Shown: positions 1 through 54,328 of the stretch, in pieces
Layout of the letters: every line of letters begins with the position of its first letter
How positions within the stretch are numbered: position 1 is the stretch's first letter
NCBI GenBank assembly: GCA_017483575.1
Contig: JAFUWF010000009.1
Span: 1-54,328, forward strand
Source: Bacteroidales bacterium
GTDB taxonomy: Bacteria; Bacteroidota; Bacteroidia; Bacteroidales; P3
DNA: 54,328 nucleotides
Direction: 5' to 3'
Position numbers and translations under genes: made by a program
The notes under the pieces: generated by a model
What the model saw: the letters and a program-made list of their open reading frames with translations, nothing else
The model's database searches: none
What the model was told of the DNA's origin: nothing

Positions 1-349
1 GGAGCGTCGGATTAGTTTTAGGGGCAAAAAAAACCGTCACAATATCCTGTCCATTATTGATTTTTTCTTGCATATTTTGAGGGAGGGGGAGAATGTTGTA
101 GTTCACGAGAAGTGTATCCCACCCCTCGTCGTCGAGGGCGGTGAGTATGGTGACATCGACGGCGAGGGTGTCGTTGACGGGGAAGTTGCGGAGGTAGGTG
201 ACGGCGAGGTGGGGGTTGTCCTGGTAGTGGCGGTAAAGGTCGCTGACGCCCATCCGCGGCAGCACCACGGCGGCGGCAATGCCCACCACCATCAGCAACG
301 CCAGCACGGCGCCAAGCTGCCAAAACAGTTTTATCTTCTTGGGCATCAT
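1..349 (-). CDS. membrane-anchored SDLY-motif protein, partial (C-terminus off window)
   Basis: The frame starts at the ATG whose ATGA overlaps the stop of the upstream gene, and runs off the left edge, leaving about 116 residues. It opens with a lysine-containing N-terminus and one hydrophobic segment (about residues 8-30), then a region beginning SDLYRHY and containing VDVTILTALDDEGWD. The gene at 2080-2532 has the same order: membrane anchor, SDLYHRY, then VDVVTVEALDSAGWH. The two are therefore paralogues. I do not recognise the family. By position it is the third gene of a sigma factor / small membrane protein / SDLY operon, so it may be a target or sensor component of that system, which is inference. 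Most of the chain is probably periplasmic. Confidence 0.72.
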   Translation of the reverse strand, partial: MMPKKIKLFWQLGAVLALLMVVGIAAAVVLPRMGVSDLYRHYQDNPHLAVTYLRNFPVNDTLAVDVTILTALDDEGWDTLLVNYNILPLPQNMQEKINNGQDIVTVFFAPKTNPTL

Positions 350-627
350 TGGTTCAAAAGTATTTGTTGCACACACTCTATGGCTTCCTGGCTGCCCAGG
401 ACACCCGTGGTCGAGGGTTGGCTGACGTAGGCCATGGACACTTTAGCCGTGCCCACAGCCAGGAAGGCCATCGTCAGCATCATCACCACATTGCGCTGCA
501 CGGCGGCACGGCGGCGGTAGCGGCGGCATTCCTCTTCTATCTCCGGTCTTTGCGCATCGATCAGCGCCCGGACATGGGCCAGCAGTTCGGGCGGTAGCCC
601 GCGGTTGTCATCAATCATTGTCTTCAT
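346..627 (-). CDS. small single-pass membrane protein, possible anti-sigma-like partner
   Basis: 93 residues: a charged N-terminal half rich in Arg and Glu, a basic stretch (RRYRRRAAVQR) just before one membrane segment (about residues 47-67), and a short tail ending in QEAIECVQQILLNQ. The product of 1796-2083 has the same plan, with RRRR before the membrane segment and QEEAVLLCADKLLT at the end. The gene overlaps the 3' end of the sigma factor gene by 17 bases (8 if the fourth codon, also ATG, is used). Position and topology resemble short anti-sigma factors, but no known anti-sigma domain is recognisable. The shared Q-E-A...Cys tail is the main conserved feature outside the membrane segment. 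Confidence 0.7.
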   Translation of the reverse strand: MKTMIDDNRGLPPELLAHVRALIDAQRPEIEEECRRYRRRAAVQRNVVMMLTMAFLAVGTAKVSMAYVSQPSTTGVLGSQEAIECVQQILLNQ

Positions 628-1117
628 AAAAAAACTTCTTCATTTTCTTTTTAATATTGGATTTCATTTGTATCACCGTGCGGTACTTCAGGCCCAGCAG
701 GCGCGCCAGCTCCTCGTCGGAGGCACCCTGGGCCAGGAGGAGGAAGAAGCGCCTCTCGGCCTCGCCGAGGGTGGCGGCGAAGTCCTCGGCAACGAGCCGC
801 ACCATCGCGTTGTCGGCCTCCTGCGAGGCCGCCAGGCCCTCCGTGAAAGGCACCGTCACCAGGCGCTTCAGGCACCGCAGATAGCGGTCGATGGCCACGT
901 GGCAACGCCCGTAGATCCACAACCTCTCCTCCAGCCCCGCAAGGCCTGCCTTGCGCTCCGGCCACCGCACCAGCAGCTCCAGGAAGCACTCCTGCATCAG
1001 CTCCTTGCTCATCTCCGTGCGCCCGTACGACGCCCGCTGGCACAGAAAAAGGATCAATTTCCTGTACCGCACCACGAACTGGTCGTATTCCTGATATGTC
1101 TGTTCCGTTACGGGCAT
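611..1117 (-). CDS. ECF-type RNA polymerase sigma factor (copy A)
   Basis: 168 residues when started at MPVTEQ. The frame is open further upstream to 1213, but homology to the partner at 1303 begins at MPVTEQ/MPTTNA, and a purine-rich GGGGGAAG precedes this ATG. A region 2-like part includes ELMQECFLELLVRW and EERLWIYGRCHVAIDRY. The C-terminal helix-turn-helix (region 4) is ASDEELARLLGLKYRTVIQM followed by a lysine-rich end. Sequence and size fit an extracytoplasmic-function sigma factor that redirects RNA polymerase, though region 2 is divergent and the protein is short. It heads a minus-strand operon with the small membrane protein and the SDLY protein, diverging from the paralogous sigma gene at 1303. 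Confidence 0.8.
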   Translation of the reverse strand: MPVTEQTYQEYDQFVVRYRKLILFLCQRASYGRTEMSKELMQECFLELLVRWPERKAGLAGLEERLWIYGRCHVAIDRYLRCLKRLVTVPFTEGLAASQEADNAMVRLVAEDFAATLGEAERRFFLLLAQGASDEELARLLGLKYRTVIQMKSNIKKKMKKFFYEDND

Positions 1118-1183
1118 ACTTCCCCCATTTATACCTACTATTAAGAACGAAACACCCCGAAAGTATATTTTGCTATGCCAACA

Positions 1184-1234
1184 TTTAACATCTTTTAACT
1201 TTTGGAGGATCAAAAAGTGTTAAAGATAGTTAAA
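1184..1234. promoter_or_regulatory. symmetric GTTAAA-box operator between the divergent sigma operons
   Basis: On the plus strand TTTAAC-N4-TTTAAC lies at 1184-1199 and its inverse GTTAAA-N4-GTTAAA at 1219-1234, so each operon is preceded by GTTAAA-N4-GTTAAA on its own coding strand. The distances to the start codons are nearly equal: 66 bases to the ATG at 1117 and 68 to the ATG at 1303. Boxes within an arm repeat every 10 bases, about one helical turn. Neither side shows the housekeeping TAnnTTTG element at a suitable position. The likely reading is a shared binding site for one regulator, or mirror-image alternative-sigma promoters. This is inferred from symmetry alone. Confidence 0.55.
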
Positions 1235-1302
1235 AAACCATACCCTCGGTAGTATTTTGGCAAAAACCATGTTATAATAGTATAAAGACTTATGCGAAAA
1301 CT

Positions 1303-1785
1303 ATGCCAACGACAAACGCGAGATACGACGACTTCGACCGCCTGGTCCACCGGCACGGCTCCTACATACGGCGCCTCTGCTGGTGGCAGTCGTCGGGCCG
1401 CAGCGAGGACTGTGCCGACCTCATACAGGACTGCCTGCTGGACCTCTGGCACCACCGCCACACCCTGCGCCCCGACGCCTCGGAGGCCCAGGAGCGCCTG
1501 TGGGTGAAGTTCCGCTGCCGCAGTGTCTTCTCGCACCGCAAGGAGACGTGGCCCTACGAGCTCGCCACCCTCGACGAGGCCCGCACCGTGGCCGACGAAT
1601 CCGAGGACAAGCGGCGCCTGCTGGAGGACATGGCCTGCGGCCTCAACGAACGCGAGCACCAGGTGCTGACGCTGATTCTCGACGGCTACTCGCGACAGGA
1701 GATTGCCGAACTGCTGGACCTCACGCCCAAGCACGTCAGCCAGATACGTTTCCGCATCGTGGAAAAAATGAAAAAAGAGATATAA
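1303..1785 (+). CDS. ECF-type RNA polymerase sigma factor (copy B)
   Basis: 160 residues. The N-terminal region shares a spaced pattern with copy A (Y-x-x-[FY]-D-[QR]-[FL]-V; DLIQDCLLDLW against ELMQECFLELL; QERLWVKFRCR against EERLWIYGRCH). The C-terminal helix-turn-helix region is REHQVLTLILDGYSRQEIAE, followed by a basic tail (VEKMKKEI). The family role is promoter recognition by RNA polymerase, usually in response to an envelope signal. It leads an operon in which the next genes follow at +10 bases and then by two 4-base ATGA overlaps. The start was chosen at MPTTNA because the paralogue starts equivalently. Regulation by the operator at 1184-1234 is inferred. Confidence 0.82.
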   Translation: MPTTNARYDDFDRLVHRHGSYIRRLCWWQSSGRSEDCADLIQDCLLDLWHHRHTLRPDASEAQERLWVKFRCRSVFSHRKETWPYELATLDEARTVADESEDKRRLLEDMACGLNEREHQVLTLILDGYSRQEIAELLDLTPKHVSQIRFRIVEKMKKEI

Positions 1786-1795
1786 CCCCTACGCC

Positions 1796-2083
1796 ATGAA
1801 CGAACATCAGATTGAACAACTCATCGAGCACGAGGCCGCCCGTCGCCGCGCCGCCGACAACGAGCACCTGACGCTCCTGGCCACGGACCTCACCGCCGAC
1901 CTGCCCTCCTGGGCCCGGCGGCGCCGCATCCTGGCCTCCCTGCTGGCAGCGGTGCTCCTCCTGGGCGTCACCGCCACCTACAACGCCCTGCTGCCGCACC
2001 GCCAGATGGAAGGCCTCGTGGCCTGCAACCTCGACGGCCAGGAAGAGGCCGTGCTGCTTTGTGCCGACAAACTTTTAACATGA
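1796..2083 (+). CDS. small single-pass membrane protein, possible anti-sigma-like partner
   Basis: 95 residues, paralogous in layout to the protein encoded at 346-627. An acidic/basic cytoplasmic N-terminus (IEQLIEHEAARRRAADNEH) is followed by a WARRRR stop-transfer-like cluster, one hydrophobic segment (about residues 45-63) and a short tail with CNLDGQEEAVLLC. It lies 10 bases after the sigma factor gene. Its stop TGA (2081-2083) overlaps the next start as ATGA, suggesting coupled translation. An anti-sigma role is plausible from context but no named domain is visible. Confidence 0.72.
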   Translation: MNEHQIEQLIEHEAARRRAADNEHLTLLATDLTADLPSWARRRRILASLLAAVLLLGVTATYNALLPHRQMEGLVACNLDGQEEAVLLCADKLLT

Positions 2084-2532
2084 ACAAGGATATGAAACGA
2101 CTATGCATCTTCACCGCCGTGCTGCTGGCCGTGGCCCTTGCCGGAGTCTCCCTCTGGCACCTGCTGACGCCCGGCACCCCCACGCCCAGCGACCTCTACC
2201 ATCGCTACGAGCACCAGGCCGGCGTGCGTGTGGGCTACATTGAGGACTACCGCTTCGACGACTCCACCTTCGTCGACGTGGTGACCGTCGAAGCCCTGGA
2301 CAGCGCCGGATGGCACTGGATGGAGCAGGAGTTCGCCCTGCACGAGCATGCCAACCCCGAGGCACCCGCCGCAGGCTCCGGCCCCGAGAGCGTCACCCTC
2401 TGGCAGTGCGACGACGGGCAGAACATCGCCTTCTGCTCCTGGGCCGACAGCGCCCTCTGCCTCGTGCAGCCACGCTCCGAGCGCGAATTCGAACACATCA
2501 TCATCTATCACCTGCAAAAAATCAGACAATGA
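2080..2532 (+). CDS. membrane-anchored SDLY-motif protein
   Basis: 150 residues when started at the ATG of the ATGA overlap (M-N-K-D-M-K-R-L); the longer frame upstream would overlap the previous gene heavily. A hydrophobic segment at about residues 7-25 is probably an uncleaved anchor. It is followed by SDLYHRY, a long VDV...ALDSAGWHWM stretch, and a Trp/Cys-containing C-terminal domain (SVTLWQCDDGQNIAFCSWAD, then SALCLVQPRS). It matches the partial gene at 1-349 across the SDLY and ALDxxGW parts. Function unknown. Its place after a sigma factor and a small membrane protein suggests an envelope component of a signalling unit. It overlaps the next lipoprotein gene by ATGA. Confidence 0.75.
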   Translation: MNKDMKRLCIFTAVLLAVALAGVSLWHLLTPGTPTPSDLYHRYEHQAGVRVGYIEDYRFDDSTFVDVVTVEALDSAGWHWMEQEFALHEHANPEAPAAGSGPESVTLWQCDDGQNIAFCSWADSALCLVQPRSEREFEHIIIYHLQKIRQ

Positions 2533-3014
2533 AACACACATCCACCATCGCCCTCGCCGCCCTGGCCTGCCTCCTGACCACGGCCTGCGGCCCCCTCAAA
2601 TACAGTGCCCAAAGCACCACGGACCCGAAGAACCCCAACAGCGGCGTCAGCATCCAGCTGCCCGGCACCGCCGGCGACGGCGCACAGCACACCTTCGTCA
2701 GCCAGCACCCAGAGGGCAACATCAAGTACGTCGTAGACGGACAGCAGTACATCGGCGAAGTCACCACCGAGGAGGACATAGCCACCCTCTACCTCAAAAT
2801 CCTGGGCTTCGCCAAACTGGGCCACAACGTAAGCGTCACCGCCCGCGACGACAACCCCAAAGGCACCAAGACCGACACCCACACCTTCACCTCCGAGAGC
2901 GAGGTCGAAGTGGCCTCATGGGCGGCACGCATGGTCCGCAAAGGCTACTCCGTCACCATCGAATACGACAAGTCCAAGCACACCTACACCTGCACCGCCT
3001 ACAAAAAGAAATAA
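2529..3014 (+). CDS. lipoprotein of unknown function
   Basis: 161 residues started at the ATG inside the ATGA overlap with the preceding stop. The signal peptide ends in a lipobox (LLTTAC, Cys at about residue 19), predicting a lipid-anchored envelope protein. The mature part contains KYVVDGQQYIGEVTTEED, a thiol-free middle segment and a Lys/Tyr-rich C-terminus (YDKSKHTYTCTAYKKK). No family is recognised. The tight overlap makes it the fourth gene of the copy B sigma operon. The copy A side cannot be checked because the window ends. Confidence 0.75.
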   Translation: MKHTSTIALAALACLLTTACGPLKYSAQSTTDPKNPNSGVSIQLPGTAGDGAQHTFVSQHPEGNIKYVVDGQQYIGEVTTEEDIATLYLKILGFAKLGHNVSVTARDDNPKGTKTDTHTFTSESEVEVASWAARMVRKGYSVTIEYDKSKHTYTCTAYKKK

Positions 3015-3060
3015 CCGGTTATTAATCAACATAATTGTTCAACCCAAAAAACTTTCAGAA

Positions 3061-3288
3061 ATGAAAAAAATCCTTGCAATCCTGGCTGTCATGGCCACCG
3101 TGTCCCTCGTGGGCTGCAGCAAATCGAAAGACTGCAACTGCACCGTCACCCAGAACATTCCCGGCATGGGACCCCAGACCACGGAGATGGTCTACACCGC
3201 CGACGACGGCGACTGCTCCGGCCTCAACGCCACCACGACGTCCACCGTCGCCGGACAGACCATCACCCAGACCATCAAGTGCGACTAA
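3061..3288 (+). CDS. small Cys-rich lipoprotein
   Basis: 75 residues: MKKILAILAVMATVSLVGC is a typical lipoprotein signal with Cys 19 as the lipidated residue. It is followed by SKSKDCNC, a Thr-rich stretch, and two further cysteines (GDCSG and IKCD). Small Cys-containing lipoproteins with this look are common in Bacteroidales and their function is unknown. It lies 46 bases after the previous gene, probably in the same transcript, and is followed by a clear hairpin terminator. Confidence 0.75.
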   Translation: MKKILAILAVMATVSLVGCSKSKDCNCTVTQNIPGMGPQTTEMVYTADDGDCSGLNATTTSTVAGQTITQTIKCD

Positions 3289-3319
3289 GGCAACCACCAA
3301 GTTCAAATGTTCAATGTTG

Positions 3320-3360
3320 GCCGGAGAACATCGGAAAACGATGTATCTCCGGCTTTTTTA
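3320..3360 (+). terminator. intrinsic terminator of the copy B sigma operon
   Basis: GCCGGAGA-ACATCG pairs with CGATGT-ATCTCCGGC around a GAAAA loop (3320-3353), followed directly by a run of T. It closes the plus-strand operon 31 bases after the small lipoprotein gene. Confidence 0.85.
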
Positions 3361-3402
3361 TCCCTAAACAATACACCCAAACACCTGTCCGGGATGTATC
3401 AA

Positions 3403-3531
3403 ATTCGACTGTTCTTATATAGTATACATATAGTATACATATACTTCTCATATAGTTCTTATATATAGTATATGAATACTATATGAGAAGTATATGTATA
3501 CTATATGTATACTATATAAGAACAGTCGAAT
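3403..3531. repeat. long AT-rich palindrome, copy 1
   Basis: Two perfect 54-base arms (3403-3456 and 3478-3531) surround a 21-base centre that is itself nearly symmetric. The outer ends are ATTCGACTGTTCTT and its complement; inside, the unit ATATAGTATACAT is repeated. The inner 101 bases (3417-3517) match copies at 28080-28180 and 40002-40102. The element is almost pure A/T in a GC-rich genome and lies between two converging transcripts. It accounts for much of the gene-free stretch 3289-3651. No coding capacity. It could be a dispersed miniature element or a bidirectional hairpin. Confidence 0.9.
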
Positions 3532-3600
3532 AAAACGCCCTTTTGACCCCTTTTTTTGGGGGTCCGTTTACGGGTCCGTTGGCAGTGGGGGAGAAAGGAA

Positions 3601-3632
3601 AAGCCCCGGCGGAGGGATGTCCGTCGGGGCTT
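3601..3632 (-). terminator. terminator of the ribosomal protein cluster (after rplQ)
   Basis: The plus-strand sequence AAGCCCCGGCGGA...TCCGTCGGGGCTT forms a GC-rich stem with a short loop. On the minus strand it is followed by a T-rich run (TTTTCCTTTCTCC). It lies 20 bases downstream of the rplQ stop and ends the alpha operon. Confidence 0.8.
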
Positions 3633-3651
3633 GGGAGGGTTCTGTTCGTTG

Positions 3652-4155
3652 TTACTCGGCCTTGGGGGCTTCGTCGGCCACAGGGGTTTCGGCCACGGGG
3701 GCCTCGGCGGCTGCGGGGGCAGCGACGTCGGCTTTCTTGGCGCGGGAGCGGCGGGTGGTCTTGGCTTTCTTGGCGGTGGCCTCTTTGAGCATGTTCTCGT
3801 TGTAGTCGACGAGTTCGATGATGGCCATCTCGGAGTTGTCGCCGTGGCGGATGCCGGTCTTCAGGATGCGGGTGTAGCCACCGGGGCGACCAGCGATCTT
3901 CTGCGACACTTCGCGGAAGAGTTCGTTGACGGCCTCTTTGCTATGCAGGTAGCTGAAGACGATGCGGCGGTTGTGGGTGGAGTCCTCCTTGGAGCGGTTG
4001 ATGATAGGCTCGACATAAACGCGGAGGGCTTTGGCTTTGGCAACGGTGGTCTCGATGCGCTTGTGAAGGATGAGCGAGGAGGCCATGTTGGAAAGCATGG
4101 CCACGCGGTGGGCGTGGGTTCTGGACAGATGATTTACTTTGCAACCGTGTCTCAT
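3652..4155 (-). CDS. rplQ: 50S ribosomal protein L17
   Basis: 167 residues beginning [20 protein letters not shown], the L17 signature, which binds 23S rRNA near the exit tunnel. The C-terminus (about residues 135-167) is an Ala/Lys/Glu-rich extension, common in Bacteroidetes L17. It is the last gene of the alpha operon, 8 bases after rpoA, followed by a hairpin terminator. Complete. Confidence 0.97.
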
Positions 4156-4163
4156 ATTCTTTC

Positions 4164-5156
4164 TTATTCTTTATCTAATTTATATTTTGATACATTCATA
4201 CCGAATTCGAGGTTCTTCGAAGCGACGAGGTTTTCGAGTTCGGTAAGCGATTTTTTGCCGAAGTTGCGGAATTTCAGCAGGTCGGCCTTGTTGAAGGAGA
4301 CCAGGTCACCCAGGGTCTCGACTTCGGCGGCCTTGAGGCAGTTGAGTGCGCGGACGGAGAGGTCGAGGTCGATAAGCTTGGTCTTGAGGAGCTGGCGGGT
4401 GTGGGCCGTGGACTCATCGAATTCTTCCTGCACGGGCTTGGTCTCGACGTCGAGCGTGATGCGCTCGTCGGAGAAGAGCATGAAGTGCTGGATGAGGATG
4501 GTGGCAGCTTCCTTGAGGGCTTCCTTGGGGTGGATGGAGCCGTCGGTCTCGATATCGAACGTCAGCTTCTCGTAGTCGGTGCGCTGCTCGACGCGGTAGT
4601 CGTCGACGGCATACATGACCTTCTTGATGGGGGTATGGATGGAGTCGATGGCGATGACACCGATGGGGTCGGTGGGGCGCTTGTTTTCGTCGGCAGGGAC
4701 ATAGCCGCGGCCCTTGTCGATGGACAGGGTGATGCGGAGCTCGGTGGAGGCTTCCATGTGGCAGATTTCGAGGTCAGGGTTGAGGACCTGGAATCCGTTG
4801 AGGTTGCTGTTGAGGTCACCGGCTTTGAAGACCGTCTGATTTTTGACCGTGAAGGTGAGCTTTTCGTGGTCGTAATCCTCCAGCTGACGGCGGAAGCGTA
4901 TCTGCTTCAAGCGCAGGATAATGTCGGTCATGTCCTCGACGACTCCGGGGAGCGACGAGAATTCGTGGTCGACGCCATCAATCTGGACAGATGTGATAGC
5001 ATAGCCTTCGAGTGAAGAGAGAAGGACGCGACGCAAAGCGTTGCCGATGGTAGTGCCGTAGCCGGGTTCCAGGGGGCGGAATTCGAACGTGCCTCGGAAG
5101 TCGTCGGCCTCCAGCATAACCACCTTGTCGGGTTTTTGGAATGATAATATTGCCAT
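4164..5156 (-). CDS. rpoA: DNA-directed RNA polymerase subunit alpha
   Basis: 330 residues, the usual length. The N-terminal dimerisation domain carries [11 protein letters not shown] at about residues 38-48. The C-terminal domain (about 245-320) has the helix-hairpin-helix pattern ([19 protein letters not shown], then [13 protein letters not shown]) that binds UP elements and activators. It nucleates assembly of core RNA polymerase. It lies between rpsD and rplQ as in other Bacteroidetes. Start [10 protein letters not shown] follows a 69-base gap after rpsD. Confidence 0.98.
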
Positions 5157-5225
5157 TGTTTATCCTTTCTTTCTTTGTTGGGTTGGTTGTCTAAGTCAAG
5201 ACTCAGACTGACGTCCTGTGGACTA

Positions 5226-5831
5226 TTACTTGGAGTAGAGGTCAACGATGAGCTGCTCGTTGATGGTCTCGGGGATGTCGGTGCGCTGAGGGTAGCTGAC
5301 GAACTTGCCGCTCATGCTGGCGCCGTCCCATTCAAGCCAAGGATAGTTGTTGGCGCGCGAGGCGAGGGAGTCGGTGATGACCTCGAGCGACTTGCTGCGC
5401 TCGCGGACGGAGACGACATCGCCTTCTCTCAAAGAATAGGAAGGGACATTGACGACATTGCCGTTGACGGCGATGTGGCGGTGGGAGACGAGCTGGCGGG
5501 CCTGGGCGCGGCTGCGGGCGATGCCGAGGCGGTAGACCACGTTGTCGAGGCGGGCCTCGATGAGTTTCATCAGCTCTTCACCGGTGATGCCGCCGCGGCG
5601 GGAGGCTTCGGCATAGAGTTTGCGGAACTGGCGCTCGAGAATGCCGTAGGTGTATTTGGCTTTCTGTTTCTCGTTGAGCTGGATGCCGTACTCGGAGGTC
5701 TTGCTGCGGCGACGGTTCTGACCGTGCATGCCGGGAGCATAGGGTTTCTTCTCGTAGCTCTTGTCGGGGCCGTAGATAGGCTCGTGGAACTTTCTTGCGA
5801 TTTTGGTTTTCGGACCAGTGTATCTTGCCAT
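5226..5831 (-). CDS. rpsD: 30S ribosomal protein S4
   Basis: 201 residues, starting [15 protein letters not shown]. The S4 RNA-binding domain is visible at about residues 90-155 ([20 protein letters not shown], then [16 protein letters not shown]). It binds 16S rRNA early in small-subunit assembly, and in many bacteria represses its own operon. Located between rpsK and rpoA. Complete. Confidence 0.97.
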
Positions 5832-5859
5832 TGTTGTTCTGTTCTTTTAAGATTAATAA

Positions 5860-6249
5860 TTACACACGACGACGTTTGGGGGGGCGGCAACCGTTGTGGG
5901 GCAGCGGGGTGATGTCGGTGATTTCGGTGACCTCGATGCCGCAGGTGCTGATTGCGCGGATTGCAGATTCACGTCCTTGACCAGGTCCTTTGACGAAGAC
6001 CTTGACTTTTCTTAGGCCCAAATCATAAGCAACTTTGCCGCAATCTTCCGCAGCCATCTGAGCGGCGTACGGAGTGTTTTTCTTCGATCCGCGGAAGCCC
6101 ATTTTTCCAGCAGACGACCAAGAAATCACTTGACCGGCGTTGTTCGTCAGCGAGACGATGACGTTGTTGAAGGATGCAAAGATGCATGCTCTTCCCTGAG
6201 GTTCAACTTTTACGACTCTTTTTTTAGTCGGTTTGGAAGTTTTTGCCAT
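5860..6249 (-). CDS. rpsK: 30S ribosomal protein S11
   Basis: 129 residues from [13 protein letters not shown]. The frame is open to an ATG at 6288 (13 more residues), but family members start with a short basic MAK-type N-terminus, so the inner start is preferred. Core motifs: [34 protein letters not shown] and the conserved end [15 protein letters not shown]. It is a platform protein of the 30S subunit contacting the mRNA exit channel. Between rpsM and rpsD. Confidence 0.95.
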
Positions 6250-6341
6250 TTTGTTTTTGCTTGATTTACTTTGTTTCTTTACTGCCAACCGCTCCTGTGT
6301 CGGGGTGTCTGATCCGCGGTTGGGGCGCTACATGCCTTTAC

Positions 6342-6719
6342 TTACTTGGTAGCTTTCTTCTTGTTAGCGATTGTTTTCTTCTTACCCTTGCGCGTGCGAG
6401 CGTTGTTCTTGGTGCTCTGGCCACGGAGGGGGAGGCCCAGACGGTGACGGACGCCGCGGTAGCAGCCGATATCCATCAGTCGCTTGATGTTCATCTGGAC
6501 TTCGGAGCGGAGGGCGCCTTCGACTTTGTACTCATCGTTGATGATGGTGCGGAGGGTGTTCTGCTCGTCGTCGGTCCAATCCTGCACCTTCTTGCCTTCG
6601 TCGATACCGGCCTTGGCCAGAATCTCTTTGGCGGTGCTACGTCCGATTCCGAAGATATAGGTCAGGCCTATCTCTCCTCTTTTGTTCTTGGGTAAGTCAA
6701 TACCTGCAATACGTGCCAT
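6342..6719 (-). CDS. rpsM: 30S ribosomal protein S13
   Basis: 125 residues: [19 protein letters not shown] is the family start, followed by a helix-two-turn-helix ([17 protein letters not shown]) and a lysine-rich tail that reaches the tRNA sites. It forms the intersubunit bridge with L5. First of the S13-S11-S4-RpoA-L17 group. Complete. Confidence 0.97.
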
Positions 6720-6745
6720 AGATTCTTTTTATTGTTTTTTTTTAA

Positions 6746-6862
6746 TTATCCTTGTCTTTGTTTGAATTTAGGATTTTTCTTGTTGATTACATAGACAACC
6801 CCGTGGCGGCGGACCACTTTGCATTCGGGCGATCTTTTCTTTACAGAGACTCTTACTTTCAT
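6746..6862 (-). CDS. rpmJ: 50S ribosomal protein L36
   Basis: 38 residues read directly from the minus strand: [17 protein letters not shown], then [15 protein letters not shown] and FKQRQG. Only one cysteine is present, so this is the zinc-free form typical of Bacteroidetes. It lies between infA and rpsM as expected. Although short, the match to L36 is unmistakable. Confidence 0.95.
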
Positions 6863-6921
6863 TTTGTGTAATTATTAATCTTGTGATACTTTTTCTTGTT
6901 CTTTTTGGCAGGCGGGGAGGC

Positions 6922-7140
6922 CTACTTGTGGCGGTAAGTGATGCGGCCTTTCGAGAGGTCATAGGGGGACATTTCGATCTGCACCTTGTCGCCGGGAAGA
7001 ATCTTGATGTAATGCATGCGCATTTTGCCGGAGATGTGGGCGATGATCTGGTGTCCGTTTTCCAATTCGACGCGGAACATGGCGTTGCCGAGGGATTCGA
7101 CGACGGTTCCGTCTAATTGTATGGATGCTTGTTTTGCCAT
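6922..7140 (-). CDS. infA: translation initiation factor IF-1
   Basis: 72 residues of one S1-like OB fold: [20 protein letters not shown], then [20 protein letters not shown] and [11 protein letters not shown]. It occupies the 30S A site during initiation together with IF-2 and IF-3. Located between map and rpmJ, the standard Bacteroidetes order. Complete and of normal length. Confidence 0.97.
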
Positions 7141-7178
7141 TTATTTGTTATTACTTACCGTTGATGTGTGTTGTTGAT

Positions 7179-7952
7179 TTACGATTGTTTGTTCTCGATG
7201 AAGTCGAAGGTGGTGAGAATGTCGGGTCCGTTGGCGGTGATGGCTACGGTGTGCTCGAAGTGGGCAGCGGGCTTGCCGTCGCGGGTGCGGCAGGTCCAGC
7301 CGTCCTCCTTGGAGAACTTGACGTTCTTGGAGCCCATGCACACCATGGGTTCTACGGCGATGACCATGCCCTCTTTGAGGAGGGGGCCCGTGCCGGGGAC
7401 ACCGAAGTTGGGCACGTTGGGGGATTCGTGCATCTTGAATCCCACGCCGTGGCCGCAGAGTTCGCGCACAACGGAGTAGCCGTTCTTCTCGCAGTGCATC
7501 TGGACAGCATGGCTGATGTCGCCCACCCTGTTGCCTGCCTTGCAGCGGTCGAGGCCGAGGAAGAGGGCTTCGCGGGTGACATTCATCAGGCGTTGCATCT
7601 CGGGGCTGACGGGGCCGACGGGGAATGTGAAGGCCGAGTCGGCAACATAGCCGTTGAGTTCGATGACGCAGTCGAGCGACACGTTGTCGCCTTCCTTGAT
7701 GAAGAGGTCGCCGGGGATGCCGTGCACAACGACGTCGTTGACCGAGATGCAGAAGGCCGAGGGGAAGCCTTCGAAGCCTTTGCAGAGGGGTTTGGCACCG
7801 TTGTCGCGGATGTACCGCTCACCGATCTGGTCGAGGAAGGAAGTGGTGACGCCCGGACGGATATGACGGCCCACCTCCGCGAGAGTTTTCCCGAGGAGGA
7901 GGCCGGCATCACGTATGAGCTCTATTTCTTCTTTTGTCTTGAGCAGTATCAT
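7179..7952 (-). CDS. map: type I methionine aminopeptidase
   Basis: 257 residues. The enzyme removes the initiator methionine from new proteins. The two-metal site is complete: Asp94 (LDCV), Asp105 (VADSA), His168 (GHGVG), Glu201 (AVEPM) and Glu233 (FEHTV), with the active-site His78 in VVHGIPG. There is no N-terminal extension, so it is the short type Ia form. It sits between secY and infA, as is usual in Bacteroidetes spc operons. Confidence 0.97.
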   Translation of the reverse strand: MILLKTKEEIELIRDAGLLLGKTLAEVGRHIRPGVTTSFLDQIGERYIRDNGAKPLCKGFEGFPSAFCISVNDVVVHGIPGDLFIKEGDNVSLDCVIELNGYVADSAFTFPVGPVSPEMQRLMNVTREALFLGLDRCKAGNRVGDISHAVQMHCEKNGYSVVRELCGHGVGFKMHESPNVPNFGVPGTGPLLKEGMVIAVEPMVCMGSKNVKFSKEDGWTCRTRDGKPAAHFEHTVAITANGPDILTTFDFIENKQS

Positions 7953-7978
7953 TCTTTTCCTTTGACGTTTTTGGGGGG

Positions 7979-9334
7979 TTAAGCCTGGATGGACATCGAG
8001 GTGCGTCCCTTGATGCGACCGGTCTTGGTGAGGCCGTCGTAGTGGCGCATCAGGAGGTGGCTCTCGATCTGCTGAAGGGTGTCGAGGATGACACCGACGA
8101 GGATGAGCAGGGAGGTTCCACCGTAGAACTGAGCGAACTGGGTGTTGACACCAAAGAGGCGGACGATGGCCGGCAGGATGGCCACGATGGCGAGGAAGAT
8201 GGAGCCGGGGAGGGTGATCTTGGAGAGGATGCCCTCGAGGTACTCGGCAGTCTTCTTGCCGGGCTTGACGCCGGGGATGAATCCACCGTTCTTCTTCATG
8301 TCCTCGGCCATCTGGTTGGGATTGATGGCGATGGCGGTATAGAAGTAGGTGAACACGACCACAAGGATGAAGAACACCAGGTTGTACCAGAAGCTGTTGT
8401 AGTCGGCAAAAGCCATAGCGAACTTGCTGGAGGAGTTGTCGGAGAATCCCATGAAGGTGATGGGCAGGAACATGATTGCCTGGGCAAAGATGATGGGCAT
8501 GACGCCGGCTGCGTTGACCTTGATGGGGATGTACTGACGGACGCCACCGTACTGCTTGTTACCGACGATGCGCTTGGCATACTGCACGGGGATGCGGCGG
8601 GTGCCCTGCACAAGGAGGATGACCAGCAGGATGACGGCGAGGAGGACAACAAGTTCGAAGAGGAACATCACCAGACCACCACCTTCGGAGAGACGGGAGG
8701 CGAACTCGGCCGACAGGGCGAAGGGGAGACGGGCGATGATACCAATCATAATCAGAAGCGAGATGCCATTGCCGACGCCTTTGTCGGTAATGCGCTCACC
8801 GAGCCACATGACGAAGAGGGTTCCGCTGATCAGGATGATGATGCTGCTAGCCCAGAAGAACACCGAAGGCGAAGCACCCGTGAAGGGGTGGAGCGCATAG
8901 GGGGTGGCACCGAGCTGGTAGGTCATGTTGGAGATGTAGGCGGGAGCCTGCAGGCCAGTGACGATGACGGTGAGCCAGCGAGTGATCTGATTCATTTTTC
9001 TACGGCCACTTTCACCTTCCCTCTGCATTTTCTGGAACTTGGGGACCACCATCACGAGCAGCTGGATCACGATGGATGCCGTGATGTAAGGCATGATGCC
9101 CAAGGCAAAGATGGAGGCATTGGAGAATGCTCCACCCGAGAACATGTTGAGAAGGCCCATCAGACCCTCGGAGCCCTGCTTTCTGAGGACTTCGAGCTGA
9201 GAGGGGTCGACACCTGGGAGCACGACGTAGGAGCCAATGCGGTAGATCAGCACCAGACCGATGGTGTAGAGGATTCGTTTCCGCAGGTCTTCAATCGACC
9301 AGATGTTCTTAAGTGTCTGTATTAATCGCTTCAT
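7979..9334 (-). CDS. secY: preprotein translocase subunit SecY
   Basis: 451 residues with about ten hydrophobic segments. Recognisable family stretches include RILYTIGLVLIYRIGSYVVL near the N-terminus, GIMPYITASIVIQLL, and VNAAGVMPIIFAQAIMFLP in the C-terminal half. It forms the channel for Sec-dependent secretion, with SecE and SecG encoded elsewhere. It follows rplO by 15 bases and precedes map. The C-terminal end (GRIKGRTSMSIQA) resembles other Bacteroidetes SecY. Confidence 0.97.
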   Translation of the reverse strand: MKRLIQTLKNIWSIEDLRKRILYTIGLVLIYRIGSYVVLPGVDPSQLEVLRKQGSEGLMGLLNMFSGGAFSNASIFALGIMPYITASIVIQLLVMVVPKFQKMQREGESGRRKMNQITRWLTVIVTGLQAPAYISNMTYQLGATPYALHPFTGASPSVFFWASSIIILISGTLFVMWLGERITDKGVGNGISLLIMIGIIARLPFALSAEFASRLSEGGGLVMFLFELVVLLAVILLVILLVQGTRRIPVQYAKRIVGNKQYGGVRQYIPIKVNAAGVMPIIFAQAIMFLPITFMGFSDNSSSKFAMAFADYNSFWYNLVFFILVVVFTYFYTAIAINPNQMAEDMKKNGGFIPGVKPGKKTAEYLEGILSKITLPGSIFLAIVAILPAIVRLFGVNTQFAQFYGGTSLLILVGVILDTLQQIESHLLMRHYDGLTKTGRIKGRTSMSIQA

Positions 9335-9349
9335 TGTAATGGAATTGTA

Positions 9350-9799
9350 TTATTCAATAACGGTAGCAACGCCGCCTTTGTCCTCGATGGCCTTCTTGGC
9401 AGTGGCCGAGAAAGCGTGGGCGGTGACGTTGACAGCCTTGGCGAGTTCGCCACGGCCCAAGATCTTGATACGATCCTTGCCGGAGATGAGACCGTTCTCC
9501 TTCAGCACGTCGATGTTGAAGTCGGTGATGTTCTTGGCCTCGGCAAGGGCATTGAGGGTATCGATGTTGATGCCGACGTACTCGACACGGTTGATGTTCT
9601 TGAAGCCGAACTTGGGGACACGGCGATAGAGGGGCATCTGGCCACCTTCGAAGCCGACCTTCTGGTGGTAGCCGGAGCGAGCCTTGGCACCCTTGTTACC
9701 GCGGGTGGCGGTGCCACCTTTGCCGGAACCGGCACCACGGCCGATGCGTTTCGAATGCTTGATGGATCCTTCAGCAGGCTTGAGATTGCTTAAGTTCAT
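9350..9799 (-). CDS. rplO: 50S ribosomal protein L15
   Basis: 149 residues. It begins MNLSNLKPAEGSIKHSKRIG, followed by the Gly-rich loop GRGAGSGKGGTATRGNKGAK that threads into 23S rRNA, and a globular C-terminal half. It binds late in 50S assembly. Located between rpmD and secY. Complete. Confidence 0.97.
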   Translation of the reverse strand: MNLSNLKPAEGSIKHSKRIGRGAGSGKGGTATRGNKGAKARSGYHQKVGFEGGQMPLYRRVPKFGFKNINRVEYVGINIDTLNALAEAKNITDFNIDVLKENGLISGKDRIKILGRGELAKAVNVTAHAFSATAKKAIEDKGGVATVIE

Positions 9800-9828
9800 T
9801 ATATCTTTCCTTTCTTTCTTTTACTAGG

Positions 9829-10014
9829 TTAAATTTCTTCGACAGTGATGAGGTGCTTGACCTTATCAATCATGCCCATAATCTGGGGGGTGGCGACAAC
9901 CTCACGGGTGTGGTTGATGCGACGCAGGCCCAGAGCGGCCATGGTGCGTTTCTGACGGGCGGGGCGGCCGATTATACTTCTGACCTGTTTGATTCTGAGT
10001 TTCTTTTCTGCCAT
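9829..10014 (-). CDS. rpmD: 50S ribosomal protein L30
   Basis: 61 residues, the normal bacterial length: LRIKQVRSIIGRPARQKRTM and ALGLRRINHTREV are family hallmarks. It lies 20 bases after rpsE and before rplO. Complete. Confidence 0.96.
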   Translation of the reverse strand: MAEKKLRIKQVRSIIGRPARQKRTMAALGLRRINHTREVVATPQIMGMIDKVKHLITVEEI

Positions 10015-10034
10015 AATCTTGACCTCCTATTAAT

Positions 10035-10553
10035 TTAACCATTAAACACTTTGTCGAGAGAAATACCGCGGAGCTGGGACACCATGTAGGGATCCTTCAT
10101 CTGGAGAAGGGCGTTGATGGTGGCCTTGACGACGCTGTGGGGGTTGGAAGAGCCTTTGCACTTGGCAAGGACGTCCTTGACACCCACGCTCTCGAGGACA
10201 GCACGCATGGCACCGCCGGCGATGACACCGGTACCGGGGGCAGCGGGTTTGAGGAAGACCTTGGCACCGCTGTACTTACCACACTGCTCGTGGGGGATGG
10301 TACCCTTCAGCACGGGGACGCGGATGAGGTTCTTCTTGGCATCGTCGATACCTTTCTGAACAGCGGCCTGGACCTCCTTGGCTTTGCCGAGGCCATAGCC
10401 GACAACACCGTTTTCATTTCCAATAACGACAATGGCAGCAAAGGTGAAGGTTCTACCACCTTTGGTGACCTTGGTGACGCGATTGATAGCGACAAGACGA
10501 TCTTTGAATTCGATCTCGCTCGATTTTACTCTTTTAATGTTTACTTCTGCCAT
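10035..10553 (-). CDS. rpsE: 30S ribosomal protein S5
   Basis: 172 residues. The N-terminal double-stranded RNA-binding fold contains [20 protein letters not shown] and [10 protein letters not shown]; the C-terminal domain has [16 protein letters not shown]. It lies at the mRNA entry channel and affects decoding accuracy. Seven bases separate it from rplR. Complete. Confidence 0.97.
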
Positions 10554-10560
10554 GACTTTA

Positions 10561-10914
10561 TTAGAATTTTAAACCACCTTCTCTGGCACCGTCGGCCAAG
10601 CTCTTCACGCGGCCGTGGTAGAGGTAACCATTACGGTCAAAAACAACGGTATTGATACCAGCGGCAATGGCGCGCTCGGCAACAGCTTTGCCGACCTTGG
10701 TGGCCACTTCGCTCTTTGTGCCACTCTTTTCAAAGCCTTTCTCGCGGGAAGAGGCTGCGGTCAGTGTCACACCTTTTACATCGTCAATCACCTGAGCGTA
10801 GATTTCCTTGTTGCTTCTGAAAACCGACAGGCGGGGCATCTCAGCGGTACCGCTGATTTTGTGACGGATGCGGAATTTGATTTTTGTTCTTCTTATGTCT
10901 TTTTTTGTTGCCAT
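10561..10914 (-). CDS. rplR: 50S ribosomal protein L18
   Basis: 117 residues with the L18 core [18 protein letters not shown] and the C-terminal [19 protein letters not shown]. It binds 5S rRNA together with L5. Located between rplF and rpsE. Normal length. Confidence 0.97.
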
Positions 10915-10961
10915 AATTGTTCTTTCTTTTGGCTTTTGGCAATTTCATTTTACCTTACTAT

Positions 10962-11516
10962 TTATTTAGCAGCAGCTTTACCAGCCTTCTTACGGACCTC
11001 TTCGCCCTGGAAGCGGATACCCTTACCCTTGTAAGGCTCAGGCTTGCGGAGCGAACGGATTTTGGCTGCGGCCTGACCAAGGATCTGCTTGTCGCAGCAG
11101 GTCATGGTGATGATGGGGTTCTTACCTTTCTCGGTGACGGTCTCGACCTTGATTTCGGGGGCGAGCTCGAAGAAAATCTTGTGGGAATAACCGAGGTCCA
11201 TCTCCATAACGTTGCCGGTGGCCTGGACTTTGTAACCCACGCCGATGACTTCCTGAACGGTCTTGAAACCTTCGCTGACGCCTTTCACCATGTTGGCGGC
11301 AAGGGCACGGTAGAGGCCGTGCATGGCCTTGGTCTCGCGCTCGTCGTTGGGACGGTTGAAATGGAGCACGCCATCTTCGACCTTCATCTCGATCATGGGG
11401 TTCACTTTCTGGTTGAGTTCTCCCAGGGGGCCTTTGACGGTCAGAACATTGTCATCAGAAATCTTCACTTCGACACCTTTGGGAAGGTGGATGGGCATTT
11501 TACCTATTCTTGACAT
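10962..11516 (-). CDS. rplF: 50S ribosomal protein L6
   Basis: 184 residues made of two similar domains: MSRIGKMPIHLPKGVEVKIS opens the first. The second ends in the conserved RSLRKPEPYKGKGIRFQGE and a basic Ala/Lys tail. It sits near the factor-binding site of the 50S subunit. Located between rpsH and rplR. Complete. Confidence 0.97.
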   Translation of the reverse strand: MSRIGKMPIHLPKGVEVKISDDNVLTVKGPLGELNQKVNPMIEMKVEDGVLHFNRPNDERETKAMHGLYRALAANMVKGVSEGFKTVQEVIGVGYKVQATGNVMEMDLGYSHKIFFELAPEIKVETVTEKGKNPIITMTCCDKQILGQAAAKIRSLRKPEPYKGKGIRFQGEEVRKKAGKAAAK

Positions 11517-11537
11517 TTTCTAATTCTCCTCTCTTGA

Positions 11538-11939
11538 TTAGCTGATGTAACATAAAACTTCGCCGCCCACGTTGAGGGTACGGGCTTCCTTGTCGGTCAT
11601 GAGGCCTTTGGAAGTGGACACGATGGCGATGCCGAGACCATTGAGGACGCGAGGCATCTCGTCGACGGAGACATACTTACGCAGACCAGGGCTGGAGACA
11701 CGCTTGAGCTCAGCGATGGCCGACTGTTTGGTGAGGGGGTGATACTTCAGAGCAATCTTGATGCTCTGGTTGTGGGAGCCTTCATTCTCGAACTTGTAGT
11801 TGAGGATGTAGCCTTTCTCGAAGAGAATCTTGGTGATTTCCTTCTTCAGTTTGGAACCGGGGATTTCGACCACGCGATGCTTGGCGGCAATGGCGTTTCT
11901 CATGCGGGTCAAGTAATCTGCAATAGGATCTGTTACCAT
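11538..11939 (-). CDS. rpsH: 30S ribosomal protein S8
   Basis: 133 residues: [18 protein letters not shown] at the N-terminus and [20 protein letters not shown] toward the C-terminus are diagnostic. It is a central-domain 16S rRNA binder, and in enterobacteria the translational repressor of the spc operon; whether that holds here is unknown. A 72-base gap separates it from rpsN. Confidence 0.97.
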
Positions 11940-12011
11940 TTTAATTTTTTGATTTTAAGTTTTGTAGTATTGGTGTTATGCCAACTTGCAAAGCTACCAA
12001 TAAATTATTTC

Positions 12012-12311
12012 TTACCAACTTGCTTTTTTCACGCCGGGAATGAGACCGGAGACTGCCATCTCGCGGAAGTTAATACGCGAGATACCGAACTGGCGCATGT
12101 AGCCCTTGGGGCGGCCGGTCAGCTGGCAGCGGTTGTGCATGCGGATGGGGCATGCATTCTTCGGAAGCTTCTGAAGGGCGATGACAGCCTTCTCGACATC
12201 CTCAGGTTCGCCGGTGCGGACAATTTCTTTCAGGGCAGCGCGCTTGGCGGCGTACTTGGCCACCATCTTAGCTCTCTTGCGCTCTCTTGCTTTAATCGAT
12301 TCTTTAGCCAT
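12012..12311 (-). CDS. rpsN: 30S ribosomal protein S14
   Basis: 99 residues, the long form without a CxxC zinc ribbon. Motifs: [19 protein letters not shown], and [20 protein letters not shown] near the C-terminus. It assembles late into the 30S head. It lies 5 bases after rplE. Confidence 0.97.
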
Positions 12312-12316
12312 TATGC

Positions 12317-12877
12317 TTATTTTTGTTGATTCTTGAACGGTAAACCGAACTCTTTGAGCAGCGACATAGCCTCTTTGTCGGTCTGAGCCGAGGTAACGAA
12401 GGTGATGTCCATACCCTGGATGCGGTCGATTTTGTCGATGTCGATCTCAGGGAAGATAATCTGCTCGGCGATGCCAAAGGTGTAGTTACCCTTGCCGTCG
12501 AAGCCCTTGTCGTTGATGCCGCGGAAGTCGCGGATACGGGGGATAGAGGCGGTGACGAGGCGCTCGAGGAACTCGTACATGCGCTCGCCGCGGAGGGTCA
12601 CGCGGACACCGATGGGCATGCCACGGCGCAGCTTGAAGTTGGAAATATCCTTGCGCGACTTGGTGGCGACAGCCTTCTGACCGGTGATGGCGGTCATTTC
12701 CTCGATGCCTTTGTCGATGACCTTCTTGTCAGCGATGGCGACCTTGCCGAGACCCTGGTTCAGGGTTATCTTCATCAGACGAGGAGCCTGCATGACGGTC
12801 TTATAGCCATACTCTTTCATCAGAGCAGGCAGAATTTCCTCTTTGTATTTGGTCTTTAATGCGGGAATGTATGCCAT
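12317..12877 (-). CDS. rplE: 50S ribosomal protein L5
   Basis: 186 residues. Diagnostic stretches: [60 protein letters not shown]. It carries 5S rRNA into the 50S subunit and bridges to S13. Its ATG shares one base with the rplX stop (TAATG), implying coupled translation. Confidence 0.97.
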
Positions 12878-13191
12878 TACTTAATCTCCTCTCCTGTTTT
12901 TTTAGAATAACGGACTACTTTGCCAGTCTTTTCGTCAACACGGCGGCCAACCTTGGTGGGGGTCTTTCCGACGACAACCATGAGGTTGGAGATGTGAATA
13001 GGAGCTTCCTGTTCAACAATACCGCCCTGGGTGTTCTTGGCGTTGGGCTTGGTATGTTTCTTGTTCACGTTGACACCCTCGACGATGGCGCGATTCTTTT
13101 CGGGATAGACCTTCAGGACCTTGGCGATTTTGCCTTTGTCATCGCCGGCGATCACCTGAACCATATCCCCTTTCTTAACGTGCAGTTTCAT
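12877..13191 (-). CDS. rplX: 50S ribosomal protein L24
   Basis: 104 residues starting [20 protein letters not shown], the KOW motif of L24, followed by [20 protein letters not shown] and a basic end. It initiates 50S assembly by binding the 5' end of 23S rRNA. The stop overlaps the rplE start by one base. Confidence 0.97.
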
Positions 13192-13215
13192 TGTTCTCTT
13201 CTTTCTTTTAATAAA

Positions 13216-13584
13216 TTACAATACTTCGGGAGCGAGAGAGACAATCTTCATAAACTGTTTCTCGCGCAGTTCACGACCCACGGGGCCGAAGATACGGGTG
13301 CCACGGAGCTCATCGGCGGCGGTGAGCAAGACGCAGGCATTGTCGTCGAAGCGGATGTACGAACCATCATTGCGACGAATCTCTTTCTTGGTGCGCACCA
13401 CGACTGCTTTGGAAACGCTACCCTTCTTCACGTTGCCGGAGGGAAGAGCATCTTTGATGGCCACGACGATGGTATCGCCAATGGAAGCATAGCGCTTCTT
13501 GGTGCCACCAAGGACACGGATACACAGGGCACTCTTGGCACCGCTGTTATCGGCAACTGTCATTCTGGTTTCTTGTTGTATCAT
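13216..13584 (-). CDS. rplN: 50S ribosomal protein L14
   Basis: 122 residues: [20 protein letters not shown] is the canonical start and [20 protein letters not shown] the canonical end. It lies at the subunit interface and contacts 16S helix 44. Located between rpsQ and rplX. Length exactly as expected. Confidence 0.98.
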
Positions 13585-13611
13585 TTCTCTTTAGTTTTTC
13601 TGATAGGTGGA

Positions 13612-13866
13612 CTATTTAGCCTTCTCGACGATCTCGACCAGACGCCAGCATTTGTTCTTGCTCAGGGGGCGGGTCTCCATGATACGGACGGTGTCTCCGA
13701 TGTTAGCCTCATTCTTTTCGTCGTGGGCCATGAATTTAGTGGACTTCTTAACGAACTTGCCGTACTTGGGGTGTTTCACCTTACGCTCGACGAGAATCAC
13801 GATGGATTTGTCCATCTTGTTGCTGACCACAACACCGATTCTTTCTTTTCTTAAATTTCTTTCCAT
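13612..13866 (-). CDS. rpsQ: 30S ribosomal protein S17
   Basis: 84 residues of an OB fold: [20 protein letters not shown], then [19 protein letters not shown] and [21 protein letters not shown] primary 16S rRNA binder. Located between rpmC and rplN. Confidence 0.97.
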
Positions 13867-13897
13867 CTTAACACTTGGATTTTACGAGTTGCCATGC

Positions 13898-14101
13898 TTA
13901 CTTTTTGTCGGCGATTTCACGCGCGCGGAGCTCTGTAAGGCAGCGGGCAATGTTTTTTCTACTTTCTTTAATTTTGTTGGGATTCTCGAGAGGGGAAACG
14001 GCATGGGTCAGAAGCATCTTCTGATAAGTGGCACGCTCGGTCTCAAGTCTCTCCTTCAATTCAGCAGTCGAGAGCTCTTTTAAAACAATTTCATTCTTCA
14101 T
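13898..14101 (-). CDS. rpmC: 50S ribosomal protein L29
   Basis: 67 residues forming a two-helix hairpin: LKELSTAELKERLETERATY and NIARCLTELRAREIADKK. L29 lies at the polypeptide exit where trigger factor and SRP dock. Located between rplP and rpsQ. Confidence 0.95.
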   Translation of the reverse strand: MKNEIVLKELSTAELKERLETERATYQKMLLTHAVSPLENPNKIKESRKNIARCLTELRAREIADKK

Positions 14102-14119
14102 GACTGAGGTTCTTCTTAT

Positions 14120-14542
14120 TTATTCTTCGATATAGTCTCTTTTGACAACAAATTTGGTCGAGATGGGAAGTTTCTGAGCGGCCAAACGGAGAGCCTCTTT
14201 AGCAACATCCATGGGAACACCCTCGCACTCGAACAGCATGGTGCCGGGCATGACGCGGGCGACGAAATACTCGGGAGCACCCTTACCTTTACCCATACGG
14301 ACCTCATTGGGCTTCTTGGTGATGGGCTTGTCCGGGAAGATACGAATCCAAATCTGACCTTCACGTTTCATGTGACGCGTTACAGCTTGACGAGCAGCCT
14401 CTATTTGACGGCCAGTGATGAAGCATGTCTCAAGCGATTTGATACCGAAGGTACCGAATGCAAGTTCATGGCCACGGAAGGCATTACCTTTAATCTTGCC
14501 TTTCTGCTGCTTTCTATATCTTGTTTTCTTAGGTTGTAACAT
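14120..14542 (-). CDS. rplP: 50S ribosomal protein L16
   Basis: 140 residues: [20 protein letters not shown] at the start, [20 protein letters not shown], and [19 protein letters not shown]. It contacts tRNA at the A site and completes the peptidyl transferase region. Eighteen bases separate it from rpmC. A 59-base gap with heptameric repeats separates it from rpsC. Confidence 0.97.
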
Positions 14543-14554
14543 TTCTTCTTTTTG

Positions 14555-14596
14555 TTTAGTGTTTAGTTTTTAGTGACTTGACGCTAACGCTAAACC
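14555..14596. repeat. seven-base tandem repeat tract between rpsC and rplP
   Basis: Six consecutive 7-mers: TTTAGTG, TTTAGTT, TTTAGTG, ACTTGAC, GCTAACG, CTAAACC. The first and last parts are also inverted relative to each other (GTTTAG against CTAAAC), so the tract can fold back. It occupies most of the gap between the two genes. Confidence 0.7.
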
Positions 14597-14601
14597 TATT
14601 A

Positions 14602-15357
14602 TTATTTACTATTGTTATTTCTGCTGCCCTGACGACGACGGGGTGCGCCTTCCGGACGACGGCCTGCGCCCATGGCACCGGGACGGTGGTCTTTCTGCTG
14701 ACCGCCAACGGTGGAGGGAACGAGCTCGGGTCTGCCATAGATGACACCACGGCAAATCCACACCTTGATACCGATACGGCCATAGGTGGTGTGAGCCTCG
14801 GCGTTAGCATAGTCGATATCGGCACGCAGCGTGTGCAGAGGAGTACGACCCTCTTTGAAGTGCTCGCTACGAGCGATTTCAGCGCCGCCGATACGGCCGG
14901 CGATGGAGACCTTGATACCTTCGGCACCGGTACGCATCGTGGAGGTGATGGCGTTCTTGATGGCGCGACGGTACTGGATACGGCCTTCAATCTGTTTGGC
15001 GATGTTCTGGGCAACGAGGACGGCATCCATCTCGGGGCGCTTCACCTCGCTGATGTTGATCTGCACATCCTTGCCAGTGAGCTTCTTGAGCTCCTCACGC
15101 AGTTTGTCAACCTCAGAACCAGCACGACCGATAATCAGACCCGGACGGGCCGAGTTAATCGTGACGGTGAGCAACTTAAGAGTACGCTCAATGTAAATCT
15201 TCGAGATGCTAGCCTTGGCAAGACGGGCGTTGAGATACTTACGGATCTTGTCGTCCTCAACGAGCTTCTGTTCAAATCTTCTTCCGCCAAACCAGTTAGA
15301 ATCCCATCCGCGGATGATACCTAATCTGTTTCCAATTGGGTTAGTTTTTTGTCCCAT
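14602..15357 (-). CDS. rpsC: 30S ribosomal protein S3
   Basis: 251 residues. The start [20 protein letters not shown] is the Bacteroidetes form. The KH domain carries [20 protein letters not shown], and the C-terminal domain has [20 protein letters not shown]. It ends in a Gly/Arg-rich tail. It lines the mRNA entry tunnel with S4 and S5. Located between rplV and rplP. Confidence 0.97.
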
Positions 15358-15382
15358 TGTTGAGTTTCTTCTTTTTAATTAC

Positions 15383-15820
15383 TTATTTTGTTTCTTCTTT
15401 TTCAGCCTTAGCGACCGGGGCATCCTCAAGACGGCTGCCGAGAATCACGGTGATGTGGTTGCTGCGCTTGCGGATACGATAGCCACGACCCTGGGGGGCA
15501 GTGCGCATGCGCTTCATCGTGCGGCCTTCGTCGACCTTGATTTGTTTGACATACAGCCGAGCGTCCTCCATGCGGGCACCCTCGTTCTTGGCCTGCCAGT
15601 TGGCGATAGCCGAGAGGATAAGCTTGCGCATCTTGGGAGCGGACTCTCTGGGGTTATACTGAAGGATACCGAGAGCCTTCTCGACGTCGACACCACGGAC
15701 AAGGTCAGCGACGAGACGGGTCTTACGAGGCGAAGTAGGATTGTTCATCAACTTTGCCACATAAAGGGTCTTGTTGGCTTCTTTACGTGCTTCTGCACTA
15801 TTGTGTTTTCTACGTCCCAT
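15383..15820 (-). CDS. rplV: 50S ribosomal protein L22
   Basis: 145 residues: MNNPTSPRKTRLVADLVRG near the N-terminus and VDEGRTMKRMRTAPQGRGYR for the exit-tunnel hairpin. The short Glu/Lys-rich tail (VAKAEKEETK) is common in this phylum. It lines the nascent-chain tunnel opposite L4. Located between rpsS and rpsC. Confidence 0.97.
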   Translation of the reverse strand: MGRRKHNSAEARKEANKTLYVAKLMNNPTSPRKTRLVADLVRGVDVEKALGILQYNPRESAPKMRKLILSAIANWQAKNEGARMEDARLYVKQIKVDEGRTMKRMRTAPQGRGYRIRKRSNHITVILGSRLEDAPVAKAEKEETK

Positions 15821-15833
15821 TTTCTTTTAAAAT

Positions 15834-16112
15834 TTACTTTTTGCCTTTATCTTTAGATCCTGCATGGCCGCGGAAGATGCGGGTAGGAGCGAACTCGCCA
15901 AGCTTGTGACCCACCATGTTCTCGGTGACATACACGGGGATGAACTTGTTGCCGTTGTGCACGGCAATGGTCTGACCCACGAAGTCGGGCGAAATCATCG
16001 AAGCTCTCGACCATGTCTTGATGGTAACCTTCTTGTTGGACTGCTGTGCCTCGATTACACGTTTTTCCAGTTTGTGGAAAATATAAGGACCTTTCTTTAA
16101 TGAACGACTCAT
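15834..16112 (-). CDS. rpsS: 30S ribosomal protein S19
   Basis: 92 residues: [19 protein letters not shown], then [20 protein letters not shown] and [16 protein letters not shown]. It forms the 30S head complex with S13. Between rplB and rplV. Complete. Confidence 0.97.
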
Positions 16113-16132
16113 TGTTTCTTCTTTTTACTGAG

Positions 16133-16957
16133 TTACTTCTTTCTTCTTTCGACGATGTACTTGCTCGACTGCTTCTTGGGAGCGCGAGTCTTGTAGCCCT
16201 TAGCCGGGATACCCTTGCGCGAACGAGGATGTCCGCCAGTCTGACGGCCTTCACCACCGCCCATCGGGTGGTCGACAGGGTTCATGACAACGCCACGGTT
16301 GCGCGGACGACGGCCGAGGTGACGGTTGCGGCCGGCTTTACCGCCGACTTCGAGGTTGTGCTCAGGGTTGCTCACGATACCGACGGTGGCACGGCAAGCC
16401 TGGAGAATCATGCGCATCTCGCCGCTGGGCATCTTGATGATGGCATACTTGTCGTCGCGGCTCATCAGCTGGGCATAGGCACCGGCCGAACGGACCATCT
16501 TGGCACCCTGGCCAGGACGAAGCTCGATATTGTGAATCAGCGTGCCGAAAGGAATCTCAGCAAGCAACAGGGCGTTTCCCACTTCGGGAGCGACACCGGC
16601 ACCGGACATGACGGTCTGTCCGACCTTCAGGCCCTGGGGGCAGAGGATGTAGCTCTTCTCGCCGTCGGCATAGCACACAAGTGCAATGCGAGAACTGCGG
16701 TTGGGGTCATACTCGATGGTCTTCACCACGGCGGGGATACCATCTTTGTTACGCTTGAAATCGACGAAACGGAACAACTGCTTGTGTCCGCCGCCGATAT
16801 AGCGCATCGTCATCTTACCCTGGTTGTTACGGCCACCGCTCTTGCGCTTGCCGTAAACAAGGCTCTTCTCCGGTCTGGTAGCGGTGATGTCGTCGTTGGT
16901 GACAACCAGTTTGTGGCGCTGACCAGGAGTCGTAGGTTTAATTTTCTTTAAAGCCAT
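16133..16957 (-). CDS. rplB: 50S ribosomal protein L2
   Basis: 274 residues. Core motifs include [20 protein letters not shown] and the C-terminal [20 protein letters not shown] with the conserved histidine near the peptidyl transferase centre. The basic tail is [14 protein letters not shown]. Essential for subunit joining. Between rplW and rpsS. Confidence 0.98.
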
Positions 16958-17017
16958 TTCTTTTTAATTCTTTTTAGTCTCTTATCAGTGGACTACACTA
17001 TTATTAATTATTCTGAT

Positions 17018-17371
17018 TTAAATGTTTGCGTAGAAATCGATGGTGTCGCCCTCGGCCAGAGTGACGATAGCTTTCTTAAAGGCATTGGTGCGGCCAGTAA
17101 GAAAGCCGGCTTTGGTATAGCGCGATTTCACCTTGCCGGAATAGTTCATGGTGTTGACGTCAATCACCTTCACATTGTAGAACTGCTCCACAGCATTCTT
17201 GATCTCAATCTTGTTGGCGCGTTTGTCGACAACAAAACCATAGCGGTTGTGAGCAGGAGCGGCGGCGATGCCCTTCTTACGCTGGATGCGGGTCTGGACA
17301 GGATTGGCCGCAGCCTCGGTGAGGCGGGTCATCTTTTCACTAATCAGCGGTTTTACTATAATGTTCATCAT
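17018..17371 (-). CDS. rplW: 50S ribosomal protein L23
   Basis: 117 residues from MMNIIVKPLISEKM (the second ATG, 3 bases in, is equally possible). VKPLISEKMTRLTEA and NRYGFVVDKRANKIEIKNAV are diagnostic. L23 forms the exit-tunnel docking site for SRP and trigger factor. It contains a Bacteroidetes-type insertion around QTRIQRKKGIAAAPAHNRYG. Between rplD and rplB. Confidence 0.96.
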   Translation of the reverse strand: MMNIIVKPLISEKMTRLTEAAANPVQTRIQRKKGIAAAPAHNRYGFVVDKRANKIEIKNAVEQFYNVKVIDVNTMNYSGKVKSRYTKAGFLTGRTNAFKKAIVTLAEGDTIDFYANI

Positions 17372-17407
17372 TTGTTAAATCTTCTTAAATCGTTATACTC
17401 ACATACC

Positions 17408-18040
17408 TTATTTTGTCGCCAAAACACGGTTGATTTCGCCAATTGAACCCTCGCAAACAACGATATTGGAGGCGTTAACAATGTCGTAAGTATTTAACTG
17501 CGACACGTTTACGACCTTCACGTTCTTGAGGTTTCTAGCAGACAAAGATACGAAATTATTTTGATTCTCAAGCACAAAAAGTGACTTTTTATCGTTCAGA
17601 TTCAGATTCTTCAGAACCTCTATCATCTTTTTGGTCTTGGGTCCTTCGAAACTGAAGTTCTCAACCACAGTCAGGGCATTGCCGCTAGCCTTGTAGGCCA
17701 GAGCGCTGCGACGGGCGAGGCGTTTGACTTTGATATTGAGTTTGAAACGATAGTCGCGGGGCTTGGGTCCAAAAATCGTACCACCACCGACGAACACCGG
17801 GCTCTTCAAATCGCCGGAACGGGCACCGCCGGTACCCTTCTGACGTTTCAGTTTGCGGGTGCTATGGGCGTTCTCGCTGCGTTCTTTGGCTTTGCTGGTG
17901 CCCTGACGCTGGTCGGCCAAGTACTGCTTCACATCCAGATAGATGGCGTGGTCGTTGGGCTCGATGGCGAAGATAGAATCCTCGAGATTGATGGTTCTAC
18001 CGGTTTCGCTTCCGTTGATATTATAAACTTTAATCTCCAT
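17408..18040 (-). CDS. rplD: 50S ribosomal protein L4
   Basis: 210 residues from [16 protein letters not shown]. The frame stays open to an ATG at 18073, but that would overlap rplC, and homologues start at the MEI/MEL position, so 18040 is used. The loop [20 protein letters not shown] reaches into the exit tunnel and can carry macrolide-resistance changes. L4 represses the S10 operon in enterobacteria; regulation here cannot be seen. Seven bases after rplC. Confidence 0.96.
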
Positions 18041-18047
18041 GTCTAAA

Positions 18048-18677
18048 TTAACTCCATCTTTCAAGTTTGACAATAGAACCTTTGGGGCCGGGGACGGAGC
18101 CTTTGACCAGCATAAGGTTCTTCTCAGCGATAATCTTGACCACCTGGAGATTCTGAACCTTCACACGGTGGTTGCCCATCTGGCCAGCCATACGCATACC
18201 CTTGAAGATACGCGAAGGATAGGACGATGCACCGATCGAACCGGGGGCGCGCAGACGGTCGTGCTGACCGTGAGTCAGGTCACCGACACCGCCGAAGCCG
18301 TGACGCGTGACAACACCCTGGAAACCTTTACCCTTGGAGGTGCCGACCACGTCGACGAACTCGCCTTCTTGGAAGACCTCAACGGTCAACACTTCGCCAT
18401 ATTTCTTCTTGTGGCCCTCCTCAAAACGGCTGAACTCAGCAAGGTAGCGCTTCGGGGTAGTGTTGGCCTTGGCGAAATGGCCCTTCATCGGCTTCGTAGT
18501 GTGGCTCTCCTTCTTCTCGCCAAAAGCGAGCTGGATGGCCTCATAGCCGTCTTTCTCAATCGTTTTCACTTGTGTAACAACACAAGGACCAGCTTCAATC
18601 ACTGTGCACGGAATCTGCTTTCCGTCGGCATCAAAAAGACTGGTCATACCAATTTTCTTTCCAATTAATCCTGACAT
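18048..18677 (-). CDS. rplC: 50S ribosomal protein L3
   Basis: 209 residues: [20 protein letters not shown] at the N-terminus and the central [20 protein letters not shown], followed by [20 protein letters not shown], which includes the Gln methylated in some bacteria. One of the first proteins in 50S assembly. Between rpsJ and rplD. Confidence 0.98.
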
Positions 18678-18745
18678 TTCTTAGTTTGGATTCTTTAAAT
18701 TTGTTAGACAATTCAGCTTATCTGTTTGACATTGGCTGATAAAAC

Positions 18746-19054
18746 TCACACTTTGATTTCGACTTCAACACCGCTGGGGAGCTCGAGCTTCATCAAGGCA
18801 TCGATAGTCTTCGTACGATCGTTGATCTCGATGTCCATCAGGCGCTTGTAGGTGCTCAGTTCGAACTGCTCGCGCGATTTCTTGTTCACGAACGTCGAAC
18901 GGTTGACGGTGAAAATCTTTTTGTTGGTAGGCAGGGGTATGGGACCATTGACCACTGCGCCAGTCATCTTTACGGTCTTCACAATCTTCTCAGCCGATTT
19001 GTCGACGAGGTTGTGGTCGTAAGATTTGAGCTTGATTCTGATTCTTTGACTCAT
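18746..19054 (-). CDS. rpsJ: 30S ribosomal protein S10
   Basis: 102 residues: [40 protein letters not shown], and a C-terminus in [11 protein letters not shown]. It has a head-domain role and, as NusE, a role in transcription antitermination. Only 14 bases separate it from fusA, so the str and S10 operons are probably one transcript here. Confidence 0.98.
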
Positions 19055-19068
19055 TGTTATTTATTGTA

Positions 19069-21156
19069 TTAATTATTTTTATTCTTCAAAATAGCATCCT
19101 GCAGGTCGCGCGACACCTCGGCATAGTGCGAGAACTCCATCGTGGAGTTGGCACGGCCGGAAGTGATGGTGCGCAGCGCAGTGACATAACCAAACATCTG
19201 TTCCAGAGGCACCTTGGCATGGATGGCCTGGACACCCACCTTGGCGGTGATGTTTTCCAGCACACCGCGACGGCGGTTCAGGTCGCCCGTCACATCGCCC
19301 ACATAGGCGTCGGGCGTCAGCACCTCGAGCTTCATGATGGGCTCCAGCAAAACGGGATTGGCTTTGCGGCAGGCGGTCTTGAAACCAATCTTGGCGCAGA
19401 GCTCGAAACTCAACTGGTCCGAATCCACCGGGTGGAACGAGCCGTCGATGATCTTCACCTTCATGCTGTCCATCGGGTAGCCGGCCAGGACACCGTTCTG
19501 CATAGCCTCCTTGAAACCTTTTTCGATGGCGGGGATAAACTCTTTGGGAATATTGCCGCCCTTTACCTCGTTGACAAACTGCAGTCCTACAACACCTTCG
19601 TCGGCAGGACCAATCTCGAACAGCACATCGGCGAACTTACCCTTGCCACCGGTCTGTTTCTTGTAGACCTCGTGGTGCTGCACGGTGGTGGTGATAGCCT
19701 CTTTGTAGGCCACCTCGGGACGACCCTGGTTGACATCGACATTGAACTCTCTGCGCAGACGGTCCATGATGATATCCAGATGCAACTCGCCCATACCGCT
19801 GATAACAGTCTGGCCGCTCACCTCGTCGGTCTTCACACGGAAAGTGGGGTCTTCCTCCACCAGCTTCATCAGGGCGTTGGTCATCTTGTCCATATCAGCC
19901 TGGGTGTGAGGCTCCACAGCGATGCTAATCACCGGCTCGGGGAACTTCATCGATTCCAGGATGATGGGGTGTTGTTCGTCGCAGAGGGTATGGCCAGTCT
20001 TGATTTCCTTGAAACCAACGGCTGCTCCGATGTCGCCGGCCTCGATACGGTCGAGCGGGTTCTGCTTGTTGGAATGCATCTGCATGATACGCGAGATACG
20101 TTCCTTCTTGCCGGTATTGGCATTGTACACATACGAGCCGCTCTCCAACGAGCCGCTGTACACGCGGAAGAAGCACAGACGACCGACATAGGGGTCGGTG
20201 GCAATCTTGAAAGCGAGGGCCGAGAAGGGGGCTTTGACGTCCACCTTGCGGGTTTCCTCTTTTTCGCTTCTGGGGTTGATACCCTCCACCTCGGGCTTGT
20301 CCATCGGGCTGGGCAGGAAAGCAGCCACAGCGTCGAGCAACGACTGTATGCCCTTGTTCTTGAATGCCGAACCGCACATCACAGGAACAATCTTGCGCGA
20401 AAGCGTAGCCTTGCGAATCTCGGCGATAATCTCATCTGCAGTGATACTGTCGGGATCATCGAAGAACTTCATCATCAAGTCCTCGTTTTCCTCGGCCACA
20501 CCCTCGATGAGTTTCTGGCGGTATTCGGCAGCCAGATCCTTCAAGTCCTCAGGCATAGGCACCTCGTAGAACTTGGTGCCGTTCGAGCTCTCGTCCCAAA
20601 TCAAAGCCTGATTGGTGATGAGGTTCACTACACCTTTGTAGAGGTCTTCCTGACCGATGGGAATCTCGATGGGAATAGGGTTGGCACCAAGGCGCTCCTT
20701 GATTTGGCCCACCACGGAGAAGAAGTCGGCACCGGCACGGTCCATCTTGTTGATGAAAGCTATGCGGGGGACACCGTACTTGTCGGCCTGACGCCAGACG
20801 GTCTCGCTCTGGGGCTCTACGCCGCCAACGGCGCAGAAGATAGCGATGGCACCGTCGAGCACGCGCAGCGAGCGCTCCACTTCGACAGTGAAATCGACAT
20901 GACCCGGAGTATCGATGATGTTGTATTTGTAGCGGTTAGCATTCCATTCCCAGTACACGGTAGTAGCAGCGGAAGTAATGGTGATGCCGCGTTCCTGCTC
21001 TTGCACCATCCAGTCCATAGTGGCGCTACCCTCGTGCGTCTCACCGAGCTTGTAGTTCTTGCCGGTGTAGTAGAGGATACGCTCCGTCGTCGTCGTTTTA
21101 CCGGCGTCGATGTGGGCCATAATTCCGATGTTGCGTGTGTACTTGAGGTCGGACAT
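19069..21156 (-). CDS. fusA: elongation factor G
   Basis: 695 residues, the normal length. GTPase motifs are present: AHIDAGKT at 14-21, DTPGHVD at 82-88, NKMD at 136-139. Domains II-V follow, with domain IV motif [15 protein letters not shown] and the end [18 protein letters not shown]. It drives translocation of tRNA and mRNA. It lies between rpsG and rpsJ; no tuf gene follows, as is usual in Bacteroidales. Confidence 0.98.
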
Positions 21157-21213
21157 ACTGTTGTTTGAGGTAGTTGTTGGTTATTTATACTTATTAATAC
21201 TTTATTTATTGTC

Positions 21214-21681
21214 TCACACTCTGAAGTGGGAGAAAGCCTTGTTGGCGTCGGCCATGCGGTGGATATCCTCCTTGCGCTTGAAGGCGGCGCCCTCTTCCTT
21301 GTAAGCGGCCTGGATTTCGGCGGCCAGCTTCAGGGCCATGGTCTTCTCGCTGCGCTTACGGGAGAAACCAATGAGGTTCTTCATACCGATGCTCTGCTTG
21401 CGCTCGGCACGGATTTCGGTAGGAATCTGGAAGGTGGCACCACCGATACGGCGGCTACGCACCTCGACACTGGGGGTAACGTTGGCCAGAGCCTTCTTCC
21501 ACACCTCGAGGCCGTCCTCTTTCGTACGGTCGGCGACAACGTCGATTGCCTCGTAGAAAATCTTGTAAGCGATGGTCTTCTTGCCACCCATCATCAGGTT
21601 GTTGACGAACTTGGTGACCAGGATATCATTGTATTTGGGATCCGGGAGGATAATTCTTTTCTTGGGTTTAGCTTTTCTCAT
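21214..21681 (-). CDS. rpsG: 30S ribosomal protein S7
   Basis: 155 residues: [20 protein letters not shown] and [20 protein letters not shown], with ends typical of S7 ([20 protein letters not shown]). It nucleates the 30S head and contacts E-site tRNA. Between rpsL and fusA. Confidence 0.98.
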
Positions 21682-21692
21682 TGCTGTACTTG

Positions 21693-21726
21693 AACTTTAA
21701 ACTTTCAACTTTTAACTTTCAACTTA
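21693..21726. repeat. seven-base tandem repeat tract between rpsL and rpsG
   Basis: The plus strand reads AACTTTA, AACTTTC, AACTTTT, AACTTTC, AACTTAC in direct succession. The last unit runs into the rpsL stop codon (21724-21726, minus). The same 7-base period with different units recurs at 14555, 36533, 39362 and 48365. Confidence 0.75.
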
Positions 21727-22107
21727 CTTGCCGGCCTGTTTCGGACGCTTGGCACCGTATTTCGAACGACGCTGGCGACGACCGTCCACTCCGCTGGTGT
21801 CCAATGCACCACGGATGATGTGATAACGCACACCGGGAAGGTCCTTCACACGGCCTCCGCGGATCATCACGATCGAGTGCTCCTGCAGGTTGTGACCCTC
21901 ACCCGGGATGTAGGCGTTGACCTCTTTACCATTGGTCAAACGAACACGAGCCACCTTACGCATGGCCGAGTTAGGTTTCTTGGGGGTGGTGGTGTACACA
22001 CGGGTGCAGACACCGCGACGCTGCGGGCAGCTGTCGAGGGCGGGAGACTTGGACTTGTACTCCATCTGCTGACGTCCTTTGCGAACTAATTGCTGAATTG
22101 TTGGCAT
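21724..22107 (-). CDS. rpsL: 30S ribosomal protein S12
   Basis: 127 residues. [20 protein letters not shown], then [20 protein letters not shown] and [16 protein letters not shown]. The two loop lysines whose changes give streptomycin resistance (in TPKKPNS and RVKDLPG) are both the sensitive type. It sits in the decoding centre. First gene of the cluster; a strong promoter lies about 80 bases upstream. Confidence 0.98.
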
Positions 22108-22187
22108 TTTCTTTTACTTGTTTTTTTATTTTTTTATTACTTGTTTTCTATCTCATTTATGGGCACAACCCGCCCAAAAAGGAATTG

Positions 22188-22219
22188 CAAAAGTACTACT
22201 TTTTTCCGACCCCACCAAA
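22188..22219 (-). promoter_or_regulatory. housekeeping promoter of the str-S10 cluster
   Basis: On the minus strand TTTG (22219-22216), 20 bases, then TACTTTTG (22195-22188) fits the Bacteroidetes primary sigma consensus TTTG-N19/21-TAnnTTTG exactly. It lies about 80 bases before the rpsL start and points toward it. A second, less certain match (TTTG-N21-TAATTTTG) lies at 22288-22320. Confidence 0.75.
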
Positions 22220-22474
22220 CATCCGGAACCATTCACAATGTTAAAAAATCATAAAATCTTTTCGCAGCATTGATATTCTGTATATTACAAAATTATTTTA
22301 ACACAAAATTTTTCATCAAAAACGCAATTTATCAACAAAAATCGCCCCGCAGAACCTCCTCTTTTCAACACGTTTTTCACAATTTTCAACCCTTTGAAAG
22401 CGACAGCCGCACCACCGGATACATCTTTCTCCAGGGTACGGCATGCCGCATCCACACACACAAATGTTTTGTCT
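22220..22474. other. AT-rich gap between rpsL promoter and T9SS gene
   Basis: No gene is visible. The part nearest rpsL is AT-rich and may hold the second weak promoter. The part nearest 22475 lies just past the stop of the large minus-strand gene, and no convincing terminator hairpin was found there. Confidence 0.4.
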
Positions 22475-25400
22475 CTAGAACACTACCAGCTTAAACGTCG
22501 TGGACACATGGTCGGTAGTGACGATGACATAATATATACCAGCTTCCAAGCTGCTGATATCCAACACAGCGCTTTCCATCTTCAACGACATCACCCCCCG
22601 GCCTGCGGCATCGCGCACCGTCACCCTTGCACCAGCCTCCACACCTCGCAGTTCCACACTGCCGCTGGCAGGATTGGGCACCAGCAGGAGGCGGCCGGTT
22701 TCAGCCACCTCGCCGATGCCATCAACCTCAGTGGTGAACCTCACAACATCGCTCCATACGCTTTTCTTGGCCTCATCGCAGAGGGTCATCACATAGAGGT
22801 CGTATATCGTATTGGCATTGAGGCCTTCAATACGGGTCGACACCCGTCCCGGAGCTTGCGCGTCAACAATCATTTCCGCGCCCATCCCCTGGCCGAAGTC
22901 CTTCGGGCCGTACTCCAGGCGCCAAGGTCCCGCCGTCGGTGCCATCCACTCCACGTCCACGCTGTGCGTTCCCACACCGACAACCGTCACATCCTCCACC
23001 GGCGGACACTCCAGGGTGGTGAACCGCAGCGTATCGCTCCACAGCAACTGCCCGTCGCTGCACATCGGACGCACAACCATACCGTATTCCGTCCCCTGTT
23101 CCAGACCCGAAACCATCGCGCCGGGACTATTCGCAACCAGCAAAGTGTCGCCATAATGGCTGCTGATTCTCACCTCCCATTCCGTCGCCGGCCCCTGGGG
23201 AGTCCAACCCACCATCACGGTGCCGAGCGTCACACTGTCCACATGCAGATCCGCCACCGGACGGCATGGCGGCTCATGGTACAATGTTTCAACCGCCACA
23301 CTGTCCAACCCAAATGTGGCCGAGGTGGCCAACGTATCGCGGAAGAAGGAGAAGTAGAGCCTGCCTGTACCAGCTGGGGTGAGGTAGGTGGCAAAGTCGA
23401 AGGAATGCCAATCGAAGCCCTGGGTACTGGCGCTGGAGGCTATGCTGTCGTCCAGGAGCAGTGTCTCCACCCCCGTCGTGTCGTCCTGGTATACCACCCT
23501 GACACGCATCGGCAGATAGTGGGAATGGTAGGAGGAATCGCTATAGCTCTGCCTGACCGCCAACATGAAACCCACGTAGGCGTCAGTGTCGACAACGTGC
23601 AGCATCGGCGATGTAAAGGTAAGCACACTGTCGGAGGTGCCGATGGAGCCTATCAAAGCCTGATGGCCGTTGACGACGGTAGTGGCATTGCGCACCGAGG
23701 GGGTGTAGGTCGGCATGCCCTTCACCTCCCAGCAACGGGGCATACGGTTCGTCGGACATCCTTCAAACTCCTCCGTGTAAGGCAATTCAATGGCACCGCA
23801 CTCGGTGGTGAATCCCACCGCCACGGAGAAGGTAGCCAAACCCTCCTCGCACACCGACGCCACCTCGAACACATAGTCCGTGGCCATCGCCAGACCATTC
23901 ACCTCCACGCTGTCGCCCATGAAGTCGATGCTGTCGCTCAAGGTATACAGCCGGTAGTGCCCCACGCCCCGCGGGTCGTGCACCACCAGCAGGGCCGAGC
24001 TGTCGGTCACCGCGGCCACACTCACCGAGTCGGGCGCCATGCACGAGAGGTCGCGCACCAGCCTCACATCGTCCAGCACCACCGGGGCATGGAAACCGCC
24101 TCCGCCATTGCCAAAGCGCATGGCTACATAAATATTGGTATCACTGCTCGAGCCAAGCGACACATAGTATTCATGCCAATCTTCCAGCGAGGGAAGCGTG
24201 ATCGACTGCATGGCGGTGAAGGTCAGCGTATCGGCCGGGTCGCTCATCACGCCCACCTGCACCGTTGCCTCTCCCCTCGCCCAGAAGTCGAGGGCCACAC
24301 CGACAAGGCTGTCCACCTGTGGCATCACGTAGAAGAACGGCTGATTGTTGTAGCCCACATTGGGCACCAGGGCACCGCTATAGCCGCGGCCTGAGGTGCG
24401 GTTCGTGCGGTCGCCGCTGTTGTTGGGGTAGCAGTAGTCAACGAAACTTTGGCAGATGCCCAGGCCGTCGTCATAGTCCTCGCTCCACGGCAGCTCGTCG
24501 TGCGTAATCACGCCGCAGGCCGTCGCCATGCGGACGCTGAGCATCGTCGACAAGGTGCTGTCGGTCGGACAGATGGAAGCCGCCCACACATCGTAAGTCG
24601 TGGAGTGCGTCAGGCCGGTAATTGTATAGGCATAGCCGGCAACATCGGCGGAGTCGCTCCTCTCCCCCACTCCCCACCACAGGCGGTAGCGCCCGGAGGA
24701 GTCGTCGTCGGCAATGCGCACTCTGAGAATGCCCAGCGAGGCGCTGTCCAGCAACAGACTGTCGGGACGCGCACACGAGGTGGCATAGAAGAGGCTGAAA
24801 TCGTCCAGATAGACCTGGTGCCAACTGCTGAGGCTCGTCAGGCGCAACGCCAACCGTCCGCTGCCTATGCCACCGAGAGCCCGCTCGTAGTATCCCCATT
24901 CGCTACCGAAGGGCACCGTGTCGAAGGCCACAAAGGTCGTGCTGTCCGCACCGTTGGTCACAACGCCGAGTTCGAGCACCGTATTGCTCATGGTGGAGTT
25001 CATCCCCATCACATTGAAAGCAATGGCCAACCCGTTGTACGGCATCGCCACAAGCGGCAACGCCACGAGGGTACGCTCTGCCACACCCTGCCAGGTATCG
25101 GCGAGCATGCGCAGCCGCCCCTCTTGGACCACAGCGCTGCTGTAGGTGGTGCCGGCGTGTATACGCGTCCAGCAGGGGTCGAAACCGTCGTCGGTCCAGG
25201 AGTCGAAGTCCTCGCTCCACGGCAACGAACCGATTCCCGTGCAGGCAGTAGTGAAACTCGTCGCAACGGCATCCGTAAAACCATCGGTGCACACCGTGCG
25301 GACACTGACATTATAAACAGTCTCGGGGCTAAGACCCGTGAAGGTATACGTTGTGTCGCCCGCCACGGTGACCGTCTGCCCGCCGCAGCTCACCTCGTAG

Positions 25401-27730
25401 GTGCCGGCGCCGTTGATGTCCACCCACTCCACGGTGGCCTCCGCATCGCTCACCATGCCCACCCTCAGGCTCACCGGACGCATGCAGGCCGTAAAGGGCG
25501 AGACAACGACGCTGTCCAGATAGCCGTAGTCGTACACCGAGGCCGAAGCGTAGCTATGGTTGGTATGGTTGTCCTGCAGCAGGGCGATGCGGCCGTCGAC
25601 CACGTCGCTGAAGGCGAAGTCCACACTGTAGCGATGCCAGTTGCCATCCACAGGACGCAGGGTGGCCACACGGGAGAATCCGCTGGTATCTTCCACACTG
25701 GTGGTGACGCCCACCACCAGCTCCACGTATTCATACCCGCTGGGCACCTTGTAGTCGAAGTCCACCATCAGGCGGTTGGAGGCATCCGTAGTGGCAGGCA
25801 GCACCACCCACGAGGCCTCGCGTCCCACCATGCTGGTACGCCGGGAGGCCATACGGAGCGAATAGCTGCCCTCCGAGGCCTCGGTCTGGCTGGTCTCCGG
25901 CACCCAGTCGGGGAAGGGACTGGCGCTTTGCAGACGCAGGCTCCGCGCCTTCCAGCAGAAGGAAAGCCCCTCGCTCTCGAAGCCCTCGCTGAAGGGGGCC
26001 GTCATCGGCAGGCAGGGGGTGTGGAAAGTGGCGCCAGCGGCCGTCGAGGCCTCGCTGCCACAGAGGGCATAGACCTGCACCAGATACTCCACATCGGGCA
26101 TCAGTCCCGTGAGCACCGTCGGCGAGGCGGAAGCATACACCGTATCCCCCACCGCGGAACCCAACGGGCGGCACACCACACGGTAGCTGCCCGTGTGGTT
26201 GACGTCGACCCAGGTGACAATCGCCGTGGTCGCAGTATCGACAAAACTGTCAGCCATCACCGTGTCCACCGCCGGGCAACCCACAGCCTCATGCACATCG
26301 ATGTTGTCCACATGCCAGATGCCATTCACCCTGAAGGCAACGGACTTGCCGTCGCCGTTGTAGCCTCCCGTACGCAGGGAGAGGTTGGTCCACGCTCCGG
26401 GCGTAACCGCAATGTCGCTCAACGGCAGGAACGACGCATAGTCGCCGGGGTTCTCCAGGATGCCGAACTCCATGGTGCCGCTCTGGCAGTAAGCGCTGAA
26501 GCTCACCTCCAGACCCCCCAGGGTGTCTACGGGCGGCAAGGCCGCCACAACGTTGCTCATACGCAGACAACGCTGACCCGAATAGACATTCACCGCCGCA
26601 CCGGACGTCGACCGCCGCCAACAACCGGGATCGAACAAGTCGGAGTACGTAGTGTAATTGGTGTAGGAATCGAAGTTCTCCGTGTACGGGAGGTCGCTGC
26701 GGCCCATGGCCTGGCAGGGGGTTACGAAGTCCATACTCTGCCACGCGCTGACATCCGCGCCGCAGTCGGACATGATGAAGATGTAGTAATGGTGGCCGGG
26801 CTGCAGGGAGTCGAGGTAGTAGACAGTGTCGTTGGTCGAAAGCAGAGGCCGGTTGCCGGGGTACAGATAGGTGAACCACGTGCTGTCGAAATAGAGTTCA
26901 TACGTGCATCCCGGCACCCCGTTGCCCGTCCAAGTCAGCACGCCCGAGGTAGGACCCAGGTTCTCCACCCGGATATTGCGCGGCTTGCCGCAGGCAGGCT
27001 CCGGGCGCACATAGGTGATGACCAGCCCGCTGTCCGGCATCCCCGTCAGCAGGTGCAGCACATTGCTCGCGCTGCTGCCGATACTGCTTGGCGCCGCGAC
27101 CGTGGGACTGTCCCACGTGCCGCTGAGCACCACGTGGTCGTTGGCGCTGCCGCTGGCGGCACCCATCATGAAGTTGAACGAACTGTCGGCATAGTGGTTC
27201 TCCATGTGGCCGTAGTGCACGCTGACATTGCCGCTCTCGTAGATGCGCAGCTGGTAGTTGAAGTTGTCGTTGCTGCCGTTCCAGTGCTGCACATGCTGGA
27301 ACTCCACGGCCAGCACCTGCCCGCCATAGGAGTCGGTCTCCAGCTGCCAGTAGCAGGCCGAATTGCCGGACGGCATCTGCCCGTCCACCAACAGAAACGG
27401 CACGATGACCGGCGCTCCGCCGGAGTAGTAGCCGTAGGAATCGTGCGAACCGGGGTTGTTGGACAGAATCAGGTAGCCGTCGGAACGCACATAGACCGTT
27501 GTGCCCTGGGCAATGACGCCATCCCCGAACTCGAAATCGAACGGCATGCTGATGCTCTGCCTGCCGCCGTCGCCGACAACGGAGGCCAGCTGCGTGCCTG
27601 TCGAGGCAATGGAAACCCAGGGGGCGTTGTCGGTCTCCACGCTGTAGGCAGACAGAATCTGCGCCTGCGCACCCGCTCCGAGCAGCAACATCGCCGCCAT
27701 CAATAGAAATGTAATCTTTTTCATCTTCAA
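22475..27730 (-). CDS. T9SS type A secreted multidomain protein (FN3 and jelly-roll repeats)
   Basis: 1751 residues. Signal peptide MKMKKITFLLMAAMLLLGAG ending in AQAQ. Roughly five repeats of a beta-sandwich module each begin with a P-[WFY]-[ST]-E-x-F-[DE]-like motif (for example LPYTENFDS, LPWSEDFDS, LPYTEEFEG), like choice-of-anchor or MAM-type jelly rolls. They alternate with about seven fibronectin-III-like segments. The last about 75 residues (LLLVPNPASGSVELRGVEAG ... GIYYVIVTT) are a type A C-terminal sorting domain, so the protein should cross the outer membrane through T9SS and be anchored or released. No catalytic domain is recognised; an adhesin or structural role is possible. It stands alone on the minus strand. 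Confidence 0.9.
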   Translation of the reverse strand: MKMKKITFLLMAAMLLLGAGAQAQILSAYSVETDNAPWVSIASTGTQLASVVGDGGRQSISMPFDFEFGDGVIAQGTTVYVRSDGYLILSNNPGSHDSYGYYSGGAPVIVPFLLVDGQMPSGNSACYWQLETDSYGGQVLAVEFQHVQHWNGSNDNFNYQLRIYESGNVSVHYGHMENHYADSSFNFMMGAASGSANDHVVLSGTWDSPTVAAPSSIGSSASNVLHLLTGMPDSGLVITYVRPEPACGKPRNIRVENLGPTSGVLTWTGNGVPGCTYELYFDSTWFTYLYPGNRPLLSTNDTVYYLDSLQPGHHYYIFIMSDCGADVSAWQSMDFVTPCQAMGRSDLPYTENFDSYTNYTTYSDLFDPGCWRRSTSGAAVNVYSGQRCLRMSNVVAALPPVDTLGGLEVSFSAYCQSGTMEFGILENPGDYASFLPLSDIAVTPGAWTNLSLRTGGYNGDGKSVAFRVNGIWHVDNIDVHEAVGCPAVDTVMADSFVDTATTAIVTWVDVNHTGSYRVVCRPLGSAVGDTVYASASPTVLTGLMPDVEYLVQVYALCGSEASTAAGATFHTPCLPMTAPFSEGFESEGLSFCWKARSLRLQSASPFPDWVPETSQTEASEGSYSLRMASRRTSMVGREASWVVLPATTDASNRLMVDFDYKVPSGYEYVELVVGVTTSVEDTSGFSRVATLRPVDGNWHRYSVDFAFSDVVDGRIALLQDNHTNHSYASASVYDYGYLDSVVVSPFTACMRPVSLRVGMVSDAEATVEWVDINGAGTYEVSCGGQTVTVAGDTTYTFTGLSPETVYNVSVRTVCTDGFTDAVATSFTTACTGIGSLPWSEDFDSWTDDGFDPCWTRIHAGTTYSSAVVQEGRLRMLADTWQGVAERTLVALPLVAMPYNGLAIAFNVMGMNSTMSNTVLELGVVTNGADSTTFVAFDTVPFGSEWGYYERALGGIGSGRLALRLTSLSSWHQVYLDDFSLFYATSCARPDSLLLDSASLGILRVRIADDDSSGRYRLWWGVGERSDSADVAGYAYTITGLTHSTTYDVWAASICPTDSTLSTMLSVRMATACGVITHDELPWSEDYDDGLGICQSFVDYCYPNNSGDRTNRTSGRGYSGALVPNVGYNNQPFFYVMPQVDSLVGVALDFWARGEATVQVGVMSDPADTLTFTAMQSITLPSLEDWHEYYVSLGSSSDTNIYVAMRFGNGGGGFHAPVVLDDVRLVRDLSCMAPDSVSVAAVTDSSALLVVHDPRGVGHYRLYTLSDSIDFMGDSVEVNGLAMATDYVFEVASVCEEGLATFSVAVGFTTECGAIELPYTEEFEGCPTNRMPRCWEVKGMPTYTPSVRNATTVVNGHQALIGSIGTSDSVLTFTSPMLHVVDTDAYVGFMLAVRQSYSDSSYHSHYLPMRVRVVYQDDTTGVETLLLDDSIASSASTQGFDWHSFDFATYLTPAGTGRLYFSFFRDTLATSATFGLDSVAVETLYHEPPCRPVADLHVDSVTLGTVMVGWTPQGPATEWEVRISSHYGDTLLVANSPGAMVSGLEQGTEYGMVVRPMCSDGQLLWSDTLRFTTLECPPVEDVTVVGVGTHSVDVEWMAPTAGPWRLEYGPKDFGQGMGAEMIVDAQAPGRVSTRIEGLNANTIYDLYVMTLCDEAKKSVWSDVVRFTTEVDGIGEVAETGRLLLVPNPASGSVELRGVEAGARVTVRDAAGRGVMSLKMESAVLDISSLEAGIYYVIVTTDHVSTTFKLVVF

Positions 27731-28055
27731 AACGTTTTTGTTATACTATTGTTGATTCATGCACTCTGTTTTCCTTGGCCTTCCGGCCCGCGCTTTTCAT
27801 CCCGTCTCTGCTATAAAGAGTCGGAACGGCCCTTTTTGGCTCACACTTTTAACATTTCTTTTTCCCCCACGCCACGCTATCTCCCTCAAAAACAATAGAC
27901 AAAAAAACACCCGCAAAATTTCATCCTTAACAAATTTTAACATTTGCAGCGACGGATACGCCCCACTAAACCAGCGCCCTGCAATTCCCCTACCCTGCCC
28001 CCATCACCAACCCGAACACCATCGCCCCCACAACCAGCAACAAACCCCCACCAAT
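27731..28055. other. intergenic region upstream of the T9SS gene
   Basis: This stretch holds the 5' leader of the minus-strand T9SS gene. No exact TAnnTTTG promoter was found on the minus strand. The sequence nearer 28000 is C-rich and low in complexity. Together with the repeat at 28056-28220 and the leader of the small gene at 28361 it forms a 630-base stretch without an annotated gene. Confidence 0.4.
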
Positions 28056-28220
28056 CAGCCCCCAAATTCGACCCTTGTCATATAGTATGCATATAGTATA
28101 CATATACTTCTCATATAGTATTTATATACAGTATATGAATACTATATGAGAAGTATATGTATACTATATGCATACTATATAAGAACAGTCGAATAAGACA
28201 CCTCTTTGACCCCTGTTTGA
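28056..28220. repeat. long AT-rich palindrome, copy 2
   Basis: The 101-base core (28080-28180) is a near-perfect palindrome built from ATATAGTATGCAT/ATATAGTATACAT units, with a single mismatch close to the centre. The right flank AAGAACAGTCGAATAAGACA matches copy 1. The left flank CAGCCCCCAAA plus CCTTGTCATATAG matches the far end of copy 3 read on the other strand. The homology therefore extends about 25-40 bases beyond the core on both sides. It lies upstream of the T9SS gene and beyond the 3' end of lptB. Non-coding. Confidence 0.88.
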
Positions 28221-28360
28221 AGGCGTTCGCGTTGGGGGTTCGCGGGAGGGGGTGAGGGTGGAAAAAATGTTAAATTTTCGCAGCGGCACAATTTTATTCC
28301 GCAAGTGGAGTTATTAAGGTTGAAAAAAAATAAACTATTGTTCAACATATAAAGGCGCGT

Positions 28361-28522
28361 ATGATGCAGGAATACGAATTCACCCATGCGGACACATTTC
28401 CTACCTCTGCAAGCACAAGCATACAACCCTCGGAGCAGATACTCCAGAACATCCTGAGTTTTGCCCGCTGCTGCCAGAACGTTGAGGCAGGAGGATTGAA
28501 GATGAAGCTCTTCCTGAACTAG
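28361..28522 (+). CDS. conserved-looking 53-residue small protein
   Basis: A short frame: MMQEYEFTHADTFPTSASTS followed by a helix-like end (PSEQILQNILSFARCCQNVE, then KMKLFLN). Small proteins with a PSxQ-x-[IL]-x-NIL-x-FAR and a KLxLN ending recur in Bacteroidales genomes, as far as I remember, which favours a real gene. Function unknown. The second codon is also ATG. It stands alone between repeat copy 2 and the converging lptB gene. Confidence 0.6.
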   Translation: MMQEYEFTHADTFPTSASTSIQPSEQILQNILSFARCCQNVEAGGLKMKLFLN

Positions 28523-28553
28523 AAAGGGAAGGCAGCAGAGAAAAGAACAGAAA

Positions 28554-28591
28554 GCGCCGAGCCCCGACCTCTTGCAGTCGGGGCTCGGCGC
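28554..28591 (-). terminator. hairpin terminator after lptB, shared with the 53-residue gene
   Basis: GCGCCGAGCCCCGAC at 28554-28568 pairs perfectly with 28577-28591 around an 8-base loop. On the minus strand the stem is followed by CTTTCTGTTCTTTTC, a loose U-rich tail. It stops lptB transcription 24 bases past its stop, and may serve the plus-strand gene as well. Confidence 0.75.
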
Positions 28592-28615
28592 ATATAGGGG
28601 TGCGAAGCCCGGCGG

Positions 28616-29491
28616 TTACCGCGCGGAGGTGCGCTTCTTGAGGACGAAGTCGCGGCCGAGGTACTTCTCGCGCACGTCGGGGTCGTTGGCGAGGTCCTCG
28701 GGTTTGCCCTTCTGGAGGATGGTTCCCTCGTAGAGGAGGTAGGCGCGGTCGGTGATGCAGAGGGTCTCGCGGACGTTGTGGTCGGTGATGAGGATGCCGA
28801 TGTTGCGCTTGGCGAGGTCTTCGACGATGTCCTGGATGTCCTGCACGGCGATGGGGTCGACGCCGGCGAAAGGCTCGTCGAGGAGGAGGAACATGGGGTC
28901 GTTGGCCAGGGCGCGGGCGATCTCAGTGCGGCGGCGTTCGCCGCCGGAGAGCTGTATGCCCTTGCTGTCGCGGATGTGTTGCAGGCGGAATTCGTCGAGG
29001 AGCGACTCCAGTTTCTCGCGGCGTTGCTCGGCATTGAGGTCTTTGCGGAACTCGAGGATGGACATGATGTTGTCCGCCACGGACATCTGGCGGAAGACGG
29101 AGGCCTCCTGGGCCAAGTAGCCCACGCCCATCTGCGCGCGGCGATACATAGGGTTGCTGGTGAGCTCGATGGGCATGTCGGTCTGAGGGGTGATGCCTTC
29201 GGGCAGGGTGCAGCAGTATTCGCCGTCGCGGAGGAGCACGGCGCGGCCGTCGCGTTCCTCGATGGTCTCGTTGTAGTGGTCCTCGGGTTGGGAACGGTTC
29301 TCGGGGGCGAGGTATACCTTGCCGCTGTAGGGCTTGATGATGCCCACCACCATGTAGAAGGTGGTGGTCTTGCCGGCGCCGTTGGGACCCAGGAGGCCCA
29401 CAATCTCGCCCTGGCGCACCTCGACGGAGGCACCCTTGACGACGGTGCGCTTGCCGTATATCTTCACGACGTTGTCGGTGTAGAGTTTCAT
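28616..29491 (-). CDS. lptB: LPS export ABC transporter ATP-binding protein LptB, with insertion
   Basis: 291 residues, about 45-50 longer than usual LptB. Walker A GPNGAGKTT at about 35-43, Q-loop region GYLAQEASVFRQMSV at about 124-138, signature LSGGERRR, Walker B LLLDEPFAGVDP. It powers lipopolysaccharide extraction from the inner membrane with LptF/G/C. The extra length lies between GKVYLAPEN (about 57-65) and PMYRRAQ (about 114-120), where normal LptB has about 8 residues. The insert is charged and contains ERDGRAVLLRDGEYCC. The kdsD-type isomerase nearby supports an envelope role. An alternative is another LptB-like ABC ATPase. Confidence 0.88.
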   Translation of the reverse strand: MKLYTDNVVKIYGKRTVVKGASVEVRQGEIVGLLGPNGAGKTTTFYMVVGIIKPYSGKVYLAPENRSQPEDHYNETIEERDGRAVLLRDGEYCCTLPEGITPQTDMPIELTSNPMYRRAQMGVGYLAQEASVFRQMSVADNIMSILEFRKDLNAEQRREKLESLLDEFRLQHIRDSKGIQLSGGERRRTEIARALANDPMFLLLDEPFAGVDPIAVQDIQDIVEDLAKRNIGILITDHNVRETLCITDRAYLLYEGTILQKGKPEDLANDPDVREKYLGRDFVLKKRTSAR

Positions 29492-29518
29492 TGTGGTTCT
29501 TTTTTTTTAGGAGTGGGA

Positions 29519-30012
29519 AGGAGTATAGGAATGCAGGAGTGCAGACAAATGCACCCTGTCAGTCCTTGACTCCCACATTGTTTATTATTCCGTTGCAATA
29601 TGATACCAAGAGTCGGCCAGCTTCTTCGGAAGCATCCCAAAGGTCTTGATATTGTTGGTTATTGATATATTCCAGGTCTCTGGACAAGATGATGTAGTCC
29701 TTGCATTCCGACAGACTGCCTTGCGATATATTGAAAAAACGCAGTTTATCCTGTTTGCCAAGCTTCCTGTATCCCTCGGCGATATTGGCCTCAATCGAAA
29801 CCGCTGCACGACGGAACTGTGACGTGAGTCCGAACTTTTCATCGTCCGGGAACCCTCGTGTTGTTTTGTACACCAGCAGAACAAAGGCATGTGCCTTCTT
29901 CCAAGCGATAACATCCTCGAAACTTTGTGTCATTGTTTTCTAGTTTTTTCTAGTTTTATCATTACTTGTACACCCCCCACTATTGTCTGCACTCCTACTC
30001 TCCTACACTCCT
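29519..30012. mobile_element. inverted-repeat-bounded cassette carrying a four-helix-bundle gene
   Basis: A 30-base sequence at 29519-29548 recurs inverted at 29983-30012 with 26 of 30 identities; the inner 14 bases (AGGAGTGCAGACAA) are perfect. Between the arms lies only the four-helix-bundle gene. Outside the right arm the CTCCTA-type repetition continues to about 30050. The layout resembles intervening sequences of 23S rRNA, where the same protein family lies inside a long stem, but here the site is intergenic. Because the arms consist partly of octamer-like repeats, independent repeat tracts on each side remain possible. Confidence 0.5.
29559..29933 (-). CDS. four-helix-bundle protein (23S rRNA IVS / S23 family)
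   Basis: 124 residues with the family motifs WKKAH (about 11-15), FGLTSQFRRA (about 34-43), IEANIAEG (about 47-54) and a long C-terminal helix (YINNQQYQDLWDASEEAGRL). These proteins form homo-pentamer-like helical bundles in the structures known to me and occur as ORFs in 23S rRNA intervening sequences and in diversity-generating elements. Their biochemical role is uncertain, with nucleic acid binding suspected. The gene looks lower in GC than its neighbours lptB and kdsD and is bounded by inverted repeats, so it may have been acquired. Confidence 0.88.
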   Translation of the reverse strand: MTQSFEDVIAWKKAHAFVLLVYKTTRGFPDDEKFGLTSQFRRAAVSIEANIAEGYRKLGKQDKLRFFNISQGSLSECKDYIILSRDLEYINNQQYQDLWDASEEAGRLLVSYCNGIINNVGVKD

Positions 30013-30051
30013 GTACTCCCCCCTCTCCTACTCTCCTACTCCTTTCACTCC

Positions 30052-31014
30052 CTAGATGATCCCCTCCCTGAGGATGTCGTGGATGTGGACGATGCCGAGG
30101 TAGCGGTTGTCGGCATCGGTGACGATGAGCTGGGTGATGGAGTTCTGGCGCATCATCTGGAGGGCGTTGACGGCGTACTCGGTGTCGAGGATGGTGCGGG
30201 GATTGGGGTGCATGATGTCGGCGGCGGTGCGGGGGGAGTGGTAGGTCTGCATCATGCGGCGCAGGTCGCCGTCGGTGATGATGCCGCGGATGATGCCGTT
30301 CTCGGTGACCACGGCACAGCCGAGGCGCTTGGAAGTCATTTCGAGGATAGTGTCGTCGACCGACGTGATGGGCGACACCTCGGGGCGTTCGTTCTGGATG
30401 TAGAGGTCGGCCACGCGGAGGTAGAGCTGCTTGCCGAGGGCTCCGCCGGGATGGAAGCGGGCGAAGTCGCGGGCGGAGAAGTTGCGGCACTCGATGAGGG
30501 CCACGGCCAGGGCGTCGCCCATGACGAGCTGCGCGGTGGTGCTGGAGGTGGGGGCGAGGTTGTTGGGGCAGGCCTCGTGCTCCACGGTGGTGTCCAGCAC
30601 GATGTCGGCCTCGTGGGCCAGGAAGGAGTCGGTGTTGCCGACGATGGCTATCAGCGTGTTGCCGAAGTTCTTGATGAGGGGTACGAGGACCTTGATTTCG
30701 GGCGTGTTGCCGCTCTTGGAGATGCAGATGACCACGTCGCCGGGGCGCACCATGCCGAGGTCGCCGTGGATGGCGTCGGCGGCATGGAGGAAGAGGGCCG
30801 GGGTGCCGGTGGAGTTGAGGGTGGAAACAATCTTGACGGCGATGTTGGCGCTCTTGCCAATACCGGTTACAACCACACGTCCAGGGGCCGAAAACAATGT
30901 TTCGACAGCCTTGGAAAAGCTTTCCCCGATGAAGTTTTGGAGATTTTCGATAGCTTTTTTCTCATCGTTAATCACCTGAATGGCAATCTGTTGTATCTCT
31001 TCGTGAGTCTTCAC
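30052..31014 (-). CDS. kdsD: arabinose-5-phosphate isomerase (KdsD/KpsF family)
   Basis: 320 residues. SIS domain: GIGKSA at 51-56, AIHGDLGMV around 81-89, SKSGNT at 99-104. Two CBS domains follow (about 205-320; RPEVSPITSVDDTILEM and NALQMMRQNSITQLIVTDAD). It converts ribulose-5-phosphate to arabinose-5-phosphate, the first step of Kdo synthesis for LPS. It is read toward lptB, with the helix-bundle cassette between them. Divergent from recQ. The symbol rests on family likeness; kpsF/gutQ paralogues look the same. Confidence 0.9.
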   Translation of the reverse strand: MKTHEEIQQIAIQVINDEKKAIENLQNFIGESFSKAVETLFSAPGRVVVTGIGKSANIAVKIVSTLNSTGTPALFLHAADAIHGDLGMVRPGDVVICISKSGNTPEIKVLVPLIKNFGNTLIAIVGNTDSFLAHEADIVLDTTVEHEACPNNLAPTSSTTAQLVMGDALAVALIECRNFSARDFARFHPGGALGKQLYLRVADLYIQNERPEVSPITSVDDTILEMTSKRLGCAVVTENGIIRGIITDGDLRRMMQTYHSPRTAADIMHPNPRTILDTEYAVNALQMMRQNSITQLIVTDADNRYLGIVHIHDILREGII

Positions 31015-31025
31015 TGCAATTTTTT

Positions 31026-31057
31026 TTTGGTTGAATGAAATATTTTTACTACCTTTG
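31026..31057 (+). promoter_or_regulatory. housekeeping promoter of recQ
   Basis: TTTG (31026-31029), 20 bases, TACCTTTG (31050-31057): an exact match to the Bacteroidetes primary promoter, 47 bases before the recQ start and within the divergent gap with kdsD. Confidence 0.75.
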
Positions 31058-31104
31058 TAAAACTGAAAACAATAACGCTTTTTTGCTACAATTATTGTGA
31101 ATTA

Positions 31105-33309
31105 ATGAAGGATTTGCACACATATTTGAAAGAAATCTTCGGATTCGACCAGTTTAAAGGCGACCAAGAAGCCATCATACAGAGCCTGTTGGACGGCAAC
31201 GATACCTTTGTCATCATGCCCACCGGCGGCGGAAAGAGCCTCTGCTACCAGCTGCCGGCCATGATCAGCAAGGGTATAGCCATCGTGGTGTCGCCCCTGA
31301 TAGCGCTGATGAAGAACCAGGTGGACGCCGTGCGCTACACGTCGGGCAGCCAGTGCGTGGCACACTTCCTCAACTCCTCGCTGAACCGTGCCCAGGTGGC
31401 CGAGGTGAAGGAGGACCTGCTGAAAGGCGACACCAAGCTTCTCTACGTGGCGCCCGAGACCCTCTCCAAGGAGGAGACGGTGGAGTTCCTGCAGCAGATT
31501 ACCATCTCGTTCTTTGCCATCGACGAGGCCCACTGCATCTCAGAGTGGGGCCACGACTTCCGTCCGGAGTACCGCCGCCTGCGCGATGCCATCAAGGCCA
31601 TCAACCCCAAGGTACCCATCCTCACCCTGACGGCCTCGGCCACCCCCAAGGTGCAGCAGGACATCATCAAGAACCTCGGCATGGAGAACGCCAAGACCTT
31701 CATCTCGAGCTTCAACCGCCCGAATCTCTACTACGAGGTGCGCCCCAAGCCGAGCGACCCCATGCAGCTGCACAAGGAGATTATCCGCTTCATCAAGGAC
31801 AACCCCGGCAAGAGCGGTATTATATATTGTCTCACGCGCAAACGCGTGGAGGAGCTGGCGGAGCTGCTGGTCATCAACGGCATCAAGGCCCTGCCCTACC
31901 ATGCGGGCCTGGACAACAAGGTGCGCGCCGAGAACCAGGACAAGTTCCTGATGGAGGACGTGGACGTCATCGTGGCCACCATTGCCTTCGGTATGGGCAT
32001 CGACAAGCCGGATGTGCGCTTCGTCATCCACTACGACATACCCAAGAGCATCGAAGGCTACTACCAGGAGACCGGCCGTGCCGGCCGCGACGGCGGCGAG
32101 GGCCACTGCATTGCCTTCTACAGCGAACACGACGTGGAGAAGCTCTACAAGTTCTTCACCGACAAGAACGTCACAGAACAGGAGATGGCCAAACAGCTGG
32201 TGCAGGAGATGGTCTCCTACGCCGAGAGCTCGGCCTGCCGCAGGCTGAACATACTGAAATACTTCGGCGAAGACTACAACGAGCCCTACTGCGGCAACTG
32301 CGACAACTGTACCCACCCCAAGCCCCAGGTGGAGGCCAAGGAGGAGATGCAGTATGCCCTGGAGACCGTGCTCGCCATGAAGCAGGCCTTCAAGACCAAG
32401 GACATCGTGGATGTCATCATGGGCCGCAAGAACACCAACACCAAGACCTACCATCTGGACAAGCTGGAGCAGTTCGACGGCGGCTCGGACCACGACGACC
32501 TCTTCTGGAAAGCCGTGCTGCGCCAGGCCCAGTTCGAAGGCCTGCTGCAGAAGGAGATAGAACAGTACGGTGTGCTGAAGCTAACCCCCGCGGGACACAA
32601 ATACATCAAGAACCCCTACAGCCTCTACGTCACCTGCGACCACGACTACTCGGCCGCCGCCACCGACGACGACGAGGAGATGATGGCCACCGCCAGCGGC
32701 GCCTCGGCTGCCGGCGACGAAGCCCTCTACGTGCAGCTCAAGAGCCTCCGCAAGAGCATCGCCTCGCGCGAGAAGCTGCCCGCCTACGTCATCTTCGAGG
32801 AGTCGTCGCTCAAGGACATGACGCTGCAATACCCCTGCAACGTCGAGGAACTCAGCCACTGTGCCGGTGTCGGCATCGCCAAAGCACAGAAATACGGCGG
32901 CCCCTTCATCGACCTCATCAAACGCTATGTCGAGGACAACGACATCGAACGCCCGCAGGACATCGTGGTGCGCTCGGCCGTCAACAAGTCGGGACTGAAG
33001 GTGTACATCATCCGTGCCATCGACGGCCGCAAGAGTCTGGAGGACATCGCCGCCGGCAAGGGCATCACCATGGACGAACTGCTCACCGAGATGGAACACA
33101 TCATCTCCAGCGGCACCAAATTAAATATTGATTATTATATTAACGAGGAAATCGAACCGGAACACCAAGACGAGCTTCTCGACTACTGGCGCAACTCCGA
33201 GAGCGCATCGCTCGAGGAGGCCTACGAAGAATTCGAGGACGACCCCGACTATACCGAGGAGGAGATACGCCTGATGCGCATCAAGTTCATGGCCGACTAC
33301 GGACATTAA
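31105..33309 (+). CDS. recQ: ATP-dependent DNA helicase RecQ
   Basis: 734 residues. Helicase core: TGGGKS at 40-45, DEAH at 140-143, then GMGIDKPDVRFVIHYD and YYQETGRAGRDG in the second RecA fold. The RQC zinc site includes SSACRRLN and YCGNCDNC. An HRDC domain lies near 530-610 (LYVQLKSLRKSIASREKLPA). A further C-terminal winged-helix-like region extends it to the length usual in Bacteroidetes RecQ. It unwinds recombination and replication intermediates, 3' to 5'. The next gene begins 8 bases later but is unrelated. Confidence 0.97.
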   Translation: MKDLHTYLKEIFGFDQFKGDQEAIIQSLLDGNDTFVIMPTGGGKSLCYQLPAMISKGIAIVVSPLIALMKNQVDAVRYTSGSQCVAHFLNSSLNRAQVAEVKEDLLKGDTKLLYVAPETLSKEETVEFLQQITISFFAIDEAHCISEWGHDFRPEYRRLRDAIKAINPKVPILTLTASATPKVQQDIIKNLGMENAKTFISSFNRPNLYYEVRPKPSDPMQLHKEIIRFIKDNPGKSGIIYCLTRKRVEELAELLVINGIKALPYHAGLDNKVRAENQDKFLMEDVDVIVATIAFGMGIDKPDVRFVIHYDIPKSIEGYYQETGRAGRDGGEGHCIAFYSEHDVEKLYKFFTDKNVTEQEMAKQLVQEMVSYAESSACRRLNILKYFGEDYNEPYCGNCDNCTHPKPQVEAKEEMQYALETVLAMKQAFKTKDIVDVIMGRKNTNTKTYHLDKLEQFDGGSDHDDLFWKAVLRQAQFEGLLQKEIEQYGVLKLTPAGHKYIKNPYSLYVTCDHDYSAAATDDDEEMMATASGASAAGDEALYVQLKSLRKSIASREKLPAYVIFEESSLKDMTLQYPCNVEELSHCAGVGIAKAQKYGGPFIDLIKRYVEDNDIERPQDIVVRSAVNKSGLKVYIIRAIDGRKSLEDIAAGKGITMDELLTEMEHIISSGTKLNIDYYINEEIEPEHQDELLDYWRNSESASLEEAYEEFEDDPDYTEEEIRLMRIKFMADYGH

Positions 33310-33317
33310 CACATGAC

Positions 33318-36287
33318 ATGAAACCGCTGGTTCATAAAACAATGGCCTGTCTGTTGCTGCTCTTGGCAACGACAGGCATTGTGCATGCACAGGAGTTGAT
33401 AAACCACGACACCCTGTTTGTCTGCAGCCAGTACGGTCATTCCCCCTATTACACTATGCCAAACCAATTCCAGCACGAGTACACCCTCAACAGTGAATTC
33501 GAGGCATGGCTTGTCATTGATGCCGGCGAGGCCCCTGTTTCCTTCACCTTCTCTTCGAGCACCCAGCTGGGTGGCACGTCCATCGACCTGCCAGGATACA
33601 TAACCGTGTGGGATGATGATTCCGCCACGGGCAACACTCTGGTCAACCACTTCTCAGGCAGCGATACAGTCCAGACCCTGGTATCGTCAACGGGTCGGTT
33701 GGTTGTATACATACACTATAATGCCTGTTCTGACATCGACTTCCGCACCGTCCGCACGCTCTCCATCCAATGGGTTTGCTCTGTCGACAATCCAAACCCT
33801 TGTGCCATGCAGAACGCACCCTTTCTGTCAAAAATAGAGACAACGAGGAGCAGTATACTCCTTAAATGGATCTCTACGTCCGACAGCAACATTGTCCGCA
33901 TCGACGGCCGTACTTTCCTGGTTATCGGGGACAGTCTGAATGTCACGGGGCTCGTCCCGAACACAAAATACATTGTCTCCGTCGTGCCTGCTGCGAGGCA
34001 AGACTATCCCTGCTGTGCCCGCCGGGCCGTAGTGTACACCGACCCAATACCATACACGGGATGTCCCGATGTGCTCGACCTCACATCGAACTATGCCAGA
34101 TGCACCTATGGCACCACCGCCAATCCCCATCAATTCGCCGGCATTGTCAACGAGGGGCCCGGCATGACCTATAGCCGCCACACCGTCAACAGAGACACCA
34201 CACAGACCGACCCCATCACCAACGATATGCTGCGCCTCGTCGGCCCCGGGCTTCCCGGCTCCGTCAGGCTCGGCAACTGGATCTCGGGGGCGCAGGCCGA
34301 ATCCGTCACCTACTACCTCCACATCGACACCACATTCTACTCCATCATCCTCCTCCACTATGCCGCTGTGCTCCAAGACCCGGACCACACCTCCAACGCA
34401 CAACCCCGGTTTGTCATGCAGGTCCTCAACGAACAGAACGAGGTCATCGACGCCGAGTGCGGAGCAGCCAACTTCACCGCCAACGAGGGGAATGGGTGGA
34501 ATATGAACGGCGTTCCCTGGAGAGACTGGACCACCGTGGGCATCAACCTCGCACCCTACCACGGACAGGACGTCAAACTCAGATTCACCACCTACGATTG
34601 CACCCTGGGCGGACACTACGGATATGCCTATTTCTATGCCGAATGCCAACAGCCCTTTGCCTCCGCCAGCCAATGCGGCGACATCGACACCGTCACCCTC
34701 ACGGCCCCCGAGGGCTTCAGGTACCTGTGGTATACCAACAGCGTGGCCAATCCTTTCGACACCCTGCGCACCGTTACCGCCAACACCTCCATGGGCGACA
34801 TCCACTGCCGCCTGACCTTCATCGAGAACCCTGAGTGCTACATCACCATGAACACCCACATCGACAACTACTGGCCTCTGGCACAAATCGACACACTCTT
34901 CACCGTCGACAAAGGATGCGACGGCTACGAGGTACACTTCAGGAACAGAAGCACCATCGTCGACGATGCCGGAACCCCCTATCCCGGCAATCCGACCTGC
35001 GACGGTGCCCAGTGGAACTTCGGCAACGGACACTTTTCCTTACAACAAAATCCCGTCCACGCATACAGCCGCCCGGGGACCTACACCGTAACCCTTATCG
35101 CTTCCCTCAACGGTGGTCTCTGCCGCGACACCGCCACCTTCACCATCACCGCTCCCGACGCCTGGGCTCCCAAGGACCAGTACCTCACCTGCTGCGACTC
35201 CATCCTCTGGATCGACAGCCTGTGGTACAGCCGCGACACCGTCGGCCCCACCTGCAGGCTGCCCTTCCCCGCCACCTGCGACACCATCTACACCCTCCAC
35301 CTCACCACCCTGCCCTCCCCGCACTTCACCTACCCCGCCGACACCATCTGCTACAACACCAACCACTTCTGGCGCAATCAGATGATTCCCTCCGACCATA
35401 CCCTTGACGACACCGCCTACCGCACCCTCACCGACACCCTCCTCGCCGCCAACGGCTGCGACTCCCTCGTCCACCAACCCTTCGTCCAGATGCCGCCAGA
35501 CCGCCTAGCCATCATCGTGCAACCCGATTGCATCAACGGTACCTACATCCTCTCCGCCGACACCGACAAGCCTCTCTGGCACTGGTCCTCCTCGCCCCAC
35601 GACAGCCTCATGGACGGCCACGACAGCGACTCCTCGCTGATGGTCGCACCCGCCGATGCCATCGCCTACACCCTCACCTCCTACTACAACGACACCCTCT
35701 TCTGTCCCACCTCCGTCACAAAAACCCTGTCGCATCCCGAGCCCCATTTCGTCGACTTCGAAGTCAACCCCGACGTCCTCACGTTCGAACACCATACGCT
35801 GAACGCCTACGACAAGAGCGACGACCTCAACCACCGCCAGTGGTTCATCGTCAACCACGGCACCGTCGACGACACCGTCCTCCTCCCCGGCACCCGACGC
35901 CGCATCGACTACCCCGTCGACATCGAGCACAACGACAGCGTCACCGTCATCCTCGCCATCGGCGACGGCTATTGTTCCGACTCCCTCAGCCGCACCATAC
36001 CCATCACACGCACCAACATCTTCACCCCCAACGTTTTCACCCCCGACGCCGACGTCAACAACCGCTTCAGTGCTTTCTGCGCAGGTCTCCTCGAGGGCGA
36101 GCTCTCCGTCTACAACCGCCAGGGCCTGCTGGTCTTCACCACCACCGACCTCGCCACCGGCTGGGACGGCACCCACAACGGCACCCCCTGCCCGCAGGGT
36201 GCCTACGTGTGGCATCTCCGTGCACGCACTGCCGACCGCCCCGACGACTGGCACACCCTCGTCGGCACCGTCACCCTCCTCCGATAA
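33318..36287 (+). CDS. T9SS type B sorting-domain secreted protein
   Basis: 989 residues. A signal peptide (HKTMACLLLLLATTGIVHAQ) is followed by beta-rich, Cys-containing regions. A PKD-like domain lies near the middle (WNFGNGHFSLQQNPVHAYSR, then PGTYTVTLIASLNGG). The C-terminal about 90 residues (TNIFTPNVFTPDADVNNRFS ... GWDGTHNGTPCPQGAYVWHL) match the gliding-motility-associated type B C-terminal domain that targets proteins to T9SS. No enzyme domain is recognised. It starts 8 bases after recQ and may share its transcript. Likely cell-surface or released; partner proteins unknown. Confidence 0.9.
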   Translation: MKPLVHKTMACLLLLLATTGIVHAQELINHDTLFVCSQYGHSPYYTMPNQFQHEYTLNSEFEAWLVIDAGEAPVSFTFSSSTQLGGTSIDLPGYITVWDDDSATGNTLVNHFSGSDTVQTLVSSTGRLVVYIHYNACSDIDFRTVRTLSIQWVCSVDNPNPCAMQNAPFLSKIETTRSSILLKWISTSDSNIVRIDGRTFLVIGDSLNVTGLVPNTKYIVSVVPAARQDYPCCARRAVVYTDPIPYTGCPDVLDLTSNYARCTYGTTANPHQFAGIVNEGPGMTYSRHTVNRDTTQTDPITNDMLRLVGPGLPGSVRLGNWISGAQAESVTYYLHIDTTFYSIILLHYAAVLQDPDHTSNAQPRFVMQVLNEQNEVIDAECGAANFTANEGNGWNMNGVPWRDWTTVGINLAPYHGQDVKLRFTTYDCTLGGHYGYAYFYAECQQPFASASQCGDIDTVTLTAPEGFRYLWYTNSVANPFDTLRTVTANTSMGDIHCRLTFIENPECYITMNTHIDNYWPLAQIDTLFTVDKGCDGYEVHFRNRSTIVDDAGTPYPGNPTCDGAQWNFGNGHFSLQQNPVHAYSRPGTYTVTLIASLNGGLCRDTATFTITAPDAWAPKDQYLTCCDSILWIDSLWYSRDTVGPTCRLPFPATCDTIYTLHLTTLPSPHFTYPADTICYNTNHFWRNQMIPSDHTLDDTAYRTLTDTLLAANGCDSLVHQPFVQMPPDRLAIIVQPDCINGTYILSADTDKPLWHWSSSPHDSLMDGHDSDSSLMVAPADAIAYTLTSYYNDTLFCPTSVTKTLSHPEPHFVDFEVNPDVLTFEHHTLNAYDKSDDLNHRQWFIVNHGTVDDTVLLPGTRRRIDYPVDIEHNDSVTVILAIGDGYCSDSLSRTIPITRTNIFTPNVFTPDADVNNRFSAFCAGLLEGELSVYNRQGLLVFTTTDLATGWDGTHNGTPCPQGAYVWHLRARTADRPDDWHTLVGTVTLLR

Positions 36288-36317
36288 CTTTTTTTTCTCC
36301 ATATTGGAAAATAGTTG

Positions 36318-36325
36318 TATCTTTG
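36318..36325 (+). promoter_or_regulatory. -7 element before the TPP riboswitch
   Basis: TATCTTTG matches TAnnTTTG. The -33 region 20 bases upstream is a T-run rather than a perfect TTTG. The position fits transcription starting shortly before the riboswitch. Confidence 0.55.
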
Positions 36326-36341
36326 CATCGTCAACGAGAGT

Positions 36342-36430
36342 AAAGGGGTGCTCTTATGTGGCTCAGAATGAGCACGAAGAAGCTGAGAACATACCCTCAA
36401 AACTTGATCCGGGTAATGCCGGCGTAAGGA
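36342..36430 (+). promoter_or_regulatory. TPP riboswitch (THI element)
   Basis: Conserved pieces of the thiamine pyrophosphate aptamer are in order: AGGGGTGC-like 5' strand (AAAGGGGTGCTC), GCTGAGAA (from 36382), ATACCCT, then ACTTGATCCGGGTAATGCCG and GCGTAAGGA. The aptamer ends about 10 bases before the ATG of the TonB receptor gene, and no terminator lies in between. This suggests translational control: TPP binding hides the start region. The three genes that follow all fit thiamine uptake. Confidence 0.93.
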
Positions 36431-36439
36431 ATACGAATT

Positions 36440-38674
36440 ATGAAACACAACACCAATAGCTGTGGCCGCTATCTGATTTCCCAGGCCACCAGGATTAGCC
36501 GCCGGCAGATGATAGCCTGCTGCGTGCTCGCACTTTCAACTTTCAGCTTTCAGCTTTCAGCTTCCGCCCAGGACACTGTGCGCACCCTCGACGAGGTGAT
36601 GATCCAGGATGTCCGCGTCAGCAACAAAGCGCCGCTGACCACCAACACCCTCGACCGCTCCGAGCTCGACGAGGCCCGTGCCGCCGTCAGCCTGCCCTTT
36701 ATGCTCGAGACCCAACCCTCCGTCGTGGCCAGCGGCGAGAACGGCGGCGTAGGTGCCACGGCCCTCCGCATCCGCGGTGTCGACGGCAGCCGCATCAACG
36801 TCAACATCAACGGCATCACCCTCAACGACCCCGAGAGCCAAGAGGTCTTCTGGTACAACATCCCCAACCTCGGCGGCATGGCCCAGAGCATGCAGATACA
36901 GCGCGGCGTGGGCGCCAGCAACGGTGGCTCGCCCGCCTTCGGCGCCGCCATCAACATGCAGACCCTCAACGCCCACAACCGCCCCTACGGCGAGGCCGAC
37001 CTCGGCTTCGGCAGCTGGAACACGCGCCAATACAGCGTCAGCGCCGGTACCGGCATCCTCCGCAGCGGCCTCTCCTTCGACTTCGCCTACAGCGGCCTCA
37101 CCTCCGACGGCTACATCCGCTCCTGGGGCACCGACCAGCAGAGCTTCTTCGGCAGCGCCTCCTGGTACGGCGAACGCACCCTGATAAAACTCCTCACCAT
37201 CATCGGCAGCCAGACCACCGGCATCACCTGGGACGGCGCCTACGACTACGAGCTCGACGACGACCCCACCTACAACCCCTCCGGCGCCTACAACATGGAC
37301 GGCAAGACCCTCTACTACCCCAACGAGACCGACAACTACTGGCAGCGCCACTACCAGCTCTACATCTCCCACCTCCTCTCCGACTCCTGGAGCCTCAACG
37401 CCGCCTTCGACTTCACCCACGGCGACGGCTACTACGAGCAGATGAAGTACAAGAAATACAAAGCCTACGGCCTCACCGCCCTCGAGGACGGCCAGAAGCA
37501 CAACCTCGTCACCCGCAAGGAGATGTACAACAACGCCTACACCGCCAACCTCTCCGCACGCTACACCGGCAACCGCCTCGGCCTCTCCTTCGGCGACAAC
37601 TTCCTCTACTACGACGGCGAGCACTACGGCAACATCATCTGGTTCCGCGACACCGCCGTCCACATGGACACCCCCTACGAGTGGTACCGCAACTACGGCG
37701 ACAAATACGACAACACCACCTACCTCAAAGCCAACTACGACTTCAGCGACGACCTCAACGCCTACGCCGACCTCCAGCTGCGCTTCGTCAACTACCAGGT
37801 CTACGGCTTCGCCGACGACCTCTTCGACATGGACTTCAACGCCAACTACCTCTTCTTCAACCCCAAGGCCGGCATCAACTGGCGCCTCGACGACCACCAG
37901 CGCACCTACCTCGTGGCCGGCATCAGCAACCGCGAGCCCCGCCGCAGCGACATCAAGGACGCCATAGGCCGCGGCGACACCATCCGTCCCGAGACCATGC
38001 TCGACCTCGAACTCGGCTACCAGATTGCCGCCGAACGCTGGAACTTCAGCGCCAACCTCTACGCCATGCTCTACCGCGACCAGATGACCCCCAACGGCGA
38101 CGTCTCCAGCAGCGGCTACGCCCTCATGGAAAACATCGAAAAGAGCTACCGCATCGGCATCGAGCTCCAGGCCGGCTACCAGCCCGTCGACTGGTTCCGC
38201 TTCGACGCCAACCTCACGCTGAGCCAGAACAAGTCCGTCGACTTCTCCTACACCGACTTCGCCGACGGCGACACCGTCCTCCAGACCGTCACCGCCAACA
38301 CCGACCTCTCCCTCTCGCCCTCCATCGTCGGCGCCGCCATCGCCACCTTCATCCCCGTCAAGGACGCCAAACTCCAGCTCGTGGGCAAATACGTAGGCAA
38401 ACAGTATGCCGACAACACCGGCCGCGAATGCTACGCCATCGACCCCTACTTCCTCCTCAACCTCAAGGCCTCCTATACCTTCCACCTCGGCGGCACCAAG
38501 CAGATCGAGGCCCAGCTGCTGGTCAACAACCTCCTCGACCACCAGTACCGCCTCAACGCCTGGGTGGGCGACTACTTCAGCGACGACGCCTCGTGGTACG
38601 GCTACTACCACGACCGCGCCTGGCTCCAGCAGCCCGGCATCAACTTCATGGCACGCGTGATATATAGATTCTAA
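36440..38674 (+). CDS. TonB-dependent outer membrane receptor for thiamine
   Basis: 744 residues. An N-terminal region with a signal (ACCVLALSTFSFQLSASAQ) precedes a plug domain (LDEVMIQDVRVSNK, then GATALRIRGVDGSRINVNIN and ASNGGSPAFGAAINMQTLN). A beta-barrel follows and ends in an aromatic residue (FMARVIYRF). It imports a substrate across the outer membrane using TonB energy. The riboswitch and the pnuT-thiN neighbours make thiamine the likely substrate (Omr1/OMP-thi type of Bacteroidetes). The signal peptide is partly encoded by seven-base repeats (36533-36560). An ATG 23 codons in is an alternative start. Confidence 0.93.
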   Translation: MKHNTNSCGRYLISQATRISRRQMIACCVLALSTFSFQLSASAQDTVRTLDEVMIQDVRVSNKAPLTTNTLDRSELDEARAAVSLPFMLETQPSVVASGENGGVGATALRIRGVDGSRINVNINGITLNDPESQEVFWYNIPNLGGMAQSMQIQRGVGASNGGSPAFGAAINMQTLNAHNRPYGEADLGFGSWNTRQYSVSAGTGILRSGLSFDFAYSGLTSDGYIRSWGTDQQSFFGSASWYGERTLIKLLTIIGSQTTGITWDGAYDYELDDDPTYNPSGAYNMDGKTLYYPNETDNYWQRHYQLYISHLLSDSWSLNAAFDFTHGDGYYEQMKYKKYKAYGLTALEDGQKHNLVTRKEMYNNAYTANLSARYTGNRLGLSFGDNFLYYDGEHYGNIIWFRDTAVHMDTPYEWYRNYGDKYDNTTYLKANYDFSDDLNAYADLQLRFVNYQVYGFADDLFDMDFNANYLFFNPKAGINWRLDDHQRTYLVAGISNREPRRSDIKDAIGRGDTIRPETMLDLELGYQIAAERWNFSANLYAMLYRDQMTPNGDVSSSGYALMENIEKSYRIGIELQAGYQPVDWFRFDANLTLSQNKSVDFSYTDFADGDTVLQTVTANTDLSLSPSIVGAAIATFIPVKDAKLQLVGKYVGKQYADNTGRECYAIDPYFLLNLKASYTFHLGGTKQIEAQLLVNNLLDHQYRLNAWVGDYFSDDASWYGYYHDRAWLQQPGINFMARVIYRF
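36533..36560 (+). repeat. seven-base tandem repeats inside the receptor signal peptide
   Basis: CTTTCAA, then CTTTCAG three times, in direct succession. They encode part of the hydrophobic signal segment (LSTFSFQLSASA). Seven bases are not a multiple of three, so each unit is read in a different frame. The tract is in the coding strand of the gene at 36440. Confidence 0.75.
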
Positions 38675-39268
38675 ATGAACACCTTCGAAGTCATCGGCGC
38701 AGCCATCGGTCTGGCCTATATCGTCAGCGAATATAGGGCAGACCGGTGGTTCTGGCCCCTGAGCCTGCTGATGAGCGCCTTCTACGCCGTCATCGACTTC
38801 ACCAGCGGCATCTACGCCAACGGCGCCATCTGCGTCTACAACTTCGCCATGTCCATCTACGGCATCCTCGTCTGGCGCGGCATCCTGGGCCGCAAGGACA
38901 AGGCCGAGCGCCCCACCACCTCCTGCCCCCGCCGCTACTGGCCGTGGCTCATCGCCCTCACGGCGCTGCTCAGCGTGGCCCTCTGGCAGCTGCTGGGCAT
39001 GCTGCACGAGAGCGTCTACACCCTCGCCAACGGCCGCACCGTCGACCTCGCCCTCCTCGACGGCATCTCCTCGGCCCTGAGCATCGTCACCATGTGGATG
39101 CTCTCGCGCAAATACTGGCAGCAGTGGATCGGATGGCTCCTCGTGGAACCCATGATGATCGTCCTCTTCTGGCTCACAGGCAACTACGCCTCCGCCGCCC
39201 TCTACGTCGTCTTCGAAGTGTTCTGCATCCTTGGCATCATCCGATGGAGAAAAGAAAGCATATCGTAA
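38675..39268 (+). CDS. pnuT: PnuC-family thiamine transporter PnuT
   Basis: 197 residues, six to seven hydrophobic segments, starting at the base after the receptor stop. PnuC-type features: GLAYIVSEYRADRWFWPLSL near the N-terminus and WQQWIGWLLVEPMMIVLFWL near the C-terminus. It mediates facilitated diffusion of a vitamin trapped afterwards by phosphorylation. Position between the thiamine receptor and ThiN identifies the thiamine-type (PnuT) rather than nicotinamide riboside. The end overlaps thiN by 25 bases. Confidence 0.9.
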   Translation: MNTFEVIGAAIGLAYIVSEYRADRWFWPLSLLMSAFYAVIDFTSGIYANGAICVYNFAMSIYGILVWRGILGRKDKAERPTTSCPRRYWPWLIALTALLSVALWQLLGMLHESVYTLANGRTVDLALLDGISSALSIVTMWMLSRKYWQQWIGWLLVEPMMIVLFWLTGNYASAALYVVFEVFCILGIIRWRKESIS

Positions 39269-39942
39269 TCCTCGCCGCCGGCGACTTCCCTACGCACCCC
39301 GTGCCCCTCGCCGCCCTGCGCGAGGCCGACTTTGTCGTCTGCTGCGACTCGGCCTACGAGGGAATGAAGAATGAAGAATCAAGGATGAAGAATCTTGTGG
39401 TCATCGGCGACGGCGACTCGCTGTCGGCCGCTGACAAGCAAACCCTCGGCGACCGCTGGATACACGTGGCCGAACAGGACTACAACGACCTCCACAAGGC
39501 CATGGCCTGGGTTATGGATGAGGTAGGAGGTATGAGGTATGAGGTTTCTACCTCCGACCTCCGACCTCCAACCTCCAACCTCAAAATAACAATTCTCGGC
39601 GCCACCGGCCGCCGCGAGGACCACACCCTGGGCAACCTCTCCTACCTCGCCACCTTCGCCGACGAATACCCCGGCATCGACCTCGAGATGCTCACCGACC
39701 ACGGCCGCTTCATCACCTTCTGCGGCACACAAACCTTCCCCTCCTTCCCCCGCCAGCAGGTCTCCCTCGTCGTCTTCAACCCCGCCGTCGGCATCACCTC
39801 CGAGGGCCTCCGCTGGCCCCTGCACGACTTCCACCCCTCCCTCTGGTGGCAAGCCACCCTCAACGAGGCCCTTACGGACCGCTTCACCCTCTCCGCCAAC
39901 GGCCCCGTCCTCCTCTTCCGCACCTACGACCCCAAGCCCTGA
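39244..39942 (+). CDS. thiamine pyrophosphokinase
   Basis: 232 residues from MEKRKHIVILAAGDFP; the start lies inside the end of pnuT. The family pattern is present: CCDSAYEG, VIGDGDSL, EQDYNDLHKAM, and GATGRREDHTLGN. It transfers pyrophosphate from ATP to thiamine, trapping the imported vitamin as TPP. Known as Tnr3/ThiN in this operon type. Two stretches look like repeat DNA read in frame: GMKNEESRMKN (heptamer tract) and an about 22-residue insertion before KITILGATG (inverted GAGGT tract). Folding of these loops may be unaffected since they fall between conserved motifs. Confidence 0.92.
   Translation: MEKRKHIVILAAGDFPTHPVPLAALREADFVVCCDSAYEGMKNEESRMKNLVVIGDGDSLSAADKQTLGDRWIHVAEQDYNDLHKAMAWVMDEVGGMRYEVSTSDLRPPTSNLKITILGATGRREDHTLGNLSYLATFADEYPGIDLEMLTDHGRFITFCGTQTFPSFPRQQVSLVVFNPAVGITSEGLRWPLHDFHPSLWWQATLNEALTDRFTLSANGPVLLFRTYDPKP
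39362..39396 (+). repeat. seven-base tandem repeats inside the thiamine pyrophosphokinase gene
   Basis: GAATGAA, GAATGAA, GAATCAA, GGATGAA, GAATCTT in succession, encoding the loop before the VIGDGDS motif. Because 7 is not a multiple of 3, the five units (35 bases) must be compensated elsewhere to keep the frame. Confidence 0.75.
39520..39582 (+). repeat. inverted GAGGT/ACCTC tract inside the thiamine pyrophosphokinase gene
   Basis: The first half is repeated GAGGTAGGAGGT / TATGAGGT units and the second half repeated ACCTCC-GACCTCC-AACC units, separated by TTCT. The two halves are complementary and could form a long stem. The tract is open in the gene's frame and adds about 21 residues (from DEVGGMRYEVS through PPTSNL) not found in normal family members. 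Confidence 0.7.
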
Positions 39943-39973
39943 CCCCCTCCCCCCACCCCTCTCAGACCCCCAC

Positions 39974-40130
39974 CAAACAGGTGTCTTATTCGACCGTTCT
40001 TATATAGTATACATATAGTATACATATACTTCTCATATAGTATTTATATACGGTATATGAATACTATATGAGAAGTATATGTATACTATATGCATACTAT
40101 ATGACAAGGGTGGTATTTGGGGGCTGTTTG
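39974..40130. repeat. long AT-rich palindrome, copy 3
   Basis: The 101-base core is 40002-40102, near-perfectly symmetric (one arm has ATATAGTATACAT where the other has ATATAGTATGCAT). The left flank GGTGTCTTATTCGACCG is the complement of the right flank of copy 2. The right flank (GACAAGGG, then GGGGGCTG) is the complement of the left flank of copy 2. This copy is therefore inverted relative to copy 2. CAAACAG at the left and CTGTTTG at the right may mark the ends. It lies 3' of the thiamine operon and upstream of purD. Confidence 0.88.
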
Positions 40131-40158
40131 ACAGGCTTTTATGTCTACCCTACACGGT

Positions 40159-40325
40159 CCTCGTTCTTCCCTACACACTCCTCAGTCAGCCCTGAAAGGG
40201 CTGCCAGCTCCCCTAACGTTAGGGAAGCAGCCAAGTTTGTGGCGTTGCTATCTAAGCACCTCCCCCAAACTAGGGGAAGTGGCCGCACAGAGTGCGGACG
40301 AAGGAGTGTGTAAGGGTGGACGAGG
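40159..40325. repeat. structured element with 29-base terminal inverted repeats
   Basis: 40159-40187 and 40297-40325 are inverted copies with 23 of 29 matches, sharing TACACACTCCT. Inside are three more potential hairpins: CCCTAACG/CGTTAGGG with GGCTGC/GCAGCC extension, CTCCCCC against AGGGGAAG, and CCGCAC/GTGCGG. There is no gene. It looks like a miniature inverted-repeat element, or a folded RNA whose ends pair. It follows palindrome copy 3 by about 30 bases. Confidence 0.6.
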
Positions 40326-40368
40326 GGTGCCGACCGACCGCCAGGGAGAAGGAGGAGGAAAAATTTTT

Positions 40369-40399
40369 TTTGCCATGTCGGAGGGATTGCGTATTTTTG
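40369..40399 (+). promoter_or_regulatory. housekeeping promoter of purD
   Basis: TTTG (40369-40372), 19 bases, TATTTTTG (40392-40399): exact Bacteroidetes consensus, 34 bases before the purD start. Confidence 0.75.
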
Positions 40400-40433
40400 C
40401 ATTTTATTTGTAGAACATAAAAAAGGCAAATAT

Positions 40434-41744
40434 ATGAATATTTTACTCCTTGGATCGGGCGGACGCGAACACGCAATTGCCTATAAGATAGCACAAAGCC
40501 CGCAGTGCGGACAACTTTTCATTGCCCCCGGCAACGCGGGCACGGAAGGGCTGGGCGAGAATGTGAAACTGGACATCATGGACTTCGAAGCCGTGGGTCA
40601 GTTTGCCCTGACACACCGCGTGGAGATGCTGGTGGTGGGCCCCGAGGCCCCGTTGGTGGGCGGCATCGCCGACTACTTCGCCAGCCAGGCCACGCTGAAG
40701 AACATCATGGTCATCGGCCCTTCGAAGCAGGGTGCCATGCTGGAAGGCAGCAAGGACTACGCCAAAGCCTTCATGCAGCGCCACAATATCCCTACGGCTC
40801 GTTACCGTACCTTCACCGTCGATACCCTCGCCGAGGGCGAGAAGTTCCTCGAAAGCCTCGAGGCCCCCTACGTGCTCAAAGCCGATGGATTGGCGGCCGG
40901 CAAGGGTGTGCTGATCGAGGACGACCTGGCCACCGCCAAGGCCCACCTGCGCGAGATGCTGGAGGACCGCAAGTTCGGCGACGCTTCGGCCAGCGTGGTG
41001 ATAGAAGAATACCTCAGCGGCATCGAGATGAGTGTCTTCGTGCTCACCGATGGCAGCCACTACCTGTTGCTGCCCTCCGCCAAGGACTACAAGCGCATTG
41101 GCGAAGGCGACACCGGCCTGAACACCGGCGGCATGGGTTCCGTGAGCCCTGTGCCCTTTGCCGACAAGGCCTTCATGAAGAAGGTGGAGGACCGCATTGT
41201 CAAGCCCACCGTGCGCGGATTGCGCGAGGAGAAGATACCGTACTGCGGCTTCATCTTCATCGGCCTGATGTGCTGCGGCATCGGTACGGAGGATGCATCG
41301 CCGTACGTTATTGAATACAACGTCCGCATGGGCGACCCGGAGACGGAGAGCGTCTTCCCCCGTATCAAGAGCGACGTGGTGGCCCTCTTCGAGAATGCCG
41401 CCCACGGCGACCTCGACGGCTGCAAGATCGAGGTGGATTCCCGCAGTGCCGCCTGTGTGATGATGGTGGCCAAGGGCTATCCGGAGAGCTATCCCAAGGG
41501 CGACGCCATCAGCCTGGGCGAGGATGCCGAGGGAGTAACCCTCTTCCACTGCGGCACCAAGCGCGACGGCGAGGGACGGCTGGTCACCGCCGGTGGCCGC
41601 GTCATCTGCGCCACCGCCCTGGCCAACAGCCTGCCCGAAGCCCTGCTGAAGAGCTACAACCGCTGCCAGACAGTGGAATGGGACGGCAAGTACCAGCGCC
41701 GCGACATCGGCCAGGACCTGCTGAAACTGATACAGGAGGGGTGA
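40434..41744 (+). CDS. purD: phosphoribosylamine-glycine ligase
   Basis: 436 residues. GSGGREHA at 7-14 and GNAGTEG open the N-terminal domain. The ATP-grasp core has VLKADGLAAGKGV and YNVRMGDPETESVFPRIKSD. It ligates glycine to 5-phosphoribosylamine, the second step of purine synthesis, in the cytoplasm. The start MNILLLGSGG is preceded by a strong promoter. The following genes run in the same direction with gaps of about 40-50 bases. Confidence 0.97.
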   Translation: MNILLLGSGGREHAIAYKIAQSPQCGQLFIAPGNAGTEGLGENVKLDIMDFEAVGQFALTHRVEMLVVGPEAPLVGGIADYFASQATLKNIMVIGPSKQGAMLEGSKDYAKAFMQRHNIPTARYRTFTVDTLAEGEKFLESLEAPYVLKADGLAAGKGVLIEDDLATAKAHLREMLEDRKFGDASASVVIEEYLSGIEMSVFVLTDGSHYLLLPSAKDYKRIGEGDTGLNTGGMGSVSPVPFADKAFMKKVEDRIVKPTVRGLREEKIPYCGFIFIGLMCCGIGTEDASPYVIEYNVRMGDPETESVFPRIKSDVVALFENAAHGDLDGCKIEVDSRSAACVMMVAKGYPESYPKGDAISLGEDAEGVTLFHCGTKRDGEGRLVTAGGRVICATALANSLPEALLKSYNRCQTVEWDGKYQRRDIGQDLLKLIQEG

Positions 41745-41787
41745 TTCCGGTCAAGAACCAAGAGCTAGGAGTTAAGGGGATTCTGCG

Positions 41788-42699
41788 TTGAAAGTCAACA
41801 AGAACATCGCAATAGGCCATCTGGCTTGCGCTGCCGCTTACGTCATTTTCGGCGTCAATGTAGTGGTGTGCCGCGACATTGCCACGGACGGGGGGCTGGA
41901 ACCCATCGTGCTGTTCGCCATGCGTGCCCTGGTGGCCGGAGGACTGTTCTGGATAGTGTCGCTGTTCATGCCCAAGGAGCGGGTGCCGTGGCAGGACCTG
42001 TTGCGGCTGGCGGGAGCTGGGGTGCTGGGGCTGTTCATGCCGCAGCTGACGTTCCTGCACGCCATTGCCCACACCACGCCGGTGGACCTCTCGGTGATGA
42101 GCACCACGACGCCCATCTTCACCATGTTCGTGGCCGCCATCTTCCTCAAGGAGCCCATCACATGGAAGAAGGCCCTGGGCGTGGCACTGAGCTTCGGAGG
42201 CATCCTGTGGCTCATCCTGCAGAGCACCTTCGGCGGCAACGGCGCTTCGGAGACGGAGCCCGTGGGCATAGCCTACTGCTTCGCCAACTACATAGTCTTC
42301 GCCCTGTACCTGGGCACCTGCCGCAACCTGATTGCGAGATACTCGGTGGTGACGAGCATGAAGTGGATGTTCCTGGTGTCGTTCGTGATAGCGTTGCCCT
42401 TTGCGTTGCCACACCTGCCGTCCACGGATTTTGCCGCCGTGCCGGGCTATGTGTGGTGGGAGATAGGGTTCATGATTATCTTCTCGACCTTCATAGCCTA
42501 CTATCTGGTTCCCGTGGGGCAGAAGCGCATACGGCCCACGCTGGTGAGCATGTACGGCTACCTGCAGCCCATCATAGCCATCGCCGTGGCCATATGGACG
42601 GGCATGGACCGGCTGACCGTCACCAAGGTGGTGGCGGCGTTGCTGGTGTTTGCCGGGGTGTGGGTGGTGAACCGCAGCCGTGCGGCAGCGCCGAAATAA
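41788..42699 (+). CDS. EamA/DMT-family transporter
   Basis: 303 residues with about ten hydrophobic segments arranged as two EamA repeats (HLACAAAYVIFGVNVVVCRD at the N-terminus; YCFANYIVFALYLGTCRNL in the second half; GYLQPIIAIAVAIWTG near the end). Drug/metabolite-type export or exchange, substrate unknown. The only start that keeps the first membrane segment is TTG (MKVNKNIAIGH). The gap before it carries degenerate seven-base repeats (CCAAGAG, CTAGGAG, TTAAGGG). Confidence 0.88.
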   Translation: MKVNKNIAIGHLACAAAYVIFGVNVVVCRDIATDGGLEPIVLFAMRALVAGGLFWIVSLFMPKERVPWQDLLRLAGAGVLGLFMPQLTFLHAIAHTTPVDLSVMSTTTPIFTMFVAAIFLKEPITWKKALGVALSFGGILWLILQSTFGGNGASETEPVGIAYCFANYIVFALYLGTCRNLIARYSVVTSMKWMFLVSFVIALPFALPHLPSTDFAAVPGYVWWEIGFMIIFSTFIAYYLVPVGQKRIRPTLVSMYGYLQPIIAIAVAIWTGMDRLTVTKVVAALLVFAGVWVVNRSRAAAPK

Positions 42700-42750
42700 T
42701 TTTTCGTAAGACAGAATACGATTAAAGAAAATATGACGTTATAGCAAGAT

Positions 42751-44376
42751 ATGAATTCCGAAAAGAAAGCCGCCACCAGTGGCAACATAATACTGATACT
42801 CATAGCGATAGTGATAGGCGTTATGATTGGACTGATGCTCAACTCGCATCGGTCGGATGCCGCTGTGGACGACCACCAGAGCCTGCAACAGAAGATGAGC
42901 GAGGTGATGAGGCTGGTGGAGCGCCACTACGTGGACTCCGTCGATGCCGACTCGCTGAGCGAACGCCTAGTGAGCGTGATGCTAAACGAACTGGACCCCC
43001 ACAGCGCCTACCTGACGGCCCGGGAGAAGGAACGCTCGGACGAGATGATGCGTGGCAACTTTGAAGGTGTGGGGCTCACCCTGCGCCGCGAGGGCGACAC
43101 GACCTTCATCGTAGAGGTGCTGCCCGGCGGTCCGTCGGAAGGCCTGGGAATACTGCCTGGCGACATCATCTGGAGCGTGGGCGACGTGCAGGTGAGCGGA
43201 GTGGAGATGGCTGCGGACTCGGTGGTGAAGCTCCTGCGCGGGCCGCGGCGCACAATAGTGGACGTCGGCGTACGTCACAGCCGGGGAAACACCGAACTGG
43301 TACACCACAAGATAAAACGCAACATCATCAACCACCATACCCTGCCCTACAGCGACATGCTCGACGACACCACGGGATACATCATCCTCTCGTCCTTCTC
43401 GTCGACGAGCCACATAGAATTCCATGATGCGCTGCAGGACCTGGTGAATCGTGGCATGCGGAGCCTCATCTTCGACCTCAGGGGCAACACCGGCGGTTCG
43501 CTGGAAGCGGCCGTGGTCATTGCCAACGAGATGCTGCCCGACGGTAGCCTCATCGTATACACCCAGGGAGCGCACCAGCGGCGGCAGAACATATATGCCC
43601 GCCGGGGAGGCCTCTTCACCGAAGGGAAGGTGATGGTGGTGGTGGACGAAGGGTCGGCCTCGGCCAGCGAGGTGGTGAGCGGTGCGCTGCAGGACAACGA
43701 CCGCGCCATCATCGTGGGACGCCGCACCTTCGGCAAAGGGCTGGTGCAGCAGGAATACGAGCTGAGCGACGGTGCCTCGCTGATGCTCACCGTGGCACGC
43801 TACTATACCCCCTCGGGACGCTCCATCCAGCGCCCCTACAGCGCCGGTACCGACGAATACTATCAGGACTACCTGACACAGCTGATGGAAGAATCCTATG
43901 CCGACAACCCGACGCTCCACGTCACCGACTCCACCCCCTACTACACCACCGGCGGCCGTGTGGTCTACGGCGGCGGCGGCATCTTCCCCGACAGGCTCAT
44001 AGCCTACCTCCACGACCCCAGCTTCGTGTACTACAACCGCCTCTCGGAGAAGCACATACCCATCCGTGCAGCCTTCAACGAGGTGAAGAAACACGCTGCC
44101 GAATGGCTGGAGCGCTATCCGGACCTGGACAGCTTCTGCCGAAACTACGAACCCGGAGAGAACGTAATCCAGCACATGGTGGCCATGGGCGAAGCCGAAG
44201 GGGTGCCGCTGGACAGCAAAGGCCTCAATGCGCAGCGGCGCATGATACGCACCCTGCTCAAAGCCTACATCGCCGAATCGCTCTACGGGTCCCATGCCTT
44301 CTACCGCGTCTACATCACCCAGGACGAAGACATACGGCAGGCCCGCGCCATACTGAAAGAAAACGAGAATAAATAA
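42751..44376 (+). CDS. S41 family C-terminal processing peptidase
   Basis: 541 residues. An N-terminal membrane anchor (about 11-30) precedes a PDZ domain (about 100-185; FEGVGLTLRREGDTTFIVEV) and the S41 catalytic domain. This has FDLRGNTGGSLEAAV, GSASASE at 301-307 (nucleophile probably Ser304) and the lysine in TFGKG (Lys329). It is a periplasmic, membrane-tethered serine protease that trims or degrades envelope proteins. Similar proteins in Bacteroidales are called CtpA-like. Followed 14 bases later by the thioredoxin-like gene. Confidence 0.93.
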   Translation: MNSEKKAATSGNIILILIAIVIGVMIGLMLNSHRSDAAVDDHQSLQQKMSEVMRLVERHYVDSVDADSLSERLVSVMLNELDPHSAYLTAREKERSDEMMRGNFEGVGLTLRREGDTTFIVEVLPGGPSEGLGILPGDIIWSVGDVQVSGVEMAADSVVKLLRGPRRTIVDVGVRHSRGNTELVHHKIKRNIINHHTLPYSDMLDDTTGYIILSSFSSTSHIEFHDALQDLVNRGMRSLIFDLRGNTGGSLEAAVVIANEMLPDGSLIVYTQGAHQRRQNIYARRGGLFTEGKVMVVVDEGSASASEVVSGALQDNDRAIIVGRRTFGKGLVQQEYELSDGASLMLTVARYYTPSGRSIQRPYSAGTDEYYQDYLTQLMEESYADNPTLHVTDSTPYYTTGGRVVYGGGGIFPDRLIAYLHDPSFVYYNRLSEKHIPIRAAFNEVKKHAAEWLERYPDLDSFCRNYEPGENVIQHMVAMGEAEGVPLDSKGLNAQRRMIRTLLKAYIAESLYGSHAFYRVYITQDEDIRQARAILKENENK

Positions 44377-44390
44377 TACATAATAATGTT

Positions 44391-45425
44391 ATGAAAAAAC
44401 TGCTTGTCATACTCGTCGCGCTGACCGCCGGCCTCACCGCCACGGCTCAGAAAAGCACCGTGAACTGCACCTTCAAGGGTCTCGAAAGCGGTGCACGCAT
44501 CGTGCTGAGCAATGCCCAAGGCGGACGTCTGGTGCCCGTGGACACCCTCACGCCCAACGCCAAAGGCTTGGTCTCCATCACCCGCCCCGTGGCCGACCCC
44601 ACCATGATGATCCTCAGCCTGAACAAGAGCAACAGCCCCATGCTCCACCTGCTCGTCATGCCCAAGGAGAAAATCACCCTCACGGTGGACTACATGCCTG
44701 CCACCAACCAGTTCAACATCACCTCCTCCAAGGGGTCGGACAACATGAGGGTATACAAGGAATTCACCAACCTGCTTGTCCGTACCCGCCTGTGGACACC
44801 GGAGATACCCTTCGAACAAAGCCTCGATTCGCTCCTCTCGGCCAACACCAGCACCCTGATGAGCGCTTTCCTGGTGACCTACTTCGAACAGGCCTTCGAG
44901 CAGTACGCCCCTCTGTACAAGAAAATCCGCGACGGCCTGATCGACAAGTGGCCCGAGAACGAATTCGTGAAGCATGTCGACAGCCGTGTCCGTACCGCCC
45001 TGGTGGCCGGGATGGAGGCCCCGGACATCGTGATGGCCGACCGCAACGGCAACACTCGCCGCCTGAGCGACCTGCGCGGCAAGGTGGTGCTCATCGACTT
45101 CTGGGCCTCATGGTGCCGCCCCTGCCGCATGGAGAACCCCAACGTGGTGCGCCTCTACAGCCAGTTCCACAACAAAGGATTCGAAGTCTTCAGCGTTTCC
45201 CTCGACAACAACCGCGACGCCTGGCTCAAAGCCATCGAGGACGACCACCTCTCCTGGCCCAACCACGTCAGCGACCTCCGCGGATGGTCCTCCGCCGCCG
45301 GGCGCCTCTATGGCATACAGTCCATCCCCGCCACAGTCCTCGTGGCCCCCGACGGCAAGATTATGGCACGCAATTTGCGGGGGAAGGATTTGGAGAACAA
45401 ACTGAAAGAAATATTTGCACAATGA
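44391..45425 (+). CDS. TlpA-like thioredoxin-family lipid-free periplasmic protein
   Basis: 344 residues. Signal peptide MKKLLVILVALTAGLTATAQ; an N-terminal beta-rich domain of the DUF4369 kind (about 22-125); a helical linker; then a thioredoxin fold from about 207. This has WASWCRPCR (Cys242 and Cys245) and the cis-proline region SIPATVLVAPDGKI. It should reduce or isomerise disulfides in the envelope. It ends in ATGA overlap with mrp. Confidence 0.9.
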   Translation: MKKLLVILVALTAGLTATAQKSTVNCTFKGLESGARIVLSNAQGGRLVPVDTLTPNAKGLVSITRPVADPTMMILSLNKSNSPMLHLLVMPKEKITLTVDYMPATNQFNITSSKGSDNMRVYKEFTNLLVRTRLWTPEIPFEQSLDSLLSANTSTLMSAFLVTYFEQAFEQYAPLYKKIRDGLIDKWPENEFVKHVDSRVRTALVAGMEAPDIVMADRNGNTRRLSDLRGKVVLIDFWASWCRPCRMENPNVVRLYSQFHNKGFEVFSVSLDNNRDAWLKAIEDDHLSWPNHVSDLRGWSSAAGRLYGIQSIPATVLVAPDGKIMARNLRGKDLENKLKEIFAQ

Positions 45426-46501
45426 TAACAACGACACAAATCGAGATGGCCCTGGGCCACGTCAACGACCCCGACCTCGGCCGCAGTATCACGGAGCTCG
45501 GCATGATTGAGAATATCAAGGTGGACGGCAAGAAGGTGAGCTTCGACCTCGTCCTCACCACCCCCGCCTGCCCCATGAAGAAAAAAATGAGCGACGACTG
45601 CATCGCCGCCATCCACGAACTCGTGGACCGCGAGGCCGAGGTGGACATCAACCTCACCTCCAAGCCCCAGCCCAACCCCAAAGAGGAGTTCAAGGAGATC
45701 TTCTCCAAGATCCACAACATCATCGCCGTGGCCTCCGGCAAAGGCGGCGTGGGCAAGAGCACCGTGGCCGCCAACCTGGCGGTGTCGCTGGCACGCACGG
45801 GTGCCAAAGTGGCACTGGTCGACGCCGACATCTACGGCCCCTCGGTGCCCATCATGTTCGACATCAAGGACGAGGAGGTCTACGGCCACCGCGTAGGCGA
45901 CAAGACCTACATGCTCCCCATCGAGAAATACGGCATCAAGCTCATGTCCGTGGGCTTCTTCGTGGACCCCACCAAGGCCCTCGCCTGGCGCGGCCCCATG
46001 GCCAGCGGTGCCCTGAAGCAGATACTCACCGAGACCTGGTGGGACGAGATTGACTACATGGTGGTCGACATGCCCCCGGGAACGGGCGACATCCAGCTCA
46101 CCCTCGCCCAGACCATCCCCGTCTCCGGCGCCATCATCGTCAGCACCCCCCAGCAGGTGGCCCTGGCCGACGTGGTGCGAGGCGTGGAACTCTTCCGTAA
46201 CGAGAACGTCAACATTCCCGTCCTCGGCTTCGTGGAGAACATGGCCTACTTCACCCCCGCCGAGCTGCCGCAGAACAAATACTACATCTTCGGCAAGGGC
46301 GGCTGCCGCCGTCTGGCCGAGGAGATGGACATTCCCCTGCTGGGCGAGATCCCCCTGGTGCAGGCCATCGCCGAGAGCGGCGACAACGGCAAGCCCGTGG
46401 CCCTCTTCAGCCCCGACAAGACCCACGACCCCGTGCGCGACGCCTTCGACGCCCTGGCACAGAACACCATCACCGAAATCTGCAAACTGCAAATAAAATA
46501 A
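45422..46501 (+). CDS. mrp: Mrp/NBP35-family iron-sulfur cluster carrier ATPase
   Basis: 359 residues from the ATG that overlaps the preceding stop. The frame is open far upstream, but that part is the shadow of the thioredoxin gene. N-terminal MIP18/DUF59 domain (ALGHVNDPDLGRSITELGMI; PACPMKKK). P-loop GKGGVGKST at 106-114, and VDMPPGTGDIQLTLAQT further on. It binds and transfers Fe-S clusters with ATP. The C-terminal CxxC of many Mrp proteins is replaced by ENMAYFTPAELP, as in other Bacteroidetes. The NifU-like gene follows by 13 bases, matching the role. Confidence 0.94.
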   Translation: MITTTQIEMALGHVNDPDLGRSITELGMIENIKVDGKKVSFDLVLTTPACPMKKKMSDDCIAAIHELVDREAEVDINLTSKPQPNPKEEFKEIFSKIHNIIAVASGKGGVGKSTVAANLAVSLARTGAKVALVDADIYGPSVPIMFDIKDEEVYGHRVGDKTYMLPIEKYGIKLMSVGFFVDPTKALAWRGPMASGALKQILTETWWDEIDYMVVDMPPGTGDIQLTLAQTIPVSGAIIVSTPQQVALADVVRGVELFRNENVNIPVLGFVENMAYFTPAELPQNKYYIFGKGGCRRLAEEMDIPLLGEIPLVQAIAESGDNGKPVALFSPDKTHDPVRDAFDALAQNTITEICKLQIK

Positions 46502-46514
46502 TAAACTTATACCT

Positions 46515-46760
46515 ATGACCGACCAAGAGAAACCTGCCGTTGAGCAGAAAGTAAAGAACGCCCTCGCCCAGATTCGCCCCTACCTCCAGCAGGACGGCGG
46601 CGACGTTGAATATGTCGACATGACCGCTGAAGGCGTCGTCATCGTACGCCTCACCGGCCACTGCGGCTCCTGCCCCCACGCCATGGCCACCCTCAAGCAA
46701 GGCATCGAGAGCGCCCTGAAAAAAGTCATCCCCGAAGTCAAAGCAGTAGAAAAGATATGA
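46515..46760 (+). CDS. NifU C-terminal-domain Fe-S scaffold protein
   Basis: 81 residues, a stand-alone NifU C-terminal domain with the cluster-binding CGSC (Cys50 and Cys53) in LTGHCGSCPHAMATLKQGIE. It carries a [4Fe-4S] cluster between two subunits for delivery. Its gene partner mrp lies upstream. The stop overlaps the next ATG (ATGA). Confidence 0.94.
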   Translation: MTDQEKPAVEQKVKNALAQIRPYLQQDGGDVEYVDMTAEGVVIVRLTGHCGSCPHAMATLKQGIESALKKVIPEVKAVEKI

Positions 46761-47302
46761 TATACACCAAAACCGGCGACCGCGGCACCACTTCCCTCGT
46801 GGGAGGCAGCCGCGTGGCCAAGGACGACAAGCGCGTCGAAGCCTACGGCACCCTGGACGAACTCAACTCCCATATCGGCCTCCTGGCCGAGATGTTCCGT
46901 CCCACACAGGGCGGCTACTACGACGAGCTGAAGACCGTGCAGCACAACCTCTTCACCATCCAGACCCTCCTGGCCACCGAAGACGAGGCCATCTACGCCC
47001 GCCTGCCACAGCTCGACGGCGAGGAAGTGGAACTGCTCGAACGCCAGATCGACACCATCAGCGACCTCCTGCCCAAGCTGCAGAACTTCGTCATCGCCGG
47101 CGGCAACCTCACTGGCGCCCAGTGCCACGTCTGCCGCACCGTCTGCCGCCGTGCTGAACGCTGCGTCGTCTCCCTCGCCCGCGAGGCCAAAATCGACGAC
47201 ATCATCCTCCGCTACCTCAACCGCCTATCCGACTATCTTTTCGTCCTTGCCAGACGTGCCGTCGTAGCAGAAGGCAAGCAGGAGGATTTGTATATCAACT
47301 GA
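46757..47302 (+). CDS. cob(I)alamin adenosyltransferase (PduO/CobO-type ATR)
   Basis: 181 residues: MIYTKTGDRGTTSLVGGSRV, then VEAYGTLDELNSHIGLL and VCRRAERCVVSLA with the catalytic Arg/Glu cluster. It makes adenosylcobalamin from cob(I)alamin and ATP. It starts inside the NifU stop, so it is translationally coupled to the Fe-S genes. Good match over the full length. Confidence 0.95.
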   Translation: MIYTKTGDRGTTSLVGGSRVAKDDKRVEAYGTLDELNSHIGLLAEMFRPTQGGYYDELKTVQHNLFTIQTLLATEDEAIYARLPQLDGEEVELLERQIDTISDLLPKLQNFVIAGGNLTGAQCHVCRTVCRRAERCVVSLAREAKIDDIILRYLNRLSDYLFVLARRAVVAEGKQEDLYIN

Positions 47303-47314
47303 TTAAAAAAAACA

Positions 47315-47345
47315 TTTGTCAGTATTGGAAAAAGGTGTACTTTTG
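47315..47345 (+). promoter_or_regulatory. housekeeping promoter of the DUF2795 gene
   Basis: TTTG (47315-47318), 19 bases, TACTTTTG (47338-47345): exact consensus, 25 bases before the ATG. Confidence 0.75.
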
Positions 47346-47370
47346 CAAAAATTTTTTTAGGTAAATAAGT

Positions 47371-47592
47371 ATGTATTGGACATTAGAATTAGCATCAAAA
47401 CTGGAAGACGCACCCTGGCCCGCCACCAAGGAAGAACTCATCGACTACGCCCAGCGTACCGGCGCCCCCATGGAGGTGGTGGAAAACCTTCAGGAAATCG
47501 AGGATGAGGGAGACCAGTACGAAAGCATCGAAGACATCTGGCCCGACTATCCTACCAAGGAGGACTTTTTCTTTGAAGAAGACGAATACTAG
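47371..47592 (+). CDS. DUF2795 small acidic protein
   Basis: 73 residues, very acidic at the C-terminus (PTKEDFFFEEDEY). The start is MYWTLELASKLEDAPWPATK, which is highly characteristic of a Bacteroidetes family called DUF2795. The function is unknown. It has its own promoter. The last 20 bases overlap the next gene. Confidence 0.92.
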   Translation: MYWTLELASKLEDAPWPATKEELIDYAQRTGAPMEVVENLQEIEDEGDQYESIEDIWPDYPTKEDFFFEEDEY

Positions 47593-48385
47593 TACCGACA
47601 GGGCCACCACCCTGTCCATCGTCGGCTCGGGCAATGTGGCCACCCACCTTGCCCTGGCCCTTCATGCCACCGGACACACCATCCGCCAGGTCCTCTCGCG
47701 CGAGTTCGACCACGCCGCCCTTTTGGCACGTCGCGTCTCCGCGACACCCATCGACAAGCCCTCGCGGCTCGATGACAAGGCCGACATCTACCTCCTCGCC
47801 GTCAACGACGACGCCCTCTACGACCTCGCCCTCGACCTGCCCTCCTACGCCGACAAGATCTTCCTCCACACCTCCGGCAGCACCCCCGCCACCGTCCTCA
47901 AACGGCTCTCGCAGAACTATGGCGTTGTCTGGTCGCCGCAGACCTTTGTGCGCGACCTCGCCATGGACTATTCGCGTCTGCCCCTCTGCATCGAAGGCAG
48001 CACCCCGGCTGTCGAAGCCACTATCGAACAGCTCTTCGCCTCCGTGAGCGACAACATCCACCACCTCAACTTCGAGCAGCGCCGCTGGGCACACCTCTCG
48101 GCCGTCTTCGTCAACAACTTTGGCAACGCCATCAACGCCCTGGCCCAGGAGCTGGCCTTCTCGCACGGCATCGAGTTCTCCATGCTGCGCACCCTGGCCG
48201 AAAGCACGGTGAAGAAGATGGACTACGGCACCCTCTGGCCCCAACAGACCGGCCCCGCCGTGCGCCACGACCAGAAGACCATCGACGCCCAACGCCGCCT
48301 CCTGGCCGACAACCCGCGCCTGCTGCAGCTCTACGACCTCATGACCGACCTCATCCAGCACCACCAACTACCAACTACCAACTGA
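47573..48385 (+). CDS. Rossmann-fold DUF2520-type protein (F420/NADP oxidoreductase-like)
   Basis: 270 residues from TTG at 47573 (MKKTNTSTDRATTLSIVGSG). No ATG lies between the upstream stop and the conserved N-terminus, and AAGGAGG sits 9 bases before this TTG, one of the few strong Shine-Dalgarno sites in the window. GSGNVA at 18-23 is the dinucleotide loop; VWSPQTFVRDLAMDY and FVNNFGNAINALAQELA are typical of the DUF2520 half. It is related to pyrroline-carboxylate-reductase-like enzymes; the substrate is unknown. The C-terminal HHQLPTTN is encoded by seven-base repeats. Confidence 0.85.
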   Translation: MKKTNTSTDRATTLSIVGSGNVATHLALALHATGHTIRQVLSREFDHAALLARRVSATPIDKPSRLDDKADIYLLAVNDDALYDLALDLPSYADKIFLHTSGSTPATVLKRLSQNYGVVWSPQTFVRDLAMDYSRLPLCIEGSTPAVEATIEQLFASVSDNIHHLNFEQRRWAHLSAVFVNNFGNAINALAQELAFSHGIEFSMLRTLAESTVKKMDYGTLWPQQTGPAVRHDQKTIDAQRRLLADNPRLLQLYDLMTDLIQHHQLPTTN

Positions 48386-48392
48386 CAACTAC
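48365..48392 (+). repeat. seven-base tandem repeats at the end of the DUF2520 gene
   Basis: CAACTAC twice, CAACTGA, CAACTAC, then CAACC before the tatD ATG. The DUF2520 stop codon (TGA, 48383-48385) lies inside the third unit, so the tract defines the C-terminus. Confidence 0.75.
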
Positions 48393-48397
48393 CAACC

Positions 48398-49189
48398 ATG
48401 ACCTTCATCGACACCCACTGCCACCTCTACGACGAAGCCTTCGACGCCGACCGCGCCGAAGCCGTCCAGCGCGCCCTCGACGCCGGCGTCACCACCCTCC
48501 TCCTGCCGGACATCGACTCCTCCTCCACCCCCCGCCTCGACGCCCTGCAGGCCGCCTATCCCTCCCACTTCCGCTCCATGGCAGGCCTCCACCCCACCTC
48601 CGTCAAAGACGACTACGAGCAAGAGCTGCAACACGTCCACAGCCGCCTCTTCCATTCGAGTAATTCGGGTAATTCGCCGTTACACTTCATCGCCGTCGGC
48701 GAAATAGGCCTCGACTTCTACTGGGATCGCACCTACGAAGCCCAGCAGGTCGACGCCCTGCGACGCCAACTCCTCTGGGCCGCCGAGCTGGACCTCCCCG
48801 TCTGCCTCCACATCCGCAAGGCCCACAACGAGGTCTTCGCCCTCCTGCGCGAACTCAACCGTCCCTCCTGGCGTGGCGTCATGCACTGCTTCGGCGGCAG
48901 TGTGCAAGAGGCACAGCGCGCCGTCGAGATGGGCTTCCACCTCGGCATCGGCGGTGTCGTCACCTTCAAGAACGCCACCATGGCCGATGTGGCCAAGGCC
49001 ATGCCCCTCGAGAGCCTCCTCCTCGAGACCGACGCCCCCTACCTCAGCCCCGTACCCCACCGCGGACAGCGCAACGAGAGCGCCTACATACCCCTCATAG
49101 CCCAACGCATCGCCGACCTCCGCGACATCCCCCTCCAGCAAGTCGCCGACGTCACCACAGCCTCCGCCCGCACCCTCTTCAACCTTTAG
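48398..49189 (+). CDS. TatD-family metal-dependent hydrolase
   Basis: 263 residues: MTFIDTHCHL with metal ligands His7 and His9, then VGEIGLDFYWD, LPVCLHIRKAHNE, MHCFGGSVQEA and ETDAPYLSPVPHRGQRNE. A TIM-barrel DNase/phosphoesterase; this family is implicated in DNA processing or D-aminoacyl-tRNA quality control, depending on the member. It lies 12 bases after the DUF2520 gene. Complete. Confidence 0.94.
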   Translation: MTFIDTHCHLYDEAFDADRAEAVQRALDAGVTTLLLPDIDSSSTPRLDALQAAYPSHFRSMAGLHPTSVKDDYEQELQHVHSRLFHSSNSGNSPLHFIAVGEIGLDFYWDRTYEAQQVDALRRQLLWAAELDLPVCLHIRKAHNEVFALLRELNRPSWRGVMHCFGGSVQEAQRAVEMGFHLGIGGVVTFKNATMADVAKAMPLESLLLETDAPYLSPVPHRGQRNESAYIPLIAQRIADLRDIPLQQVADVTTASARTLFNL

Positions 49190-49218
49190 CCCCGACCCCT
49201 CTTCCTTGCCCCCCTCTC

Positions 49219-49246
49219 GTAGCGATGCATCAAACCGCATCTCTAC
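49219..49246. repeat. short GTAGCGATGC...GCATCTCTAC palindrome
   Basis: GTAGCGATGC at 49219-49228 and GCATCTCTAC at 49237-49246 are inverted copies (9 of 10). Hairpins with GTAGAGATGC-type arms are familiar as dispersed intergenic palindromes in several bacterial groups. No T-run follows, so it is not an obvious terminator for tatD. It lies in the 330-base gap before the next gene. Confidence 0.55.
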
Positions 49247-49364
49247 AGCGTGTCCGCATACCCGTCTCCATACCTGCCGGAAACATCGTAACCGATTATT
49301 AGCCAGTATTATTAAAAGATGGTAGATTGTTTTGGAACAGAACAAAAGTGTGGATTTTTCTGCT

Positions 49365-49372
49365 TACCTTTG
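49365..49372 (+). promoter_or_regulatory. -7 element upstream of the large secreted-protein gene
   Basis: TACCTTTG matches TAnnTTTG. No good -33 TTTG lies 19-21 bases before it. It would leave a 140-base leader with a small CTTGG/CCAAG hairpin near 49440. The rest of the 49190-49519 gap shows no gene. Confidence 0.5.
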
Positions 49373-49519
49373 CATTCTATACAACATTGAACAAAACACC
49401 ACGACATGCTGAAACACAGCAATATAGTATATATACACCTTGGCATGGAACCAAGCCATGGCTTTTGTTGCGAAAGTGAAAATTCTCAATCCTTATTCTA
49501 TTAATTAAATAATTACGTT

Positions 49520-50539
49520 ATGGTTAAAAAACTATTACAAATGATGCTCCTCGCGGCGCTATTGGTGCCCCTCGGAGCGCGTGCTACGACAGACACCCTG
49601 ACCGTGGCAGACGGGACTGAAACCAACAGCTATGTCCCCATCTACGGCTATTGGGCTGATGCCGCCCAGCACAACCAGATGATCTATCCGGCCAGCATGC
49701 TGACGGACATGATCGGTCAAAACATCACCAGCTTGACGTTCTACGTCACCGGCGGATGGACCAGTTATGCTACTGTAAGCATGGCCATTGTTGCCGACTC
49801 GACCCTGAGCGGCTTCAACAATGCCGAACTTACCGAAGTGTGGAGCGGCGACTGGAACAGCTCCACGGTAATGACATTAACCAACGCCTTTCCCTACGCC
49901 GGTGGCAATCTGCTGATTGACATTGTGACCGTAGGCGACAACTACAACGCTTCCACCGCTACCGGTGTGATGCTCACGGCGGCTTCGCTCAATCAGTATA
50001 GCACTGGTAGCTTCAATATCCGCAACTTCCTGCCGAAGGCCACCTTTGTCTATTCCGATGAAGCCTTCTGCCTCGCACCCACACGTCCTGCACTGATTTC
50101 CTCCACCACCAGCAGCCTCACCTTCGGCTGGCACCCTGGCGGTAGCGAGACCTCGTGGCAGGTCATGGTGGGCGACAGCCTCATCGGCGTTGTCTCCGAC
50201 ACCATCGTCACCGTCAACGACCTCAACCCCTCCTCGCGCTATGCTGTCAGCGTCCGCACCATCTGTGGAGCCGAAGACAGCAGCAACTGGACTTCTCCTG
50301 TTTTGATGGCCACCTCCTGCGCTGCCATCACCAACCTGCCCTGGAGCAATGGCTTCGAGGGTGAAAACGGCAACGAGGTACCTCTCTGCTGGACCCGCAC
50401 CGTCCCCTTCGCCTATACGGATTACAATGATGACACCATCTATACCCCTACGTCTATATCAATGCCCCCTATGCCGAGTATTCCCACACCGGAACATCGT
50501 CGCTCTATTTCAACAACTATTCATCCTATGGCATTGTGA
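49520..50539 (+). CDS. large secreted FN3-type protein, N-terminal part before a frameshift
   Basis: 339 residues as read. Signal peptide (VKKLLQMMLLAALLVPLGAR, then AT), a beta-rich domain (YVPIYGYWADAAQHNQMIYP), a fibronectin-III segment (SSTTSSLTFGWHPGGSETSW) and the start of a jelly-roll module (LPWSNGFEGENGNEVPLCWT). The last about 30 residues (from PTSISMPPMPSIPT) are low-complexity and unlike the family. The neighbouring frame continues the module without a break from about 50449. So the real gene is almost certainly longer; see the next entry. Confidence 0.8.
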   Translation: MVKKLLQMMLLAALLVPLGARATTDTLTVADGTETNSYVPIYGYWADAAQHNQMIYPASMLTDMIGQNITSLTFYVTGGWTSYATVSMAIVADSTLSGFNNAELTEVWSGDWNSSTVMTLTNAFPYAGGNLLIDIVTVGDNYNASTATGVMLTAASLNQYSTGSFNIRNFLPKATFVYSDEAFCLAPTRPALISSTTSSLTFGWHPGGSETSWQVMVGDSLIGVVSDTIVTVNDLNPSSRYAVSVRTICGAEDSSNWTSPVLMATSCAAITNLPWSNGFEGENGNEVPLCWTRTVPFAYTDYNDDTIYTPTSISMPPMPSIPTPEHRRSISTTIHPMAL

Positions 50540-53500
50540 ACAATCAGACGACCATCGCCAGCCCTTACATTGCCCATAACCCTGCCGACCTGCATGTAAC
50601 ATTCTGGTTCTACGGTTATACTATGAACGAGGGCGATACCCTTTGGGCCGGTGTCATGACCAATCCTGACGTGGACTCCTCCTTCATTCCCCTGACTACC
50701 ATCACCTCATCCAACTTGGCGTACGAATACGTTCAGTATGAGTTCTACACTGGATCGTTAGCCGACCGTTTCAGCAATGACGACAGTATCTGTATCGCTT
50801 TCCGTTCCGTCATGGGAGTGGACTACTATTCCATGACTATCATCCTCGACGACATTGTGGTCGACGCCATGGGCGACTGCCTGGCCCCCAACCTCAACAG
50901 CGGTAACATCGACAGCATCAGCTACGAGGGTGTCCAGCTCAGCTGGCAGTGCAGCAGTGAGCCTGAAGACGGTTATGTGGTCCGCCTGCTCAACACCCAG
51001 AACCAGTCCTACGCCTACTACGACAGCCCCGAGGACAGCCTCCTCATCGAGGACGGCCTCGCTCCCAACACACTCTATGAGGCTTGGGTAGCCACCGTCT
51101 GTGGTGACGACACCACCAGCTACACCTCTATCGGCAGCTTCACCACCCACTATCGTTGCTATGCCGTGGCCAACCCCACCGTGGCCGCCCTCACCGCCAA
51201 TGCCGCCGCCCTCACCTGGGACTTCACCGGCACCGGCATCGAGCCCACCAGCGTCGAAGTGGTGCTGATGGACCTCAGCGACAGTTCCACCACCACCCTC
51301 AATGTGACGGATGACAACTGCATCTTCACCAGCCTGACCGAGGGTCACATGTATGTGGCCACCTTCACCACCTACTGCGGCGACGAGGACACCTCCTGGA
51401 GCGTCAGCGTCAGCTTCATGCCCCACACCGCCCCCTGCGCCGAGTTCGCTGGCACCAACACCAGCAACTATGTGCCCTTCTACAGCTATTATAACAACGG
51501 CTTCAGCGAGATGCTCTACAGCGGCACCGAGTTCGCTGGCTTCGACAGCGTCACCGGCATCAGCTTCGATATTGCCAACCCCATCAACCGCGACAATATC
51601 ATCGACATCTGGATGGGCTATGTCCCCGACAGCGTCGCCGGTCTCACCACCTCTGCCTACATGCCTGTCGACAGCATGGTCCACGTGGTGAGCAACTACA
51701 GCTTCAGCTCCGCCAACAGCGGCTGGCTGGACATGATTCCCTTCGACACCCTCTTCCCCACCCAGGCCACTGGCAATGTAGTTATCGCTGTCTATAACCA
51801 TACGGGTAGCTATATCAACGGCCTGAGCTGGCGCACCCATACCTCCACCGTTGGCAGCAGCGTCTACCGCTACACTGATAGCTACATCGACCCCACTCAA
51901 CCATTCGACGGCTATACTAGCGGCACCACCACCGATGCCCCCAACATCCAGGTCTATGGCACCTGCAGCGGCGGCGACTGCGTGGCCCCCGGTGCTCGTG
52001 TGGCCTCGGCCGACACCCACAGCGTCACCCTCACCTGGCTGCCTGGCGGCAGCGAGAGCAGCTGGAACGTCCTCTATCGTGAGAGCGGTGCCACCAACTG
52101 GATCAACTACGGTCCTGCTGCCACCGTGCCCCTCACCATCACTGGCCTCAATGCCGGCACCGACTACCAGTTCCGCGTGGGCTCCGACTGCGGCGACACC
52201 ATCGTCTATGGCAACGCCATCACCGGCACCACCCTCTGCGGCCCCACGGCAGCTCCCTTCACCATTGTCCCCACTGGCGTGAACAACTGCTGGACCTACA
52301 CCGGCGGTGGCTATTACAGTGATTATGGTAACTACTACTACTTCTACTATGGCGGCAGCATCATGACCCCCGTCATTGCCGACAGCATCAACACCCTGCA
52401 GCTGCGCGTCAGCGTCTACGGCGCCCCCTACTATGTCGGTGTTTGCGATGCCGACGGCCAGAACATCACCTGGATGGACACCGTTACCCCCAACGACGAC
52501 TATATCTATGAATATAAGAAGACCTTCCTGCACCACTACACCGGCAACGGCACCAACATCATCATCCGCTCCGGCAACGGCTACGTCTACGTCAACGAGA
52601 TTACCGTTGAGCCCCTCGACGACTGCCTGCCCGTGGAGAACCTCGCTGTCGACAGCGTCACCACCACCGACGCTTGGCTCAGCTGGACCTCCGACGGCAA
52701 CAGCTTCCGCGTGGAATACATGGACGAGGCCGACACCACCAACACCTGGCTCACTGCCACCTCCGCCACCAACAGCATCCACCTCACCGGCATGAACTCC
52801 AACACCCGCTATCAGGTGAAGGTCTTCAACGTCTGCGGTGCCACAAGCCAGTCTGACTCCGTGACCATCCGCCTCGTCATGGGCTGCACCCCCTTCACTA
52901 CCCCCTATCTTGAGCAGTTCGGCTACGAAGAGCTCCCCGTCTGCTGGAACAACGTCGCTACCGGCAGCATCAGCACCACCTTCGCCATGACCGCCGAATA
53001 CGGTTACGACTATGTCTACTCCTACGGCCCCTACACCGGCTCCCAGGTCGACTGGTTGATGACTCCCGAGATCCAGGTTCCCACCGATGCCGAGAACTAC
53101 CGCTTCCTGTACTACGTCGGCGGTGGCGCCTATCCCTACACCGGCTATCCCAACAGCCTTGGTGCCTACGACCTGTACATCTCCACCACGGGCTCCGGCG
53201 ACACCAGCCTCTACACCACCCTCCTGCTCTCCGACACCCTGGACAGCCGCACCTCGTCGACCACCTACGTCAACCCCGCCAGCGTGTCGCTTGAGCCTTA
53301 TGCAGGCCAGACCGTCAGTCTCGCTTTCCGCGCCCGCACCGCCCAGTATGGCGCCGTCTACGTTGCGCAGGTCGAGGCCCGCTTTGCAGGCGAACCGCGC
53401 TACTACCTCTCCGGCAACGGCACCGCCTTTGTGGGTGAGAACAATGCCTATGTGGCTAACTACCTGGAAGGCGCTCTCGACAGCATGACCTACACCTGGA

Positions 53501-54328
53501 CCTCCACCATGGCCACCGCTGGCCATGCCACCATGACCGATGCCAACACCGACACCATGCACATCGTCTACAACGCCCCTGGCACCGACACCCTGATGTT
53601 CGTAGCCTCCAACGAGTTCGGCAGCGACACCATCTACGGCGCAATCTACGTCTACCAGTGCGACGTCATCACCACCTACCCTTGGGTTGAGGACTTCGAA
53701 GAGGCCGGTGCTCTCGCCTGCTGGCGTCAGCAAGGCAATGGCGAGTGGGTAGTTGGTTCGGGCGATGGCAACACCTATACTCCCATCACTGCTCATTCCG
53801 GCAACGGCAACGCCGTCATCACCCACACCGACCGTGGCAATACCACCAAACTGATTACCCCCGTGTTCAACCTTGCCGGTACTCCCAATGCCACCCTCTC
53901 CTTCTGGCACATCCAGCGCGTGTGGAGCGGCGACCAAGACGAGCTCCATGTCTACTACCGCAACGCCCCCACCGCCGAGTGGACGCTGCTGACCTCCTAC
54001 ACCAACGACATCCAGAACTGGACTTGCGACACCGTCAACCTGCCCAACACCTCCGCCACCTATCAGATTGCCTTCGAGATGGTCGACGACTACGGCTATG
54101 GCGTGGCTATCGACAGCGTCGTCGTCATGGGCGTCTCCGCCAACTGCTACGATCCCGAAATCGTCAGCACCGAGGCCGAAGAGACCACCATCACCTTCAA
54201 CTGGACCGGCGAAGCCAGCAACTACGAGGTGGCCATCGCCGAAGAGTGGAATCTTGACAGCATCACCGCTGTCGCCGTCACCGACACCTTCTACACCTTC
54301 AATGGCCTCACCGCCGCCACCACCTACA
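50449..54328 (+). CDS. continuation of the large secreted FN3-type protein (shifted frame, runs off window)
   Basis: From YVYINAPYAEYSHTGTSSLY onward this frame is open with no stop to the window end (about 1290 residues). It contains several FN3-like segments (ALTWDF; VTLTWLPGGSESSWNVLYRE; DAWLSWTSDGNSFRVEYMDE). A second copy of the N-terminal domain is also present (SNYVPFYSYYNNGFSEMLYS). There are jelly-roll modules (TTPYLEQFGYEELPVCW; TYPWVEDFEEAGALACW) and a PKD-like piece. The C-terminus and so the sorting domain are not visible. It connects to the part at 49520 if one C is restored at 50445-50448. If translated alone, the first in-frame ATG is at 50623. Probably a T9SS cargo, by analogy with 22475-27730. 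Confidence 0.75.

Follow-up and report, generated by a model that had tools for sequence, protein, structure and literature searches.

A multi-copy family of sigma factor cassettes with a small membrane protein and an exported third protein in uncultured gut Bacteroidales

Background

The RpoE-RseA-RseB system is a well-known stress sensor; its operon order, like that of AlgU-MucA-MucB (E. coli and P. aeruginosa, respectively), is sigma factor, one-TM anti-sigma factor and periplasmic protein. An ECF sigma factor is likewise joined to a membrane anti-sigma factor in FecI-FecR and the sigma/FecR pairs of the Bacteroidetes, and proteins of the DUF4252 family (PF14060), small exported proteins of the Bacteroidota, occur near ECF sigma genes. 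In the sections of PMC7593790 and PMC7400510 that deal with the contact, RseB and MucB are described as binding helices in the periplasmic part of RseA and MucA and shielding it from site-1 cleavage. For Bacteroides/Phocaeicola, the relevant part of PMC9308784 ties the EcfO-type pair of an ECF sigma factor and an unusual anti-sigma factor to envelope stress. Here we describe a locus that resembles these systems in its layout and differs from each in its components. The window analyzed is a whole contig (G000:C28; 54,328 nucleotides) of a Bacteroidales bacterium.

Results and discussion

Anatomy of the locus

Positions 2-3014 hold a head-to-head pair of modules with the order sigma factor, one-TM small protein and third protein with an SDLY motif (Table 1), in agreement with the original prediction of two divergent gene sets with the same three-gene order, A on the minus and B on the plus strand. 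The left module, A, is truncated by the contig end. The short overlaps that had been claimed are found at three of the four junctions (sigma/small and small/third: -8 and -4 in A; small/third: -4 in B), whereas sigma B and small B are separated by a gap (+10). For small A, an alternative upstream ATG at 627 is possible. The predicted motifs are present in the sigma factors (YQEYD/YDDFD and LMQECFLEL/LIQDCLLDL for A/B) and in the third proteins (SDLYRHY/SDLYHRY and ALDDEGW/ALDSAGW).

Table 1. Features of the module pair at the start of the window
Feature	Position	Strand	Description
Third A	2..349	-	TM-anchored, probably periplasm-facing; 116 aa present, 3' end lost at contig end, no stop
Small A	346..618	-	90-aa putative one-TM anti-sigma factor; tail AIECVQQILLNQ, CN motif absent
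Sigma A	611..1117	-	Divergent ECF-type sigma factor, 168 aa
GTTAAA-N4-GTTAAA direct repeat	1184..1199	-	5' of sigma A; mirrors repeat 5' of sigma B
GTTAAA-N4-GTTAAA direct repeat	1219..1234	+	5' of sigma B
Promoter-like element GTAG-N3-TTTGG-N10-GTTAT	1249..1275	+	27 bases 5' of sigma B
Sigma B	1303..1785	+	ECF-type sigma factor, 160 aa
Small B	1796..2083	+	95-aa putative one-TM anti-sigma factor; tail VACN...EEAVLLCADKLLT at the C-terminus, helix predicted 83-94
Third B	2080..2532	+	150-aa SDLY protein; compact a-b-b-a-b-b-b-a domain following a TM helix (3-29)
Fourth gene	2529..3014	+	Lipoprotein with recurrent cassette domain

Sigma B meets the ECF sigma-70 model TIGR02937 (56.1 bits against a cut-off of 42.9), whereas sigma A scores below it (37.4 bits) and was therefore placed as ECF-type through its identity to sigma B (32%, BLAST E 1e-21, beyond chance) and through the sigma tree, where both fall in one nine-sequence clade (100/95). 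The sigma factors of the single-module relatives L102, L112 and L114 share this clade, the inner forks of which are open; those of types II and III lie in separate starred clades. The third proteins A and B are also related beyond chance (BLAST E 2e-8), and third A matches the family profile, which includes third A itself, at E 5e-34 (match 23-334). The small proteins had been called clearly related as well, a wording that proved too strong: small A and small B gave no BLAST row at E ≤ 10, and their kinship rests on position, the one TM segment and a profile containing both. AF2 models show third B as a high-confidence fold (pLDDT 90.5) and small B as a single long helix followed by a tail helix.

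The promoter-like pattern has 8 matches in the genome (reversed control: 0), one of which lies inside a coding gene. The other seven precede sigma B, sigma C3a, one cassette lipoprotein and four further genes, whose products start, as judged by eye, with an export signal.

Copy number and co-conservation

The two modules are members of a multi-copy cassette family in uncultured gut bacteria. At least nine such modules, all with the order sigma factor, one-TM protein and exported protein, occur in this genome (77.7% complete), and their sigma factors make up 9 of its 19 ECF-type sigma factors. Of the 51 genus genomes listed, 49 have between 1 and 14 matches each to the third-protein family, which was found, in the samples searched, in two genera of the host family and, outside it, in one genus of a further Bacteroidales family. 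The order sigma/one-TM/exported was seen in all of the best 30 loci, a sigma gene lies upstream of the third gene in all 40 regions taken among the matches listed and in 4/4 regions of another family; among the GTDB loci the sigma gene accompanies the third gene in 61 of 62, the exception (L146) being cut off. The co-conserved order sigma, membrane and exported protein is thus that of an RpoE-RseA-RseB-type operon. The original prediction had been staked on small proteins outside the known anti-sigma families and on third genes that travel with the sigma genes; it stands on both points, since the small proteins have no convincing family match and the third gene is co-conserved with the sigma genes.

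In many modules a fourth gene follows, and its recurrent lipoprotein domain was present in 41 of the 83 modules collected, all of which were found via the third gene (type I 31/32, A 8/15, B 2/4, II 0/19, III 0/12, L111 0/1). These lipoproteins share one conserved domain and, by eye, differ in their C-termini. The genes downstream of the modules were judged by eye, without profiles; two genes on from module C9, an 867-aa protein appears to be of the carboxypeptidase-regulatory/outer-membrane barrel type.

The third protein

The third proteins are about 120-290 aa long and, by a crude sorting, TM-anchored in classes A and B, lipoproteins in type II and most of type I, and soluble exported proteins in type III. 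As the original prediction had it, they match no recognized family convincingly: 62 third proteins gave no Pfam match better than E 0.001, the MucB/RseB family was not among the 23 Pfam families matched by any of them at E ≤ 0.1, and comparison with the PDB yielded no match in sequence and no clear one in fold. Against NCBIfam, the two proteins scanned, third A and third B, had no match at E ≤ 1. DUF4252 was considered as an identity and rejected, PF14060 having no match in the genome (E ≤ 10) or in the 62 third proteins (E ≤ 0.1).

In the third-protein tree, one clade (14 class A rows, 98/95) is paired with three starred sigma clades; in L106 and L108 the third proteins are sisters (100/95) and the sigma factors fall in different starred clades. 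The cassettes differ from RpoE-RseA-RseB in that the third protein has no sequence match to RseB or MucB, is TM- or lipid-anchored in most classes, belongs to a multi-copy family and pairs, within one clade, with several sigma clades. They differ from FecI-FecR in that the gene adjoining the anti-sigma gene is the third gene and not a TonB-dependent receptor; none was found there, the adjoining third gene having no Pfam match and the genes beyond being judged by eye. The anti-sigma factor of the EcfO-type pair, as far as PMC9308784 describes it, is a single large protein with a beta-barrel at its end, whereas the small proteins of the cassettes are mostly about 90-215 aa and have a separate partner.

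The small proteins and their tails

No Pfam match better than E 0.001, and no anti-sigma family among the matches, was obtained for 80 small proteins. Matches to NCBIfam anti-sigma models were weak (NF052375 in 8/80, best E 0.0028; RsiV in 3/80, best E 0.004), so that no class I anti-sigma domain is recognizable in this set with either database. The predicted cytoplasmic part comprises 45-50 residues, which is shorter than the class I four-helix anti-sigma domain. Pfam is nearly as blind to the ordinary sigma partners of the genome, 6 of the 7 scanned having no match at E ≤ 0.01. The type III small proteins share the start L..RY..G.LT.EE with the FecR-like partner of another sigma factor in the genome. 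That partner itself matches two anti-sigma models weakly and far below their cut-offs, NF010501 at E 6e-6 and NF052375 at E 4e-5. The likeness of the type III small proteins to the ordinary anti-sigma factors of the genome is weak (BLAST E 0.001, hhalign probability 7%). The multi-TM small proteins of class A gave no convincing alignment with the C5_4k partner (probability 3%).

Across 57 GTDB loci, selected by the tail motif and hence biased towards the tail, conservation was 0.80 in the last 22 columns, 0.57 in the first 50 and 0.32 in the linker; in type III no other part is as well conserved as the tail. The strict motif occurs in 57 of the 62 GTDB loci and a relaxed form, by eye, in four of the other five (none in L169). 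A CNxxC tail is common to the small proteins of the unrelated sigma lineages II and III: the type II profile recovers 11/12 type III tails at ≥ 8 bits, against 0/820 shuffled decoys (one at ≥ 5 bits). Apart from II/III, the class models do not find the tails of other classes; the type III model reaches 2/4 B tails at ≥ 5 bits, and the four-row B model is useless, also hitting 10 decoys at ≥ 8 bits. Because class A tails lack CN and the models do not cross, a common third protein is established for this class and a common tail not independently so. Tail amphipathicity is distinct in type III alone (0.66 vs 0.39 shuffled); the partners of eight non-module sigma factors, with a mean of 0.48, are similar to types I, II and B.

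Proposed mechanism and alternatives

We somewhat favor the view, based on layout and conservation, that the module is an autoregulated cassette of ECF sigma factor, membrane anti-sigma factor and periplasmic partner that works like rpoE-rseA-rseB. The short N-terminal cytoplasmic part of the small protein would tether the sigma factor to the inner membrane, and about 20 residues of its C-terminal tail, in several classes CN or CNxxC and then a helix, would lie in the periplasm. There the outside-facing third protein, by likeness to the contact described in part of PMC7400510 for RseB/MucB, would bind the tail and probably hold the putative inhibitor in check, control running from third to small protein to sigma factor and proteolysis perhaps acting as the trigger: RseA-RseB logic without RseB homology.

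A rather unlikely alternative is that the third protein is no regulator but an exported envelope or surface output of its own operon, together with the fourth lipoprotein, and that sensing is left to the small protein alone. The third gene is indeed placed like a target gene, the promoter-like element precedes sigma operons and exported-protein genes alike, anchoring varies between classes by the crude sorting, and the fourth lipoprotein, with its differing ends, looks like an output. The fourth gene is variable, however, the type III tail is conserved above the rest of the small protein, and the partners of the eight non-module sigma factors, which lack a third gene, also lack the tail (≤ 1.1 bits with any of five class tail models). 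That the small protein is instead a membrane adaptor or activator, driven by the third protein as a ligand-binding sensor, seems improbable to us: the short cytoplasmic part and the missing family match would suit it, but the type III start is that of a FecR-like sigma partner with weak matches to anti-sigma models, and the ordinary sigma partners are nearly as invisible to Pfam.

The original prediction of a two-branch system that arose by inverted duplication fared worst, and a single A/B circuit of this origin is very improbable. The head-to-head layout, the mirrored GTTAAA repeats and the conservation of the pair in G052 and G517 speak for it, as does the finding that sigma A and B are mutually closest among the nine module sigma factors of the genome. 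Their sister status is without support in the tree, however, the third proteins A and B fall in separate starred clades, in G094 about 20 kb separate A-like from B-like DNA, and tandem module pairs occur in 18 genomes; with at least nine modules in this genome, and because the pair is kept in just 3 of 120 genus genomes, such an origin is unsupported.

Returning to the RseA-RseB-like cassette, we tentatively extend it, a step we hold a little short of even, to a third protein and tail that may form a transferable periplasmic input unit on unrelated anti-sigma architectures (one-TM minimal, FecR-like long-linker and multi-TM) and serve several sigma lineages. In one gut lineage, a genome would then carry as many as 14 insulated switches that work in parallel.

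Conclusions

According to the relevant part of PMC7406223, a class I anti-sigma factor is found nearby for only 6% of the Bacteroidetes ECF sigma factors, against 32% overall. For one gut lineage, the cassettes are a concrete, multi-copy candidate answer to how such sigma factors are controlled, each combining a putative minimal anti-sigma factor that standard models all but miss with an exported partner of its own and a tail that can be read. If this holds true, the short tail peptide and the compact domain would allow partner specificity and the insulation between many parallel switches to be tested directly, and the promoter element predicted here would offer a checkable regulon.

Copies and spread of the modules

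The window is one entire contig (C28) of a genome assembled to 1.96 Mb in 30 contigs (77.7% complete), and at its left end two modules, each consisting of a sigma gene, a gene for a small membrane protein and a third gene for an SDLY protein, diverge from a 185-base gap (see the table). The motifs quoted in the original prediction are present in the window proteins; sigma A and sigma B share 32% identity (E 1e-21), third A matches third B at E 2e-8, and BLAST gave no mutual match between small A and small B. With third B as the query, eight more places were recovered in this genome: seven, including module A, adjoin a sigma gene, and the eighth is a weak match (C24, E 0.16). The C5 module was detected by reading around the C5 sigma gene, and nine modules were retrieved in all: C28A, C28B, C1, C3a, C3b, C5, C9, C10 and C11. 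PF04542 has 19 matches in the genome; leaving out C26:141636 (287 aa), likely a housekeeping sigma factor, and adding sigma A, which PF04542 missed, gives 19 ECF-type sigma factors, nine in modules and ten outside. The modules are a many-copy family rather than a pair.

Features of the window and of related loci, with their coordinates
Feature	Location	Strand	Remark
Third A	window 2-349	-	cut at contig end
Small A	window 346-618	-	
Sigma A	window 611-1117	-	
Promoter-like element	window 1249-1275		before sigma B
Sigma B	window 1303-1785	+	
Small B	window 1796-2083	+	
Third B	window 2080-2532	+	
Lipoprotein (fourth gene)	window 2529-3014	+	
75-aa Cys-rich lipoprotein	window 3061-3288		after the cassette
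Inverted pair of 38-base elements	window 3418-3516		after the cassette
Relative of the 75-aa lipoprotein	L216:165-398		G517, after module B
End of class A-type fourth lipoprotein	G000:C7:5-196		contig start
Second cassette-type lipoprotein	G000:C1:63400-64542		ahead of C1 sigma gene
Fourth lipoproteins compared by eye	L038:13358-14536; L053:1939 onward		
Third gene of module C3b	L038:12595-13291		
C5 type II module	G000:C5:163533-164609		

A nine-row third-protein profile found matches in 58 of 121 family genomes, including 49 of the 51 shown of the same genus (1-14 matches each) and six of genus g2; three weak matches in genus g10 were lost with a larger profile. Across 393 order genomes, with at most eight candidates scored in each, a 62-row profile matched six: two belong to the genus of the window, and the other four, which all show the three-gene order, to a single genus of another family (f101). 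A type II profile had no match outside the source genome among 395 class genomes (at most seven candidates per genome). The 62 GTDB loci with class III third proteins are titled uncultured Bacteroidales or Bacteroidetes, one being Candidatus Colimorpha merdihippi, and derive, where titled, from rumen, other gut parts and faeces.

All 30 best loci, C3a of the source genome included, keep the order of the three genes, and the third gene has a sigma gene upstream in 40/40 regions from the family-profile matches listed and in 61/62 GTDB loci; these samples are not independent, since some GTDB contigs, by their equal lengths, appear to come from genomes that are also in the family set. The exception, L146, begins too near a contig end. 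A small ORF with a membrane span was obtained from 82 of the 83 modules, and the remaining one (L086) had a match in the comparison of the 40 regions; family scans of the small proteins used 80, excluding L106 and L107 with their unsure starts.

Two single modules deserve mention. In C3b the third gene has no in-frame signal peptide, and a different frame immediately upstream holds a lipoprotein-type signal start, which may be due to a frameshift, an assembly error or an unusual start. The C5 module is likewise one half of a head-to-head arrangement, its counterpart being an ECF sigma gene outside the modules that has a FecR-like partner.

Module classes and pairing of sigma factors with third proteins

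The modules fall into classes I, II, III, A and B, the latter two being those of the window, plus one odd module (L111). Small proteins of type III, about 155-190 aa in length, open with L..RY..GTLT.EE and carry a long linker that is not conserved; in class A, some of the small proteins (L104, L105, L096, L113) are multi-TM by eye. Each of types I, II and III is set apart by a starred branch in the sigma tree of 93 rows, and type III clusters with five non-module sigma factors, two of which have FecR-like partners (99/89). The class A sigma factors are dispersed: L104, L105, L107 and L116 cluster with the non-module C5_4k sigma (100/99), L096, L106 and L113 form a separate clade (100/100), and the remainder share one further clade with all B sigmas (96/92); the tree gives no branching order among these clades. 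The third-protein tree, built from 83 rows, unites 14 of the 15 class A rows in a single clade (98/95), so that the same kind of third protein is paired with three clades of sigma factors. L108 is a clear example: its third protein and the one of L106 are sisters (100/95), while its sigma factor belongs to the window's clade (100/95).

Conserved tail of the small protein

At their C-terminus the small proteins carry a short tail that would be periplasmic if, as we infer, their topology is N-in. The tails read: PVVACNxQCxxDSVINDIWKFL in type III, FxCNNxC and then a helix-like segment in type II, mostly CNR....W...A..L in type I, and, in class A, ends without CN such as AIECVQQIL (window), AVEYVHQML (G052) and AIGFVQQML (G517). 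At ≥8 bits, the type II tail profile recovered 11/12 type III tails and no decoy out of 820 (a single decoy at 5 bits); conversely, the type III profile recovered 9/18 type II tails at 8 bits and 15/18 at 5 bits. Other class pairs had no cross-match, except that the III model picked up 2/4 B tails at 5 bits, and the partners of eight non-module sigma factors stayed at ≤1.1 bits with every class tail model. In type III, with rows chosen by the tail motif, the tail is the best conserved region (0.80), ahead of the first 50 columns (0.57) and the linker (0.32). A tail helix is predicted for small B residues 83-94 (AF2, pLDDT 72-78; overall pTM 0.36), and the helical moment of the tail is high in type III alone (0.66 vs 0.39 shuffled).

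Fourth gene and flanking sequences

The domain family of the cassette lipoprotein directly follows the third gene in 31/32 type I, 8/15 A, 2/4 B, 0/19 II and 0/12 III modules, some of these rows having little sequence past the third gene. It also follows both head-to-head modules of G517, outside those 83 (E 8e-34 in B; E 3e-22 in A, where it reads to 110 aa only). Pfam gave nothing better than E 0.0005 for this lipoprotein; outside the source genome, one of 247 order genomes (G121, E 2e-35) matched it strongly and eight others weakly (E 2e-7 or worse). The C1 module has cassette-type lipoproteins on both flanks, the one ahead of the sigma gene with its own promoter-like element. The fourth lipoproteins, for example those on L038 and L053 in the table, have one constant N-terminal domain, and by eye their C-terminal regions differ, as in polymorphic surface proteins.

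The 75-aa lipoprotein beyond the cassette has no family match above the cut-off, and a near relative occurs in G517. The AT-rich 38-base element tatagtatacata..., which recurs as single copies elsewhere in the source genome, on C5, C1 and C4 (loci L041, L037 and L039), is a dispersed repeat.

Origin of the head-to-head pair

The head-to-head A/B arrangement, which had been attributed to inverted duplication, was found in 3 of 120 genomes (the source genome, G052 at 77% and G517 at 74%), against 18 genomes with tandem third genes 2.7-3.4 kb apart among the family-profile matches listed; in G094, B-like and A-like DNA lie ~20 kb apart. Tandem copying and dispersal, rather than a special inverted duplication, seems to be the rule. 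Two of the three genomes that carry the pair have a contig ending within third A or ~0.2 kb past it (window position 1; L085, the right end of G052:C6), and in G517 the sequence continues beyond. Further contig ends near modules hint at repeats or variable stretches there. The lipoprotein end at the start of C7 may continue module A or be part of a tenth module.

Upstream elements

G052 and G517 share the conserved gap between sigma A and sigma B. Across seven class B upstream regions, GTAG and GTTAT do not vary, and four of these regions (window, G052, G517, G531) have the double GTTAAA in full. GTTAA-N4-7-GTTAA precedes 9/19 A/B-class sigma genes (expected about 0.1) and 2/64 others; GTTAAA-N3-5-GTTAAA has ten sites in the source genome (control: one), three of which precede sigma genes, the non-module C5:238k among them. 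The promoter-like element, GTAGNNNTTTG-N10-13-GTTAT, has eight sites (control: none): three before sigma B, sigma C3a and the cassette lipoprotein preceding the C1 sigma gene, four (C1, C11, C20, C26) before genes whose products carry export signals by eye, these seven at 7-216 bases from the reading frame, and one within a coding gene. These sites suggest autoregulation and a small envelope regulon, any assignment of the element to a particular sigma factor being inferred. The element is rare before other module sigma genes (type I 3/32, B 3/4, A 1/15, II 0/19, III 0/12).

A possible mechanism

No description of the cassette was found in the literature searched, the coverage of which excludes the main ECF reclassification paper. 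Class I anti-sigma factors are reported to be rare near Bacteroidetes ECFs (6%, against 32% overall; PMC7406223). RseB and MucB are described as shielding the periplasmic part of the anti-sigma factor from site-1 cleavage and as binding helices of that part (PMC7593790, PMC7400510). The gene order and tail of the modules fit the same logic as RpoE-RseA-RseB, and the third proteins would, by analogy, guard and bind the small-protein tail through a different fold. Two observations argue most strongly that third protein and tail may act together: several sigma clades share a single third-protein clade, and types II and III have the CNxxC tail in common.
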